From Paludibacteraceae bacterium (GTDB lineage Bacteria; Bacteroidota; Bacteroidia; Bacteroidales; Paludibacteraceae): a stretch of DNA of 60,152 bases. Where the stretch lies: NCBI GenBank assembly GCA_017417025.1, contig JAFPZY010000024.1, positions 1 through 60,152 on the forward strand, read 5' to 3'. The notes beneath the pieces are model-generated. The model was not told where the DNA came from. It made no database searches and worked only from the letters and a program-made list of their open reading frames with translations. This document shows, piece by piece, positions 1 through 60,152 of this stretch. The number at the start of each line of letters is the position of its first letter. Within the stretch, counting starts at the first letter, position 1. A program made the position numbers and the translations under genes.

Positions 1-98
1 GCAGGCTTCCAGCCTGCGGTAGTAGTAGCGTCGCAATATCCATACCGTAGATCGTTCTCCGAAGGAGATAAGAATTATCAACTATCAATCAGCAGTTC

Positions 99-142
99 TA
101 ACCGTAGGATAATCGAAGGATAACCGAAAGATAACCGAAGGA
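99..142. repeat. 11-bp tandem repeat, 4 units
   Basis: Four consecutive 11-mers: taaccgtagga, taatcgaagga, taaccgaaaga, taaccgaagga. The following 11 bases (tagaaccgaca) are a decayed fifth unit. Same unit length as four other arrays in this window, but an unrelated sequence. Confidence 0.8.
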
Positions 143-480
143 TAGAACCGACAGCACCGAGAGACAATCGGGAGACCACCGCATGACTAACCCTGAAAAA
201 GTTGCCCCGTTTACTGAAAAAGTTTACTCCCTTCCTTCTTTTGTCCCCCGATTTAATCGGGCTTTCTTTTTGTCGCGTGCGCGGAGCGTCAGCTTCGCGT
301 TTGTTCTTTTATGGCGCATCGCTTTCGTCGTCTCCCCCGCTGCATAGAGGTTATGTGAGTTTATATAAATTGAGGTAGTCCTTGTATAGCTGATGTCGTC
401 CTTATATATAATGCGCGCAACCGCGCGCATACCTCACGCGCGGCGCGCCTCCGCATAAATATGCAAAGAAAGAACGGCAA

Positions 481-550
481 CATCTATGCAAAGACAAGAA
501 CATCTATGCAAAGACAAGAACATCTATGCAAAGACAAGAACATCTATGCC
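481..550. repeat. 20-bp tandem repeat, 3 exact units plus a partial
   Basis: The 20-mer catctatgcaaagacaagaa is repeated three times without a mismatch (481-540) and a fourth copy starts at 541 before diverging. No gene overlaps it. Exact identity suggests recent slippage expansion. Confidence 0.85.
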
Positions 551-586
551 AAGAAAAACCTGCCCAAACACGAGAATAAAAAAAAC

Positions 587-620
587 TATATCACAAAAAA
601 CGACCGTTTTTTGTGATATA
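587..620. repeat. 34-bp perfect palindrome
   Basis: Two 16-base arms, tatatcacaaaaaacg and its exact reverse complement, are separated by the dinucleotide AC. The arms would fold into a long hairpin in DNA or RNA. There is no adjacent gene end to make it an obvious terminator. A second, partly decayed copy lies at 816-851. Confidence 0.85.
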
Positions 621-815
621 CTTTTCTTCGCCTTTTCCTCCACAAATTTCGCTTGCAAAGATACGGCAAAAAAATTATATATGCAAATATTTTTGTTATA
701 TTTTTCGTTTTTATTCCCGCTTTTGTTCGCCTTTTTGCACAAATCGGCACCACAATGACACACAAAGAATCCTTTGCTGTACGGGGATTGGCGGCCTCTT
801 TCCGCTTGAAAAAAG

Positions 816-851
816 TATATCACAAAAAACGGTCGTTTTTTATGGCATATA
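816..851. repeat. imperfect second copy of the 587-620 palindrome
   Basis: The left arm is identical to that at 587-602. The right arm keeps cgtttttt but then reads atggcatata in place of gtgatata. Two copies 230 bp apart suggest a small mobile or amplified palindromic element. Confidence 0.75.
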
Positions 852-913
852 TTTCTTTGTTTTTTGCCCCTGCAAAAACAGCGTTATGGTGATAGCACTG
901 TCCGTGCGCATGA

Positions 914-955
914 TGCACATTGTCCGTCTGCATGTGGTCACATCGTAGGGGCGCA
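914..955. repeat. 42-bp repeat shared with 2737-2834
   Basis: This segment aligns without gaps to 2737-2778, and its last 25 bases (931-955, beginning catgtggtcacatcg) are identical to 2800-2824. The two copies have the same orientation and bracket the ATPase gene at 1122-2402 and its promoter array. The family core is taggggcgca. Confidence 0.75.
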
Positions 956-1121
956 TTATGTGTGTCATGCAAAATGAGAACCTTGAGGCAGACAGGCACC
1001 CGTCACCGGCAAAGATGCTCACTAAGACGAAGTGACAAAGCGGTCTTTGACATGTTGAGAAAATCATAAAAAGAAGCAGGGACATGTCCCCGCCTCGATA
1101 TGTACTTTGGCAAAAGAATCA

Positions 1122-2402
1122 TCAGTCTTTTAGGCAGCCGATAGGGACGACCAGCGTGCCGTCTTTCATCGCGTAAGCATATATGCCCGTGGCGGTCAGC
1201 ACCATACGGAAAGCCGGTTCGCCCGCTTTGTCAGTGTCAATCTTACGGACTAATTTGTCAAGCGACCGTTGTGCCTCTTCTATCCTGTATGAGCCGCCGA
1301 GTTTGATTTCGACAAGTCCGTAGCGACCGTCACGCAATTCGATGACGGCATCACATTCCGTCCCGTCCTTGTCGCGATAGTGATAGACCTTGGCATCTAT
1401 AGCATCGGCATATACCCGAAGGTCGCGTACCGCCATTGTCTCAAAGAGCAAACCGAAGGTTTCAGTATCGTTCATCAGTTTGTCCGGCGTAACACCCAAA
1501 GCGGCAACAGCAATACTGGGATCTACAAAATAGCGGTTGTCGCTTGTCCGAATGGCAGTTTTCGAGCGGATATGTACACTCCATGCGGGCATATCTTCCA
1601 CCACAAAAATGCTTTCCAATGCATTCAGATAGGAGGCAATGGTATGTTCCGAAAGGGAAGATTCGTCGTTAGCGGACATATCGGCCCGGATGGTGGTCAT
1701 TGGTGCTTGTGAACCTTGCAGGCGACCTAATGAACGGAGAAGTAGTCTTGTGCGTTTGGGATTGCGCAAGGTATTGTCAGTGCGTGTTATATCCGACTCG
1801 GAGAGTGCATCCACATAGTCGTATGCAGTCTGAAGCGCGTCTGATGATGATTGCGACAGCGTGGCAGGCCAACCTCCACGGCACAGCATATAGGCTATAT
1901 CCTGCAACTCGTGCCTGCTCTGACCCAGAACGTGTTTCTGCTCGTCAAACAGTCTGCCGAGACTGACCTCGCCTGTTGATTCCCCCGATTCCCACAGACT
2001 CATTGGGCGCATACGCAGACGCGAATAACGCCCTGTGCCGGTATGAAAGAGCTTGCTTGAATCAGTAGGTACGGCAGAACCGGTAAGGATAAACTGACCT
2101 TTATGCTGGCGCATATCCACTTCCGAACGGATAGTGTCCCATAGTTCGGGAACGGTCTGCCACTCGTCAAACAGACGGGGGACATCGCCGGACAGAATAT
2201 AAGACGGCGCGGTAAGAATCATATCTCTGCATCGGTTCAACTCTATAGGATTACCTAACATCATACTGCTTTTTGCCACCTGCAAAGCCGTGGTGGACTT
2301 ACCGCACCATTTAGGACCTTGAATGAGTAACGCACCTGCACTTTGCAGACGTTTTGCAAGAAGTCTGTCTGCAATTCTTGATTTGTAAGTTGTTGTTTCC
2401 AT
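1122..2402 (-). CDS. solitary AAA+ ATPase with DUF4143 nuclease-like C-terminus (copy 1)
   Basis: This 426-residue protein belongs to the abundant AAA_14/DUF4143 (COG1373-type) ATPases, whose biological role is not established. The Walker A motif GPKWCGKST lies at residues 29-37, Walker B LFDE at 77-80 and a sensor-like FILTGSA near 104-110. The middle resembles a winged-helix region. The C-terminus has an acidic residue (TECDAV, about 345) followed by VEIK (E365, K367), the spacing of a PD-(D/E)XK nuclease fold. The start at 2402 lies about 20 bases after a promoter of the Bacteroidota type. No partner gene is adjacent, so it is a stand-alone gene. Upstream is a five-unit 23-bp repeat array found nowhere else in the window. 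Nuclease activity is inferred from motif spacing only. Confidence 0.85.
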   Translation of the reverse strand: METTTYKSRIADRLLAKRLQSAGALLIQGPKWCGKSTTALQVAKSSMMLGNPIELNRCRDMILTAPSYILSGDVPRLFDEWQTVPELWDTIRSEVDMRQHKGQFILTGSAVPTDSSKLFHTGTGRYSRLRMRPMSLWESGESTGEVSLGRLFDEQKHVLGQSRHELQDIAYMLCRGGWPATLSQSSSDALQTAYDYVDALSESDITRTDNTLRNPKRTRLLLRSLGRLQGSQAPMTTIRADMSANDESSLSEHTIASYLNALESIFVVEDMPAWSVHIRSKTAIRTSDNRYFVDPSIAVAALGVTPDKLMNDTETFGLLFETMAVRDLRVYADAIDAKVYHYRDKDGTECDAVIELRDGRYGLVEIKLGGSYRIEEAQRSLDKLVRKIDTDKAGEPAFRMVLTATGIYAYAMKDGTLVVPIGCLKD

Positions 2403-2422
2403 ATCCTATTGAATTGATGCTG

Positions 2423-2454
2423 CAAAGATAATGCATATATTTCAGATAACCAAA
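2423..2454 (-). promoter_or_regulatory. promoter of ATPase copy 1
   Basis: On the minus strand TTTG (2454-2451), exactly 20 bases, then TATCTTTG (2430-2423) match the Bacteroidota housekeeping promoter. The start codon follows about 20 bases downstream. The 23-bp repeat array begins about 38 bp upstream of the -33 element. Confidence 0.8.
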
Positions 2455-2491
2455 TAAAAATGATTATTTTTTCTTAATTGGCGAATTTTTA

Positions 2492-2593
2492 TTGTACGAA
2501 TTGTCGGAAATATTTTGTACGAAATGGCGATTTTTTATTGTACGAATTGTCGAAGATATTTTGTACGAAATGGCGATTTTTTTATTGTACGAA
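2492..2593. repeat. 23-bp phased repeat array upstream of ATPase copy 1, 5 units
   Basis: The core ttgtacgaa recurs at 2492, 2515, 2538, 2561 and 2585 (spacings 23, 23, 23, 24). Read on the minus strand, two unit types alternate: CGACAATTCGTACAATAAAA and CGCCATTTCGTACAAAATAT, giving A-B-A-B-A, then a decayed B nearest the gene. The array runs to about 2600. It is intergenic, AT-rich, and lies just behind the promoter of the adjacent ATPase. Confidence 0.85.
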
Positions 2594-2736
2594 TTGTCGG
2601 AAAGTTGATACATGGTTAGTCTGTTTTTTGTTGCCTCCAACGGCTGAAATACATTACTAAATATGGCTGCTAAGTCATAACCTGTCGGAACAATATGATT
2701 TTCTCAATATGAACACTTTGTATGGGCGCATGTGGG

Positions 2737-2834
2737 TGCACATTGTCTGTGCGCATGTATTCACCTCTTAGGGGCGCATGTAGTAGCATCATAGGGGTGC
2801 ATGTGGTCACATCGTAGGGGCGCACCTTGTGTGC
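2737..2834. repeat. repeat cluster with taggggcgca core, 23-bp period
   Basis: The motif taggggYgca recurs at 2769, 2792 and 2815, exactly 23 bp apart. The segment 2737-2778 aligns with 914-955, and 2800-2824 is identical to 931-955. The cluster lies between ATPase copies 1 and 2, downstream of the latter. No gene overlaps it. Confidence 0.75.
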
Positions 2835-2891
2835 GTTCTGCCGATAGAAAAAACGGACGGGCAAGATGTCACAGGGTACGGAAAACCGCAA

Positions 2892-2917
2892 CCGGAGTAC
2901 GCTGGCATCCTGCCTGC
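2892..2917. repeat. palindromic element, left flank of ATPase copy 2
   Basis: It begins ccggagtacgctggcatcc and ends tgcctgc. It matches 4621-4645 apart from one inserted and one changed base, in the same orientation, so the pair brackets ATPase copy 2. The copy at 4629-4645 has perfect 7-base arms (gcaggca and tgcctgc). Confidence 0.75.
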
Positions 2918-3047
2918 AAAGAGATTGATAAAGATAAATCCGCTTAATCTGCGGACAATAAAAATATCAGCGCAGCTGACCAACACACAAAAAAAACATC
3001 AGCTCAGCTGCCAAAGCGACCTTTGACGTACTGAAAACAAACAACAT

Positions 3048-4379
3048 TTACAAAAACGGTGTGAAATACACCGGTACGCAGACGGTCTGCCCGTCATGGG
3101 CATAGTCCTTGGTATAAAGCAATATCCGCTCGCCTATGCGCTGTGAGAACTTCTCGCAGAACACGTCTAACGACTTGTGCGTCTTGTAGCCGGACGACTT
3201 GACCTCTATAGGTACGAGTTTGTTGCCCCGCGACAAGAGGAAGTCAATCTCGTAGTTCTTGTTGCCGTTGCCGGTCGGGAAGGTGTAGTAATACAATTCG
3301 TTGCCTGCTGTCCGCAGCATCTGCGCCACAAGGTTCTCATAGACATAGCCGAGTTTCGCCTCAAGTTTGTCGGAAAGCAACTTGTTGTATATCACATTCT
3401 CGGTGTACTTCTTGTCCCAAAAGGCGAGGGTGACGAACAGCCCTGTGTCCGCCATGAACATCTTGTAGGAGAACAGCGAGCGGCTGAGGTTCATTCCCAC
3501 ATTCGGGGCGGTGACGTGGTATGCCATCATTACCGTCTTGCTGTCTTCCAGTTCTGACACGGTCTCCGCTATCCGTTCCGCAGTCTGGTTCGGAATAACG
3601 CTGCCTATTTGGTAGCGGTTGGCGTTGCTGTTCAACATGGAAGGTATGGCGGCAAAGAGCTTGGCGATACGTCCCGTGGAGTCTATCCGGTGGAAATCAT
3701 CGAAATAGAGTTTCAGAATCTCGCGCTTGACATCATCCACCGCCCGCATATCGTTGCTGTTGAGATATGCTTCTACCGCCTGCGGCATACCGCCGATAAG
3801 CATATACAGACGCAGTTCACGCATCCAAGTCCGGTGGACACCTTCTCCGAAGGCGCGTTTCATATTGAATGCCTGTTTGAGCAATTGGGGCGAATCTTTT
3901 TTGCCGGTTGCCCACAGGAACTCCTCAAAGTCCATCGGATAGAGCGTTTCTGAATGTTCTTCGCTCGGAATGACTATGTTTTGGATGTTCTTGCGAATGG
4001 AAATAAGCGAACCTGTTTCTATATAGTCATACCGTCTGTCCTTGACCAAGTGCTTGATGGCCTGACGGGCAGGCGGAAAGTTTTGCACTTCATCAAACAC
4101 AATCACTAATTCCCGCTCATATAAAGACACACCGGTTATGTTCTTCAAATTGAAGAAGAATATATCCATGTTCATCATCTCATCAAACAAATCTTTTATT
4201 TGTCTTGAAGGCTTGGAGAAATCAATCAGGATATACGACTTGTACTCTCGTTTGGCGAACTCCTCCACAAGAGTGGATTTGCCTACACGCCTTGCCCCTT
4301 CAACCAACATAGCGGTTCTTCCTTGCTTCTCATTCTTCCATTGAAGAAGAGTGTCATACAGTTTGCGTTTGAATATCAT
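3048..4379 (-). CDS. solitary AAA+ ATPase with DUF4143 nuclease-like C-terminus (copy 2)
   Basis: A 443-residue protein of the same architecture as 1122-2402 but only distantly alike in sequence. Walker A GARRVGKST is at residues 28-36, Walker B LVIVFDEV at 91-98, and IETGS follows near 120. The C-terminal part has YEIDFLL then PIEVKSS (E392, K394), the D...ExK pattern of PD-(D/E)XK-like folds. The start at 4379 is set by the promoter whose -7 box ends 28 bases upstream. It is monocistronic. Its promoter overlaps a 33-bp-period repeat set unlike those of the other two ATPases. The role is unknown; mobile-element maintenance or defence are inferences. Confidence 0.85.
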   Translation of the reverse strand: MIFKRKLYDTLLQWKNEKQGRTAMLVEGARRVGKSTLVEEFAKREYKSYILIDFSKPSRQIKDLFDEMMNMDIFFFNLKNITGVSLYERELVIVFDEVQNFPPARQAIKHLVKDRRYDYIETGSLISIRKNIQNIVIPSEEHSETLYPMDFEEFLWATGKKDSPQLLKQAFNMKRAFGEGVHRTWMRELRLYMLIGGMPQAVEAYLNSNDMRAVDDVKREILKLYFDDFHRIDSTGRIAKLFAAIPSMLNSNANRYQIGSVIPNQTAERIAETVSELEDSKTVMMAYHVTAPNVGMNLSRSLFSYKMFMADTGLFVTLAFWDKKYTENVIYNKLLSDKLEAKLGYVYENLVAQMLRTAGNELYYYTFPTGNGNKNYEIDFLLSRGNKLVPIEVKSSGYKTHKSLDVFCEKFSQRIGERILLYTKDYAHDGQTVCVPVYFTPFL

Positions 4380-4406
4380 AATGCGTAACTTTTTGATTTA
4401 CGGCTG

Positions 4407-4438
4407 CAAAGATACTGCTTTTGTCGGAATCCCACAAA
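4407..4438 (-). promoter_or_regulatory. promoter of ATPase copy 2, overlapped by its repeats
   Basis: Minus-strand TTTG (4438-4435), 20 bases, then TATCTTTG (4414-4407). The TTTG is part of the gene-proximal 11-bp repeat ATTTGTGGGAT, so a protein bound to that repeat would compete with RNA polymerase. Confidence 0.8.
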
Positions 4439-4505
4439 TTTATTTTTATAAAATTACAATAATTCCACAAATCATTTTCACAAGAAGTACAGGGATTCCA
4501 CAAAT
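4429..4505. repeat. 11-bp repeats at exact 33-bp spacing (3 copies)
   Basis: attccacaaat occurs at 4495 and 4462, with the variant atcccacaaat at 4429. The spacings are exactly 33 bp, and the 22 bases between copies are not conserved. This makes short repeats separated by variable spacers at the promoter of ATPase copy 2. Confidence 0.8.
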
Positions 4506-4520
4506 CTAATCTACTAAAAG

Positions 4521-4574
4521 TGCGTAAAATCGCAAAATGTTTTCGATGGAATCTGCGTAAAATCGCAAAATGTT
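4521..4574. repeat. 21-bp repeat at 33-bp spacing (2 copies)
   Basis: tgcgtaaaatcgcaaaatgt (plus one t) begins at 4521 and at 4554, identical in both and again 33 bp apart. Its left part, tgcg-taaaat-cgca, is an inverted repeat. It continues the 33-bp phasing scheme of 4429-4505 with a different motif. Confidence 0.8.
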
Positions 4575-4620
4575 GTTTGTGTTCAGTATGACCGATATAG
4601 ATAAACCAATGATAAGCCCT

Positions 4621-4649
4621 CCGGGTACGCAGGCATCCTGCCTGCGATA
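4621..4649. repeat. 29-bp palindrome-bearing element
   Basis: It starts ccgggtacgcaggcatcctg and ends gcgata. It is the upstream flank of ATPase copy 2 (direct pair with 2892-2917). It also forms an inverted pair with 10013-10041, 28 of 29 bases matching, around the surface-protein gene. Confidence 0.8.
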
Positions 4650-4727
4650 GATAGACAAATGAAATAGCATAATGCAACTAACAGACTACAAATAACTTAA
4701 AAATATTAACCCAAAATTAAAATCATC

Positions 4728-7700
4728 ATGAAAAAACTCTTTTCTCTCTTCGTGCCGCTAATGGCACTGTTCCTCACCCTGCCTATTCAGGCGGCTACAT
4801 ATTATTATAAGAATGAGGCCGATTTGTCAAATTCGGAGCAACTTGCTAAATGTTTAAAAATCGAAAACACAAAAGGGTATACAGGTTCTACTAATAATAC
4901 TTTTACTGTGCGGATTCAACTTATAGGTGCGTGGAGCTCAACAGAAATGAGCAATTTGGGTCTTAAATGTGCATATGGAATGGATGGAGATGTTTGTATA
5001 GGTACATTTGCTACAGCGACAGAACCTATGTGGAGAGATATTACTTCATTTACTACAAAAACAGCAAATGCGCTATATCACTATGGAATAGGTCAGTTGA
5101 CCTATTCAGGAGCAGCAAAATCTTCGAGTGACTATTCTAATAATAAGAACACTATATATCTTTACGCTAATCCGAAGAACATCACATTTTCTAAAGATAA
5201 ATATATTCAAATATGTATCTATTCAACAGGTAGTTTTGTGGAATGTAAAATAAGTGGTGATATGATGTCTATGGTATATGGACTGAATTGTGCAACAAAT
5301 GAAAACTACAATACAATTCCTAATGATTACCAATTTTATAAATTTTTCACATCATACGATATAAATCAATCAAAATATGCATCAGGGGGAAGTACTAGTA
5401 CAATCATTGATTGTTCAGATCTTGTTTTATCTGCTACTAATTTAACAGTTGGGTGTTATGAGAGTATGTTTGATGATTTGGAACTGAATAATGGTTCAAC
5501 TTCCACTAATACGATGTCTGGTCCGCAAATCAAAGCAATGTCTCTCAAAGATTGTAGCGGAGTTATAACTGATTGCTGCAAAAATATGTTTAACGGCTGT
5601 ACTTACCTGAAAAGTCTTACTACATCTTTCCTTGATTGGGGGGACACGCCATCTAATGTTCCTACTGCCAACTGGATAAGCAGCACACAAGAAATAACTT
5701 TTAACTGCCCCTCTACCCTTCCCGAAAAAAAAGATGCCAGTCACATGGGTAAAAATGGTCAGAGGACTGCGACAGTGTCTTCAGATGTCTATATCTTCAA
5801 TGTCTCCGAGAGCGGAGGCTCATGGGGGGGGCAGTGTAATGATTATTATCGCACAACAGCGGCTCCTTCTGTTCCAGATCCTACGGGTGCAACAGCTTTT
5901 GCTGGTTGGTACTCAGAGGATGGTGAGCTCGTCACATTGTCTGAATTACCCGCCCCATCAGGTGTTACTACCTATTATGCCGAGTTTACAGGTTCTGTTA
6001 CAGTTCCTTATACAATCACTTTCAAGGCTGAAAACGGGGATGTATTACAAACAAAGAAGTGTCGCCCCGGACACATACCTTCCTACACAGGTAGCACTGA
6101 TATTAGCAGAGCAGGCTATGTGCCCGTTTGGTCTCCGGCAATTGTTGCAGCAACGGGGAATGCAGAATATCAAGTGACATACGTAGAACCGAACTTTTTC
6201 ACAATCAAGAATACAGGTAATGCTGATAAAAGTGTTACAATTAGGAAAGGTAAGGGTACAACAACGCAACCTGAATTTACATATCGCGTTTATTATGCAA
6301 ATGGTACAATAAAGACTACATGGACTGATATAACTATTAGCAATACAAACGGCACATCTATAACTGTTCCCGCTAACGGAGGAAAGATACAAATATATGG
6401 AGATAATGCAACTTTAGGAACGGGAACAGGAGATTATACCAAATTTACTTTTGCACAAAGTAGTTCTTTTGAAATAAGTGGTAATATTCTGTCTTTAGTA
6501 TCTTGCAAGGATGGAACAAATTTTGACGAGAATTTCGACATGCTTGATTATTGTTTCTACGGACTGTTTTCTGACAATATAGGAACAAGTAATGCTACGC
6601 ATCCAGTTGTTGATGCCAAGAAATTGGAATTGCCGTCTTCCACAGTATCTTCTTATGGTTATGCACTAATGTTTAGTACTTGTAAAGGTCTTACAAATGC
6701 TCCCCAGTCGCTACCTGCGACAGATTTAGGTACTTATTGTTATTTTCAAATGTTTTATCAATGTATCGCACTAACATCTGCACCTTATTCACTGCCAGCC
6801 GAATCATTGCCGAATTATTGTTATAAAGAGATGTTTTCTACTTGCAGTATTTTAGAGAAAGCTCCGGATATTTATGGCACTTCATATGGCACATATTCTT
6901 TGCAGCAAATGTTTGAAAACTGTAGCAATTTAAAACAGATTCGTTCATACTATGATGGCACATGGGGTGCGCAAACAAATTATTGGGTACGCTCTGCTTC
7001 TGCTTCTACTTCAGCTGCATACTATTGTCCAAGGACAACGAATCGTAGTTGGGGAACAACAACTTATTATAACAAAATACCAAGAGATGCGAACAATCAC
7101 TGGACGGTTTATTCCTATAATGTAACCTTTGTGCCGGTAGGAGGCAACTGGTCGGATGACACAAATGAAAACAAGCAGTTTACTTGGCGGACTGATGTCA
7201 GCGATATAGAGGGTTTACTAACATCGGAAGCAGAGAGGGTAACAGGCTATTATAGTGATGAACTTTGCACAAGCGAATTAGATAATGCGGCAATTCAAAC
7301 TATCTTGACTACTCAACCGTCAAATGACAATACCACCTACATTTATGCCAAGATTTCCGCTACCAGTTCCTACGCCCTAGATTGGGATGCCAACGGAGGT
7401 GCACTGTCTGGCGACTATACCGCTGCGGGGGATTATGAAGCGGGAGCAACTATCACGGCTCCCACCGCCACCCGTGCAGGATATACATATACCTGGGATC
7501 CCGCCTTCACAGGTACGATGCCGGCTGCCAATACAACATACACAGCGCAATGGACGCAGAAGAGTTACAAACTAAACCTCACTTCTGGCGGAAACGGCAC
7601 GGTGACCCGCAATGATAACGGCGACAGCGAAACGGTGAAACGTTATAATGAGACCGTTACTCTGACACCTTCGGAAAGCACAGGCTACCACTTCGATAGT

Positions 7701-9455
7701 TGGAGCGGCAACGGTGCTGCGTATGTAAGCAAAAATGTGTTTACCGTACCCGACGGAGAGGACAACACCACCTACAATGTGCAGGCAGTGTTCGCTCCCA
7801 ACACCAACACAGCTTATACAGTCAAGCACTACAAGCAGAACCTGGCATTGAATGGTTATGAAGAAGTGACAGAAGACAGACAGAACCTGTCCGGCACAAC
7901 GGCAACTGCTACTGCGGCAGCAGCCAAGAGTTACACGGGCTTTACGGCACAATCTTTCGAGCAGGGGACAATCGCCGCTGACGGCTCAACGGTGGTAAGT
8001 ATCTATTACAACCGTGACAAATACACCGTCACAGTCGTCAAGAACGAAAACGCATACGGTACTCTGTCTGGAGAAAGCGAAAACATAGTAACTGTGACAA
8101 ACGTTCCTTACGGCACGGAGATTACCACAGGTACTGGCGATAATGCCAACAAAGTGACTATCAACGGCACACAAGTCACTGCCACCAAGCACGCAGACGA
8201 CGCGCAGTACACCTACGCGTTTAACGGTTGGACTAACGGAACAGAAACGGTAACAGGTGCATTGACCGTCACCGCCAACTTCACGCAGACTACCAAGCAA
8301 TACACCTTGACTGTCAATGCAGGTGCCAATGGCAACGTGAAAGGCGGCGGCATATACAACTACGGCGCGTCGGCAGAACTCACAGCCACACCCGCAGAGG
8401 GTTATCACTTCGTATCATGGTCGGATGGAGGCGCACAGACCCACTCTGTGATAGTGACAGACATTACAGCCGAACAAACCTATACTGCCACCTTTGCACC
8501 GAATGCCACGTACTACATGCTTACAATCTCGGCAGGTGAAAACGGCACAGTGGACACGAGCGTTAACGGAAGCAAGGAAGAAGGCACAAACGTTCAGATA
8601 TCGGCTACTGCTAACACTTTCTATCAGTTTGACCAATGGTCCGACGGCAACAAAGATAACCCGCGCACCGTGACCATGAACGAGGACAAGACCCTGAACG
8701 CCTCTTTCAAACTGGCAGACGTGATAGAACTGGAAGACCAGCACGAGGTAGGTGCCGCATGGTGGACAGACTACAACAACCTGCGGACAACTCTCGGAAG
8801 CACAACCGTGACTGTACAATACAACCGCACAATGGAAGCAAACAAGTGGCATGTGGTGGCACTGCCGTTTGAATTCAATCTGATGCAACATAAGTCGCAC
8901 CCGTTCAGCAGACATATCTATGAAATGAAAGATGCCACATACACGACGGACGGCTATCTTGATTTCAATTTCATTCCGATGACGACGATAATGACTCCCA
9001 ACAAACCATACATTTTCTACAGCGAGACCCCTGTCAATAATGTGTCATTCGCTGATGTGGAGTTGAATGCTGTGGAATCATATACGGGAGACGACGTGAA
9101 ATTCGCTGTAACAGGCGGTGAACTGATGTTCCGCAACACCACATACCGCGAAAAACTCAATTCGGCAGGAGACGAGAACAAAAGCATAATTTATATCTAC
9201 GACAACCGCCTGTACTACCCGAAGACCAATGAAATCTGGATGCGCGCTTTCAGAGGTTATTTCAAATTGGATGTCGACAACATCTATTATGTCACACCTC
9301 GTGTAAGGATAATAACCGGCGGACAAGTGACAACGGCACTTGAGGCTGCAGAGTCTGGCAACGGCACAGAAGTACGCAAGTACGTTGAGAGCGGCATATT
9401 GGTTATTGAGCGCAATGGCGTGAAATACAACGCTCAAGGCGGAAGAATTGAGTAA
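4728..9455 (+). CDS. large secreted surface protein with cysteine-rich LRR-like blocks and InlB-type repeats
   Basis: This 1575-residue protein begins with a clear signal peptide (MKKLFSLFVPLMALFLTLP, cut probably after QAA). It has two related blocks with CYxxMFxxCxxL repeats (about residues 237-300 and 604-740). Each block is followed by a wing such as AFAGWYSEDGE...YYAEF. From about residue 880 to 1340 there are InlB/Listeria-Bacteroides-type beta repeats (WDANGGALSG, YHFDSWSGNG, YHFVSWSDGG, YQFDQWSDG). The final residues (VESGILVIERNGVKYNAQGG) resemble the short C-terminus of many Prevotella-type exported proteins, suggesting surface delivery. The N-terminal half is AT-rich and the C-terminal half GC-richer, so it looks mosaic. 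A G8 tract at 5824-5831 could switch it by slippage. It is probably an adhesin; the ligand is unknown. No clear promoter is visible upstream. Confidence 0.8.
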   Translation: MKKLFSLFVPLMALFLTLPIQAATYYYKNEADLSNSEQLAKCLKIENTKGYTGSTNNTFTVRIQLIGAWSSTEMSNLGLKCAYGMDGDVCIGTFATATEPMWRDITSFTTKTANALYHYGIGQLTYSGAAKSSSDYSNNKNTIYLYANPKNITFSKDKYIQICIYSTGSFVECKISGDMMSMVYGLNCATNENYNTIPNDYQFYKFFTSYDINQSKYASGGSTSTIIDCSDLVLSATNLTVGCYESMFDDLELNNGSTSTNTMSGPQIKAMSLKDCSGVITDCCKNMFNGCTYLKSLTTSFLDWGDTPSNVPTANWISSTQEITFNCPSTLPEKKDASHMGKNGQRTATVSSDVYIFNVSESGGSWGGQCNDYYRTTAAPSVPDPTGATAFAGWYSEDGELVTLSELPAPSGVTTYYAEFTGSVTVPYTITFKAENGDVLQTKKCRPGHIPSYTGSTDISRAGYVPVWSPAIVAATGNAEYQVTYVEPNFFTIKNTGNADKSVTIRKGKGTTTQPEFTYRVYYANGTIKTTWTDITISNTNGTSITVPANGGKIQIYGDNATLGTGTGDYTKFTFAQSSSFEISGNILSLVSCKDGTNFDENFDMLDYCFYGLFSDNIGTSNATHPVVDAKKLELPSSTVSSYGYALMFSTCKGLTNAPQSLPATDLGTYCYFQMFYQCIALTSAPYSLPAESLPNYCYKEMFSTCSILEKAPDIYGTSYGTYSLQQMFENCSNLKQIRSYYDGTWGAQTNYWVRSASASTSAAYYCPRTTNRSWGTTTYYNKIPRDANNHWTVYSYNVTFVPVGGNWSDDTNENKQFTWRTDVSDIEGLLTSEAERVTGYYSDELCTSELDNAAIQTILTTQPSNDNTTYIYAKISATSSYALDWDANGGALSGDYTAAGDYEAGATITAPTATRAGYTYTWDPAFTGTMPAANTTYTAQWTQKSYKLNLTSGGNGTVTRNDNGDSETVKRYNETVTLTPSESTGYHFDSWSGNGAAYVSKNVFTVPDGEDNTTYNVQAVFAPNTNTAYTVKHYKQNLALNGYEEVTEDRQNLSGTTATATAAAAKSYTGFTAQSFEQGTIAADGSTVVSIYYNRDKYTVTVVKNENAYGTLSGESENIVTVTNVPYGTEITTGTGDNANKVTINGTQVTATKHADDAQYTYAFNGWTNGTETVTGALTVTANFTQTTKQYTLTVNAGANGNVKGGGIYNYGASAELTATPAEGYHFVSWSDGGAQTHSVIVTDITAEQTYTATFAPNATYYMLTISAGENGTVDTSVNGSKEEGTNVQISATANTFYQFDQWSDGNKDNPRTVTMNEDKTLNASFKLADVIELEDQHEVGAAWWTDYNNLRTTLGSTTVTVQYNRTMEANKWHVVALPFEFNLMQHKSHPFSRHIYEMKDATYTTDGYLDFNFIPMTTIMTPNKPYIFYSETPVNNVSFADVELNAVESYTGDDVKFAVTGGELMFRNTTYREKLNSAGDENKSIIYIYDNRLYYPKTNEIWMRAFRGYFKLDVDNIYYVTPRVRIITGGQVTTALEAAESGNGTEVRKYVESGILVIERNGVKYNAQGGRIE

Positions 9456-9463
9456 ACAACGGT

Positions 9464-9497
9464 TTCAGTCCCGCAGGCTGCAGTCTGCGGAACTGAA
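9464..9497 (+). terminator. strong hairpin after the surface-protein gene
   Basis: ttcagt-c-ccgcag and ctgcgg-a-actgaa pair around an 8-base loop, 9 bases after the stop codon. No T-run follows, so it may stabilise the transcript or separate it from the small gene at 9539 and not fully terminate. Confidence 0.5.
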
Positions 9498-9538
9498 TAA
9501 GGCAAAACAAATGTGAAACATAAAAACAGAAAAAAGAT

Positions 9539-9676
9539 ATGAAAGTTTATTTTGCGCCGGAAACAGCGATAGTAAAGACCTTCTCAACCAATGTTCTTGC
9601 AGGAGCTTCCGGAGGATTGGATTTTGAGTTCAAGCCCGAACCAAGTACCAATAACCCGCCTAAAGAGGATTTGTAA
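9539..9676 (+). CDS. 45-residue peptide with an LAGASGG motif
   Basis: The ATG at 9539, preceded by an A/G-rich ribosome-binding stretch (aaaaaag), encodes 45 residues ending in TAA at 9676. The sequence begins MKVYFAPETAIVKTFSTNVL, continues AGASGG, and ends in a hydrophilic tail rich in P, N, K and E. Short Bacteroidales proteins with the pattern Y-x-x-P near the start and LAGSG or LLAGS near residue 20-25 are frequent, often close to surface-protein genes. I recognise the pattern but know no established function. The Gly-rich site resembles a double-glycine leader cleavage point, which would make it a secreted peptide; this is inference. It follows the large surface protein by 83 bp in the same orientation. 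Confidence 0.55.
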   Translation: MKVYFAPETAIVKTFSTNVLAGASGGLDFEFKPEPSTNNPPKEDL

Positions 9677-9841
9677 GAACAAAGTTCAGCCAGTCGGCAC
9701 ACAGCCGCCAAAAGTGATTTTGTGACATTCAGAACCTGCATTTGAAAGTGCAGGTTCTGTGTTGTCTTCTGTGGCTGAACAGCTTGCCAGTCCGTCTATC
9801 GACTATCCTGGATTCTATGCCAAATGTGTGTGATTTTTGGC

Positions 9842-9957
9842 GGGAAATGCAAAAAGTGAAATGCAAAAAAAAGTTGTATTTCAGGTGATAGATTTCAGCT
9901 GTTTCTTCCCTCTATATTAATGAGAGGGGTATGTTGGATGGGTTTAGTCGAAAGCAT
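9842..9957 (+). repeat. approximately 110-bp interspersed repeat, copy 1
   Basis: The order is gggaaatgc, an A-run, aagttgtatttcaggtgata, gatttcagctgttt, then ccctct-atattaatg-agaggg, a 6-bp hairpin, and gtatgttg. Related copies lie at 10085-10205 and 11630-11757, with a fragment of the hairpin region at 12025-12047. Confidence 0.75.
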
Positions 9958-10012
9958 CCACAGAGGTAGTTAATAATGAATAGTTAATAATTAATATTTC
10001 AAAGTGAACTTT

Positions 10013-10041
10013 TATCGCAGGCAGGATGCCTGTGTACCCGG
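10013..10041. repeat. 29-bp element, inverted copy of 4621-4649
   Basis: It starts tatcgcaggcaggatgcctg. Its reverse complement equals 4621-4649 except for one base. The two copies face each other across 5.4 kb that contains the surface-protein gene and its small partner. Confidence 0.8.
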
Positions 10042-10084
10042 TGACAGCCTGCGACAGAGAACAAGGCGCAAATATCAGGCACAA

Positions 10085-10205
10085 ATATCAGGTAATGAGG
10101 GGGAAAAGCATTTTTTTTTTGAAAAAAGTTGCTTTTTAGGTGATAGATTTTGCCATTTTTTTACCTTATATATGGAGGGGTATGTTGTTAAGGATTAGTC
10201 GAAAG
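10085..10205 (+). repeat. approximately 110-bp interspersed repeat, copy 2
   Basis: It shares aatatcaggta, a purine-rich block, gaaaaaagtt, ttaggtgatagattt and tatggaggggtatgttg with the copies at 9842 and 11630. An 11-base T-run lies inside it. It forms the downstream member of a direct pair around ATPase copy 3. Confidence 0.75.
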
Positions 10206-10299
10206 ACAAAAGAAGAAAGTCCGTCCTCCGCTTAATCTGTGTAATCTGCGGACGGCCGTATGAGGTAATTATGTCTCTGATGTTATACGGATATTTTCA

Positions 10300-11442
10300 T
10301 CAGAATAGTTCCCCCGCCCAGAGTTGGCGCAGGAAGTCGTTCACATACATTATTTCGATGGAGTCGTCAGTGGTACGGGTTATGCGGTCGAGTGATACAA
10401 GTATCTTGCGGCACTCAGGATGCTCGGTGGCGAAGGTGCGCAGACCTTTCAGGTGCTTGTTCTGAATGTCCTCGGTTGATTTAATTTCAATGGCTGCCTT
10501 TGCATCTCCGATTACCGCATCTACTTCAACTCCGTCTTTTGTCCGCCAATACGACAACCGGTTGTCATTGTGCGTGTAGCCTATGTATGCAATCAGCTCT
10601 TGTATTACAAAATGCTCGAAAGCATGCCCGTATTCGGCAGTGCCTCTTGTTATTTCCTTGCGATGCAACAGATAATTGACCACGCCGATATCAAAGAAAT
10701 AGAATTTTGGCGCTTGCACAATCCGACGCTTTACCCTCTTCGTGAAAGCCGGAATAATGTGCCCCACAAGGGTGTCCTCCAGAATGGAGAAATATTCCTT
10801 GACGGTATGTGCGTTCACCCCGCAATCTGATGCGATATTATTGTAATTGACTATTTCCCCATCGGTCAAAGCGGCGGCATCTAAAAAGCTCTGAAAGTTG
10901 TAAAGGTTGCGCACTAACGATTCCGCTTTTATTTCCTCGCGGAGATATACATCAATATAAGCCGACAGACCGAGATAGGCGTTTTTCATTACATAGTACG
11001 GCGGCAGCATCCCGTTGTTCAATGCCTTGTCTATGTCAAAATCAGGTATCTCGGCACTTACTAACGGATACAGATAACAAGGTATTGCGCGCCCGCCCAA
11101 TGTGTTATACCCCTTGCGGCGCAACTTGCGGGCGCTGCTGCCGCACAGGATGAAGCGGATGCCGGTCTGGGCTATCAGACGATGAACCTCGTTGAGCATC
11201 AGCGGCACTTGCTGTATTTCGTCAATGATTACAATAGTGTTGCTGTCGTAGTTTTTGTATTTCTCATATAGCAGATTCGGCCTGCGTGAATATTGGGCCA
11301 AAGTAAGTGTGTCAAGCAAATCGATGTACTCCGCGTTTGGGAATTGCTGTAACAACAGAGTGGTTTTACCTGTCTGCCTTGCGCCAAACAGGAACAAACT
11401 TGTCTCTAACTCATTGTCTAACTTGGGGTAACGAGTGAACAT
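10300..11442 (-). CDS. solitary AAA+ ATPase with DUF4143 nuclease-like C-terminus (copy 3)
   Basis: A 380-residue ATPase with Walker A GARQTGKTT at residues 20-28, Walker B TIVIIDE at 69-75 and FILCGSSARKL near 108-118. A HTH-like middle part (about 185-245) follows. The C-terminal segment GVEVDAVIG...AAIEIKS (E319, K321) has PD-(D/E)XK spacing. It shares the architecture but not the close sequence of the other two ATPases in this window. The promoter lies 138-169 bp upstream, so the message has a leader of about 130 bases that contains a 32-bp-period repeat array. It is monocistronic and bracketed by direct copies of an approximately 110-bp repeat. The role is unknown. Confidence 0.85.
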   Translation of the reverse strand: MFTRYPKLDNELETSLFLFGARQTGKTTLLLQQFPNAEYIDLLDTLTLAQYSRRPNLLYEKYKNYDSNTIVIIDEIQQVPLMLNEVHRLIAQTGIRFILCGSSARKLRRKGYNTLGGRAIPCYLYPLVSAEIPDFDIDKALNNGMLPPYYVMKNAYLGLSAYIDVYLREEIKAESLVRNLYNFQSFLDAAALTDGEIVNYNNIASDCGVNAHTVKEYFSILEDTLVGHIIPAFTKRVKRRIVQAPKFYFFDIGVVNYLLHRKEITRGTAEYGHAFEHFVIQELIAYIGYTHNDNRLSYWRTKDGVEVDAVIGDAKAAIEIKSTEDIQNKHLKGLRTFATEHPECRKILVSLDRITRTTDDSIEIMYVNDFLRQLWAGELF

Positions 11443-11496
11443 GGTGGTGTTGTGGTTTGGTCTCTTATCCGGTATCTGTGCTGTTGTGCTGCATAA

Positions 11497-11574
11497 TTGG
11501 CAGCCAAATCAGCAGTATAACTTCCGTTTTGGCTGCTAATTGTGCAGTGTAGTTCCGCTTTTGGCAGCCAAATC
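11497..11574. repeat. 32-bp phased repeat array in the leader of ATPase copy 3
   Basis: ttggcagccaaatc at 11497 and 11561 and the variant ttggctgctaattg at 11529 are each exactly 32 bp apart. The interval sequence is also partly conserved (gcagt...ttccg). ttggc-a-gccaa is a perfect palindrome. The array starts at about the transcription start and lies wholly in the untranslated leader. Confidence 0.8.
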
Positions 11575-11579
11575 CGCTG

Positions 11580-11611
11580 CAAAAGTACAACAAATAATCG
11601 GAATATGCAAG
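11580..11611 (-). promoter_or_regulatory. promoter of ATPase copy 3
   Basis: Minus-strand CTTG (11611-11608), 20 bases, TACTTTTG (11587-11580). Predicted transcription starts near 11573, at the edge of the repeat array. Confidence 0.7.
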
Positions 11612-11629
11612 GCTTGGACGCTCAAAATA

Positions 11630-11757
11630 TCAGGTAAAGCCGGGAAAATGCAGAAAATGCAAAAAAAATAAAAAAAAGTTATATTTCAGGTGATAGATTT
11701 CAGCTGTTTTTTTGCTATATAATGGAGGGGGTATATTGGGAGGGATATATTGTTCGG
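11630..11757 (+). repeat. approximately 110-bp interspersed repeat, copy 3
   Basis: aatatcaggtaa, gggaaaatgc, an A-run, ttatatttcaggtgatagat, ttcagctgttttt, then tataatggagggggtatattg. Same orientation as copies 1 and 2; it lies just upstream of the ATPase copy 3 promoter. Confidence 0.75.
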
Positions 11758-12024
11758 ATTTGGCTCTAAAAATGATTGGGTAATGCTGCAGACTCAGCGT
11801 TTTATTCAGCACCACGAAAAAAAGTGAAATATTTTTTTAGTGTGCTGAAGTGCTTGAATGTCAATGCGAAGGAGGCGGTGCAAATCCTCTGCTGTCATGT
11901 TTGCGGCTAAAACTCAGCACAAAAACAGCAAAACGCCGACTATTCGGCACTGCTTATATATATAGAAACGCACCTGTAAACGCAGCCATGAAAACCGGCA
12001 CTGCAAGGTGGCACACTTTGTCGA

Positions 12025-12047
12025 CCCCTCTATATTAATGACGGGGG
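12025..12047 (+). repeat. fragment of the approximately 110-bp repeat
   Basis: The segment starts cccctctatattaatgacgg and matches only the hairpin region of the repeat at 9842-9957. Confidence 0.5.
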
Positions 12048-12116
12048 CGGATAAGGCCGGCGGGACGGGTGCTGACCCGTTCTTTTGACATGTCCGGTGT
12101 ATAATTGCAATTTTTA

Positions 12117-12148
12117 TTTGCATACATGCGTTTTTTTGTGTACCTTTG
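12117..12148 (+). promoter_or_regulatory. promoter of the M16 peptidase gene
   Basis: TTTG (12117-12120), 20 bases, TACCTTTG (12141-12148). The leader to the ATG at 12235 is about 80 bases. Confidence 0.8.
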
Positions 12149-12234
12149 CAGCGCAAAGTGTAATATGGCATAGAAACGCCGTGCCGGAACCGGCAACAAT
12201 ATAATCCGACAAACAATATAAAAAATACAATGAT

Positions 12235-15135
12235 ATGAAACGCTTTATTATGTTTTTTGCCGCGCTTGCTATCTTGGCGGGCGTATCGGCACAGAGCCGC
12301 GAAGGGCTTTCGGAATACAAACTTGACAACGGGCTCACCGTACTCCTCTGGGAAGACCACGATGCGCCCGACGTGACGGGCTATGTCGCCGTCCGCGCAG
12401 GAGCCGTGGACGAACCGGAGGAGTACACCGGTCTTGCCCACTACCTCGAGCACATGCTCTTCAAGGGCACGCAGCGCATAGGCGCACTCGACTGGGAGAA
12501 AGAGCGCCCCATCTACGAGCGCATTATCGCCCTCTACGACCAGTATGCCGAAGCCACGGACAAGAAACTGCGTGACGACCTCACACGTCAGATTAACGAA
12601 GCCTCGATGGAGGCTGCCAAAATCTCCACCACAGAGGACTTCTTCGCTCTCATGGACGGCATCGGGGCTACAGGCGTGAACGCCTTCACCTCCTACGACA
12701 TGACCTGCTACCACAACTCTTTCCCCGCCAACCGCATGCTGCAGTGGCTTACCATCTTCTCCGACCGGCTCATCGACCCCGTCTTCCGCACGTTCCAGGC
12801 CGAACTGGAGAACGTCTTTGAGGAATACAACATGTACGAGGACGGCATGTCCACCCAGCAGAGCAACCACCTCATGGCGGAGGTCTATAAAGGCAGTCCC
12901 TACGAGCGCAACGTCATAGGCCGTCCCGAGCACCTCAAGAACCCGCGCCTGAGCAAACTCATCGAGTTCTACAATACATGGTATGTGCCTAACAACATGG
13001 CGCTTATCCTTGTGGGCGACTTCGATGCCGCCAAGACCAAACCCCTGATAGCACAGACCTTCGGCCGCCTGCAGCCCAAGCAGCTGCCCGAGCGCAGGAC
13101 ATACGCCGACACCGACTACAAGGGCAACCCCAAGAAGACTTTCCGCATCGGCTATTCGCCTTCGGTGGTATGGGCTTACAAGGGCGTGACTATGGACTCC
13201 GCCGACATGCTTCCGCTGCAGCTGGTTCTCCGCCTGCTCAACAACTCGTCGCGCACAGGTCTGCTCGACAAGCTCACTATGGACGGCGTTGTCAGCGGGG
13301 CAGGGGCTTCGCTCGATGCACGGCGCAACTGCGGACGCATACTGCTTACGGCGGTGCCGTATTTCGATGTCAACCAGCAGACTTACGAATCCAATTCCGC
13401 CACCGAGAAAATCATCATGGCAGAGGTTGACAAAATCAAAACAGGCAACATCCCCGACTGGCTTATACAGTCCGTCAAAGAGGAGTTCTCGCAGAACTAC
13501 GACCTCGCCTTCGAAGACTCCGACACCAAGATGTCGCAGCTTGTACAGTCGTTCATCTACGGCTTGCCCATCGACGACATCGTCACCGAGAAAGAGCGCT
13601 TCCTCGCTCTCACCAAAGAGGACATAGAGCGCGTGGCGCGCAAGTACTTCGATGCCGACCACCTTACCGTGCAGTTCGAGAACGGCGACCCCAAGAAGAA
13701 CAAACTTGCCAAGCCGCAAATCAAGCCTCTTGACCCGCCGCAGAACGTCGAGACCGAGTATGCCCGCATGTTCCGCCAGCTGCCTTCCGACCCCGTGAAG
13801 CAGACTTTCCTCAACTTCGGCGACGTGATGACCAAGAAGATGGACGAGCAGATAACGCTCCACTATACCGCCAACCCCAAGAACGACATCTTTTCGCTCA
13901 CCCTCCGCTACGGCGTAGGCACACATAAGATTCCGCTGCTTGAGCATGCCGTGGGCCTGATGAACAGCGCAGGCGTACTGCCCGAAACCGACAACCAGCA
14001 GTTCCGCCGCCAGCTCTCCGAACTGGGCGGAAGGCTCGCCTACGGAGTATCCGAGAGCTACATGACCGTGCAGATTATCGGCCGTGAGGCCAACCTCAAG
14101 GAGATATGCAGCCTCGTGCAGAAACAGATGCTCTTCCCCAAGCTCAACGACAAGCAGATGGACAACATCAAGGGCGGTGAGTTCGCTTCACGCTACAGCA
14201 TACCCAAGATGGACGAAGTGCAGCCCGACGCTCTGATGGAGTACGTCCTCTACGGCGACAAGTCCGACTATCTCGACCTGCCCCCCTTCATGGACATAAT
14301 GAACGCCAACATCGTACAGCTCACCTCCGAGTTCATCAAGGCCACAGAGTACGCGCTCGACATCTATTACTGCGGAGCACGCCCCATGGCCGAGGTGGAG
14401 ACCGTCCTCACAGGCAGCCTGCCGCTCATGGAGAACATGAAGCCGTCCGACTCGCCCTATCTGCGCGACCGCAAACAGTACGACCAGATGGCTGTCTATT
14501 TCCTGCCCAACACGCGCGTACAGCAGGCCAAGGTGTATTTCTATGTGGAGGATACGCCTTATTCAAAGGACGACGATGTGGTCCGCTCGGCGTTCAACCA
14601 GTACTTCTCCGGCGGCTTCACAGGCCTGGTAATGGACGAGATACGCGCCAAGCGCTCAATGGCTTACACTGCCTACGGACTCATGCAGCCGCCTTCGTGG
14701 CCGGGCCGCAACGCATGCTTCATGGGCTTTGTAGGCACACAGTCGGACAAAGTGCCCGATGCCGTCCGCACTTTCATGCAGCTGGTGAACGACATGCCCG
14801 AGCACCCCGAGCGCATAGAGGGCATACGCACCTCGCTGCGCCAGGCGGCACAGATACAGAAGCCTTCTTTCCGCAACAAGGCTATGGTGTATGAGCACTG
14901 GCAGCGCTTCGGCTACACTGACGACCCCGCACGCGTCAATGCCGGAGCGGTGAACAGCCTGAGTTTCGACCAGATACGCGACTACTACAAGAAGCACGTA
15001 CAGAACCGTCCCGTCACCGTCGTCATCGTAGGCGACCCCAAGTTCATCAACAAGAAGTCGATGGCGGAGTTCGGCAAGTTCAACACCGTTTCCAAAGGCC
15101 GTATCTTCAAGAACGTCCTGTCGGAACTGGAGTAA
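12235..15135 (+). CDS. periplasmic zinc peptidase, M16 (insulinase/pitrilysin) family
   Basis: This 966-residue protein has a signal peptide (MKRFIMFFAALAILAGVSA) and is probably periplasmic. The inverted zinc motif HYLEH (H69, E72, H73) marks M16 metallopeptidases. The third ligand is likely a glutamate in ELENVFEEYN near residue 200; the gap is longer than in E. coli pitrilysin because of a helical insertion (about 85-125). A second, inactive M16 half follows, as is usual for two-domain members (about residues 520-950). The substrate is not predictable. It has its own promoter (12117-12148), and era starts 21 bp after its stop, so the two are probably co-transcribed. Its codon use is GC-rich, like the core genes and unlike the AT-rich accessory part upstream. 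Confidence 0.9.
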   Translation: MKRFIMFFAALAILAGVSAQSREGLSEYKLDNGLTVLLWEDHDAPDVTGYVAVRAGAVDEPEEYTGLAHYLEHMLFKGTQRIGALDWEKERPIYERIIALYDQYAEATDKKLRDDLTRQINEASMEAAKISTTEDFFALMDGIGATGVNAFTSYDMTCYHNSFPANRMLQWLTIFSDRLIDPVFRTFQAELENVFEEYNMYEDGMSTQQSNHLMAEVYKGSPYERNVIGRPEHLKNPRLSKLIEFYNTWYVPNNMALILVGDFDAAKTKPLIAQTFGRLQPKQLPERRTYADTDYKGNPKKTFRIGYSPSVVWAYKGVTMDSADMLPLQLVLRLLNNSSRTGLLDKLTMDGVVSGAGASLDARRNCGRILLTAVPYFDVNQQTYESNSATEKIIMAEVDKIKTGNIPDWLIQSVKEEFSQNYDLAFEDSDTKMSQLVQSFIYGLPIDDIVTEKERFLALTKEDIERVARKYFDADHLTVQFENGDPKKNKLAKPQIKPLDPPQNVETEYARMFRQLPSDPVKQTFLNFGDVMTKKMDEQITLHYTANPKNDIFSLTLRYGVGTHKIPLLEHAVGLMNSAGVLPETDNQQFRRQLSELGGRLAYGVSESYMTVQIIGREANLKEICSLVQKQMLFPKLNDKQMDNIKGGEFASRYSIPKMDEVQPDALMEYVLYGDKSDYLDLPPFMDIMNANIVQLTSEFIKATEYALDIYYCGARPMAEVETVLTGSLPLMENMKPSDSPYLRDRKQYDQMAVYFLPNTRVQQAKVYFYVEDTPYSKDDDVVRSAFNQYFSGGFTGLVMDEIRAKRSMAYTAYGLMQPPSWPGRNACFMGFVGTQSDKVPDAVRTFMQLVNDMPEHPERIEGIRTSLRQAAQIQKPSFRNKAMVYEHWQRFGYTDDPARVNAGAVNSLSFDQIRDYYKKHVQNRPVTVVIVGDPKFINKKSMAEFGKFNTVSKGRIFKNVLSELE

Positions 15136-15156
15136 CGGCATGAATACCTTGACACT

Positions 15157-16047
15157 ATGCACAGAGCAGGTTTTGTCAATATTGTAGGCAACCCCAACGT
15201 GGGCAAGTCCACGCTTATGAACGCGTTGGTGGGCGAGCGCCTGTCGATTATCACCTCAAAGGCGCAAACCACCCGCCACCGCATCATGGGCATAGTCAAC
15301 GGCGAGGACTTCCAGATTGTCTATTCGGACACGCCCGGGGTGCTCAAACCCAACTACCGCCTGCAGGAGCAGATGCTCGAGTTCTCGCGCTCTGCTCTTG
15401 TGGACGCGGACGTGCTCCTTTATGTCACCGACGTGCAGGACTCGCCCGACCGCAATGCCGATTTCCTCGAGAAGGTGCGGCGCATGTCCGCTTCAGGCAC
15501 GCGCGTGTTCCTTATTATAAATAAAATAGACCTCACCACACAGCAGACCCTCGAGCAGCTGGTGCAGTACTGGCAGAAGCTGCTTCCCGAGGCTGCGGTG
15601 CGCCCCATCTCCGCCCGCGAGAAGTTCGGCGTGGATGCGCTCATGGAGGAGATAAAAGATGCGCTGCCCGAGTGTCCGCCGTTCTTCGACAAGGACCAGC
15701 TCACCGACCGCCCCGCACGCTTCTTCGTGGACGAGATAATACGCGAGAAGATCCTCCTCAACTACGACAAGGAGATTCCTTACAGCGTTGAGGTTGAGGT
15801 CGAGACCTTCCGCGAGGAGGATGCGCTCATCCGTATCTCCGCCGTCATCTACGTCGAGCGCGAGAGCCAGAAGGGCATCATCATAGGGCGTGCAGGCGCG
15901 GCGCTCAAGAAGGTGGGCACTATGGCACGGCGCGACATAGAGGCTTTCTTCGGCAAGCAGGTGTTCCTGCAGCTCTTTGTCAAGGTGGACAAGGACTGGC
16001 GCAGCAGCCGTACACGCCTCCGCCATTACGGCTACGACCTCTCCTGA
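15157..16047 (+). CDS. era: GTPase Era, 16S rRNA maturation and 30S assembly factor
   Basis: At 296 residues this is the usual Era length. The G1 motif GNPNVGKST is near residues 10-18, G3 DTPGV near 58-62 and G4 NKID near 122. The C-terminal KH domain has the signature GIIIGRAGAALKKVG before the terminal helix. Era binds the 3' end of 16S rRNA and couples ribosome assembly to growth. It follows the M16 peptidase by 21 bp without an apparent promoter of its own. The ATG at 15157 gives the expected N-terminus (MHRAGFVNIVGNPNVGKS). Confidence 0.96.
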   Translation: MHRAGFVNIVGNPNVGKSTLMNALVGERLSIITSKAQTTRHRIMGIVNGEDFQIVYSDTPGVLKPNYRLQEQMLEFSRSALVDADVLLYVTDVQDSPDRNADFLEKVRRMSASGTRVFLIINKIDLTTQQTLEQLVQYWQKLLPEAAVRPISAREKFGVDALMEEIKDALPECPPFFDKDQLTDRPARFFVDEIIREKILLNYDKEIPYSVEVEVETFREEDALIRISAVIYVERESQKGIIIGRAGAALKKVGTMARRDIEAFFGKQVFLQLFVKVDKDWRSSRTRLRHYGYDLS

Positions 16048-16138
16048 CCCTGTCCCTCCCGTCCGGCTGTGTTACGCTTGCTCTCCGCTGCCCGCACCGC
16101 CTCCGGCGGAAGAAATAAAACAAAAAGATTGTATAATA

Positions 16139-16170
16139 TTTGCACAGTTGCGGATTTATCCGTATCTTTG
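16139..16170 (+). promoter_or_regulatory. promoter of the toxin-antitoxin operon
   Basis: TTTG (16139-16142), 20 bases, TATCTTTG (16163-16170). The leader is about 22 bases and includes the strong ribosome-binding site aaaaaggagg, 6-8 bases before the ATG at 16199. Confidence 0.8.
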
Positions 16171-16198
16171 CAACCAATTAGAAAAAGGAGGATTTGTT

Positions 16199-16435
16199 AT
16201 GACTGCTTTACAACTCAATGCTGACATCTACCGCAATCTTGCTGTGATAGCTGAGGACGAGTCGGTGCTTGCCCGTGTCGGCAAGTATCTGCGCCGCGTG
16301 GCAAAGCAGATGACCGACGACCCAACATGCATGACCAAAGAGGAGTTCTACGCCCGCGTGGACGAAGCCGCCAAAGGTCCTTCGCGTGCGTTTGACAGTG
16401 CGGAAGAATTGGATCGCTACATACGAAATCTATGA
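16199..16435 (+). CDS. antitoxin of a YoeB-type toxin-antitoxin pair
   Basis: The start is the ATG at 16199, chosen because a strong Shine-Dalgarno sequence (aaaggagg) precedes it and the promoter at 16139 would exclude any longer frame. The 78-residue product starts MTALQLNADIYRNLAVIAED and carries the MTKEEFYARVDEA segment common in small Bacteroidota antitoxins paired with Txe/YoeB toxins. Its stop overlaps the toxin start by four bases (ATGA). Such antitoxins bind and neutralise the toxin and usually repress the operon. The assignment rests mainly on position and general resemblance. Confidence 0.8.
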   Translation: MTALQLNADIYRNLAVIAEDESVLARVGKYLRRVAKQMTDDPTCMTKEEFYARVDEAAKGPSRAFDSAEELDRYIRNL

Positions 16436-16704
16436 AGTTCTTTGTTGAGGTTAAAGAAAAGGCTCAAAGAGACCTGAAACGTCTGTTGGACGATGAGCCG
16501 AAGGCGTATAGAAAGGCACTTGCCCTGATTGAGGAATTGTATTCTCATCCCAAAACAGGCACGGGGCACCCCGAGCAGTTGAAGAACTACCCCTGTACAT
16601 GGAGCCGGCACATTACAAAGAAACACCGCCTCGTTTATGAGGTGCACGATATGCAGGTTATAGTTCTTGTCCTTACAGCCTACGGCCACTACGACGACAG
16701 GTAG
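16432..16704 (+). CDS. Txe/YoeB family ribosome-dependent mRNA endonuclease toxin
   Basis: A 90-residue protein of the RelE/YoeB fold with the family segments GTGHPEQLKNY, WSRHITKKHRLVYEV and the C-terminal AYGHYDDR. The Glu, Arg and His expected at the active site are all present (E in HPEQ, R in KKHR, H in YGHY). YoeB toxins cut mRNA at the ribosomal A site. Translational coupling to the antitoxin through ATGA keeps the two in balance. The pair sits between core genes (era upstream, an OmpA-type gene downstream), a common insertion pattern for small addiction modules. Confidence 0.93.
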   Translation: MKFFVEVKEKAQRDLKRLLDDEPKAYRKALALIEELYSHPKTGTGHPEQLKNYPCTWSRHITKKHRLVYEVHDMQVIVLVLTAYGHYDDR

Positions 16705-16743
16705 TCCCGCACCAATAACTGCTGCATAAGCCGTAACTGCCCA

Positions 16744-16853
16744 AGAGCGGGACAAGAGCGGGACAAGAGCGACTCAGGAGCGACTCAAGAGCGAGACAAG
16801 AGCGACTCAAGAGCGGGACAAGAGCGACTCAAGAGCGAGACAAGAGCGGGACA
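16744..16853. repeat. 11-bp tandem repeat, 10 units
   Basis: Ten consecutive 11-mers of the form AGAGCGRSWCA (three agagcgggaca, two agagcgagaca, the others agagcgactca or ggagcgactca, with no indels). Two decayed units follow (aaaattactca, aaaactactaa). It begins 40 bp after the toxin stop and ends about 150 bp before the next promoter. Confidence 0.9.
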
Positions 16854-17001
16854 AAAATTACTCAAAAACTACTAAAAAACTGCTTTGTGACTGACAAAGA
16901 ATACGCCCGATGATAGTCGGGTGTATTTGTTCTGCTTTTTGACAATTTGTCACCAATGTTGTCTGTTTTTGCAGGTATGTGCTCTTTTTGCTACTTTTTT
17001 C

Positions 17002-17033
17002 TTTGGTCATGTCAGGAAAAACGTGTACTTTTG
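17002..17033 (+). promoter_or_regulatory. promoter of the DUF3575-OmpA gene
   Basis: TTTG (17002-17005), 20 bases, TACTTTTG (17026-17033). The leader of about 80 bases carries a run of eight G residues (17092-17099). Confidence 0.75.
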
Positions 17034-17117
17034 CACACTTTTTTGCAGGAAGAACCCTCTTCTATAACTGTAGTAACGGAAATAAGTTATAGGGGGGGGT
17101 AATTCTCTGAAAATCAG

Positions 17118-18857
17118 GTGGTTAAGCAAGGGTGTGAAAATATAAAGCAAAGCATGGTGCTGTTTCCTGACAAACTGCATTATAGCGCTTCTTTCAGATA
17201 CGGTGTTTTTGTTTTCTCGGTGTTGTTCCTCGGGCTGTTATTCGGGTTGTCCCCATTGTCAGCCCAGGTGCCTGACGCTGATGCGTGGAACAATATCACC
17301 GTGCAGGGTATAATGACCCACAAGGCTGCCGGCTCTCTCACGGTCAGGCAGGACACTGTGGAGCAAGGCGCTGAAACCGAGCCGCTTGAGTCGGTTGTCG
17401 TATGGCATGACACAACCGAAGTGGTCCGTATGCTGTCAGTGGTGGATATGGTACGCGTGCGTGACAGCATAGTGGGCGATTCGGCGGCTGTGGCTGATTC
17501 GCTGCGCAACGACAGTGTGCGTCATGCTTATGTGGCGCTGAAGAACAACCTGCTTTACGATGCGGTGCTCACGCCCAACCTGCAGCTTGAGTTCAGGCTT
17601 GCGCCCAAGTGGACTATGGAAATAGGAGCGGGCTTCAACCCCTTCCCTCTTGACGACACAAGGCTGCCCAAGTGGAGGCATGTGCTGGCGTGGGTTCAGC
17701 CCAAATACTGGTTCTGCGGAGCCTTTACGCGCGACTTCATAGCCTTCAACGCGGCCTACAGCCACTACAACGTTGCGGGGGGCAAGTTCCCCGTGGGCTG
17801 GATTTACAAGGACGTGCTCGACAACCGCTTCGAGGGCGATGCGGTGATGGCGGGTGTCTCCTACGGCTGGCACTTCCCCGTATCCACGCATTTTAGCATT
17901 GAACTTGAGGCCGGCGTGGATGCGGGCTACACATGGTTCGACCGCTACGAGTGCCAGCACTGCGGCAAGAAGATTGCTTCGGAGGACCGCTGGTTCGCCG
18001 TGCCGAAAGCAGGCATCAGCCTTGTGGTCATGCTCGGCGGCAACAAGCCCGCATGGCGCAAGCGCTGCGACTGCGGCAAGGAAGAGGAACCGGAAGTGAT
18101 ACAGGTGGCTGACACGGTGTCGGTGCCTGTGGTGGATACGGTGGTTGTGACCCACAGCGACACACTGCGCGTAGAGCGCATAATGCGGCCTGTGCCTGTG
18201 GTGGCGGATACAACACCCGCGGCGGAACCTGTCGATTCGGCCGAGCTTGAGCACGAAGAGCAGCTGCGCCGCCTGCGCAAAGGCGTATTCCGCCCCATCG
18301 ACGAGTATGTGCCTTATACACGCGACATGGTGCTCAGCAGTGACCCGAATGCGGTATATATACACTTCGACGTGGGCAAGTCGGTAATCGACCTCAACTA
18401 CATGCACAACGACGAGCTGCTCGACAGCATAATGAGCGTAATGACAGAGTATGTGCAGGACACGACCATAGAAATAAAACTGATACAGATTGTGGGCATG
18501 GCCTCCTTCGACGGCAAGCTTGCGGGCAACGAGCGCCTTGCGCAGAACCGCGCGATAGCCCTGCGCAACTACATACAGAAGGAGTATCCGCTTCCGGACT
18601 CGCTCTTCGTGGTCTGCAACGGCGGTGAAGGCTGGGCGGAGTTCGGCTGGCACATGGAGAAGTACGAGTTTGAAGGCAAGGACGAAGTGCGTAACCTGAT
18701 GCAGACCGAGCATGACCTCGACAAGCGCGAGATGCTGATAAAGCGGCTGCGCAAAGGCAAGACATACACCTTCCTGAAGACCAATGTGACCAAGTTCCAG
18801 CGCAACAGCGGAAACATCATAGTGTTCTACGATGTGAAGCAGAAGGCCGCGCCCTGA
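17118..18857 (+). CDS. outer-membrane protein: DUF3575 barrel plus OmpA-like peptidoglycan-binding domain
   Basis: The reading frame gives 579 residues, but the start is uncertain. The first codon in frame at 17118 is GTG-like, and an ATG at 17154 (MVLFPDKLHYS) also precedes the hydrophobic signal segment FVFSVLFLGLLFGLSPLSA. A DUF3575 domain (about residues 140-300, beginning LKNNLLYDAVLTPNLQLEF) is a predicted membrane beta-barrel. A Pro/Val-rich linker (about 315-385) leads to a C-terminal OmpA-like domain with the NERLAQNRAIALRNYI peptidoglycan-binding helix. DUF3575 genes are often found beside Mfa/Fim fimbrial genes in Bacteroidales, and here the fimbrial operon follows directly. It may help anchor the fimbriae or the envelope; that role is inferred. 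Confidence 0.85.
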   Translation: MVKQGCENIKQSMVLFPDKLHYSASFRYGVFVFSVLFLGLLFGLSPLSAQVPDADAWNNITVQGIMTHKAAGSLTVRQDTVEQGAETEPLESVVVWHDTTEVVRMLSVVDMVRVRDSIVGDSAAVADSLRNDSVRHAYVALKNNLLYDAVLTPNLQLEFRLAPKWTMEIGAGFNPFPLDDTRLPKWRHVLAWVQPKYWFCGAFTRDFIAFNAAYSHYNVAGGKFPVGWIYKDVLDNRFEGDAVMAGVSYGWHFPVSTHFSIELEAGVDAGYTWFDRYECQHCGKKIASEDRWFAVPKAGISLVVMLGGNKPAWRKRCDCGKEEEPEVIQVADTVSVPVVDTVVVTHSDTLRVERIMRPVPVVADTTPAAEPVDSAELEHEEQLRRLRKGVFRPIDEYVPYTRDMVLSSDPNAVYIHFDVGKSVIDLNYMHNDELLDSIMSVMTEYVQDTTIEIKLIQIVGMASFDGKLAGNERLAQNRAIALRNYIQKEYPLPDSLFVVCNGGEGWAEFGWHMEKYEFEGKDEVRNLMQTEHDLDKREMLIKRLRKGKTYTFLKTNVTKFQRNSGNIIVFYDVKQKAAP

Positions 18858-18897
18858 CCTGCGCGGCAGTCAAACGGCGGAGAGGCGGACAGCGCGA

Positions 18898-18974
18898 GGG
18901 TACTGCAAGGGTACTGTGAGGGTAGCGCAAGGGTAGCCTAAGGGTAGCCTAAGGGTAGCGCAAGGGTAGCTGAA
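18898..18974. repeat. 11-bp tandem repeat, 7 units
   Basis: Seven contiguous 11-mers: gggtactgcaa, gggtactgtga, gggtagcgcaa, gggtagcctaa twice, gggtagcgcaa, gggtagctgaa. It lies 41 bp after the stop of the OmpA-type gene and before the fimbrial operon. Confidence 0.9.
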
Positions 18975-19104
18975 AGGGGACGGACAAACAAAGACAGAAA
19001 ACAGAAGAAAAGGGCATAGCCCTGCAAACAACAGAAATAAAGGCAAGACCTTATAATTAACCAAATTTATTAACCAACCAAAATTAAATTAACTAACTAA
19101 AGTT

Positions 19105-20874
19105 ATGGACATGAAAAAACTTACTTACGTGGCTTTCGTAGCCCTCGTAAGTGCTGCAACCCTCGCGTCTTGCAGCAAGAAAGAAGACGAACCTCAGGCT
19201 AACGCTCCTCAGGTTACGACTGACATCGCCATCTCGCTGCCCAGCCAGGTAGGTGCAGCAGGTGTTGCCGCACGCCGCATGCCGGGCAGCACCGTCCAAC
19301 TCAATGGTCACAGCGATTTCGGCACAAACGGCATGAACGGCATCACCCTCGTGCCTTTTGCAAAGTCGGAGAAGGTGACAACTGCTTCCAGCCGTCTTGG
19401 TGACAACATCGTGCTTGGTCAGATTGGTGCAACCCAGACCTACACCGCCAGCCCTAACGGACGCGCCAAAGTGTTTACCGGCAAGAGCGTGCCTCAGGGT
19501 ACTTCCGCATTCCTCTTCTACGGTGAGTCTGGTGCTACCGGAACTGATTTCGAGAAAGGTGTTCTTACCGCTTCTCTTACAGGTGAGCCTACTGCTATCA
19601 CCTTCTCGCTGAAGCCCATACAGGCCAATATTGCCACTGTTACAGGTGATGAGGCTTATACAGGTCTGATTGCCTACCTGAACGCTGTTGCCAACGCAAA
19701 TGACGGCACCAAGGCATGGAAAGAGTACACTGATGCTGACAACGAAGGTCTGTATGAGACTTTCCAGAAATACAGCACTGCCACTGTCCTCAGTTCTTTC
19801 GGTATCCGCCGTATGATGGAAGATTTGTACGAGTCCCTTATGTCGAACACCAGCGACCCGATGGCTGCTGCTATCAAGGCTGCTATTGCTGACCCGACCT
19901 ACGCCACAATTACCGTTGATAATGCTGAAAATCATGACGTAACCTTGACCTTGGCAACTGCTCTGCAGAACTTCCCCGGCAAGGTAAATCTGCCTGACGG
20001 TGCTGTTGCTGTTGCTTACAACACCACGTCAAAAACTTTCGACGGCAATGCCGCTCACGCTTACGGCGGGTTGGAGCCTGCACAGGTTGACCGCTATGTA
20101 TATGCTCCGTCGCTTTGGTACACAGCCAACACCCAGATTAAGACTTCCACCACCACTAAAGAGACCCAATACACCGGTGCTGCAAGCTGGAAGGCAATTC
20201 TGGCAACTTACGAGAAAGACAACAGCTCTGTTGCCACCTCCACCCGTTCTATCGCTCTAAAAGACACCATCCAGTATGCAGTGGCACGTCTGGACGTAAT
20301 GGTTAAGTTCAAAGAGAACAGCTGGCTTGAGGACAACGACCCTGTTACCACCAACAACAAGGTGAACAACCCTTCTGCCGGTTATCCTGTAAGCGCAGTG
20401 CTCGTAGGCGGACAGAAGAACGTAGGTTTCGACTTCACACAGGCTACTTATGGCGGCGGAACCGCTGTTGCTTATACCATCTATGACAATGTAATGACCC
20501 ACTCCATTTCAGCCAATTCTACTGCTCAATACAGCGCTGGCACATCCACTCTCGTGCTGGAGACTCCCGCAAACGAGAACGAGTTCATCGCTATCGAGTT
20601 CACCAACACTTCCGACAAGGACTTCTACGGCGTGGACGGTATTGTTCCCGTTGGTGGCAAGTTCTACCTCGTCGGCCAGCTCACAGCCAGTGCAGCTACC
20701 GAGACCGACAACAAGGTCTTCAAGCAGGACTACACCACCACTGCACGTGTTGCCATCAAGGACCTGAGGAGTGCATACAACACCATTCCTGACCTGAAAG
20801 CTCCGCAACTGGAAATTGGTCTCTCTGTTGACCTGCACTGGGAAACCGGTCACACCTATGACCTCGAACTGTAA
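19105..20874 (+). CDS. major fimbrillin-like lipoprotein (FimA/Mfa1 type)
   Basis: A 589-residue lipoprotein with a signal peptide ending in the lipobox LASC (Cys23). An alternative ATG at 19111 gives MKKLTYVAF. A dibasic site (AARR, about residues 55-58) could be the trypsin-like cleavage point that matures type V fimbrillins; this is inferred from P. gingivalis. The body is Thr/Ala/Asn-rich without transmembrane segments. The C-terminus LSVDLHWETGHTYDLEL has the W...Y-x-x-x-L ending that donates the strand in Mfa1/FimA assembly. It is the first gene of a four-gene operon with short gaps. No standard promoter is visible in the 130 bp before it, so it may depend on another sigma factor or on readthrough. 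Confidence 0.8.
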   Translation: MDMKKLTYVAFVALVSAATLASCSKKEDEPQANAPQVTTDIAISLPSQVGAAGVAARRMPGSTVQLNGHSDFGTNGMNGITLVPFAKSEKVTTASSRLGDNIVLGQIGATQTYTASPNGRAKVFTGKSVPQGTSAFLFYGESGATGTDFEKGVLTASLTGEPTAITFSLKPIQANIATVTGDEAYTGLIAYLNAVANANDGTKAWKEYTDADNEGLYETFQKYSTATVLSSFGIRRMMEDLYESLMSNTSDPMAAAIKAAIADPTYATITVDNAENHDVTLTLATALQNFPGKVNLPDGAVAVAYNTTSKTFDGNAAHAYGGLEPAQVDRYVYAPSLWYTANTQIKTSTTTKETQYTGAASWKAILATYEKDNSSVATSTRSIALKDTIQYAVARLDVMVKFKENSWLEDNDPVTTNNKVNNPSAGYPVSAVLVGGQKNVGFDFTQATYGGGTAVAYTIYDNVMTHSISANSTAQYSAGTSTLVLETPANENEFIAIEFTNTSDKDFYGVDGIVPVGGKFYLVGQLTASAATETDNKVFKQDYTTTARVAIKDLRSAYNTIPDLKAPQLEIGLSVDLHWETGHTYDLEL

Positions 20875-20895
20875 TACCAGAGCTTAACCGGACAG

Positions 20896-21903
20896 TTGAA
20901 ACGACTGGTTGTCATATTGATTCCTATGTTGTTCGCCGCTTGCAATCTGATAGACGATGACTTGAGCGTCTGCGGCGAGGAACTGACCATCGACTACGAT
21001 TTGCAGCTGCACACCGAACTCAGTGTGCAACTGCAGACCGAGTTGGCTGCCGAACCCGAAGCCCCTGTGCGCCGCGCGCTGGAGCAATGGCTCGAACCTG
21101 TCTTCACCGACCAGGCGAAAGACATCGACATCCGCTTCTACTCGGTCGGGCAGGACGACATAGAAAGGCAGATAAAGGAAGTAATCAACGACAACCGGAA
21201 GAGTTACAACATAAAACTCCCGATAGAGAACTACATGAACCTGGCGGTTGCCAACATCGACGACAACCGTCAGGTCAGCATGACCGGCGGCGCACATTCA
21301 GCCACAATGGAACTGCGCCTGCCCGACAAGAAGGAGGTAGGCAGCCTCAACACGGGTGTGTTCACCGCCCGCCTGCCAATGGAAGTGAACGAACAGACAA
21401 AGCACTTTGACGTGCACCTCTACATGGTTACCGCCGCCGTGGCTCTGGTTATTGACACCACGGGCTGCGACTCCGTCACGGACATCAGCGCGACCATGTC
21501 AGGTTCGGCATGCAGTTTCTCCGTATGCGACAGCCTCTTCTCTTACGCAGAAGAGCGCACCATGCTGCTCGAGGATGTGCCATTGCCCGGCATCAGCGGC
21601 TCCGCCCCTGTGCGCAGAGCAGCGACGGCCGAGCAAGCTCCGCACTTTGCCTGCCTCGCCACAGTGGGCTTTGCCACACAAGATGATACCGACTGGACAG
21701 TAACAGTAACTGCCACCCTGACAGACAACCGCCACACCACCACCAAACTCACTGTCAAGGAGCCGCTGAAAGCGGGAACGCTGCGTATCATCAAACTGCC
21801 GATGAACAAGAAAGGGAAACTGACCCCTGATGAGGATCAGGAGGTGGGTGCTTCCGTCACTCTCGACTGGAAAGAGGGAGGCGAGCACGATGTGGAGATG
21901 TAA
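20896..21903 (+). CDS. Mfa2/FimB-like fimbrial anchor lipoprotein (TTG start)
   Basis: This 335-residue protein has a short signal peptide ending in LFAAC (Cys16), then NLIDDDLSVC, matching the C-x-x-I-x-D-D-L-S-x-C signature of the Mfa2/FimB family that anchors fimbriae to the outer membrane and limits their length. The only start that gives a full signal peptide is the TTG at 20896. The next ATG falls inside the hydrophobic core, and an in-frame stop lies just upstream. The C-terminus (VTLDWKEGGEHDVEM) matches the fimbrillin-type ending of the upstream gene. The gap to the fimbrillin stop is 21 bp, and the next gene starts 3 bp after its stop. Confidence 0.85.
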   Translation: MKRLVVILIPMLFAACNLIDDDLSVCGEELTIDYDLQLHTELSVQLQTELAAEPEAPVRRALEQWLEPVFTDQAKDIDIRFYSVGQDDIERQIKEVINDNRKSYNIKLPIENYMNLAVANIDDNRQVSMTGGAHSATMELRLPDKKEVGSLNTGVFTARLPMEVNEQTKHFDVHLYMVTAAVALVIDTTGCDSVTDISATMSGSACSFSVCDSLFSYAEERTMLLEDVPLPGISGSAPVRRAATAEQAPHFACLATVGFATQDDTDWTVTVTATLTDNRHTTTKLTVKEPLKAGTLRIIKLPMNKKGKLTPDEDQEVGASVTLDWKEGGEHDVEM

Positions 21904-21906
21904 GAC

Positions 21907-22992
21907 ATGAAGAAAAGTTGTATTATATATATATTGGTTTTGTGCACGGCTCTGCTTGGCGTGTCGTGCAGCAAAGAACATGAATCTGACCTTGAAGTGC
22001 CCGTGCAGGCACCTTTGTCACTCTGTCTGCCTGCAGGCGAACTGATGTCAGCACAGAGTGCTCCGCAACGCCGCATAATGGGCGACCCCGGGTTAGCGGA
22101 ACGCTTCCGTCTGCCGCGGTATGTCTATATATTCATGTTGCGTCAGAATCAGAGCGGCAACTGGGTTGTTTACGACAAGATAGAGGACGAACTTGATGCC
22201 GGCAGCTGGGAGAAGACGCACTATACAGGCCGTCTGCAGACCGACGGCGACACCATTTTCCGCTACACGCGGCAAGTGACCTACATGCTCACCAGCGACC
22301 GCTTCAACGGGCGTGTGTATGCCATCATGTCGGCAGAGCAGCTCACCTTCGATAAATCGCTCTCGGACGTGAACACCCTCAAAGATGTGGAGGACCTGCG
22401 CTTCAGCATGGAGAGCGACAACATACAGCGGAACGTGCAGCACATATATTCCTCGCCTTACAACTACGAGGTTGACGATGACTACTACGGTTCTTTCAGC
22501 AGCATCGGCAACGACCACCCGTCGGTGAACCTGATGCTCTACCATGTGGCTGCCAAAGTGGACATCAAGTGGAACGTGGCAGCCGACAAACGCATCAACC
22601 GCGAAGACCCCGCGCAAGCCGTGCGGCTCACTTCTATGCGCGCACACAACCTGTATGACGGCTGGAGCTATATCTTCAGGCCGATGGAAAACCAAGTAAA
22701 CGAATTGCCCTCAACAGGCTACAGCATAAACGACATTGTCACCCCCACCGACGAAGGTCTGTGGTGGGAAGGAAGATACTATTTTTATACTATCCCCTAT
22801 AGGGTGGGGAATGAGCACTCGTTCCCTCTGCAACTGGTGATGGGCACCAACAACCTTGCCGGCGACGGCTACCGGCTGACCATCAACCAGCCGTTTGACC
22901 CCACCAGTCCGTTTGTGCCCTGGGTACGCGCCGACTTGCGGCTCTCGCGCCCGTTAGGCAACGAGACCCACACGTATAATATAGGAGAGTAG
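21907..22992 (+). CDS. third fimbrial-operon lipoprotein (Mfa3/FimC-E-like by position)
   Basis: A 361-residue lipoprotein with signal peptide and lipobox LGVSC (Cys21). A basic site (APQRR, about residue 56-57) could serve for proteolytic maturation. I do not recognise its family from sequence. The beta-rich composition and the segment YHVAAKVDIKWNV resemble fimbrial accessory subunits, and its place between the anchor and the giant last gene is that of Mfa3/Mfa4 in P. gingivalis. It could therefore be a minor or tip-adaptor subunit. The start codon is 3 bp after the preceding stop, implying translational coupling. Confidence 0.65.
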   Translation: MKKSCIIYILVLCTALLGVSCSKEHESDLEVPVQAPLSLCLPAGELMSAQSAPQRRIMGDPGLAERFRLPRYVYIFMLRQNQSGNWVVYDKIEDELDAGSWEKTHYTGRLQTDGDTIFRYTRQVTYMLTSDRFNGRVYAIMSAEQLTFDKSLSDVNTLKDVEDLRFSMESDNIQRNVQHIYSSPYNYEVDDDYYGSFSSIGNDHPSVNLMLYHVAAKVDIKWNVAADKRINREDPAQAVRLTSMRAHNLYDGWSYIFRPMENQVNELPSTGYSINDIVTPTDEGLWWEGRYYFYTIPYRVGNEHSFPLQLVMGTNNLAGDGYRLTINQPFDPTSPFVPWVRADLRLSRPLGNETHTYNIGE

Positions 22993-22997
22993 TACAG

Positions 22998-25900
22998 ATG
23001 ACTGTTTATATGAAACGCGGATTGAAAAAGCACTATCTTTACATATTGCTTCTTGTGCTGTCAGCATGGTTCTCATGCTTCGATGCACAGATGTCGGCTC
23101 TGCAAGCGCAGACCGACACCATCCGCTATGTCCGTACTTCTGGCAAATTCAACAACGACGGCAAGAGCTGGGCAACGTCAAAGAACAACCTGCAGGAAGC
23201 CATCAACGACCTGCGCGACTACCTGAAAGCCAACAACCTGACTTCCGGCTCGGTGTATGTGGCGGCCGGAACCTACGTGCCAAGCGAGTCCACCGAGTCG
23301 TCGGGCGGCTCGATGCTGAACACCTCGTTCAAGATATACAGCGGCATACACGTGTATGGAGGCTTCAACCCTTCGTTCCCCGAGGCGACCCCGGGCGACC
23401 GCGTGATGGTCAACGGCAAACGGTGCGCCGACAACTGGTCGCGCTCCGCCATTGGCACCACCGATGCTAACGAGATAGCCTCGCAGTGGGACTTCAAGTA
23501 CAAGACCATTTTGAGCGGCAACCACTCGACATCAGACGTGTCGTTCTCTTACGACAAAGTTCGCGGACGCTTCAACACCTCTTTTCCTGCCAACTCTTAC
23601 CACGTTGTCTGGTTTGCCACCAACGGGCGCTTCGAAGTGTCCAACGACAGCATAGCCGGCCACTACAAGCCGCTTGAGCACCCTGCGTCGCTGAACGGTT
23701 GCGTTATCAGCGGCGGAAACGCTTCAACCCGTGCTTCTGCTATGCGCGAGCATACGGCTTATGGCGGCGGCGTGTATATGGTTGCCAACTCGGAGCTGCG
23801 TGGCTGCACCGTTGAGTATTGCAGTGCCACTATGCGCGGCGGCGGTGTCTATCTTGACGGCGGCGGCACAGTGGAGTTCTGCTATGTGCACACCTGCCAG
23901 TCGCCGGGTATGGGCGTAGTACAGGGCTACGGCGGGGGCGTGTGTGTGGATTATGACGGTCAGGTAGGGCATTCACACATTACCAACTGCGCCGCCCGCT
24001 GCGGCGGCGGTCTGGCTATATGCCATGTGCCTGCAGAGTACCCGATAAAGGAGCGTATAAAGGAACATACTCTGCCTATAGATAATGCTCCCATCAGCTT
24101 CTATTATCCTTTTGCGGCAGCCTGCGTTATCAACAACAACACTGCTTCAGCCGAGGGCGGCGGTATCTATCTTGCCGAGGGCGGAACCATCAACCACTGC
24201 ACTGTTACTGCCAACAACTGCATCGGTCCTGATGTCACTTATTATGGCCGTCGGCACGGACGTTCCGGAGGCATCTATATCCGCGACTGCGGTATGCTTT
24301 ACAACTCCGTGTTCTGGGGCAACCGTTGCCAAACCAATAACGACATTCAGTTCGCTTCCGTTAGACAGGTCAAGGATACTGTGCAGCATAAGGTCTTTGT
24401 TTATCACTGCGCCTTTATGAATCACGACATCTCCGACTGGACCGACGTACAGAAAGAGATGGTTTTCTCGTTGGAGAAGAGCAACCTGCCCGTGCAAGGC
24501 ACCAGCAGTTCTTATCCATGCTTCTTCGATCCGACGGTCAATCCCGGCAACTGGGATGACAAAGCCTATAGTGATGCCGGTGTGTTCTGCGACAAAAAAG
24601 CAAAGCCTGAGACCTATCCCGGACCGCGTATATGGCACTTGAGCTCCTATTCCGCTTTGGACCAGAAAGGCGTGCAGGTGGTTGATGCCGTGCAGGACGT
24701 GTCGCAGTGGATTCGCCACGCGCATACGGACTATGGCGTGGTAACCAATCTTTTTGAGCCTGTTTCCACGCTCGGTGCATTGGTGCGCAAGCCGGATGCT
24801 ATGACCTACGCGCTTGTGGCTCCGCAGGGTACTGAAGGGCGGCAAGGCACAACGCCTATCCCGACGCTCTTCATCGACCCGAACCGCAAAGGCGTGTTCG
24901 ACAGCGAGGGCAAGTTCCGTGCCGCCGAACACGAGGGCAACTCGTGGGACCTGCCTATCAAAGACTTGGGCGAGGCCATCCAGTTCTTCCGCCAGTACCT
25001 TGTGGATGATGATGGCAGTAACCACCACTATATGATACCCGCCCTTGATGCCAAAGGGCAAGCCACAGGTGAGCCGACACGCTATGACTATGTGCAGATC
25101 CTTGTCAAGGAGGGTACAATCAATACGGCAGGTACCGGTAACTACCTCAACTGGAATATCCGCACGGCGTCTGTCCGCGTGGAGAGCCACATGCGTCTCT
25201 ATGGCGGCTATCCGTCATCCCTTTCGGGTACTGCTACGGAAGGACGTAACCCCCGTACCTACGAAAGCCGTATCACCTCCAACGTAACCAGTATAGGCGG
25301 CGAGCGCGGCTATGAGAACAACTCGGCACACGTCATTGCGATGGTGAATGTGGAACATACTATCATCGACGGCTTTACCTTGAGCGATGCCAATACGCAT
25401 AACGTGGAGTTGAGCGGTTCGGCTATGGCAGGCGGCGGCGTGCTGATTAACAACCAGTCCACACCGCAGGCGAAGCGCATTCACATGACCGGTAATAAAC
25501 TGCGCAACTGCGTTATAACCAACTGCTCATCGCCCAAGGGCGCAGCCGTGTATGTCAATGGCGAGTTCCCCAACAGCGAAGGCTATATATGCTACGCCGA
25601 ATTGAAGATGGTCAACTGCGTAATACGCAATAATACAGCCGACTATGAGAATAGCAAGCACCAACATAACAACCACGGTATCATTACTGCCAACGGACGC
25701 GCTTACATAGAAATAGAACATTGCGATATAGTGAACAACGTGGGCTACCCCTTCAAGGCGGACGACAAGACAACGGATACGAACCAGCAGATTATGTGTC
25801 AGCACCCCGAGCATAATAACCATGGTTTTCACGGCTATATACGCGTCAATAACTCCATCGTTTTCTGCAACGGCGAGAAGCCGATTGACGACCGAGGCGA

Positions 25901-28900
25901 ATTGGGTGCGGCAGACAGCGTGATGTCGGTATTCCCCGACGGGCAGGACTACGTGTTCGGCGAATACAATATGTTCGACAAGGACTTGCGTCTGCAACTG
26001 CGTGACCCGCTTCAGCCGCACGGTTTCTTCAATCCCGATTTTGCATATAATATCCCTTCTGACTTCTTGCCGGAGAACTGGCAGGGTACCACATTCGGCA
26101 GCTCGTTGCTAACGCCGCTGCCCTCTGAGAAGAACAACAAGGCTATCTTCACCCGTACCGACCGCAATGCGCCCACCTATCCGTCTTTTATCAATCCGTC
26201 GCGTAACGTAGGTACGTCTATCAATGGTGACCGCCCCTTGTACGGCGGTATTGTGTCGTATGCACCGCTGACCACCAACCCTTGCGTCAATGCTGCCGGT
26301 TCGCAGTACCCCGCATCGGAGAACTACGACCGTACCGACAATTGTGTGCGCAACCGAGGCGGTGCAGCCGACATAGGTGCCATCGAGTGTGCCGACCTGC
26401 CCGTTGCCGGTGCAATCCTCTACGTTACGCCCGACGGCGCCGGTAAACGAGACGGCTCATCGTGGAACAACGCCATTGCCGGAAATACAGTCTATCTGCT
26501 TAGCAGCGTAGCGGGACCTGATTTGGCTGACGGAGACTACATTGATGCCACACCCACTTGCGACCGCGTGCTTGACAGCGAAGGCAACCCTGTGCTAACC
26601 ACCGACAAGAAATACAACGGCGGCTGGGGTAGAGTATGGTACACCGACAAACGTACGGGTGCTACCTCTACCACGACAGTCACTACGACATGGATAACCG
26701 AAAAAAACACTTATAGCGGTGGTCCTAAAGCAGGTCAAACAGAAGTGGTACAAGATGGTACGACCCCTACAGAAAGTACCAATACAATTATTAACAAGAA
26801 AGGTTCACAAGAAGGAGGCTTCGTAGCCGGCTATGACTTTGACCCACGCTACCCGTATGGCGAGATATCCGGTGCTTCACGCTCGTTCTGGCGCGCGAAC
26901 CCTTATCATAATGGTACAGATTGGAATAATGCGAAAGACTATGCGGATCGAGCAGCCTTTATTACGGCATGTAATGCTAACGGCTGGATTAACAATACCC
27001 GTGCAGAAAGGTATGTGAGCGGACTGCAATATGCCGTAGAGAAAGCTTCTACGGCGAATAAAACTTTGCATAAAGACTCCATCCAAGTGTGGGTCGGTGC
27101 AGGTACTTATACGGACTATAAGGGTTTCGTTATGCGTGATTCTGTAACGGTGCTCGGCGGTTTCCCTGCCGGCAAATTTGCAGCACCGGCTATGTCGGAG
27201 CGTCAGGCGTTGATGTCTGATGTTGTCAGTATCCCGAAATCCAAACCCGCGGCTAACTTCGATGCCGTTGACTATGAAACTGTCTTGCAGATCTCGGACG
27301 TAAACCCGAACCCGAATGTAGAGAATCGAAATGACTCCCTCAATAGTGATGCAGTAAAGTATTGGGATGATGACTATTCCCGTTCCGAAACAACTGACAC
27401 GCGTAATTATGCCTACAAGACGCGCAAAATAACCAATACCTACACCTATTCCGCGTGGGAGGATGATGTGACGAGTACGTATATCTATGGTCCTACATTT
27501 AATACAGGTTCGAATATGAATCCGCGAAAGGATTGGACATCTCCGGATTCGATGCTTTATTGCTACGGAGCACAATCTGCCCAATATGATTATTGGAATA
27601 TTCGTTATCCTAGCACTCAAACATATTACAATGTAGATATTAACCGGCAGAATAATGTGTCTATAAAAGTATATAACTACGATGATAGTACTTTTATTGA
27701 GAATAAATCAAGTTGTTGGTACCGAATCGGAAATGGTTCACTTGCCGGTTTATCAATATATCAGACAATGCGTAATGTGGATGTCGGGACATACAAACTA
27801 ACTCTCGACTTGAATGGTGGATATAGAAATACCGATGGTTCTACCTTTGACATGACTACACCAAGCAATATTTTTCTGCATATCCGGGATGCAGCCGGCA
27901 ACGAACTAATTACGCCTGTATTGCTTAAATGTTGCGGAACAAATAGTGTAACAGACAACAATAAAGACCGCGTACGTAAAGCCGCTTTCCGTAAAACTGT
28001 TGAGTTTGAAAATCTCGCTTTGGGTGATGTAACAATTTCTGTTGAAGTGCTGGATGGAACAAAAAATACTAAAAGTAAAAACAAGGACTATGGTACAGAT
28101 GACGGTAGCGACCCTTATCCTATACCTTGTGATTATGTATGGGATAATAAAAAATGTAATGGAACAGGTAACAACTGGGGTACCAATAACCCGAACCGTC
28201 GTGAGTTCTTTATTACCAATTTGAAGCTGACAAAGGTCGATCCATCACGTTCCTCCTATGCTCGCACGAATCAGGATATAGTGGAGAACGATACAGTGGT
28301 GGATAGCCCTCGCGCTACGGAAGTAACATCAGCCTCTGTTTATACATCACAGACGCATCGTGTCACGCTCCGAAAGCGTGTATTGACGATGCCGGATGTG
28401 TGCGTGCCTACCTATGGTGCCGGTTCCGTGGGTGATCCAGCAGATAAAAATAACGGAAAATTAGCAGATGCTTTGGCGCACACCGACCGTGTATTCGGTC
28501 CAACGAAGGCTTTGCGTACCGCTGCCACGCTTACCAAAGAAGAAGACCCGCACTATGTAGAATATAACGAAGCCAACTGGGACGGCTTTACTATCCGTCA
28601 CGGCTTCCTCACCGACGAAGCTATGGCGCACGGAGGAGGTGCAGGTGTGAATATATACGAAGGTGCACACCTCAAAAACTGTATTGTGATTAACAACATG
28701 TCCCACTGTCCGCGTGTAAAGGGAGGAGGACTATTCTGCGATGGTTCCACTTCGACTATTGAGGGTTGCTTTGTGCTCAACAACCAATCCACGTTGAGTT
28801 CAACGCTGACAGCCAACCAAGCTCAAATTTTCGCCGGCGGTATGTTCATGTACGAGGGTACGTGTTTCAACTCCCTCTTCGCCAATAACTATTCTTACGG

Positions 28901-31900
28901 TTCGTCAGGCGGTGTAGGATTCTGCGTAGGACGTTTCTTCAATAACACCATTGCGTATAATACAGCCACCTTGGTGGAAGGAAGTATCAGTGGTGGCGCT
29001 ATCTCGTTAGCTACGGAATCCAACCCGAACCTCTTTGTGGCAAACACCATCGTCTTCGGTAATAACGGTATAGCTATCCGTGACCGTAACGCTGGAGTTG
29101 ACAAAGTGAATCCGTTCCTCTATTGCTATATCCAGTCCGCAGTCGCTCAACCGAATAATGCAACCCTTAAAAATGTGACTAACTGGACTCCATCTGCAAC
29201 AGGCAACTACGGTACAGGTAACACCTTCCTCAACGGTGTTGCTCCTTCGGCAGACAATACGCCTTTTGCCGCAGACTTCGATGAGAATGGCAACTATGTG
29301 GAAGGGCGTGCAGCTTCGCTCAACGACTTCCGTCTGCGCGATGATGTGCCTTGCGTCAACAAAGGTACAGAGGATTTTGCCGGAGAGTTCTATACGGCCT
29401 TGCGGCATAAAAACATTTCTGATGCCAATATTAAGAAGATGTATGTTTACCAGACGGTATTGGCCACAGAATTGCCGCAGAACGATGTAGCGTTCGCCAA
29501 ACGTGTGCAGGACTGCCAGATAGATATCGGTGCGTATGAGTATAACGCGGCGTATGCCATCCGTCCCGACACTACAACACATCCGGGCAAGGCTATTTTC
29601 TATGTGTCGTTTGACTCGCCGGGCGGTGACGCTTCTGCACGCTCGCCGGAGAATGCAGCTTGCCGCCAGAAGTTGCAGCAAGTGCTTGACGCGGCAGGGC
29701 GGTACAAGTATGCGCTGATGACCGATGACCGTTACAACCACGGGGCTACCCTTGTCGAAGGAAAAACGACGGTCGATCCTTTCGTGGCGGACGAACCGAA
29801 TAAGTACTGGACGGTGGAAGTGCGCCTGGAAGGCGACAGCACCAACGCTACTCGGAGTCGGGACTATGCCGCCTACTATACGCCAACCCGCTCGGTTAAG
29901 CACGGCACGGCGTACTATACCGACAATACGCTTGACTACTCCTTTATCATCCCGCACGGCGTGCAGCTGAAGGGTGGTTATACGAGCGATTATTACCACT
30001 ATGAGGACGCATCAGGCAACCCGGTAGCGGCAGGCACCACAGGCGCACGCATCGTGGATGAGCGCGACCCGCTGACGTTCCGCACCGTTTTGTCGGGTCA
30101 GATTACGTCCATCACCGGCGCAGAAGGTAACTGCTTCCATGTAGTTACGTTCACCGATGACCTGTTCGAGACCAACGAATTGAAGATTGGCGAGGGTAAC
30201 CAATTAGCTGCTTTCTCTGCTCTGTCCGATGCAGAGGCGCACCGAGCCGTGGTGGACGGTGTGTTCATAGAGGACGGACTTGCCAACTCGCCCGACGAGG
30301 ACGACCGTATGGGTGCGGCGGCTGTCGTGCCGAGTTATGCGCATATCAGCAACTGCGTGGTGCAGAACAACGAAGCCAAAGGACAAGGCGGCGGTCTGTA
30401 TCTTAAGCCCGGCGCATTAGTCAGCGGTACTATCCTGCGCAACAACACTGCCGATATGGGCGGCGGTATCTACATCGAAGCACCGAGCAACCCTGATACG
30501 CTTGCCCACGTCTTCGCTACCACCATCTGCGAGAACAACGCCAATACGACGGCAGGCGGCATGTGGTTCAGCAATACCTATGCCCGCGTCTCCTCTACCG
30601 TCATTTGGAATAACGCCGCCAACGATTTTGCCAACGTCTCCGGCAGTTTCAACCGCACCGATGCCGAGTCCGGCTATCCGTTCAGTTTCTGTGGCATCGA
30701 GTCGCGCCGAGTGGATGGCCAAGGCAATGTGGAACTCTCGCCGCGCGAAACAGAAGGTGTCCGTTGGGACAGGCAAGACCCATTCAACGCCATTCTTTAC
30801 TATCCTATAGAGATGTCGTCCACACTTTCTCGCGCCGGTATGACCTACTCGGAGTGGAACAAGGCAAGAAGCAAGTACACCACGCTTGACACGATAGACA
30901 TAGCCGGTGTTCACCGCACACGCTGGACCGTGCCGCATGTGGAGCGCGGTTTCACATGGGGTGAAGACACACTCGTGGTGAAGAACAACGACTTTATAGA
31001 AATCGGTGCGCGTGCCCTGAACAAGAACTTCGAAATCAATGTCGATGAGCGCTACGTGATGCGTCGCCTCTATGTGATGCACACCGAACTGCTTGACCCC
31101 GTGGCGGCGCGTACCTTGCAGGATAATACCAAGACCGACAGCATATCGCTCATGTATAAGCAGTTAGGTTCATGTATGCTCAATCCGTTCCACCGCCTCG
31201 GCGATGCATTCGACTACATCATTGCCGCGCGCAAGTTGAACCCTGCTAAATACCGCAATGCCCGCTTTGAGGTCTATGTGGAGCGCGGTACGTTCTATCC
31301 CTACCACAACCCCTATGGCGAGCAGACCGAGGTGCGTACCAATACCTTCCTTATCCCGGAGGCTACTACGGTGGTGGGCGGCGTGAACTCGCAACTGCCT
31401 AACCATAAGTACTGCCAAGCGGGCTATGAAGACAAATATACCAACACTGTGGTAGGGAATGGCAATAACGTAGTCATTCCGGGAACAGGCTATGTGCTTG
31501 ATTACGCCACAGCCACCGACATCAGCCGATGCGATGCCGACCATCGTCCTATGAGCGACTACAACCTCAACTCCGTAATCGAGCCGTGGGAGTTTGAGCG
31601 GCAGACCATCCTGTCGGGTAATGTGGTGTCGGGTGAGGACTATACGCATGTCTATCATATCATTACCGTTCACGCCGACTCGGCTTATATCGGTCCGCAA
31701 CCCTACAAGTACCGTACCGAAACCCCGAATGCCAACTGGCGGAACGGCGAAAAAATCTTCTCCAATCCGATTCAGATGACCGATGCCGACCATTTCTATG
31801 AGGAGTGCGCCGCCTCGGTGGCAGCACGCGCTATCATATTGGACGGTATCAATATCACGGGCGGTTATGCCAACCATATCGACTCAATTGATGCCACTCA

Positions 31901-34900
31901 CCATCCCTTCACCACCAAAACCTATTTCCGTGGCGGCGGTGTCTTTGTGGACGGCAACTGGACCAAGGAGTTTAACGACCCTGAGAACGAGGACGTGCCT
32001 AACGTGACCGATCCTGCCAAGTACAACATTCCGTTGGTGGTGCGCAACTGTCAGTTCAGCAACAATATGGCGGGCAATGGCGGTGCGCTGTACTCCAACG
32101 GCTCGATCAATGTGTATAGTTCGCACTTTATGCAGAACTATTCGCAGGGGCCGATGACCAAGCGCGACCAAAAGTATATCCCATGGACGGCAGGCGGCTG
32201 TATAGCCACCAATGCTTACTGCGGTGTGGTCAATACTCTCTTTGATAACAACGAAGCCCGCCGTGGACTCTATCCTATTACCGTTACCGGCAAAGAGTAT
32301 ATCCCGGATGCTGATGCCCGTCAAGGTTTCGGCGGCGTGCTGTCGGTGGCTGCCGACTCGAAGATGCGCGTAGCCAACTGCCACTTTATGAGCAATAAGG
32401 CGGTGGCATATCCTTCCATCTACAACTTCCTGACCAACGACCAATACGCTTCAGCCGATGACAAGCAGTTTGCTTTCAACAGTATCTTCTGGGGCAACGA
32501 GGTATTCAACGTGGAGAGCATCGACAAATTGAAAAGTGAGGAAGCTCCTTCGGCAGATCAGATTGACGCTTTCAACACCAAGTATAAAGCCTCTCGTGCC
32601 AAAGTTTTCCACTACGATGCTGAACAGATGAAGACCTATGAGCGGCTCTTCCATGAATACGACAGTCTGTACACCTACTATGCTGCCAACTACGATACGT
32701 TCAACGTGGAGGTAACCGACAAGTTGCAGGAACTGCGTTTGCAGGCAGACAAGATGGAAGGACTCTATTTCTGCTCCTACCGCAAGACCTTCGGTCCGAC
32801 CGGTATGCGCCCTACCAAAGAGGGCTACCTGATGACCAAGGAAGAGCATGAGCAACGCCCCTTTGCTGACCCGCGAGGACTGCCCGTAAAACTCAAGCAG
32901 AACGACAACGGCGACCGGGTGGATGATTATTCAGACCTCTTTACCTATGTTCACGGCAATAACAACGTAATTATCAACCGGCTTAATAATGCCGCCGACG
33001 GGCCGAACTTCAAGCAGCCTTCTTCCGTGCCGGGCCTAGAAGGCTATATGCAGAACGCCGACTGGCTGCTCGGGCGTATGAACCTGACCACTGATATGGG
33101 GTGGGGACATCTCAAACAGAAAGTATCGCGCGCGGTTTCCTACTATATCACAAAATATACCGGTTCGGATAAATTCGACACCCCGGAAAAGGCACTGGAA
33201 GCTGCTAGAAAGGTCAATCCAGATGCCGATGAAGATGCCGTTAGGCCCGTATATGGCTTGCCTAATGCTACATTTGACGGAGTAACGGAGCAGGACGAAG
33301 CCGCCCTGTACAACTATTTGGCTAAGCGTTCTTCCTTAGAAGAGCTGACCACGCCGCGTATCCCAATCGGCAATCAGCCCTATATGGAATATACCCGCAG
33401 CACCGATGACTCGGAAGAGGTCGGCAATATGCTCCGTATATCCACCAATCCGCGCCTATATGCCACAGACGTGTATATTGACCAGGGTGTGTACGAGTAC
33501 CAGTATGTGCAGCTTGACATCAAAGGCAACGAGGTGGACACCATGTGGGTGGCAACGAAAGCGAAAGGCCGCAACCAGACCGGACTGACATGGGAGACTC
33601 CTACTACCGACCTTCAGGGGGCCATCGACATGCTCATGTCGTCGCACAACAACCATGACAAGTACGTCTGCTTCCTCGGTGATGATGAACAGCATTTCGC
33701 TCCGGCCAGTGTGTTTGACAACCGCCGTGCTTTTGTTATTACCTCCAACTCGCTTGCCCCGCTGCTGCCCGACAGCGCAATGACCGACTATGACTACTCC
33801 GTGAAGAGCCTCACCTTCCTCGGCGGCTACAGTTACGACACAAAAGACAAGCCGCGTGACCCTGTCGCCCATCCGACAGTGATAGAGATGCCTAATGCCG
33901 GCAACCGGAGCCAACTCAACCAACTGTTCATCATAGAAGATATGACCCGCAAGGAGGTGCAGATCAACTGGATGGGTGAATTCACCTCGCGCGACAGTGT
34001 GGTCATACCCGTAACCTTCGACGGCCTGACCTTTATCAACCCCTATTCCACAGAGGATGCCAAAGCCGATATGAGCACAGACCTCGGCGGACTGATGAAC
34101 CGCAAGGGCGGAGCTGCAATCTACTACCGCTGGCAGCGGCAGTATGCAAATACAGGCAGCGTATTCATGCCGGACTTCAGCCAGACACTGCATCCAGACT
34201 CGGCAATGGTTGACGGGCGTAAGGTCACTTTGCCCAAACTGACAATCTCCAACTGCGTCTTCATGGACAACGGCGAGCGTACAGAAGACCTGAGCGAGCG
34301 CTCTTCGGCTGTACGTATCGACCACGGCGGGGGCTCGTCGCTTATTGTCAATTCGCTGTTCCACTCCAATGCCGGAGCACCTCTGTATGCCCCGCATTAC
34401 GAGAATATGGAGGGGGAGAATGACCTGTACCGCACCCCCAACGACGTGGTGGTGGTGAACTCCACTTTCGCTCTCAACGACGGACACGTCAGACTTGAGT
34501 CGGCAAACAGCGAAGTTCACAACTCGCTTATCTGGCTTGACGACCTTGCACATGACACCGTCACTCAGTTGGAACTGAATACCGATGTCTGGGACAAACT
34601 GGACAACAGAAACAAGACCGGCATAGAAGGCCGTATGACCAACAATGCCGTATGGGGCTGCTTCCGTTCAGGCGATGAGATTTACCATAACGACTCGCTC
34701 TCCACCGGCAACTCTGATGTATTCGAAGGACCGTGCTTTGTCAATCCGATAGTAGATGCAGCCACAGCCGAGCAACGGCGTTCGCGCGATTTCCGCCTTA
34801 ACCCTGCCGTGCGTACGATGAACATGGCGGACTCGACGCTTTACCGCAACCGCGTCTTCTTCCGGCAGTACCCGGACAGCACATCGCTGACTCACCATAC

Positions 34901-37778
34901 ACCGCAACCCCATGACCTGTACTGGAGCCGCTCCAACGGACTGAAGTCGCTGACAGTGGGAGCCTTGTCGCAAGACAATGACCTTTACAACAAGCCGCGT
35001 CTGTTCGGCATAGGCATGGAGCGCGGCGCATACGAGTGCAGAGCAGTGATGCAGCGCGTGCTGTATGTGCAGCCGACCCTGCCTGCCTCGAGCGCGGGTG
35101 ACGGCTCGTCGTGGCAGTCGCCATTCGGACAAGGACAGCTGCAGACGGCGCTTGACGTAGCGGCGGTATATACCTACCTCAACCACGATGCCGACCGCGA
35201 GACGCGCAAGTCGTACGTGTTTGTGAAGGGCAGTTACGACAGCGAGGAGATGAGCAGCATAAGCGCCCGCGACGGCGTGCAGATATACGGCGGTCTGCCG
35301 GGCAACTTTATAGACACTGCCTACATAGACACGGAGACGAAGCAGTTCACCAATGCCGAGTGCCACCGCTATGTCAATTACGTGCGCTCCATAACCACCG
35401 GTCCGGCTTCGCCCTCCGCCACTCCGACGCGCATCAACTCGCTTGTAGTGCCCGGCAACAGCGACTACACTACCGGCTTCCTGCTTGACGGCTTCATCTT
35501 CACCAATCCCGGAGAGGAGCTGACGGCTTCGCCTCTTGTGCTTGACAACCTCCGCACCACAGTGCGCAACTGCATCTTCACCGGCAACAAGGTGACAGGT
35601 GCCCCTGTGGCAGACATACGCCGCGGACTGCTCTACAACTCGCTCTTCTACGGCGACACGGCCTCAACCGTGGTAAGGATAGGGGCCGGCGGCAGAGCTC
35701 TGAACAACACCATAGTGGCTTCAAGAGCAGGGGACACAGCCATAGACAAAGAAGAGGCGGAAACGGGTGCGCTGGAGAACAACATAGCCCTCAATGCGGC
35801 AGACTCGTCGATGGGCTGCTTCGCCACCTACCTGACGGACAGCAATGTCTATAGACTGCCCGCATATCTGACGCAGTACCCCGCATTGGGCTACCAGTTG
35901 CACGAGCGCAGCCGTCATATCAATGCAGGCACTGAGACACTGCCCGCCTTTGCGGACTACATAGGCGACGGAGCTGTGAACTTCACGCAGGACCGCGACC
36001 TGCTCGGCAACCCGCGCCGCATAGGCGGCAAGGTGGACAGAGGAGCCTTCGAGACATGGCGCGTAGAGCCGAAGCAGGCAGTGGAACTGACAGCACTGAC
36101 GAACCGCATAATGGACGATGCGGAGATAAGAATTGCCAGCGATGCGGAGAAGAACGCTTCGTTCACAAACAACTACGGCGGACACAAGTATCCGCACCAG
36201 GGTTCGGTGGTCTATCTGAGCGACAGCAGTGCGATGAGCATGGCTTATGCAGATGACAAAGATTTCCATGACTACAAGGGTAATCTCATCATACTGCGTC
36301 CCGGCTACATGCTGCTGAAAGAGGGTGCTTCTTTCTACGGCAACGGGCATGAGGTACGACTCAACTACGTTGCCGCCGAGAAGCGTTTTGTGAACCAGCG
36401 TTACTCCATGACAGCATGGCCATTCCGCTACAACGCCGCCGATGTGTTGTCAGCCACCTACGACTCTTCGACCGACAGCCTGCACCAGACACTCAATCCG
36501 GTGCCCTTCAGCACCTACCAGTACAGCGGTGCCGCGCGCTCGGCTAAAGACTATGTGTTCCGCACCGACAGCTCGTCGCTCTGGCTGCGCACCGACACCA
36601 CCAACCGCAGTGCCACCAAAGGTTATCTGATGGACTTCGGCTCGGCACAGGACACCTTGCTGCGCTTCACAGCCTTCGCCCCCGAACTCAGACAATACGT
36701 CTATACGGAGGACAACACCGACAAGACCGTCGTCCTCACGCAGTATGACCACCGTCAGGCGGGCAACGGGCAGGAGCTGGTGTTCACGCGTCAGGAGGAC
36801 ATGGGGTGGAACATGAACGGACTGCCGTGGCTGGTAAGCAGCTACCGCACCGACACCATATTGGAGGAGGGTAACTTCCTGAGGCAGATGTACATCCCGC
36901 ACGTGTTCTACCAGATGGACGGCGCAGGGGAGTACATAGGCAACGGCGGACAGGTATATACCTCGCGCTCGTGGGACAAAGGCTCGCGCATGTCGATGGG
37001 GACAGGCTTCCTTGTCCAGACCGCGACACAGAATACGGAGGAAGAGCTGATATTCCACCTGCCGTACTACGGCTTCAACGAGAAGCCCTCTCGGCCTATA
37101 CTGCGCATGGGCAACCGGCGCGGCGACGGCGACCGCGTACTGCTCATCCCGGACAGCACGACCGACAAGAGCATCAACTACAAGTACGGGCGCGACGGCA
37201 TCAAGTGGATGACCGACGCATCCGCCTCGCAGCTCTACCTGATAGACGACAATCAGTCGCGCATATCGCTGCTCGGCTCCGCGCCCACGGAGACCGACAT
37301 ACACCTCGGCGTGTCCATCCCCGCCGGCAGCGCGGCTCCGGCACGGCATGCCCCGAGCGAGGATACATACGCAGACCGCAACATCTACACCTTCAGTCTG
37401 CCCGAGCCTGACGCTTTCCGCGACTACAAGTACGTATGGCTCATCGACTACAAGAAGAACGACATAGTGAACCTGCTGCAGCGCGACTACAAGACCGAGA
37501 TAACAGCTGGCGAGCACACCAGCCGCTTTGCGGTGCGCATAGGCGGCTTCCCGCTTGAGGACAAGGACGGCGGCAGACGCTACCTCATCTTCACCGAGGG
37601 CGGCAACCTCTATGTGCGCGGACTGACGGAGGGCGACAAGCTGCAAGTGTATTCGCAGGATGGGCGGCTGCTCATCAACACCACTGCGACGGACAACGAG
37701 TTTGTGTCTCCGCTGATGCTCCACTCGGGCTATGTGGTGCGCGTGAACGACTACGTGCAGAAGGTGCTGAACCTGTAA
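22998..37778 (+). CDS. giant seven-module beta-helix surface protein with type IX-like C-terminus
   Basis: This single unbroken frame encodes 4926 residues. The ATG at 23010 is an alternative start. A hydrophobic export signal covers about residues 12-30. Seven modules begin near residues 43, 623, 1139, 2199, 2689, 3514 and 4020. They open with a strand such as ILYVTPDGAGKRDGSSW, include an LQ-x-A-I helix, and continue into Gly-rich parallel beta-helix turns (GGGVYM, GGGVYLDGGG, GGGIYIE, NNTA). Most close with a phrase like IGAYEY, RGAYECR or RGAFETW. Residues 4850-4926 (LYVRGLTEGDKLQVYSQDGR...YVQKVLNL) resemble a type IX secretion sorting domain. The gene follows the fimbrial lipoproteins by 5 bp, as type IX-secreted mfa5 ends the mfa operon of P. 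gingivalis. A fimbria-tip adhesin is the likeliest role, by inference. An AT-rich, CBM-like insertion lies in module 3. Confidence 0.8.
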   Translation: MTVYMKRGLKKHYLYILLLVLSAWFSCFDAQMSALQAQTDTIRYVRTSGKFNNDGKSWATSKNNLQEAINDLRDYLKANNLTSGSVYVAAGTYVPSESTESSGGSMLNTSFKIYSGIHVYGGFNPSFPEATPGDRVMVNGKRCADNWSRSAIGTTDANEIASQWDFKYKTILSGNHSTSDVSFSYDKVRGRFNTSFPANSYHVVWFATNGRFEVSNDSIAGHYKPLEHPASLNGCVISGGNASTRASAMREHTAYGGGVYMVANSELRGCTVEYCSATMRGGGVYLDGGGTVEFCYVHTCQSPGMGVVQGYGGGVCVDYDGQVGHSHITNCAARCGGGLAICHVPAEYPIKERIKEHTLPIDNAPISFYYPFAAACVINNNTASAEGGGIYLAEGGTINHCTVTANNCIGPDVTYYGRRHGRSGGIYIRDCGMLYNSVFWGNRCQTNNDIQFASVRQVKDTVQHKVFVYHCAFMNHDISDWTDVQKEMVFSLEKSNLPVQGTSSSYPCFFDPTVNPGNWDDKAYSDAGVFCDKKAKPETYPGPRIWHLSSYSALDQKGVQVVDAVQDVSQWIRHAHTDYGVVTNLFEPVSTLGALVRKPDAMTYALVAPQGTEGRQGTTPIPTLFIDPNRKGVFDSEGKFRAAEHEGNSWDLPIKDLGEAIQFFRQYLVDDDGSNHHYMIPALDAKGQATGEPTRYDYVQILVKEGTINTAGTGNYLNWNIRTASVRVESHMRLYGGYPSSLSGTATEGRNPRTYESRITSNVTSIGGERGYENNSAHVIAMVNVEHTIIDGFTLSDANTHNVELSGSAMAGGGVLINNQSTPQAKRIHMTGNKLRNCVITNCSSPKGAAVYVNGEFPNSEGYICYAELKMVNCVIRNNTADYENSKHQHNNHGIITANGRAYIEIEHCDIVNNVGYPFKADDKTTDTNQQIMCQHPEHNNHGFHGYIRVNNSIVFCNGEKPIDDRGELGAADSVMSVFPDGQDYVFGEYNMFDKDLRLQLRDPLQPHGFFNPDFAYNIPSDFLPENWQGTTFGSSLLTPLPSEKNNKAIFTRTDRNAPTYPSFINPSRNVGTSINGDRPLYGGIVSYAPLTTNPCVNAAGSQYPASENYDRTDNCVRNRGGAADIGAIECADLPVAGAILYVTPDGAGKRDGSSWNNAIAGNTVYLLSSVAGPDLADGDYIDATPTCDRVLDSEGNPVLTTDKKYNGGWGRVWYTDKRTGATSTTTVTTTWITEKNTYSGGPKAGQTEVVQDGTTPTESTNTIINKKGSQEGGFVAGYDFDPRYPYGEISGASRSFWRANPYHNGTDWNNAKDYADRAAFITACNANGWINNTRAERYVSGLQYAVEKASTANKTLHKDSIQVWVGAGTYTDYKGFVMRDSVTVLGGFPAGKFAAPAMSERQALMSDVVSIPKSKPAANFDAVDYETVLQISDVNPNPNVENRNDSLNSDAVKYWDDDYSRSETTDTRNYAYKTRKITNTYTYSAWEDDVTSTYIYGPTFNTGSNMNPRKDWTSPDSMLYCYGAQSAQYDYWNIRYPSTQTYYNVDINRQNNVSIKVYNYDDSTFIENKSSCWYRIGNGSLAGLSIYQTMRNVDVGTYKLTLDLNGGYRNTDGSTFDMTTPSNIFLHIRDAAGNELITPVLLKCCGTNSVTDNNKDRVRKAAFRKTVEFENLALGDVTISVEVLDGTKNTKSKNKDYGTDDGSDPYPIPCDYVWDNKKCNGTGNNWGTNNPNRREFFITNLKLTKVDPSRSSYARTNQDIVENDTVVDSPRATEVTSASVYTSQTHRVTLRKRVLTMPDVCVPTYGAGSVGDPADKNNGKLADALAHTDRVFGPTKALRTAATLTKEEDPHYVEYNEANWDGFTIRHGFLTDEAMAHGGGAGVNIYEGAHLKNCIVINNMSHCPRVKGGGLFCDGSTSTIEGCFVLNNQSTLSSTLTANQAQIFAGGMFMYEGTCFNSLFANNYSYGSSGGVGFCVGRFFNNTIAYNTATLVEGSISGGAISLATESNPNLFVANTIVFGNNGIAIRDRNAGVDKVNPFLYCYIQSAVAQPNNATLKNVTNWTPSATGNYGTGNTFLNGVAPSADNTPFAADFDENGNYVEGRAASLNDFRLRDDVPCVNKGTEDFAGEFYTALRHKNISDANIKKMYVYQTVLATELPQNDVAFAKRVQDCQIDIGAYEYNAAYAIRPDTTTHPGKAIFYVSFDSPGGDASARSPENAACRQKLQQVLDAAGRYKYALMTDDRYNHGATLVEGKTTVDPFVADEPNKYWTVEVRLEGDSTNATRSRDYAAYYTPTRSVKHGTAYYTDNTLDYSFIIPHGVQLKGGYTSDYYHYEDASGNPVAAGTTGARIVDERDPLTFRTVLSGQITSITGAEGNCFHVVTFTDDLFETNELKIGEGNQLAAFSALSDAEAHRAVVDGVFIEDGLANSPDEDDRMGAAAVVPSYAHISNCVVQNNEAKGQGGGLYLKPGALVSGTILRNNTADMGGGIYIEAPSNPDTLAHVFATTICENNANTTAGGMWFSNTYARVSSTVIWNNAANDFANVSGSFNRTDAESGYPFSFCGIESRRVDGQGNVELSPRETEGVRWDRQDPFNAILYYPIEMSSTLSRAGMTYSEWNKARSKYTTLDTIDIAGVHRTRWTVPHVERGFTWGEDTLVVKNNDFIEIGARALNKNFEINVDERYVMRRLYVMHTELLDPVAARTLQDNTKTDSISLMYKQLGSCMLNPFHRLGDAFDYIIAARKLNPAKYRNARFEVYVERGTFYPYHNPYGEQTEVRTNTFLIPEATTVVGGVNSQLPNHKYCQAGYEDKYTNTVVGNGNNVVIPGTGYVLDYATATDISRCDADHRPMSDYNLNSVIEPWEFERQTILSGNVVSGEDYTHVYHIITVHADSAYIGPQPYKYRTETPNANWRNGEKIFSNPIQMTDADHFYEECAASVAARAIILDGINITGGYANHIDSIDATHHPFTTKTYFRGGGVFVDGNWTKEFNDPENEDVPNVTDPAKYNIPLVVRNCQFSNNMAGNGGALYSNGSINVYSSHFMQNYSQGPMTKRDQKYIPWTAGGCIATNAYCGVVNTLFDNNEARRGLYPITVTGKEYIPDADARQGFGGVLSVAADSKMRVANCHFMSNKAVAYPSIYNFLTNDQYASADDKQFAFNSIFWGNEVFNVESIDKLKSEEAPSADQIDAFNTKYKASRAKVFHYDAEQMKTYERLFHEYDSLYTYYAANYDTFNVEVTDKLQELRLQADKMEGLYFCSYRKTFGPTGMRPTKEGYLMTKEEHEQRPFADPRGLPVKLKQNDNGDRVDDYSDLFTYVHGNNNVIINRLNNAADGPNFKQPSSVPGLEGYMQNADWLLGRMNLTTDMGWGHLKQKVSRAVSYYITKYTGSDKFDTPEKALEAARKVNPDADEDAVRPVYGLPNATFDGVTEQDEAALYNYLAKRSSLEELTTPRIPIGNQPYMEYTRSTDDSEEVGNMLRISTNPRLYATDVYIDQGVYEYQYVQLDIKGNEVDTMWVATKAKGRNQTGLTWETPTTDLQGAIDMLMSSHNNHDKYVCFLGDDEQHFAPASVFDNRRAFVITSNSLAPLLPDSAMTDYDYSVKSLTFLGGYSYDTKDKPRDPVAHPTVIEMPNAGNRSQLNQLFIIEDMTRKEVQINWMGEFTSRDSVVIPVTFDGLTFINPYSTEDAKADMSTDLGGLMNRKGGAAIYYRWQRQYANTGSVFMPDFSQTLHPDSAMVDGRKVTLPKLTISNCVFMDNGERTEDLSERSSAVRIDHGGGSSLIVNSLFHSNAGAPLYAPHYENMEGENDLYRTPNDVVVVNSTFALNDGHVRLESANSEVHNSLIWLDDLAHDTVTQLELNTDVWDKLDNRNKTGIEGRMTNNAVWGCFRSGDEIYHNDSLSTGNSDVFEGPCFVNPIVDAATAEQRRSRDFRLNPAVRTMNMADSTLYRNRVFFRQYPDSTSLTHHTPQPHDLYWSRSNGLKSLTVGALSQDNDLYNKPRLFGIGMERGAYECRAVMQRVLYVQPTLPASSAGDGSSWQSPFGQGQLQTALDVAAVYTYLNHDADRETRKSYVFVKGSYDSEEMSSISARDGVQIYGGLPGNFIDTAYIDTETKQFTNAECHRYVNYVRSITTGPASPSATPTRINSLVVPGNSDYTTGFLLDGFIFTNPGEELTASPLVLDNLRTTVRNCIFTGNKVTGAPVADIRRGLLYNSLFYGDTASTVVRIGAGGRALNNTIVASRAGDTAIDKEEAETGALENNIALNAADSSMGCFATYLTDSNVYRLPAYLTQYPALGYQLHERSRHINAGTETLPAFADYIGDGAVNFTQDRDLLGNPRRIGGKVDRGAFETWRVEPKQAVELTALTNRIMDDAEIRIASDAEKNASFTNNYGGHKYPHQGSVVYLSDSSAMSMAYADDKDFHDYKGNLIILRPGYMLLKEGASFYGNGHEVRLNYVAAEKRFVNQRYSMTAWPFRYNAADVLSATYDSSTDSLHQTLNPVPFSTYQYSGAARSAKDYVFRTDSSSLWLRTDTTNRSATKGYLMDFGSAQDTLLRFTAFAPELRQYVYTEDNTDKTVVLTQYDHRQAGNGQELVFTRQEDMGWNMNGLPWLVSSYRTDTILEEGNFLRQMYIPHVFYQMDGAGEYIGNGGQVYTSRSWDKGSRMSMGTGFLVQTATQNTEEELIFHLPYYGFNEKPSRPILRMGNRRGDGDRVLLIPDSTTDKSINYKYGRDGIKWMTDASASQLYLIDDNQSRISLLGSAPTETDIHLGVSIPAGSAAPARHAPSEDTYADRNIYTFSLPEPDAFRDYKYVWLIDYKKNDIVNLLQRDYKTEITAGEHTSRFAVRIGGFPLEDKDGGRRYLIFTEGGNLYVRGLTEGDKLQVYSQDGRLLINTTATDNEFVSPLMLHSGYVVRVNDYVQKVLNL

Positions 37779-37929
37779 CCCCACGGCCGATTGGGGGAAG
37801 GCTTGACATTCAAGCGCATATTGCATACTGCAGACCTGGCGGGCCTGCAGTATTTGTTGCGGCATTCAGGGGCGCGGAGCAGTGGCAGACGGCGGCTGGA
37901 GCGGGGTGAAGTCATAGTACTGTCGGCTG

Positions 37930-37984
37930 AATCACCTACTAATCACCTACTAATCACCTACTAATCACCTACTAATCACCTACT
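37930..37984. repeat. 11-bp tandem repeat, 5 perfect units
   Basis: aatcacctact is repeated five times without a mismatch. Perfect identity implies recent expansion or active homogenisation. Confidence 0.92.
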
Positions 37985-38029
37985 ATCAGCAGCCGGCATT
38001 CAGCGCAGTTGTACAGGCTGGAAGGTGGT

Positions 38030-38303
38030 AGAGTCAAGACGGGGGGGTGTAGAGTCAAGACTGGAGGGGCGTAGAGTCAAGATGGGAAAGTGAGAGAGCC
38101 AAGACGGGAGAGTGGGAGAGCCAAGACGGGAGGGGCATAGAGTTAAGATTGGAAAGTGGTAGAGTCAAGACGGGAGAGTGGGAGAGCCAAGACGGGAGAG
38201 TGGGAGAGTCAAGACGGGAGGGGTGTAGAGTCAAGACGGGAAAGTTGGAGAGCCAAGACGGGAGAGTGGGAGAGTCAAGATTGGATGGGGGTAGAGTACA
38301 GGC
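38030..38303. repeat. 22-bp tandem repeat, 13 units
   Basis: agagYcaaga occurs at 38030, 38051, 38073, 38095, 38117, 38139, 38161, 38183, 38205, 38227, 38249 and 38271, with a decayed copy at 38293. All spacings are 22 bp except the first (21). The typical unit starts agagccaagacgggagagtg. The unit is twice the 11-bp length of the other arrays, and it contains a G7 run at 38041-38047. Confidence 0.9.
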
Positions 38304-38367
38304 GGGGAGGTGACAGGGGGTATTAAGGAGTGCAAATAGGAATAATATGGATTTTGTGGAAAATAAA

Positions 38368-38399
38368 TTTGCATATCAGGAAAAAAAGCATTATCTTTG
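38368..38399 (+). promoter_or_regulatory. promoter of the DUF4301 gene
   Basis: TTTG (38368-38371), 20 bases, TATCTTTG (38392-38399). This excludes any start before about 38406 and supports the ATG at 38430. Confidence 0.85.
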
Positions 38400-38429
38400 C
38401 AGCGTTGTAACCAAACCTTGCATGTCGTT

Positions 38430-39800
38430 ATGTTCACAGAATCAGACATCCGCCAACTCGAATCGAGAGGCATCTCGTTGGAAAAAGCCGAAGAGCAGCT
38501 CCGTTTGCTGCAGACGGGCTTTCCTTCACTTGACATAGTGGCTCCCGCCTCCACCCGCAAAGGCATACGCCGTCTGGGTAGAGAGCAACAGGAGTATTAT
38601 GCTGCGCTGTGGCAGGAATATGTGTCGCAGAAGAGGCACAAAGTGGCCAAGTTCGTGCCCGCCAGCGGTGCGGCAACACGCATGTTCAAGGACCTGTTTG
38701 CCTATCTTGAGAACGGTGTGGAGACTCCCGCCATGAGCGAGTTCTTCGGTGGCCTTGAGCGCTTTGCCTTCTCTCCGCAGCTCGGCGGACGGCAGGGCAG
38801 GGAGGCCGTGGAACATCTGCTGCACGGCATGGGCTACGGTCATCTGCCCAAAGGTCTGCTGCTGTTCCACGCTTACAGGGACCGTCCGCGCACTCCGGCG
38901 ATGGAGCATCTGGCCGAAGGTGCGATGGTGCTGCGTGCGGGCAGAGAGTCAGCCGGCATGCCTGTGGCAGTGCACTTCACAGTCAGCCACGAGCACCTGC
39001 CGCTTTTCCGCCAGCACATAGCCGACAGCCTGCGCTATATGCAGACGAAGTTCGGCGTGACCTACGACATCAGTTTCTCGGAGCAGCTGCCAGAGACCGA
39101 CACCCTTGCCGCCAACCCCGACGGCACGCCCTTCCGCAACGAGGACGGGACACTGCTGTTCAGGCCCGGCGGTCATGGTGCGCTGATACGCAACCTCGGC
39201 GCGATGGACGCGGACATAGTGTTCGTGAAGAACATCGACAACGTGGTTCCCGACCGCCTGAAGGCCTCCACGGTGCGCTGGAAGCAGGTGCTGGCAGGGG
39301 TGCTTGTGGAGGAGCAGCAGCGAGTGTTCGGCATGCTGAACGACCCGTCGGTGGGGGAGGAGGAAAAACGCCGTCTGCGCCGCCCGATACGTGTGTGCGG
39401 CGTGGTGCGTAACACGGGCGAGCCCGGCGGCGGACCGTTTCTTGTCCGCGAGGAGGACGGTAGCGTGAGCTGCCAGATACTGGAGTCGTCGCAGATAGAG
39501 GACAAGAGCCTGATGTCTCGCTCCACGCACTTCAACCCCGTGGACCTTGTGTGCGCGCTGCGCGACAACGAGGGCAAGCCTTACCGCCTGACCGACTTCG
39601 TGGACCCGCAGACAGGGTTCATTTCGCACAAGTCGAAAGACGGGCGCGACCTGCTGGCTCTTGAGCTGCCAGGGCTGTGGAACGGCGCGATGGCGCGGTG
39701 GAACACCGTGTTTGTGGAAGTGCCTGTATCGACGTTCAACCCCGTGAAGACGGTGAACGACCTGCTCCGGCCGCAACACCAGCCTGCCAAAAGCCGCTGA
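38430..39800 (+). CDS. DUF4301 family protein
   Basis: The ATG at 38430 gives MFTESDIRQLESRGISLEKA, the typical N-terminus of the Bacteroidota DUF4301 family, and lies 30 bases after the promoter. The product is 456 residues. Conserved stretches include KFVPASGAATRMFKDL (about residues 75-90) and FRPGGHGALIRNLG (about 245-258). The glycine-rich signatures and the GGHGALI motif suggest a nucleotidyltransferase-like fold, but no reaction is established and I assign none. The CYTH-domain gene starts 4 bp after its stop, so the two probably form an operon. Confidence 0.85.
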   Translation: MFTESDIRQLESRGISLEKAEEQLRLLQTGFPSLDIVAPASTRKGIRRLGREQQEYYAALWQEYVSQKRHKVAKFVPASGAATRMFKDLFAYLENGVETPAMSEFFGGLERFAFSPQLGGRQGREAVEHLLHGMGYGHLPKGLLLFHAYRDRPRTPAMEHLAEGAMVLRAGRESAGMPVAVHFTVSHEHLPLFRQHIADSLRYMQTKFGVTYDISFSEQLPETDTLAANPDGTPFRNEDGTLLFRPGGHGALIRNLGAMDADIVFVKNIDNVVPDRLKASTVRWKQVLAGVLVEEQQRVFGMLNDPSVGEEEKRRLRRPIRVCGVVRNTGEPGGGPFLVREEDGSVSCQILESSQIEDKSLMSRSTHFNPVDLVCALRDNEGKPYRLTDFVDPQTGFISHKSKDGRDLLALELPGLWNGAMARWNTVFVEVPVSTFNPVKTVNDLLRPQHQPAKSR

Positions 39801-39803
39801 ACG

Positions 39804-40316
39804 ATGGACGGGATGGAGATAGAGCGCAAGTTTCTTGTGCGTGACGACAGTTACAAGGCTCTTGCCCGCGCGTCGGTGCGCATCTGCCAGGGTTATCTGG
39901 CTCTGAACGAGCGTTGCTCCGTGCGCGTCAGGCGCAAGGACGACAAGGCGTACATAACAGTGAAGTCGAAGGCCGTTCGCGGCTCTTTCTCGCGTTACGA
40001 GTTCGAGCAGGAGGTGCCTGTGAGCGAGGCTGAGCAGCTGCTTGCGCTGTGCATGCCGGGGAAGATAGAGAAGACACGCTGGCTTGTGCCTCTTGAGGGC
40101 GGCCTGACCTGCGAAGTGGACGAGTTTGACGGCCTGAACAAGGGTCTGGTGGTGGCTGAGATAGAATTGGAGTCGGAGCAGCAGGACTATCCGCGCCCGC
40201 CTTTTCTGGGGGAGGAGGTGACCTTTGACCGCCGTTACTTCAACTCTTATCTTGCCCAACGGCCGTTCTGCATGTGGGACAACACAACAGCAGAGGGGGA
40301 AAAAGAGGGAAATTGA
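39804..40316 (+). CDS. CYTH-domain phosphatase/tripolyphosphatase-like protein
   Basis: A 170-residue protein. The ExExK signature (E5, E7, K9 in MEIERKFLV) starts a CYTH beta-tunnel, followed by basic and acidic strands SVRVRRKDDKAYITVKSK, CEVDEFDG and VVAEIELES that line the triphosphate-binding tunnel. Small bacterial CYTH proteins of this type hydrolyse inorganic triphosphate or organic triphosphates with a divalent metal. The true start may be the ATG at 39813, which begins directly with MEIERK. It lies 4 bp downstream of the DUF4301 gene. The last residues are acidic and show no membrane segment, so it should be cytosolic. Confidence 0.88.
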   Translation: MDGMEIERKFLVRDDSYKALARASVRICQGYLALNERCSVRVRRKDDKAYITVKSKAVRGSFSRYEFEQEVPVSEAEQLLALCMPGKIEKTRWLVPLEGGLTCEVDEFDGLNKGLVVAEIELESEQQDYPRPPFLGEEVTFDRRYFNSYLAQRPFCMWDNTTAEGEKEGN

Positions 40317-40356
40317 CGCGGGTGCAGATAAAAAAACAACTTTTTTTGCCGTTATA

Positions 40357-40388
40357 TTTGCACGGTCGGAATATTTGTTGTACCTTTG
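40357..40388 (+). promoter_or_regulatory. promoter of tRNA-Leu (and possibly rpsU)
   Basis: TTTG (40357-40360), 20 bases, TACCTTTG (40381-40388), ending 26 bases before the mature tRNA 5' end. No second promoter is visible before rpsU. Confidence 0.8.
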
Positions 40389-40414
40389 CACGCTTTTTCG
40401 GCGGTAAGAGCAAT

Positions 40415-40496
40415 GCCCGGATGGCGGAATCGGTAGACGCGCTGGTCTCAAACACCAGTGGAGCAATCCGTGCCGGTTCGACCCCGGCTCCGGGTA
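40415..40496 (+). tRNA. tRNA-Leu (anticodon CAA)
   Basis: The acceptor arms GCCCGGA and TCCGGGT pair (first pair G-U) with discriminator A at 40496. The anticodon stem ctggt/accag closes the loop ctcaaac, giving anticodon CAA. A long variable arm (tggagcaatccgt region) marks a class II tRNA, and the T-arm has ggttcgacccc. The 3' CCA is not encoded. It reads UUG codons. Confidence 0.93.
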
Positions 40497-40689
40497 CGAG
40501 CGAATGGATAATTGACAATTGATATTTCATTGTGAGATGTTTTTGTCACTCTTCTGCGGACGCAGGAAAATGTCAATTATCAATTATAAAATGTCAATTA
40601 ACTAAAGGTCAGGCAACAGACTTAAACAGTTGCTATCACTCGGAACAGGCTGAATGCCCGGAGAGTAAAAGGAAAGGTGGTGTCATGCA

Positions 40690-40884
40690 ATGATTGTAGT
40701 ACCGGTGAAGGAAGGCGAGAATATAGAACGCGCCATTAAGAAATTCAAACGTAAATTCGACAAGACAGGAGTCATCAAAGAGCTTCGCAGCCGTCAGCAG
40801 TTCAACAAGCCGTCAGAGCTGAAGCGCAAAAAGATGATGCACGCTATCTACGTTCAGCAGATGCATGCGCATGACGAGATGTAA
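40690..40884 (+). CDS. rpsU: 30S ribosomal protein S21
   Basis: A 64-residue basic protein, MIVVPVKEGENIERAIKKFK at the start and RSRQQFNKPSELKRKKMMHA in the second half, of typical S21 length and pattern. S21 assists base-pairing of the 16S 3' end with mRNA. The ATG at 40690 has aaaggaaaggtgg about 10-20 bases upstream; an earlier out-of-frame ATG at 40684 lies very close. A bidirectional terminator follows at 40905. The C-terminal MMHAIYVQQMHAHDEM is Met/His-rich and differs from the usual KLQ-type end of Bacteroides S21. Confidence 0.95.
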   Translation: MIVVPVKEGENIERAIKKFKRKFDKTGVIKELRSRQQFNKPSELKRKKMMHAIYVQQMHAHDEM

Positions 40885-40904
40885 TCTTCCGCCTTGCACA
40901 AAAC

Positions 40905-40937
40905 AAAAGAAGCTTGACTGAAAGTCAAGCCTCTTTT
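40905..40937. terminator. bidirectional terminator between rpsU and kbl
   Basis: gcttgact-gaa-agtcaagc is a perfect 8-bp stem with a T-run on the right (ctctttttg) and an A-run on the left (aaaacaaaagaa), so it can terminate both the rightward rpsU and the leftward kbl transcripts. Confidence 0.85.
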
Positions 40938-40956
40938 TGTTATGCAGAGCAGAGTT

Positions 40957-42156
40957 TTACTTGATAACGCCGAGCTGGCGGCCCACTTTGGTGAATGCGG
41001 CGATGCCTTTGTCAAGCTGTTCGCGCGTGTGTGCAGCCGAGAGCTGTACGCGTATGCGTGCCTGTCCTTTGGGGACAACGGGGTAGTAGAAGCCTGTGAC
41101 ATAGATGCCTTCCTGCTGTAGCGCAGCGGCGAAGTCCTGCGAGAGTCGCGCGTCGTAGAGCATGACGGCGCAGATGGCCGACTGTGTGGGCTTGATGTCG
41201 AAGCCGGCAGCCTTCATCTGTGCGACGAAGTAGTCGGTGTTGGCGTGGAGGCGGTCCTGCAGAGTGTTGTCGCGTGTGAGCAGCTCGAAGGTCTTGAGCG
41301 CAGCGGCAGCCACCATCGGCGGAATGGAGTTGGAGAAGAGGTAGGGACGGCTGCGCTGGCGCAGGAGGTCGATAATCTCTTTCTTACCTGTGGTGAAACC
41401 GCCAACCGAGCCACCGAAGGCCTTGCCGAGGGTGCCGGTGAGGATTTCAATCTTGCCGCGCAGGTTATATTGCTCGGTCACGCCGTGGCCCGTTTTGCCG
41501 ACCACGCCGGCAGAGTGGCTCTCGTCCACCATGACCATGGCGTTGTATTTCTGTGCGAGCTCGTAGATTTTGTCGAGCGGGCAGACGTTGCCGTCCATAG
41601 AGAAGACACCGTCGGTTGCGATGATGCGGAAGCGCTGTGCCTGTGCCGCCTGCAGCTGTTTCTCGAGGTCTTCCATGTCGCCGTTGGCATAGCGGTAGCG
41701 TACGGCCTTGCAGAGGCGCACGCCGTCGATGATGGAGGCGTGGTTGAGAGCGTCGGAGATGATGGCATCGTCGGCAGTGAGCAGCGGCTCGAAGAGTCCG
41801 CCGTTGGCATCGAAGCAGGCTGCATAGAGGATAGTGTCCTCGGTGCCGAAGAAGTCGGAGATGGCTTTTTCGAGCATTTTGTGTGTGTCCTGCGTGCCGC
41901 AGATGAAGCGTACAGAGGCCATGCCGTATCCGCGCTCGTCCATGCGGCGTTTGGCGGCTTCGATAAGCTCTTTGTTGTCGGCGAGGCCGAGGTAGTTGTT
42001 AGCACAGAAGTTGATTACGTCCACCGGACCGTTTTCGCCCTGCACCTGTATGCCCGACGACTGTGGGGTAATGATGACGCGCTCGTTTTTGTAAAGGCCT
42101 GCGTCCTTTATTTCTTGCAGGGTCTGCTGCAAGTATTTCTGGAAATCGTTGTACAT
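40957..42156 (-). CDS. kbl: glycine C-acetyltransferase (2-amino-3-ketobutyrate CoA ligase)
   Basis: A 399-residue PLP-dependent enzyme of the alpha-oxoamine synthase family that splits 2-amino-3-ketobutyrate with CoA into glycine and acetyl-CoA, the second step of threonine catabolism. The motif VDESHSAGVVGKTG and the PLP lysine in TLGKAFGGSVGG (about residue 244) are intact, and INFCANNYLGLAD near residue 50 matches Kbl. Threonine dehydrogenase, the usual partner, is not adjacent. The upstream neighbour gdhA is on the same strand but separated by a terminator (42227-42266), so kbl is expressed separately. Confidence 0.93.
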   Translation of the reverse strand: MYNDFQKYLQQTLQEIKDAGLYKNERVIITPQSSGIQVQGENGPVDVINFCANNYLGLADNKELIEAAKRRMDERGYGMASVRFICGTQDTHKMLEKAISDFFGTEDTILYAACFDANGGLFEPLLTADDAIISDALNHASIIDGVRLCKAVRYRYANGDMEDLEKQLQAAQAQRFRIIATDGVFSMDGNVCPLDKIYELAQKYNAMVMVDESHSAGVVGKTGHGVTEQYNLRGKIEILTGTLGKAFGGSVGGFTTGKKEIIDLLRQRSRPYLFSNSIPPMVAAAALKTFELLTRDNTLQDRLHANTDYFVAQMKAAGFDIKPTQSAICAVMLYDARLSQDFAAALQQEGIYVTGFYYPVVPKGQARIRVQLSAAHTREQLDKGIAAFTKVGRQLGVIK

Positions 42157-42226
42157 ATTGTCTGTGTTTTTTAGTCAGGGGCAATCCGCCTTGCGTTTCA
42201 GGGCGGGAGCCCGATTATGATATAAC

Positions 42227-42266
42227 AAAAAGTCGAAAGTGAAATGCTTTCTACTTCCGACTTTTT
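42227..42266 (-). terminator. terminator of gdhA
   Basis: On the minus strand aaaaagtcg-g-aagt pairs with actt-t-cgacttttt around a 12-base loop, 14 bases after the gdhA stop, with T-richness on the 3' side. Confidence 0.8.
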
Positions 42267-42279
42267 GCTTTTTACTGAA

Positions 42280-43626
42280 TTAGATGGTTCCCTGTTCGAG
42301 CATAGCCTGAGCGACTTTCATGAAGCCGGCGATGTTAGCGCCTTTCACGTAGTCGATGGTGCCGTCGGCTTGTGTGCCGAACTTAACGCACTGCTCGTGG
42401 ATTGAGCGCATGATGTTGTGCAGACGCTCGTCCACTTCTTTCTTGTCCCAGGAGATGTGCTCGGCGTTCTGTGTCATCTCCAGACCAGATGTGGCAACGC
42501 CACCAGCGTTCACGGCCTTACCGGGGGCGAAGAGGAAGCCCTTCTGGCTCTGGAAGTAGTGGATAGCACCGGGCTGGCAACCCATGTTGCTGACCTCGCA
42601 GCAGCACCAAGTGCCGTTCTTGACAAGCTCTTTCGCGTCGTCCTCGCTCAGCTCGTTCTGGAAAGCGCAAGGCAGTGCGATGTCGCACTTAACGCTCCAA
42701 GCCTTCTTGCCTGCGGTGAACTGTGCCTGTGCGGGGAACTTGTCGGCCATATCCTGAACTTTGTTGCGGTTGGAAGCACGCATAACGAGCATGTAGTCAA
42801 TCATGTCTTTTGTGATGCCGTCCTTGATTTCGCAAACGCCGTCAGGACCGGAGATGGCAACCACTTTGGCGCCAAGTTCGGTAGCCTTGATAGCGGCACC
42901 CCAAGCCACGTTACCGAAGCCGGAGAGAGCCACGCGGCATCCCTTGATGTCCTTGCCTGCGGTGTGCAGAACGTGCTGTGTGAAGTAGAGTGCGCCGAAG
43001 CCGGTAGCTTCAGGACGGAGCACCGAACCGCCGAAGGTCATGCCTTTGCCGGTGAGCACGCCAGTGTGGTACTGGCGGCTGAGCTTCTGGTACATGCCGT
43101 TGAGGAAGCCAATTTCGCGTCCGCCTACGCCAACGTCACCGGCGGGAACATCCTGGTCAGGACCGATGCAGCGCCAGAGTTCGAGCATGAAGGCCTGGCA
43201 GAAACGCATGATTTCAGCGTCCGATTTGCCAACGGGGTCGAAATCCGAACCGCCTTTGCCGCCGCCCATAGGCAGGGTGGTGAGGGCGTTTTTGAAGGTC
43301 TGCTCAAAGCCGAGGAACTTCAGCATGCTGGGTGTAACAGCTTTGTGGAAACGCAAGCCGCCTTTGTACGGGCCAATGGCCGAGTTGAACTGAACGCGGT
43401 AGCCGAGGTTGGTCTGCACCTTGCCCTGGTCGTCCACCCATGTTACGCGGAAGGTGAAGATGCGGTCAGGCTCTACCATGCGCTCAATAATCTGAGCCTT
43501 TTCGTACTCAGGATGCTGGTTGTACACTTCCTCAATCGAGTTGAGAACTTCTTCCACGGCCTGCAGATATTCTGCTTCGCCGGGGTGCTTTGCAGCGAGA
43601 CGCTGCATGATTTCAGCAGTTTTCAT
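42280..43626 (-). CDS. gdhA: NADP-type glutamate dehydrogenase
   Basis: A 448-residue hexameric-type (GDH50s) enzyme that interconverts 2-oxoglutarate plus ammonia and glutamate. The catalytic region PMGGGKGGSDFDP is at about residues 115-127. The nucleotide-binding region contains GFGNVAWGAA. The C-terminal domain and overall length match E. coli GdhA (447 residues). NADP specificity is inferred from family length and the AISGPDG stretch. It has its own promoter (43670-43701) and terminator. The adjacent NtrY-like kinase gene is upstream on the same strand, but its stop lies within the gdhA promoter. Confidence 0.94.
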   Translation of the reverse strand: MKTAEIMQRLAAKHPGEAEYLQAVEEVLNSIEEVYNQHPEYEKAQIIERMVEPDRIFTFRVTWVDDQGKVQTNLGYRVQFNSAIGPYKGGLRFHKAVTPSMLKFLGFEQTFKNALTTLPMGGGKGGSDFDPVGKSDAEIMRFCQAFMLELWRCIGPDQDVPAGDVGVGGREIGFLNGMYQKLSRQYHTGVLTGKGMTFGGSVLRPEATGFGALYFTQHVLHTAGKDIKGCRVALSGFGNVAWGAAIKATELGAKVVAISGPDGVCEIKDGITKDMIDYMLVMRASNRNKVQDMADKFPAQAQFTAGKKAWSVKCDIALPCAFQNELSEDDAKELVKNGTWCCCEVSNMGCQPGAIHYFQSQKGFLFAPGKAVNAGGVATSGLEMTQNAEHISWDKKEVDERLHNIMRSIHEQCVKFGTQADGTIDYVKGANIAGFMKVAQAMLEQGTI

Positions 43627-43669
43627 GATAAAATCAATAAGTTAATTGGGTTGTTTGCTAAAAACGGTG

Positions 43670-43701
43670 CAAAGTTACTGCTTTTTTTTCAAACAAACAA
43701 G
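43670..43701 (-). promoter_or_regulatory. gdhA promoter, overlapping the end of the kinase gene
   Basis: Minus-strand CTTG (43701-43698), 20 bases, TAACTTTG (43677-43670). The last kinase codons and its stop (43675) are inside the promoter, so readthrough from the kinase gene would pass over the gdhA start. Confidence 0.7.
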
Positions 43702-45675
43702 GAATTTCGTGCCTTTTTCTGAAGTTTCAAACGAAATTTTTCCTCCGCTGCCCTCGACAATGTTTTTTGAGATGGCCAGTCCGAGTCCGGTGCCCGTGGA
43801 TTTGGTTGTGAAATTGGGCATAAAGATGCGGTCGCGTATGTCTGGTGCGATGCCCGGACCGTTGTCAGAGAAGCTGATGCAGACTTCTTCCGCTCCGTCC
43901 TGCAGCACAACGATGACTTCGCCATCGGCCTGTCCTTCAAGTGCTTGCAGTGCGTTTTTCAGGATGTTGGTGAACACTTCGGTTATCTGCTCGCGGTCGG
44001 CTCGCGCGGTCACTCCGCTGTCAGGGCCTATGTATCGGACGGCGGTGTTGTTGTCGTTGTGTGCGAACAGCGCAATGGCGGAGCTCAGTTTCCCGGCTAT
44101 GTCCACGTCGCTCACCTCCACGTCGGGGATTTGGGCAAAAGTGGAGAACGACGAGGCGATGCGGCTCAGACTGTCCATCTGCTCGAGGAGGACCCGGGTG
44201 GAGCGGTCGAAGTAGTCGTCGAAGCGCGCGGTGCCTTTGGTGCGCTGCAGCTGCTGTATGGTCAGCTTCATGGGCGTGAGCGGGTTCTTTATTTCGTGGG
44301 CAATCTGCCGTGCCATGGTGCGCCATGCCGAGTCGCGCTCCGACTGCGCCAGTTTCCTGCCCGCCTCGTCGAGCGAATCGACCATAGCGTTGTAGTGGCT
44401 CACCAGCTCGCCCACCTCGTCGTTGTATTCATATTGGATGTGGTTGTCGCTCTTGCCGAAGCTGTAGCCGCTCATCTTCTCGCTCAGGCGGCGCAGCGGT
44501 GCGACCAGACTCCTTGAGACGAAGACCGACAGGCACACGGCGAGCAGAAGCACAATGAGGTAGGCCGGAAGAAGGCGCAGCAGGAAATTGTCCACCTCCA
44601 TCGCCATCTCGTCCTCGGAGGGGAAAGAGGGGACTGCTATGTAGCCAATCTGCACGTTCTGCCCGTTGAGGAAGGCGGTGTAGGACGTGAGGTAGCGCAC
44701 GTCGCCAAGCTGCTCGAACTTGGTGAAAGCCGCCTCTTTGGAGAAGACTGCGTCAGGGGCCACGTAGGGCGACAGATAGCCTTCCTCAAAGAGCTGCGGC
44801 GTGGAGCTGCCCGCCACACGTCCGCTCATGTCATAGACGTGTATGTCCACCCCGTAGGTGAAAGCGAGGGTGCGGAGGTCGATGTTCAGCGGGGCGGTAT
44901 TGCCGGCAAGGTCGATGTCCCAGTAGTAGAGGTCCTGCAGTGCCGCCTGCAGATACAGGCTCTTGTCGCGCAGGTTGGTCTGCTGGCGCATGGCATAGCG
45001 GCTCTTCACATACTCCGCCGACATCCAGAAGATGTACAGAAAGCCGGCAAGGACGAGGGGGACTATGATGTACTGCAGGCGCGTCTGCAGGCGCATGTGC
45101 CTGAACCCGCGTGCGCGCACAACACCCCAAACGCCGACTCCGGCGACTGCCGCAAAGAGCGCTATTATAATAATAAAGAGCGCGTGCGTGCGTGCGCGCG
45201 AAGAGGCGGCAGAAGTGTCCTCCGTCTTTTGTTTTATCAGAGGCCTGTATGAGAAACTCCGCGCAAGGGTCTCTTCGTCCACCGTCCGCCACGACTGCGG
45301 AATAACGGCCAGAAGCCTGAGCCCCCCCCATTTGGTCCATTTGCACAGGCCTTCGGCGTTCTTGAAGTTCACGGCGGTCCATGTGTCCTGCGCCGGCCAC
45401 ACAAAAGTGTCAGTGTTCAGCCTGTTGTCCGACCAGTAGGCGGGTTCGCCCCCCTCGTAGATGAAAAAGATGAGGCCGTCTTCGTTTTCAGTCACCGTGT
45501 GCAGCGAGTCGATGCGCCCGCGCTCGAGGTACATCGTCATCTCATGCAGGCATGTGTCCGCGCGCTCCTCAAGGGCGGACATGTTGTCGCCCCGGGTTCC
45601 GCACGAGCTGTGGAACAGCAAGATACACAGCACTATCAATGCCGGCAGCGGAGATATTTTTTGAAATATATTCAT
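43675..45675 (-). CDS. NtrY-like membrane sensor histidine kinase
   Basis: The start at 45675 (MNIFQKISPLPALIVLCILL) is chosen because it follows the promoter at 45685-45716; longer frames would run through it. The 666-residue protein has an N-terminal signal or lipoprotein-like segment ending SSC, a first extracytoplasmic part, and transmembrane helices (ALFIIIIALFAAVAGVGVWG; LQYIIVPLVLAGFLYIFW). A sensor domain follows, then another helix (FLLRLLPAYLIVLLLAVCLS), HAMP (RSLVAPLRRLSEKMSGY), the H-box ARQIAHEIKNPLTPMKL (His about 460) and HATPase boxes DNGPGIAPD and GTGLGLA. This H-box form is that of NtrY-type kinases. No response regulator is adjacent. A G8 run (45322-45329) lies in the sensor region. 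Confidence 0.9.
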   Translation of the reverse strand: MNIFQKISPLPALIVLCILLFHSSCGTRGDNMSALEERADTCLHEMTMYLERGRIDSLHTVTENEDGLIFFIYEGGEPAYWSDNRLNTDTFVWPAQDTWTAVNFKNAEGLCKWTKWGGLRLLAVIPQSWRTVDEETLARSFSYRPLIKQKTEDTSAASSRARTHALFIIIIALFAAVAGVGVWGVVRARGFRHMRLQTRLQYIIVPLVLAGFLYIFWMSAEYVKSRYAMRQQTNLRDKSLYLQAALQDLYYWDIDLAGNTAPLNIDLRTLAFTYGVDIHVYDMSGRVAGSSTPQLFEEGYLSPYVAPDAVFSKEAAFTKFEQLGDVRYLTSYTAFLNGQNVQIGYIAVPSFPSEDEMAMEVDNFLLRLLPAYLIVLLLAVCLSVFVSRSLVAPLRRLSEKMSGYSFGKSDNHIQYEYNDEVGELVSHYNAMVDSLDEAGRKLAQSERDSAWRTMARQIAHEIKNPLTPMKLTIQQLQRTKGTARFDDYFDRSTRVLLEQMDSLSRIASSFSTFAQIPDVEVSDVDIAGKLSSAIALFAHNDNNTAVRYIGPDSGVTARADREQITEVFTNILKNALQALEGQADGEVIVVLQDGAEEVCISFSDNGPGIAPDIRDRIFMPNFTTKSTGTGLGLAISKNIVEGSGGKISFETSEKGTKFLVCLKKKQ

Positions 45676-45680
45676 ATTCG

Positions 45681-45716
45681 TTTGCAAAGTTACTGAAAAA
45701 TCACTATCTTTGCAAA
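45681..45716. promoter_or_regulatory. interlocked divergent promoters (kinase / transporter)
   Basis: Rightward promoter: TTTG 45681-45684, 20 bases, TATCTTTG 45705-45712. Leftward promoter: TTTG 45716-45713, 20 bases, TAACTTTG 45692-45685. Both occupy the same 36 bp on opposite faces, so two polymerases cannot bind at once. Confidence 0.85.
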
Positions 45717-45746
45717 CTTTTTTACAGAAAAAACAATATTGCAACC

Positions 45747-46481
45747 ATGATTTCCCTGCTTACCGCCCTGTTGCTGGGGTTCCTTATGATTCTTGACCCC
45801 TGCACTCTCTTCACCTCCATAGCTGCAGTCGGCTATATTGACCGCGAACTTAAGAACCGCCGGCGCGTACTCATCACGGGATGTATGTTTGTGCTGGGCA
45901 AGCTCATCACCTATGTCCTGCTCAGTATTCCTTTTGTCATGGGGGCGCAAACGGCTCATATCCACCATTTTATGGAGGAGTGGGGTGAGCCGCTGCTCGC
46001 TGTGTTCATGCTCTTGTGCGGCATTTTCCTCCTTTTCAGCGGGCACCACCATCACAACCACGACCACGGCATGCAGCGCTGGCTTCAGACTGTGGACGAG
46101 CGCAGCAGCTGGTTCTGGGCATTCATGCTCGGCATATTCTTTGCCATCGCCTTCTGCCCTCACAGACTTGTATATTTTTTCACGATGATAGAGATGGCGG
46201 TCAGTCTGCAGCAGTCTGTCGTCCTGTCGTGGCTGATGCCTGTCGTTTTCGGGCTTGGCACCGGTCTGCCTATTCTGGTCATTGCCTGGCTGATTTCTTA
46301 CAGCGCGGTGTCGGCTTCCTCGCTGACGACTAAGATGCGCCGCTTCGAGCACTGGTTCCGCTATGCCTGCGCCGTGCTCTTCCTCGGCTACGGGCTGTGG
46401 CTTGCCGTTCATCTTGTCGGTCACGAACATCACCATGAGCACGCCTTTTTTCCGCTTCCGCAGGTTCACTGTATGGCATGA
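45747..46481 (+). CDS. CcdA/ArsG-like membrane transporter with a His-rich loop
   Basis: The ATG at 45747, 35 bases after the promoter, gives 244 residues with about six membrane helices. Helix 1 contains LDPCT (Cys19) and a later helix CPH (Cys137), the paired Cys-Pro elements of the DsbD/CcdA superfamily. The closest pattern I know is the ArsG-type permease or thiol-redox transporter group (LLGFLMILDPC...SIAAVGYI). A loop at about residues 98-107 reads GHHHHNHDHG and the C-terminus has GHEHHHEHAF, both suggesting metal binding. It could move electrons to the periplasm or export a metal/metalloid; the sequence does not decide. It is divergent from the sensor kinase and overlaps the next gene by 47 bases. 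Confidence 0.7.
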   Translation: MISLLTALLLGFLMILDPCTLFTSIAAVGYIDRELKNRRRVLITGCMFVLGKLITYVLLSIPFVMGAQTAHIHHFMEEWGEPLLAVFMLLCGIFLLFSGHHHHNHDHGMQRWLQTVDERSSWFWAFMLGIFFAIAFCPHRLVYFFTMIEMAVSLQQSVVLSWLMPVVFGLGTGLPILVIAWLISYSAVSASSLTTKMRRFEHWFRYACAVLFLGYGLWLAVHLVGHEHHHEHAFFPLPQVHCMA

Positions 46482-47187
46482 CCGCGCGGCCATGAAAGTG
46501 GGCACCGACGGTGTGCTGCTCGGCGCATGGGCAGGGCTGCCGCCTGCCGGTTCAGCTGCTCCGCTCCGCGTGCTTGATATCGGCACCGGCACGGGGCTGG
46601 TTGCGCTTATGCTCGCGCAGAGGCTGGAGGTAAAAGGGCAGGGTGGGGCTGATGTGCACATCGATGCCATTGACATCGACCGGCCTTCTGCGCAGCAGGC
46701 GGCTGATAATTTCGCGGCATCGCCCTGGGCGGGCAGTCTGCAGGCGCACAACATCTCTCTGCAGGATTTCTGCGCCGCCTGCACGCATGCTTACAGCCTG
46801 ATAGTCAGCAATCCGCCTTTTTATCAGCACTCGCTCCTCTGCCCCGACGTGAGGCGCACTGCTGCCCGCCACACATGCACTCTCTCTTATGCCGAGCTCC
46901 TGCATGGCACGGCGCAGCTGCTTGCCGGCTCCGGAAAAGCGGCTTTTGTCCTGCCTGCCGATGTGCAGACCTCTTTTCTGGCGCTTGCCGCCGGCGAGGG
47001 GCTTGCGCCTGTGCGTCTTGTGCAGGTACGTGGCAACAGCGGCAAACCCGCCAAGCGGCTCCTTGCGGAATTTGTGAAGGCGGAGCAGGCTCCTCTTGTC
47101 AAGATAGAGAAGGATATTGTGCTGACAGACATGGACGGGGCGAGAACTCCGGAGTACTCCGCGCTCACTTCGGCTTTTTACCTCTGA
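46435..47187 (+). CDS. trmN6: tRNA1(Val) A37 N6-methyltransferase
   Basis: The ATG at 46435 (MSTPFFRFRRFTVWHDRAAM) gives 250 residues. MKVGTDGVLLGAW and the SAM motif LDIGTGTGLVALMLAQR are followed by the catalytic NPPFY (in SLIVSNPPFYQHS), the hallmark of N6-adenine methyltransferases of the YfiC/TrmN6 family, which modify A37 of tRNA-Val. It starts 47 bases inside the preceding transporter gene in another frame, so the two are translationally coupled. The function of the pair need not be linked. Confidence 0.9.
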   Translation: MSTPFFRFRRFTVWHDRAAMKVGTDGVLLGAWAGLPPAGSAAPLRVLDIGTGTGLVALMLAQRLEVKGQGGADVHIDAIDIDRPSAQQAADNFAASPWAGSLQAHNISLQDFCAACTHAYSLIVSNPPFYQHSLLCPDVRRTAARHTCTLSYAELLHGTAQLLAGSGKAAFVLPADVQTSFLALAAGEGLAPVRLVQVRGNSGKPAKRLLAEFVKAEQAPLVKIEKDIVLTDMDGARTPEYSALTSAFYL

Positions 47188-47488
47188 CCGCCGCCTTTTG
47201 CAAGAGCTTCGCGGCGTGCTTGTGTGTTTGTGTATGCGGTTCCTCGGATTATGACACTTTGCTGCAAATCGTGCTCTTTTGCTTACACTTTGCTCTGGCG
47301 TTTTCTCCGGATTTTTCCGCTGTCGTTTTGCTGTCGTCTCCGAGTGATAGTGCTGACATCGCCGGGTGACATAATGTCATGTTTTATGCAAAAAAACTGA
47401 CATGCCGGAAAAGATGCGTCCCCCGAAAGAGACGCATCCCCCGTCTGCCAGATGCAGACGGGGGATGCCGTGTATAGCGGTTGTGCGC
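47188..47488. other. convergent spacer between trmN6 and rpoC
   Basis: No gene is supported. It holds the rpoC terminator region (47413-47468) and otherwise T-rich sequence on the plus strand (for example gtgctcttttgcttacactt) without a defined hairpin for trmN6. Confidence 0.6.
47413..47468 (-). terminator. rpoC terminator: two overlapping, mutually exclusive hairpins
   Basis: gcatcccccgtctgc and its exact complement flank the loop cagat (47434-47468, 15-bp stem). gatgcgtc and gacgcatc (47413-47438) pair across a 10-base loop. The two share gcatc at 47434-47438, so only one can form fully. On the minus strand a T-run (about 47389-47396) follows the second. Confidence 0.75.
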
Positions 47489-51754
<4,266 letters not shown>

Positions 51755-51803
51755 AGTTGTTACGATTCAAAACTGTTTGACATTGATTACATTGCGGCTG
51801 TTG

Positions 51804-54800
51804 TTACTCCATATTGATGGACAATGCCAGACCTTGAAGTTCATGCAGCAATACATTGAGAGATTCGGGAAGTCCGGGAGTAGGCATAGGTTCGCCCTTT
51901 ACAATTGCTTCGTATGTGCGTGCACGTCCGGTTACATCGTCCGACTTCATAGTCAGTATCTCCTGTAGAACGTGTGCGGCACCGTGTGCTTCGAGGGCCC
52001 ATACCTCCATCTCTCCGAAACGCTGTCCGCCGAATTGGGCTTTACCGCCGAGAGGCTGCTGGGTGATGAGGCTGTACGGGCCGATTGAACGGGCGTGCAT
52101 CTTGTCATCAACCATGTGGCCGAGTTTCATAAAGTAAGTGACGCCAACAGTTGCCATCTGGTCGAAAGCTTCACCTGTGCCTCCGTCGTAGAGCTGGGTT
52201 TTGCCGGCACGCGGAAGACCTGCCTTGTCTGTCCACTCGTTGAGAGAGTCAAGAGTGCATCCGTCGAAGATGGGTGTGGCGAAACGTACGCCGAGTTCCT
52301 TGCCTGCCCAGCCGAGGACAGCCTCGAATATCTGGCCGATGTTCATTCGTGACGGCACGCCAAGCGGGTTCAGAACAATATCAACCGGTGTGCCGTCTGC
52401 AAGGAACGGCATGTCCTCTACGCGGACAATCTTGCTGACAATACCTTTGTTTCCGTGACGGCCGGCCATCTTGTCGCCCACACGTATCTTGCGGCGTTTG
52501 GCAACATAAACCTTTGCCATCTTGACTATGCCGTTAGGCAGTTCGTCACCGATTGTCAGGTTGTACTTCTCGCGCTTGAGTTTGGCATCCATCTCTTTGA
52601 GCTTGGCAGTGTAGTTCATTATGCACTGTGTGGCAAGCTCGTTCTTGTGTTCGTCTGAAGTCCAGCCTGCAAGCATGACGGTCTGGAAATCAATCTGGCT
52701 GAGGCGCTCTTTGGTTATAACCGTCCCCTTGGGGATGAACTCGGTGCCGAGGAGGTCGTGTATGCCTTGCGACTGACGTCCCTTGAGCAGAGTAGCCAGT
52801 TTGTCGATGAGCAACTGACGGAGGTTTTCTGCCTCTTCTGCAAAATCGGCATCCATCTTGGCTATAATCTCTTTGTCGTCCTGTTTCTGCTTGCGGTCCT
52901 TGTTGGCGCGCGAGTAGAGAGTCTTTTCGATGATGACACCTGACAGTGACGGGCTTGCTTTCAGAGATGCGTCCTTTACATCACCGGCCTTGTCGCCGAA
53001 GATGGCTTTGAGCAGTTTCTCTTCAGGACTCGGGTCGGATTCTCCCTTAGGCGTGATTTTACCAATAATAATATCACCGGGTTCTATGTGTGCGCCAATG
53101 CGGATAATACCGTTTTCATCCAGATCCTTAGTTGCTTCCTCACTGACATTTGGTATATCGGCGGTGAATTCCTCTTGTCCGCGTTTTGTTTCGCGTACTT
53201 CCAGAAGTTGTTCTACAACATGTACAGATGTGAACATATCTTCGCGGACTATGCGCTCGCTGAGCACAATGGCATCCTCGTAGTTGTAGCCCTTCCACGG
53301 AATATATGCCACTTTCAGGTTCTTGCCGAGTGCAAGTTCGCCGTTCTCGGTGGCGAATCCTTCGGTCAGAATCTGCCCCATTTCCACATGGTCGCCTTTG
53401 CGAACGATGGGGTGGAGGTCGATGGTGGTATTCTGGTTGGTTTTCTGGAATTTGGGCATGCGGTATTCTTTCTCTGCAGGCTCGAAGGAAATGAAATCTT
53501 CTTCTTCGCTGCGGTCGTAGCGGATACGTATGACATCTGCATCAACGTATGTCACTTCGCCTGAACCTTCCGCCATAATCTGTGTGCGTGAGTCGCGTAT
53601 CAACTGACCCTCAATGCCTGTACCAACGATGGGTGCTTCGGGGCGCAGCAATGGCACACCCTGGCGCATCATGTTGGATCCCATTAAAGCCCGGTTGGCA
53701 TCATCGTGCTCAAGGAAAGGAATGAGTGCGGCAGCGATGGAGGCAATCTGCGAAGGAGATACGTCCATGGCATCAATCTGGTCGGGTGCTACAACGGGGA
53801 AGTCTGCTTCATAGCGGGCTTTGACCCTGTTGTTTACAAACTTGCCGTTTTCATCCAGAGGAGCATTACCTTGTGCCACAGTCATGTTCTCTTCATCCTC
53901 TGCCGTCATGTACATCACCTCGTCGTTATTGAGGTTGACCACTCCGTTCTCGGCTTTGCGGTACGGAGTCTCAATAAAGCCCAGATCGTTAATCTTGGCA
54001 TAGATGCACAGTGATGATATAAGACCGATATTCGGGCCTTCAGGTGTCTCAATAGGACAGAGACGGCCATAGTGCGTATAGTGTACGTCGCGGACCTCAA
54101 AGCCTGCACGATCACGGCTCAGACCGCCGGGACCGAGTGCTGACATACGGCGCTTGTGTGTGATTTCAGCAAGCGGGTTCTGCTGGTCCATGAACTGCGA
54201 CAGAGCGTTTGTTCCGAAGTAGGTGTTGATGACGCTTGATATCGCTTTGGCGTTGATAAGGTCGGTAGGTGTGAAAACTTCGTTGTCACGCACATTCATG
54301 CGCTCGCGTATGGTGCGGGACATGCGTGCCAAACCTATTCCGAACTGGTTGAACAACTGTTCTCCGACAGTGCGCACGCGGCGGTTGCTCAAGTGGTCGA
54401 TGTCGTCCACCTCGGCGTTTGAGTTGATCAGTTGCACCAGATATTTTATAATTTCTATAATGTCCTGGTTGGTCAGCACACGTGTGTCGTCCGGAATGGA
54501 CATGTTCAGCTTGCGGTTGATGCGGTAACGCCCTACTTCGCCGAGGTCATAGCGTTTCTCGGAGAAGAAGAGGTTCTGAATCATTTCGCGGGCTGTAGCG
54601 TCATCTGCAGGTTCTGCATTGCGCAATTGGCGATAAATATACAGAACCGCCTCTTTTTCTGAATGTGACGGGTCTTTCTGCAGTGTGTTGAATATGATTG
54701 AGTAGTCAGATTCGTGTGCTTCCTCTTTGTGCAGAAGGATAGAACGTGTGCCTGTTTCAAGAATGCGTTCCACCAATTCTTCTGTTAGTGTGGTTTCGCG

Positions 54801-55616
54801 TTCAATGATGATTTCGTTTCTTTCAATGGAAACTACTTCGCCGGTGTCCTCGTCCACAAAGTCTTCCGACCATGATTTGAGGACGTTTCCTGCCAATAAG
54901 CGGCCTACAGCAGCAGTGAGGTTTTCTTTTGTGCACTTTACTTCTTCCGCCAGACCGAAGCAATCAAGTATGTCCTTGTCGCTTTCAAAGCCTATGGCAC
55001 GGAGCAGAGTGGTTACAGGCAGTTTCTTCTTGCGGTCGATGTAAGCATACATGACCTTGTTGATATCGGTGGCAAATTCAATCCACGAACCGCGGAACGG
55101 GATAATACGTGCCGAATACAACTTTGTGCCGTTGGAGTGCATGCTTGTTCCGAAGAACACACCGGGTGAACGGTGAAGCTGGCTGACGATGACACGCTCG
55201 GCACCATTGATAACAAATGTGCCTTTGTCTGTCATATACGGGATTGTCCCCAGAAATACATCTTGTACTACGGTGTCAAAGTCCTCATGGTCGGGGTCGG
55301 TGCAGTACAATTTGAGTTTTGCCTTCAAAGGAACTGCATAAGTCAGACCGCGTTTTATGCACTCTTCAATTGAATAGCGCGGCTGGTCGACATAATAGTC
55401 AAGAAATTCCAAGACAAAGTTATTGCGTGTGTCAGCAATAGGAAAGTTCTCGGAAAAGACGCGGTACAGTCCCTCTTTGCGACGCTGCTCCGGAGTGGAG
55501 CCCATCTGGAAGAAATCACGGAAGGACTTGAGCTGGATATCCAAAAAGTCAGGGTACGGGAATTGCTTCTGCATCGCCGAGAAGTTGACTCTTTGCTGTT
55601 TTTGGTTTGTGCTCAT
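51804..55616 (-). CDS. rpoB: RNA polymerase beta subunit
   Basis: A 1270-residue beta subunit. The rifampicin-binding region reads [20 protein letters not shown], with the wild-type Asp, His and Ser at positions where resistance substitutions occur, so no such change is present. The switch and flap regions ([32 protein letters not shown]) match the family. A hairpin between rplL and rpoB (55703-55735) may attenuate transcription into the polymerase genes. Confidence 0.98.
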
Positions 55617-55702
55617 TGTTATTTATATATTTTTAATAAAATAGCAATATTTTTTACCAATTTTTAGGCATAGTTAAGATTTGGTCTTTTTTCAGAGAAA
55701 AA

Positions 55703-55735
55703 GGTTTAGACCCCATTTTTAGTGGGATCTAAACC
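55703..55735 (-). terminator. attenuator-like hairpin between rplL and rpoB
   Basis: ggtttaga-c-ccca pairs with tggg-a-tctaaacc around a 7-base loop. On the minus strand it is followed by a T-rich tract (ttttTCTC). It lies 27-60 bp after the rplL stop, as the known rplL-rpoB attenuator does in other bacteria. Confidence 0.75.
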
Positions 55736-55761
55736 AGTTCCGGTATCTTACCGACGGTAGA

Positions 55762-56139
55762 TTACTTGAGCTCAACTTCGGCTCCGACTTCTTCGAGAGC
55801 TTTCTTCAGAGCCTCAGCAGCTGCCTTGTCAAGACCTTCTTTGACGGTAGCGGGAGCTGCGTCAACGATGTCCTTAGCCTCTTTAAGTCCGAGACCGGTC
55901 TGCTCTTTAACGGCCTTAACGACCTGCAGTTTCTGAGCACCGGCGGCTTTCAGAACAACATCGAAAGAAGTCTTCTCTTCAACAGCAGCGGCCTCACCGG
56001 CAGCAGCAGGAGCAGCAACTGCAACAGCAGCAGCAGCGGGTTCGATGCCGTATTCCTCTTTGAGGACCTGAGCGAGTTCATTAACTTCCTTAACAGTAAG
56101 GTTTACCAATTGTTCAGCAATAGCTTTTACGTCTGCCAT
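55762..56139 (-). CDS. rplL: 50S ribosomal protein L7/L12
   Basis: A 125-residue acidic stalk protein: N-terminal dimerisation helix ([20 protein letters not shown]), an Ala-rich flexible hinge (about residues 34-53), and the C-terminal domain with KVIKAVKE-type [20 protein letters not shown] that contacts translation factors. It follows rplJ by 86 bp. Confidence 0.98.
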
Positions 56140-56225
56140 GATTGTATGATTTTAAAGATTATTTTTGTTTTTTGTTTTGTGAATCTATGTTATTCACAAG
56201 TTTAGTTGTTGTTTTTTATGCTGAT

Positions 56226-56759
56226 TTATTCAGCTCTTTCACCCAGAGTCTTAAGAACTCCGTGGATGGTAGTACCTCCGGACTGGAGTGCGCTGACAAC
56301 GTTCTTGGCAGGCGACTGCAGCAGAGCGATGATGTCGGCGATGAGTTCGTTCTTCGACTTGATTGCAGAGAGGAGCTCCAGATTCTGTGCGCCCATGTAG
56401 ACAGTTTCTTCCACGTAAGCAGCCTTGAGTTCCGGCTTTACTCCTTCTTTGTTCTTCTCTTTCTTGACAATCTCCTTGATGAGTTTTGCGGGAGCGTTGC
56501 CCGTATTGCTCAGCATGAGGGCAGTATTGCCTTTGAGAGCTTCGAAGAGTTGTGCGTCAATACCTTTGGCTTCCAATGCTTTTTTCAGCAATGTGTTTTT
56601 TGCGACAATGAGTTTGATGTCGTTTTTGAAGCACTGACGACGAAGTTCGCTGGTTTTTTCGGCATTCAGACCTTCGATAGAGGTGAGGTAGAAATGCGAG
56701 TATTGTCCCAGAGTTTCTTGCAGTTCCGCAATGATAGCACTTTTATCTTCCTTTTTCAT
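56226..56759 (-). CDS. rplJ: 50S ribosomal protein L10
   Basis: A 177-residue stalk base protein whose C-terminal helix binds L7/L12 dimers. Motifs YLTSIEGLNAEKTSELRRQC and KGNTALMLSNTGNAPAKLIK fit the family. It commonly represses its own operon with L7/L12. It lies 18 bp downstream of rplA. Confidence 0.97.
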   Translation of the reverse strand: MKKEDKSAIIAELQETLGQYSHFYLTSIEGLNAEKTSELRRQCFKNDIKLIVAKNTLLKKALEAKGIDAQLFEALKGNTALMLSNTGNAPAKLIKEIVKKEKNKEGVKPELKAAYVEETVYMGAQNLELLSAIKSKNELIADIIALLQSPAKNVVSALQSGGTTIHGVLKTLGERAE

Positions 56760-56777
56760 AATTGTCCTGTAATTTAA

Positions 56778-57470
56778 TTATTCAACAGCTTTCGGGTCAA
56801 CCTTAATACCTTGACTCATAGTGCTGGAAAGATAAATGCTCTTGATATACGTACCCTTGCTTGCAGCAGGTTTGAGTTTGATGATAGTCTGGATAAATTC
56901 GCCTGCGTTCTGTGCGATGGCTTCAGGAGTGAAAGAAACCTTGCCGATAGAAGCATGTACGATACCGAATTTGTCCACTTTGAAATCTATCTTACCCTGC
57001 TTTACCTCTTTGACGGCTTTAGCCACATCCATTGTGACGGTACCGCTTTTGGGGTTAGGCATGAGTCCGCGCGGACCGAGGATACGTCCGAGTGCACCAA
57101 TCTTACCCATGTATTGCGGTTGGGTAATCATTACATCGAATTCAGTCCATCCGCCTTTGATTTTCTCAACATATTCGTCCACGCCTACGTAGTCGGCACC
57201 GGCTTCTTTAGCCGCAGCTTCCTGGTCGGGGCCTACAAGGGCGAGAACGCGGGTGACTTTACCGGTGCCATTGGGGAGTGACACAACGCCACGCACCATT
57301 TGGTTGGCTTTACGGGGGTCAACGCCGAGACGGACATCAATGTCCACAGATGCGTCGAATTTAGTGGTGGTGATTTCCTTCACGAGTGCACTTGCCTCCT
57401 GAAGCGTATAGAGCTTACCTGCTTCAATCTTCTCAGCAGCCAGCTTTTGTTTTTTAGTCAACTTTGCCAT
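56778..57470 (-). CDS. rplA: 50S ribosomal protein L1
   Basis: A 230-residue protein of the L1 stalk with the family segment [20 protein letters not shown]1 binds 23S rRNA and assists exit of deacylated tRNA. It follows rplK by 17 bp and is co-transcribed. Confidence 0.98.
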
Positions 57471-57487
57471 AGTTCTCAGAAGATTTT

Positions 57488-57910
57488 TTATTTAACGGTA
57501 ATACCCATGCTTCTGGCGGTGCCGGCCACCATTTTCATTGCACTTTCAACGGTGAAGCAGTTCAGGTCGGTCATTTTGTCAGTAGCAATCTGCCTGCATT
57601 GTTCTTCTGTGATAGAAGCGACTTTGCGTCTGTTGGGTTCGGCAGAACCTCCTTTGATTTTTGCTGCTTCGATGAGTTGAACAGCAACGGGAGGTGTTTT
57701 GACGATGAAGTCGAATGATTTGTCAGAATAGACAGTAATGACAACGGGCAGCACTTTTCCTGCCTTGTCCTGTGTTCTGGCATTGAACTGTTTGCAGAAC
57801 TCCATGATGTTCACACCTTTTGAACCCAGTGCGGGACCTACGGGAGGAGCGGGATTGGCAGCACCGCCTTTGATTTGGAGTTTGATAAATCCAGCAATTT
57901 CTTTTGCCAT
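57488..57910 (-). CDS. rplK: 50S ribosomal protein L11
   Basis: A 140-residue protein with the proline-rich N-terminal motif [20 protein letters not shown] and the RNA-binding C-terminal domain. L11 forms the GTPase-associated centre and is needed for RelA activation. The 107-bp gap to nusG can form a weak hairpin (57942-57968) that might be an autoregulatory leader; this is speculative. Confidence 0.98.
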
Positions 57911-58017
57911 AATGTTGTTTTTTAATAGTTTTGGCGATTCGGGCGATACTTTTTACGTATCTCTCGCCGGTTATTGATAAACTACCGAGTAGTCAAGCGG
58001 CCCGTAACAAATGCCTT

Positions 58018-58569
58018 CTACTCTTTATCCACTTGATTGAAACCGAGTTCCAGAGGAGTCTGGCGGTCAAAGATAGTAACAACCACTTTGAGTTTGTGTT
58101 TTTCCTGCAGAACTTCCTGAACAACCCCGTTGAATCCGTTGAAGGGACCGTCAACTACCTTGACTTTCTCACCGACGAGGAATGTTTCCTCCATCTGGGT
58201 GTTGAGTTCGGTTTCGTCAACATTACCTACAATCTTGTTGATTTCCGTTTGTGAAACGGGTTCCGGTTTTTTTGACGATTTGCCATAACTGAGGAATCCG
58301 AGCACATTGGGGATATTGCGGAGCAAGGGGTAGCATTCGTCGGTGAGGTTACATTCAACCAGCACATAGCCGGGGAGAAGGTTGCGCTCTTTTACGGTGC
58401 GCTTGCCGCCTCTCAAAGCTACCACTTTCTCTGTAGGAATAAGCACTTGTGAAACATACTCTTTGAAGAGCGACGAAGTGACAAGTGCGGATTCGATATA
58501 TTCACGCACTTTGTTTTCTTTGCCGCTGATGGCGCGGAGTACATACCATTTGAAATTGTTGTCAGCCAT
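58018..58569 (-). CDS. nusG: transcription elongation/antitermination factor NusG
   Basis: A 183-residue protein with the NGN domain (KWYVLRAISGKENKVREYIE) and a C-terminal KOW domain (GEKVKVVDGPFNGFNGVVQE). It binds RNA polymerase and links it to Rho and the ribosome. The start is the ATG at 58569, 32 bp after secE. Confidence 0.97.
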   Translation of the reverse strand: MADNNFKWYVLRAISGKENKVREYIESALVTSSLFKEYVSQVLIPTEKVVALRGGKRTVKERNLLPGYVLVECNLTDECYPLLRNIPNVLGFLSYGKSSKKPEPVSQTEINKIVGNVDETELNTQMEETFLVGEKVKVVDGPFNGFNGVVQEVLQEKHKLKVVVTIFDRQTPLELGFNQVDKE

Positions 58570-58601
58570 GTTTCTAATAAAGATTGTTGTAGTTGTCAGA
58601 A

Positions 58602-58790
58602 TCAGAACAAGCCGTAAACAAAAGTCATAAGGTGTTCAAAGCATTGATCCATAAGCCAGACGATGAGTGCCAGAATAATGGAAGCGACCAGCACTACGAC
58701 CGAACTTTGTCCCAGTTCCTTGCGGGTGGGCCAACTGACTTTCTGCACCAATTCGGTGTACGATTCCTTGATGTTTTCCACAAGTTTCAT
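58602..58790 (-). CDS. secE: protein translocase subunit SecE
   Basis: A 62-residue single-span SecE with the amphipathic motif SYTELVQKVSWPTRKELGQS followed by one transmembrane helix (VVVLVASIILALIVWLM). It stabilises SecY in the translocon. The short form is typical for Gram-negative anaerobes of this phylum. Confidence 0.96.
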   Translation of the reverse strand: MKLVENIKESYTELVQKVSWPTRKELGQSSVVVLVASIILALIVWLMDQCFEHLMTFVYGLF

Positions 58791-58881
58791 ATCAGTAGAT
58801 TTTTTTATTCTTGTTTTATTTGCGCATCCAATCCGGCCTTGACTGTTGCCAAAGTCGGATGGAAGCTATGTCATGTAACAG

Positions 58882-58952
58882 CACGGAAGGCAGGAATCGA
58901 ACCCACATTGACGGTTTTGGAGACCGCTCTCCTACCATTGGAGGACTTCCGT
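58882..58952 (-). tRNA. tRNA-Trp (anticodon CCA)
   Basis: Read on the minus strand, ACGGAAG pairs with CTTCCGT, discriminator G. The D-arm is CTCC-AATGGTA-GGAG; the anticodon stem GCGGT/ACCGT closes loop CTCCAAA with anticodon CCA; the T-arm is GTGGG-TTCGATT-CCTGC. It has 71 bases, CCA not encoded. It sits between tuf and secE, the usual place in this cluster. Confidence 0.95.
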
Positions 58953-58961
58953 AAACTGCAC

Positions 58962-58975
58962 GGGGCAAAAGCCCC
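58962..58975 (-). terminator. small hairpin between tuf and tRNA-Trp
   Basis: ggggc-aaaa-gcccc, extended by gca/tgc outside one mismatch. No T-run follows on the minus strand, so it is more likely a processing or partial attenuation site than a full terminator. Confidence 0.45.
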
Positions 58976-59001
58976 ATGCGGTTTATCAGACTAACGGATG
59001 A

Positions 59002-60152
59002 TTAGTCAAGGATTTTGGTGATCTGACCCGAACCTACGGTGCGACCGCCTTCACGGATAGCGAAGCGCAGACCCTCGGAGCAAGCTACCGGATAGATGAG
59101 CTTGACATCAATTTCGAGGTTGTCGCCGGGCATAACCATTTCAGTTCCTTCGGGGAGAGTGATCTCACCGGTAACGTCCATAGTACGGATGTAGAACTGG
59201 GGACGATAGTGGTTGTGGAACGGAGTGTGACGACCGCCTTCCTCTTTTTTGAGGATATAAACGGAAGCGCGGAACTCTTCGTGAGGTTTAACAACGCCCG
59301 GGTGTGTGATAACCATACCGCGCTTAACCTCGTCTTTGTCGATACCGCGGAGGAGCAGACCAACGTTATCGCCGGCTTCACCCTGATCAAGGAGTTTGCG
59401 GAACATCTCAACACCGGTAACAACAGACTTCTTGCCGTCGCAGCCGAGACCGATAAGCTGAACTTCGTCGCCGACTTTGATGACACCGGTCTCAATACGA
59501 CCTGTAGCCACTGTACCACGGCCAGTGATTGAGAATACATCCTCAACAGGCATCAAGAAGGGTTTGTCCACAGCGCGAGGAGGCAGCTGGATCCAGTTGT
59601 CCACAGCGTCCATAAGTTCCATAACCTTGTCTTCCCATTCAGGTACGCCATTGAGTGCGCCGAGGGCAGAGCCACGGATAACGGGAGTGTTGTCGCCGTC
59701 GAACTCATAGAATGACAGAAGCTCACGCATTTCCATCTCAACGAGGTCAAGCATTTCGGGGTCGTCCACCATGTCGCATTTGTTCATGAAAACAACCAAA
59801 CGCGGAACGTTCACTTGGCGTGCGAGCAGGATGTGCTCACGTGTCTGAGGCATAGGACCATCGGTAGCAGCTACAACGATGATAGCGCCGTCCATCTGGG
59901 CAGCACCGGTAACCATGTTCTTTACATAGTCAGCGTGCCCCGGGCAGTCTACGTGTGCGTAGTGACGTTTAGCGGTCTGATACTCAACGTGCGCGGTGTT
60001 GATGGTGATACCACGCTCTTTCTCTTCAGGAGCATTGTCGATCGAATCGAACGAGCGAACTTCGGAGAGACCACGCTTTGCCAGAACGGTAGTAATGGCT
60101 GCGGTCAAAGTGGTTTTACCGTGGTCAACGTGACCAATGGTACCGATGTTTA
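59002..60152 (-). CDS. tuf: elongation factor Tu (5' end outside the window)
   Basis: The gene continues past 60152. The visible part starts within [14 protein letters not shown] (G1 loop) and runs to the stop at 59002; only about a dozen N-terminal residues are missing. G3 DCPGHADY, G4 NKCD and domains 2 and 3 (ending GQITKILD) are complete. EF-Tu delivers aminoacyl-tRNA to the ribosome. The internal TTG at 60108 is not the start. Confidence 0.97.

Follow-up and report, generated by a model that had tools for sequence, protein, structure and literature searches.

Three DUF4143 ATPase genes of a Paludibacteraceae bacterium, all located in the window analysed here (the whole 60,152-nucleotide stretch of contig JAFPZY010000024.1), are each accompanied by regularly spaced repeats at the promoter, and each encoded protein probably binds the array upstream of its own gene in a sequence-specific manner, the array serving as an operator for autorepression. 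Single residues of these proteins track single bases of the repeats, so that recognition and control of the own gene by each protein is the most likely reading. Own-array recognition had been proposed in the first-pass annotation, and it is now supported, at the level of sequence, by both repeat enrichment and protein-repeat co-variation.

The three genes, termed g1, g2, and g3, and all of their arrays and promoter boxes lie on the minus strand. The g1 gene (1122..2402) encodes 426 aa, and its array with a period of 23 bp (2475..2599), assigned by a shuffle test and by the period kept across its clade, is constructed by five TTCGTACAA-centred units and a degenerate one, in which two unit versions alternate; TTCGTACAA occurs at 2492, 2515, 2538, 2561, and 2585, giving steps of 23, 23, 23, and 24. 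The g2 gene (3048..4379) encodes 443 aa, and its 33-bp array (4427..4574), assigned by the shuffle test and clade loci, harbors two distal TTTTGCGATTTTACGC units at 4522 and 4555 (step 33) and three proximal ATTTGTGG units at 4432, 4465, and 4498 (step 33), whose sequence differs from that of the distal ones. The g3 gene (10300..11442) encodes 380 aa, and its array (11496..11577; best lag 32 bp) contains three near-palindromic TTTGGCTGCCAA-type elements 3' of the promoter box, namely TTTGGCTGCCAA at 11497, TTAGCAGCCAAAA at 11527, and TTTGGCTGCCAA again at 11561. A TAnnTTTG box, which we take to be the Bacteroidota-type -7 promoter box, was located at all three genes by pattern match, as TATCTTTG at 2423..2430 for g1 and 4407..4414 for g2, and as TACTTTTG at 11580..11587 for g3. 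The periods of 23, 33, and 32 bp and the Bacteroidota promoters noticed in the first-pass annotation were confirmed by the shuffle test and these positions, while its view that the repeats are unrelated and unshared holds among g1, g2, and g3 but not beyond them, since the relatives of each gene share the period and part of the unit. Every unit combines a constant segment with a core that is private.

All three proteins were recognised as AAA_14 plus DUF4143 ATPase-nucleases by Pfam (54-80 bits for AAA_14 against a cut-off of 27, and 67-125 bits for DUF4143 against 28.1), and the PADLOC profiles of PDC-S01 were matched by 7/7 proteins scanned. PDC-S01 is a phage defence candidate of PADLOC (single gene 01). 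The available part of PMC12988326 describes it as an ATPase fused to a PD-(D/E)XK domain, ranks it fourth in abundance among the defence systems and candidates of prokaryotes, states that validation is pending for most such candidates, and mentions neither an operator or cognate array nor any specificity for DNA. Our literature search likewise found no description of DUF4143 ATPases with their own cognate repeat arrays. The suspected resemblance of the C-terminal D...ExK pattern to PD-(D/E)XK nucleases is strengthened by the conservation of the putative active-site residues in the 430-aa clade (of 137 proteins, E338 in 135, D366 in 133, E379 in 135, K381 in 134, and the Walker K31 in 137), and g1, g2, and g3 keep the D plus EIK, EVK, and EIK, respectively. 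Three members in the same genome possess EVG in place of ExK, and two of the three still have arrays. Among solved structures, no homologue was found by sequence (phmmer), and a profile search returned only the P-loop of Midasin plus weaker noise; in Foldseek, DNA-bound Orc1 structures ranked next after 2qen, with low TM-scores of 0.26-0.27 on the query.

The array score, which compared the 250 bp upstream with 500 dinucleotide shuffles, gave p values of 0.002, 0.002, and 0.03 for g1, g2, and g3; taken alone, the evidence for the g3 array is weak. In the genome as a whole, 14 of 16 DUF4143 places reached p<=0.01, g3 stood at 0.03, and one place was without an array; the score at C24 was not significant. 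Because 22 of 80 control ORFs from the same genome also reached p<=0.01, the reading that the arrays are the ordinary tandem-repeat background of these genomes, in which 7- and 11-bp arrays are common, was considered first. However, 14 of these 22 scored at lag 21-22, which is attributed to the common 11-bp tandem repeats, and both control ORFs at lag 32-33 point away from an ATPase array. Across the genome, 17 of 48 ATPase-like ORFs and 4 of 775 others were preceded by repeats with a period of 31-34 (Fisher 2.5e-19), and all four of the latter are divergent neighbours of an ATPase array; this period is specific to ATPase arrays. A period of 22-24 occurred upstream of 5 ATPase ORFs and 17 other ORFs and is not specific by itself, so that the case for the g1 array rests on its relatives. 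The period is also retained by relatives from other phyla, and the background reading, which is ruled out directly for the 32-33 class and through the g1 relatives for the 23 class, deserves practically no credence. In a search of 0.69 Mb of the same genome, 13 of 14 units occurred solely at their own array, the C21 unit having two near matches with 2 mismatches.

The first-pass annotation had named a lack of phased repeats upstream of other DUF4143 ATPases as grounds for rejecting the idea; enrichment was found, and the idea survived. The period was exactly 23 bp in 63/70 loci of the g1 clade and 32-34 in 56/69 loci of the g2 clade (window genes counted), and 15/29 loci of the g3 clade were significant at lag 31 or 32. 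In a further clade, here called the third clade, whose loci come from several phyla, 55/77 loci were significant, all at 32 or 33, a proportion that does not describe a random sample because, of at least 520 places that were confirmed, the best 80 were kept. Taken together, 123 of 127 significant arrays in the g1-g3-clade set and the best-80-of-520 third-clade set fell at lags 22-23 or 31-34, and the array period is constant within a clade and close to whole helical turns. No significant array was detected at 22/77 third-clade loci (from the best 80 of 520), 12/29 g3-clade loci, 11/40 new g2-clade loci, or the retrieved Bacteroides and Vibrio plasmid genes. One DUF4143 subfamily is mostly devoid of direct arrays: in the sample of best Pfam matches, direct arrays were significant in 15/56 loci, and 18 of the remaining 41 carry a palindrome instead (p<=0.02). 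This sample comprised 59 loci, of which L022 and L024 had no ORF and L040 was omitted; protein queries were afterwards also used to collect relatives, giving 88/90 scored loci in the first g1/g2/g3-clade set (L124 and L163 had too little upstream DNA) and 77/80 in the third-clade set (L228, L237, and L249 were dropped).

The correspondence between protein and repeat was analysed in 69/70 g1-clade genes, in 59/63 g2-clade genes (six distant cousins being excluded beforehand), and in the 430-aa set of 82 genes, 75 of which had a unit and 68 of which were used. In the g1 and 430-aa clades, co-variation exceeded all 200 permutation maxima. Within the g1 clade, residue 345 follows unit base 1, with Lys accompanying G in 36/37 genes and Ser accompanying C in 18/19, and unit base 10 changes together with residue 253, which belongs to the winged-helix region; in g1 itself these are Lys345 (codon 1368..1370, minus strand, a position derived from the sequence) and His253 (codon 1644..1646, minus strand). 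Independent pairs in this clade are few (9). For held-out genes of the 430-aa clade, a unit base could be predicted from residue 387 (Fisher 7e-4; 69 loci, 11 dropped for >90% identity and 1 without a unit), and 14 of 19 independent pairs agree, with none reversed. The near-minimal pairs L217/L300, L219/L259, and L381/L383 are consistent with the co-variation. The winged-helix region had been foreseen as the site of co-variation, which residue 253 bears out, and loops of the nuclease domain (345 and 387) have to be added to it; both are regions that resemble predicted DNA contacts. The two co-varying sites per clade account for part of the core only. Along the chain, residue 387 comes after the ExK motif and residue 345 before the catalytic Asp. 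Residues 389 and 271 showed an association in the tables that did not exceed the maxima of 200 full permutations and are not claimed, R389 occurring with T10 in 4/4 training and 7/7 held-out genes. For the g2 clade, extended by 40 loci, the co-variation (0.285 versus 0.279 in 15 permutations) is not convincing. Core sharing in 0/32 within-genome pairs versus 30/829 between genomes (near-duplicates included), although not significant alone, is consistent with paralogues that may coexist without cross-talk.

Among 47 gene-oriented Bacteroidota-type arrays having a box, the box lies at unit base 24 in 29, and this fixed register of the repeats with their own promoter favours an operator over a marker of self. 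The array is located upstream of the box in the g1 clade, overlaps it in the 430-aa clade, and follows it in the g3 clade; as the array thus lies across or next to the core promoter, the most likely effect of binding is to repress transcription of the gene itself, although the upstream array of g1 would also suit activation. In the proposed mechanism, the constant part and the private core would be read by a helix of the winged helix together with a C-terminal loop, that of the PD-(D/E)XK domain, at sites two helical turns (22-23 bp) or three (32-33 bp) apart, a spacing that suggests that protomers align on one DNA face and bind cooperatively. Autorepression would keep the ATP-dependent nuclease scarce, and the private cores would insulate paralogues from one another.

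Array and gene have also been transferred together between genomes. In 7 of 13 near-identical pairs, the shared block extends from -130..-300 to close to the stop codon, while the sequences on either side are unrelated; in L133/L134 its edge is the first repeat. These blocks, together with a copy number of 0 to 31 DUF4143 ATPases per genome, would suit an array that is the end or recombination site of a one-gene mobile element moved by the ATPase-nuclease, the promoter effect being secondary. This is unlikely, as no unit copy exists within 200 bp downstream of the gene in 67 loci, no second end was found, the L160-L162 blocks begin 5' of the promoter rather than at the array edge, and arrays persist in two of the three EVG members; no clean empty site emerged either, since at the one cassette concerned six relatives share the left flank and homology ends before the cassette edge. 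That the array marks self, with the nuclease cutting or sparing DNA according to its presence in the manner of a restriction enzyme, would fit base-tracking residues 387 and 345 that adjoin the nuclease motif, but is quite improbable: the sites occur in fixed promoter register and, in the 0.69 Mb searched, were found solely at the gene, and a co-resident site would be cut without protection, while no partner methylase was consistently adjacent at the loci examined.

In type III toxin-antitoxin systems such as ToxIN, a repeat array precedes a nuclease gene, and the ToxI period of about 36 nt is near that of the present arrays. That the present arrays are transcribed into a repeat RNA which holds the protein in check is nevertheless very improbable. 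The ToxIN array stands between promoter and gene, whereas the g1 array is upstream of the box and that of the 430-aa clade lies across it, although g3 arrays do follow the box; both array orientations exist in the 430-aa set (59 and 16 of 75), the co-variation falls in DNA-contact-like regions, and the ToxIN nuclease fold differs from that of the DUF4143 ATPase-nuclease (Pfam).

The preferred reading, binding and autorepression at the own array, can be tentatively extended to a doubtful but possible role of PDC-S01 as a self-reading, single-gene immune sentinel, in which an NLR-like ATPase at rest would occupy its private promoter array through its winged helix and nuclease domain, so that silencing is sensing. 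Stripping from DNA by phage takeover, DNA damage, or competing DNA would derepress the gene and free the nuclease; the cores would behave as incompatibility groups do, in that a gene arriving with the core of a resident would be silenced at once, which would drive core diversity, with array and gene forming one cassette. The arrays and the residue-base correspondence provide a concrete handle on PDC-S01, from which target, site, and preference-changing substitutions can be predicted. If the reading is true, an abundant immune candidate holds its own regulator within its effector, part of its specificity is readable from sequence across bacterial phyla, and a reason is offered why up to 31 paralogues coexist in one genome.

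Orc1/Cdc6 and iteron-binding initiators are AAA+ proteins with a winged helix that act on repeated sites, often beside their own gene. In contrast, the DUF4143 ATPases possess a nuclease domain and paralogue-private sites at promoters, with no origin, and the fold match is weak. Differing from the STAND/NLR ATPases (CED-4, plant resistosomes, and Avs5) and the archaeal SSO1545/PABY2304, they have no sensor repeats or partner protein, and a shared fold would show no function. According to the available part of PMC12255303, RptR represses a defence locus by occupying three direct repeats that lie in the promoter of RptR itself and overlap the -10 box, which resembles the ATPase loci in the direct repeats at the own promoter; RptR, as described there, is a separate small dimeric repressor of 9-bp repeats, whereas here the ATPase-nuclease itself is the predicted binder, with units of 23 or 32-33 bp.

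Pfam places both the AAA_14 and the DUF4143 domain in all three window genes on the minus strand, g1 (1122-2402), g2 (3048-4379) and g3 (10300-11442), in agreement with their initial description as ATPases of this type, and PADLOC matched PDC-S01 in seven of seven family members scanned, these three included. When the 250 bp upstream were compared with 500 dinucleotide shuffles, the repeats reported in the first-pass annotation were found again at 23 bp for g1 (p=0.002), 33 bp for g2 (p=0.002) and 32 bp for g3 (p=0.03). The genome of origin (GCA_017417025.1; 2.18 Mb searched, 89% complete) holds 16 DUF4143 places, 14 of which reached p≤0.01, the exceptions being g3 (0.03) and the member on contig C24 (0.24), which has no array. 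The lag at a truncated gene on contig C11 is set by the choice of start (24 from GTG, 33 from ATG, score 44); this gene (L007:9756-10275) lacks the ATPase domain and carries the strong 33-bp array (score 44) immediately upstream, as if a deletion had fused the array to mid-gene. EVG replaces ExK in three members (L010 on C24, L011 on C17 and L012 on C27), so that their nuclease is probably dead, and the 33-bp array is retained in two of the three. The gene at 4728-9455, which shares an intergenic region with g2 and is read away from it, encodes a protein of 1575 aa whose InlB B-repeat domains are divergent.

Among 80 other ORFs of the same genome with at least 200 bp upstream, 22 also reached p≤0.01, 14 of them at lag 21-22, because 11-bp tandem repeats are common there; it is therefore the lag that matters. 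Such intergenic arrays of 11 bp and its 22/33-bp multiples, frequent in this genome, lie at 99-144, 16742-16854, 18891-18978 and 37930-38297, and close to the window start, at 479-554, a 20-bp repeat, AACATCTATGCAAAGACAAG, is present in almost four perfect copies. The enrichment of phased repeats upstream of other DUF4143 ATPases, which had been put forward for checking, was borne out in ~1 Mb from three genomes, where ATPase-like ORFs were called with an in-house profile and both ORF classes were drawn from the same stretches, those of genomes G017 and G050 having been picked around ATPases. Intergenic arrays of period 31-34 preceded 17/48 ATPase-like ORFs versus 4/775 others, and each of the latter four lies next to an ATPase array and is read divergently from it. 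Period 22-24, found at five ATPase ORFs and 17 others in the same ~1 Mb, is non-specific by itself, and the case of g1 thus depends on its relatives.

Each window protein was used as a query against 178 genomes of the genus, with the window genes included in the counts. In the g1 clade, 27/30 loci of the first set were significant (25 at lag 23), as were 40/40 of the second (38 at lag 23). The g2 clade gave 28/29 (26 at 33, two at 34) and 29/40 (26 at 33, two at 32, one at 29), 56 of the 69 loci in both sets having a lag of 32-34, and the g3 clade gave 17/29 (13 at 32, two at 31, two at 22). Downstream controls of the first sets were significant in 5/30 (g1), 5/29 (g2) and 4/29 (g3), with scattered lags. 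Named genomes yielded at least 520 confirmed places, the best 80 of which provided 77 usable loci; with group names as in the sequence records, Bacteroidota were significant in 26/30 and other groups in 29/47, the latter including Firmicutes, Treponema and alphaproteobacterial, kiritimatiellal and cyanobacterial MAGs, among more. All 55 significant arrays among these best 80 of 520 sit at lag 32 or 33, and 7/74 of their downstream regions were significant at scattered lags. Over the 162 loci readable on both sides (genus first sets plus the best 80 of 520), significant lags of 22-24 or 31-34 numbered 122 upstream versus 7 downstream. Another 69 loci of the clade of 430-aa proteins, to which the protein on contig C36 belongs, all came from a single bacterial family, and 61 of them were significant, 60 with a lag of 32 or 33; direct arrays are mostly absent from a ~385-aa subfamily (15/56 significant).

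Matches by tblastn occurred in 12/50,697 phage and 63/72,556 plasmid records. Five of eight such records examined, including plasmids of Acinetobacter towneri and Fusobacterium animalis, have arrays with a lag of 32 or 33 (p≤0.01), a Glaesserella parasuis record reached p=0.04, and the Bacteroides and Vibrio plasmid genes have no upstream array. The plasmid copies neighbour a site-specific DNA methyltransferase gene in G. parasuis (L402) and genes for a nucleotidyltransferase and a DUF262 protein in Segatella copri (L401), and an RNA 2'-phosphotransferase gene overlaps the copy of F. animalis (L407).

The DNA common to g2 and L111, its 96% homologue in another genome, runs from 213 bp upstream exactly to the stop codon, beyond which matches are limited to pieces of 81 and 29 bp. 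Of 13 distinct pairs whose genes are ≥95% identical (L160 occurs in two of the 13), eight cease to match no more than 25 bp from the stop codon, seven of the eight having their upstream edge at -130 to -300; in L133/L134 the shared DNA begins with the first repeat and ends at the stop codon, and flanks are retained in other pairs (L330/L332, L127/L129). Since the common block spans array and gene despite differing flanks, the two are inherited together. A search with one cassette among relatives gave no clean empty site. In the near-identical cassettes L342 and L343, a stretch preceding the array of the former recurs, as its reverse complement, past the gene of the latter, as if the cassette faced the other way at a related site.

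In the repeat unit of the 430-aa clade (~28 bp, consensus TACAAAAAttcggccgaAAAAGTGTAAT) the right part is constant, the core, shown in lower case, is private, and the left part is either A-rich or a mirror image of the right one; successive units are spaced by 32 or 33 in 87/100 cases and are oriented with the gene in 59/75 and against it in 16/75. The g2 array (4427-4574) is mixed, with one sequence in its two distal units and a second in the three proximal ones, and is preserved as such in L111; its distal core reappears at L116, whose protein is 67% identical, and the array may represent a specificity change caught midway.

Units and proteins of 68 genes of the 430-aa clade were aligned, and background-corrected mutual information was computed for every residue against every base (counted from 0), with 200 row permutations as null. 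The anticipated co-variation of repeat sequence with protein was detected in two clades. Residue 387 (numbering of the C36 protein; nuclease-domain loop) alone beat every permutation maximum (highest 0.287), co-varying with base 8 (0.407) and base 6 (0.332): K387 accompanies T8 in 22/23 and R387 in 13/14, Q387 accompanies G8 in 16/24 (C in four, T in four) and N387 accompanies C8 in 2/2. In 57 held-out genes, for which the unit model had been frozen beforehand, T8 occurred in 33/41 with K/R/H versus 3/12 with Q/N (Fisher 7e-4). Among 19 independent K/R/H versus Q/N contrasts on a tree of all genes, 14 were as predicted, none was reversed and five were otherwise; base 8 is the only difference between the cores of L217 (K, TTCGTCCTT) and L300 (Q, GTCGTCCTT). 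In the g1 clade (69 genes), every permutation maximum (0.260) was beaten by two combinations, base 1 with residue 345 (0.546) and base 10 with residue 253 of the winged-helix region (0.302). K345 is found with G in 36/37, as in window g1, R with G in 2/2, S with C in 18/19, A with C in 4/4 and N with T in 5/7, and D253 with C in 19/19. Base 1 differs in five of nine independent pairs differing at 345, one of which has Lys with T and not G, and the remaining four are three within-class swaps (S/A twice, K/R) and one exception (N/K); same-residue pairs of matching identity range differ at base 1 in 38/503. Between L383 and L381 (92% identical), S to N at 345 is accompanied by C to T. The g2 clade gave no convincing residue-base signal; its list, unconvincing overall, includes residue 369, which probably lies in the loop equivalent to that of g1 345.

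The Bacteroidota -7 box TAnnTTTG was found in the last 130 bp of 47/62 Bacteroidota-type arrays oriented with the gene and starts exactly at unit base 24 in 29 of the 47, so that the terminal TGTA of the unit provides the TA of the box. For Firmicutes, the most frequent start of a TATAAT-like element (≤1 mismatch, a loose test) is 67-68 bases past a unit start. The array ends 32-45 bp ahead of the box in 19/26 g1-clade loci and 12-44 bp ahead in 22/28 of the g2 clade; in 14/17 of the g3 clade the array ends 54-90 bp past the box and therefore begins about at it. Palindromes (p≤0.02) occur at 18 of the 41 loci in the ~385-aa subfamily set that lack a direct array, several being ~33 bp and near -50 to -17, for instance GGACAAATTGGGAGTTCAATTCCCAATTTGTCC at L063. 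A putative operator fits every one of these array-promoter geometries, and repression would be its simplest effect. It is very likely that each ATPase reads its own array, and the outcome of this reading, as judged from sequence, would probably be autorepression.

Literature searches for DUF4143, COG1373 and PDC-S01, with most subscription papers and all preprints outside their scope, gave no description of arrays upstream of such genes, and passages of PMC12988326, PMC13356809 and PMC12255303 describe none upstream of DUF4143 ATPase genes. The pairing of ATPase and private phased array suggested by the first-pass annotation is confirmed, and is stronger than first proposed: the ATPase-nuclease is widely paired with a private phased putative operator, whose residue-to-base correspondence is partly readable.
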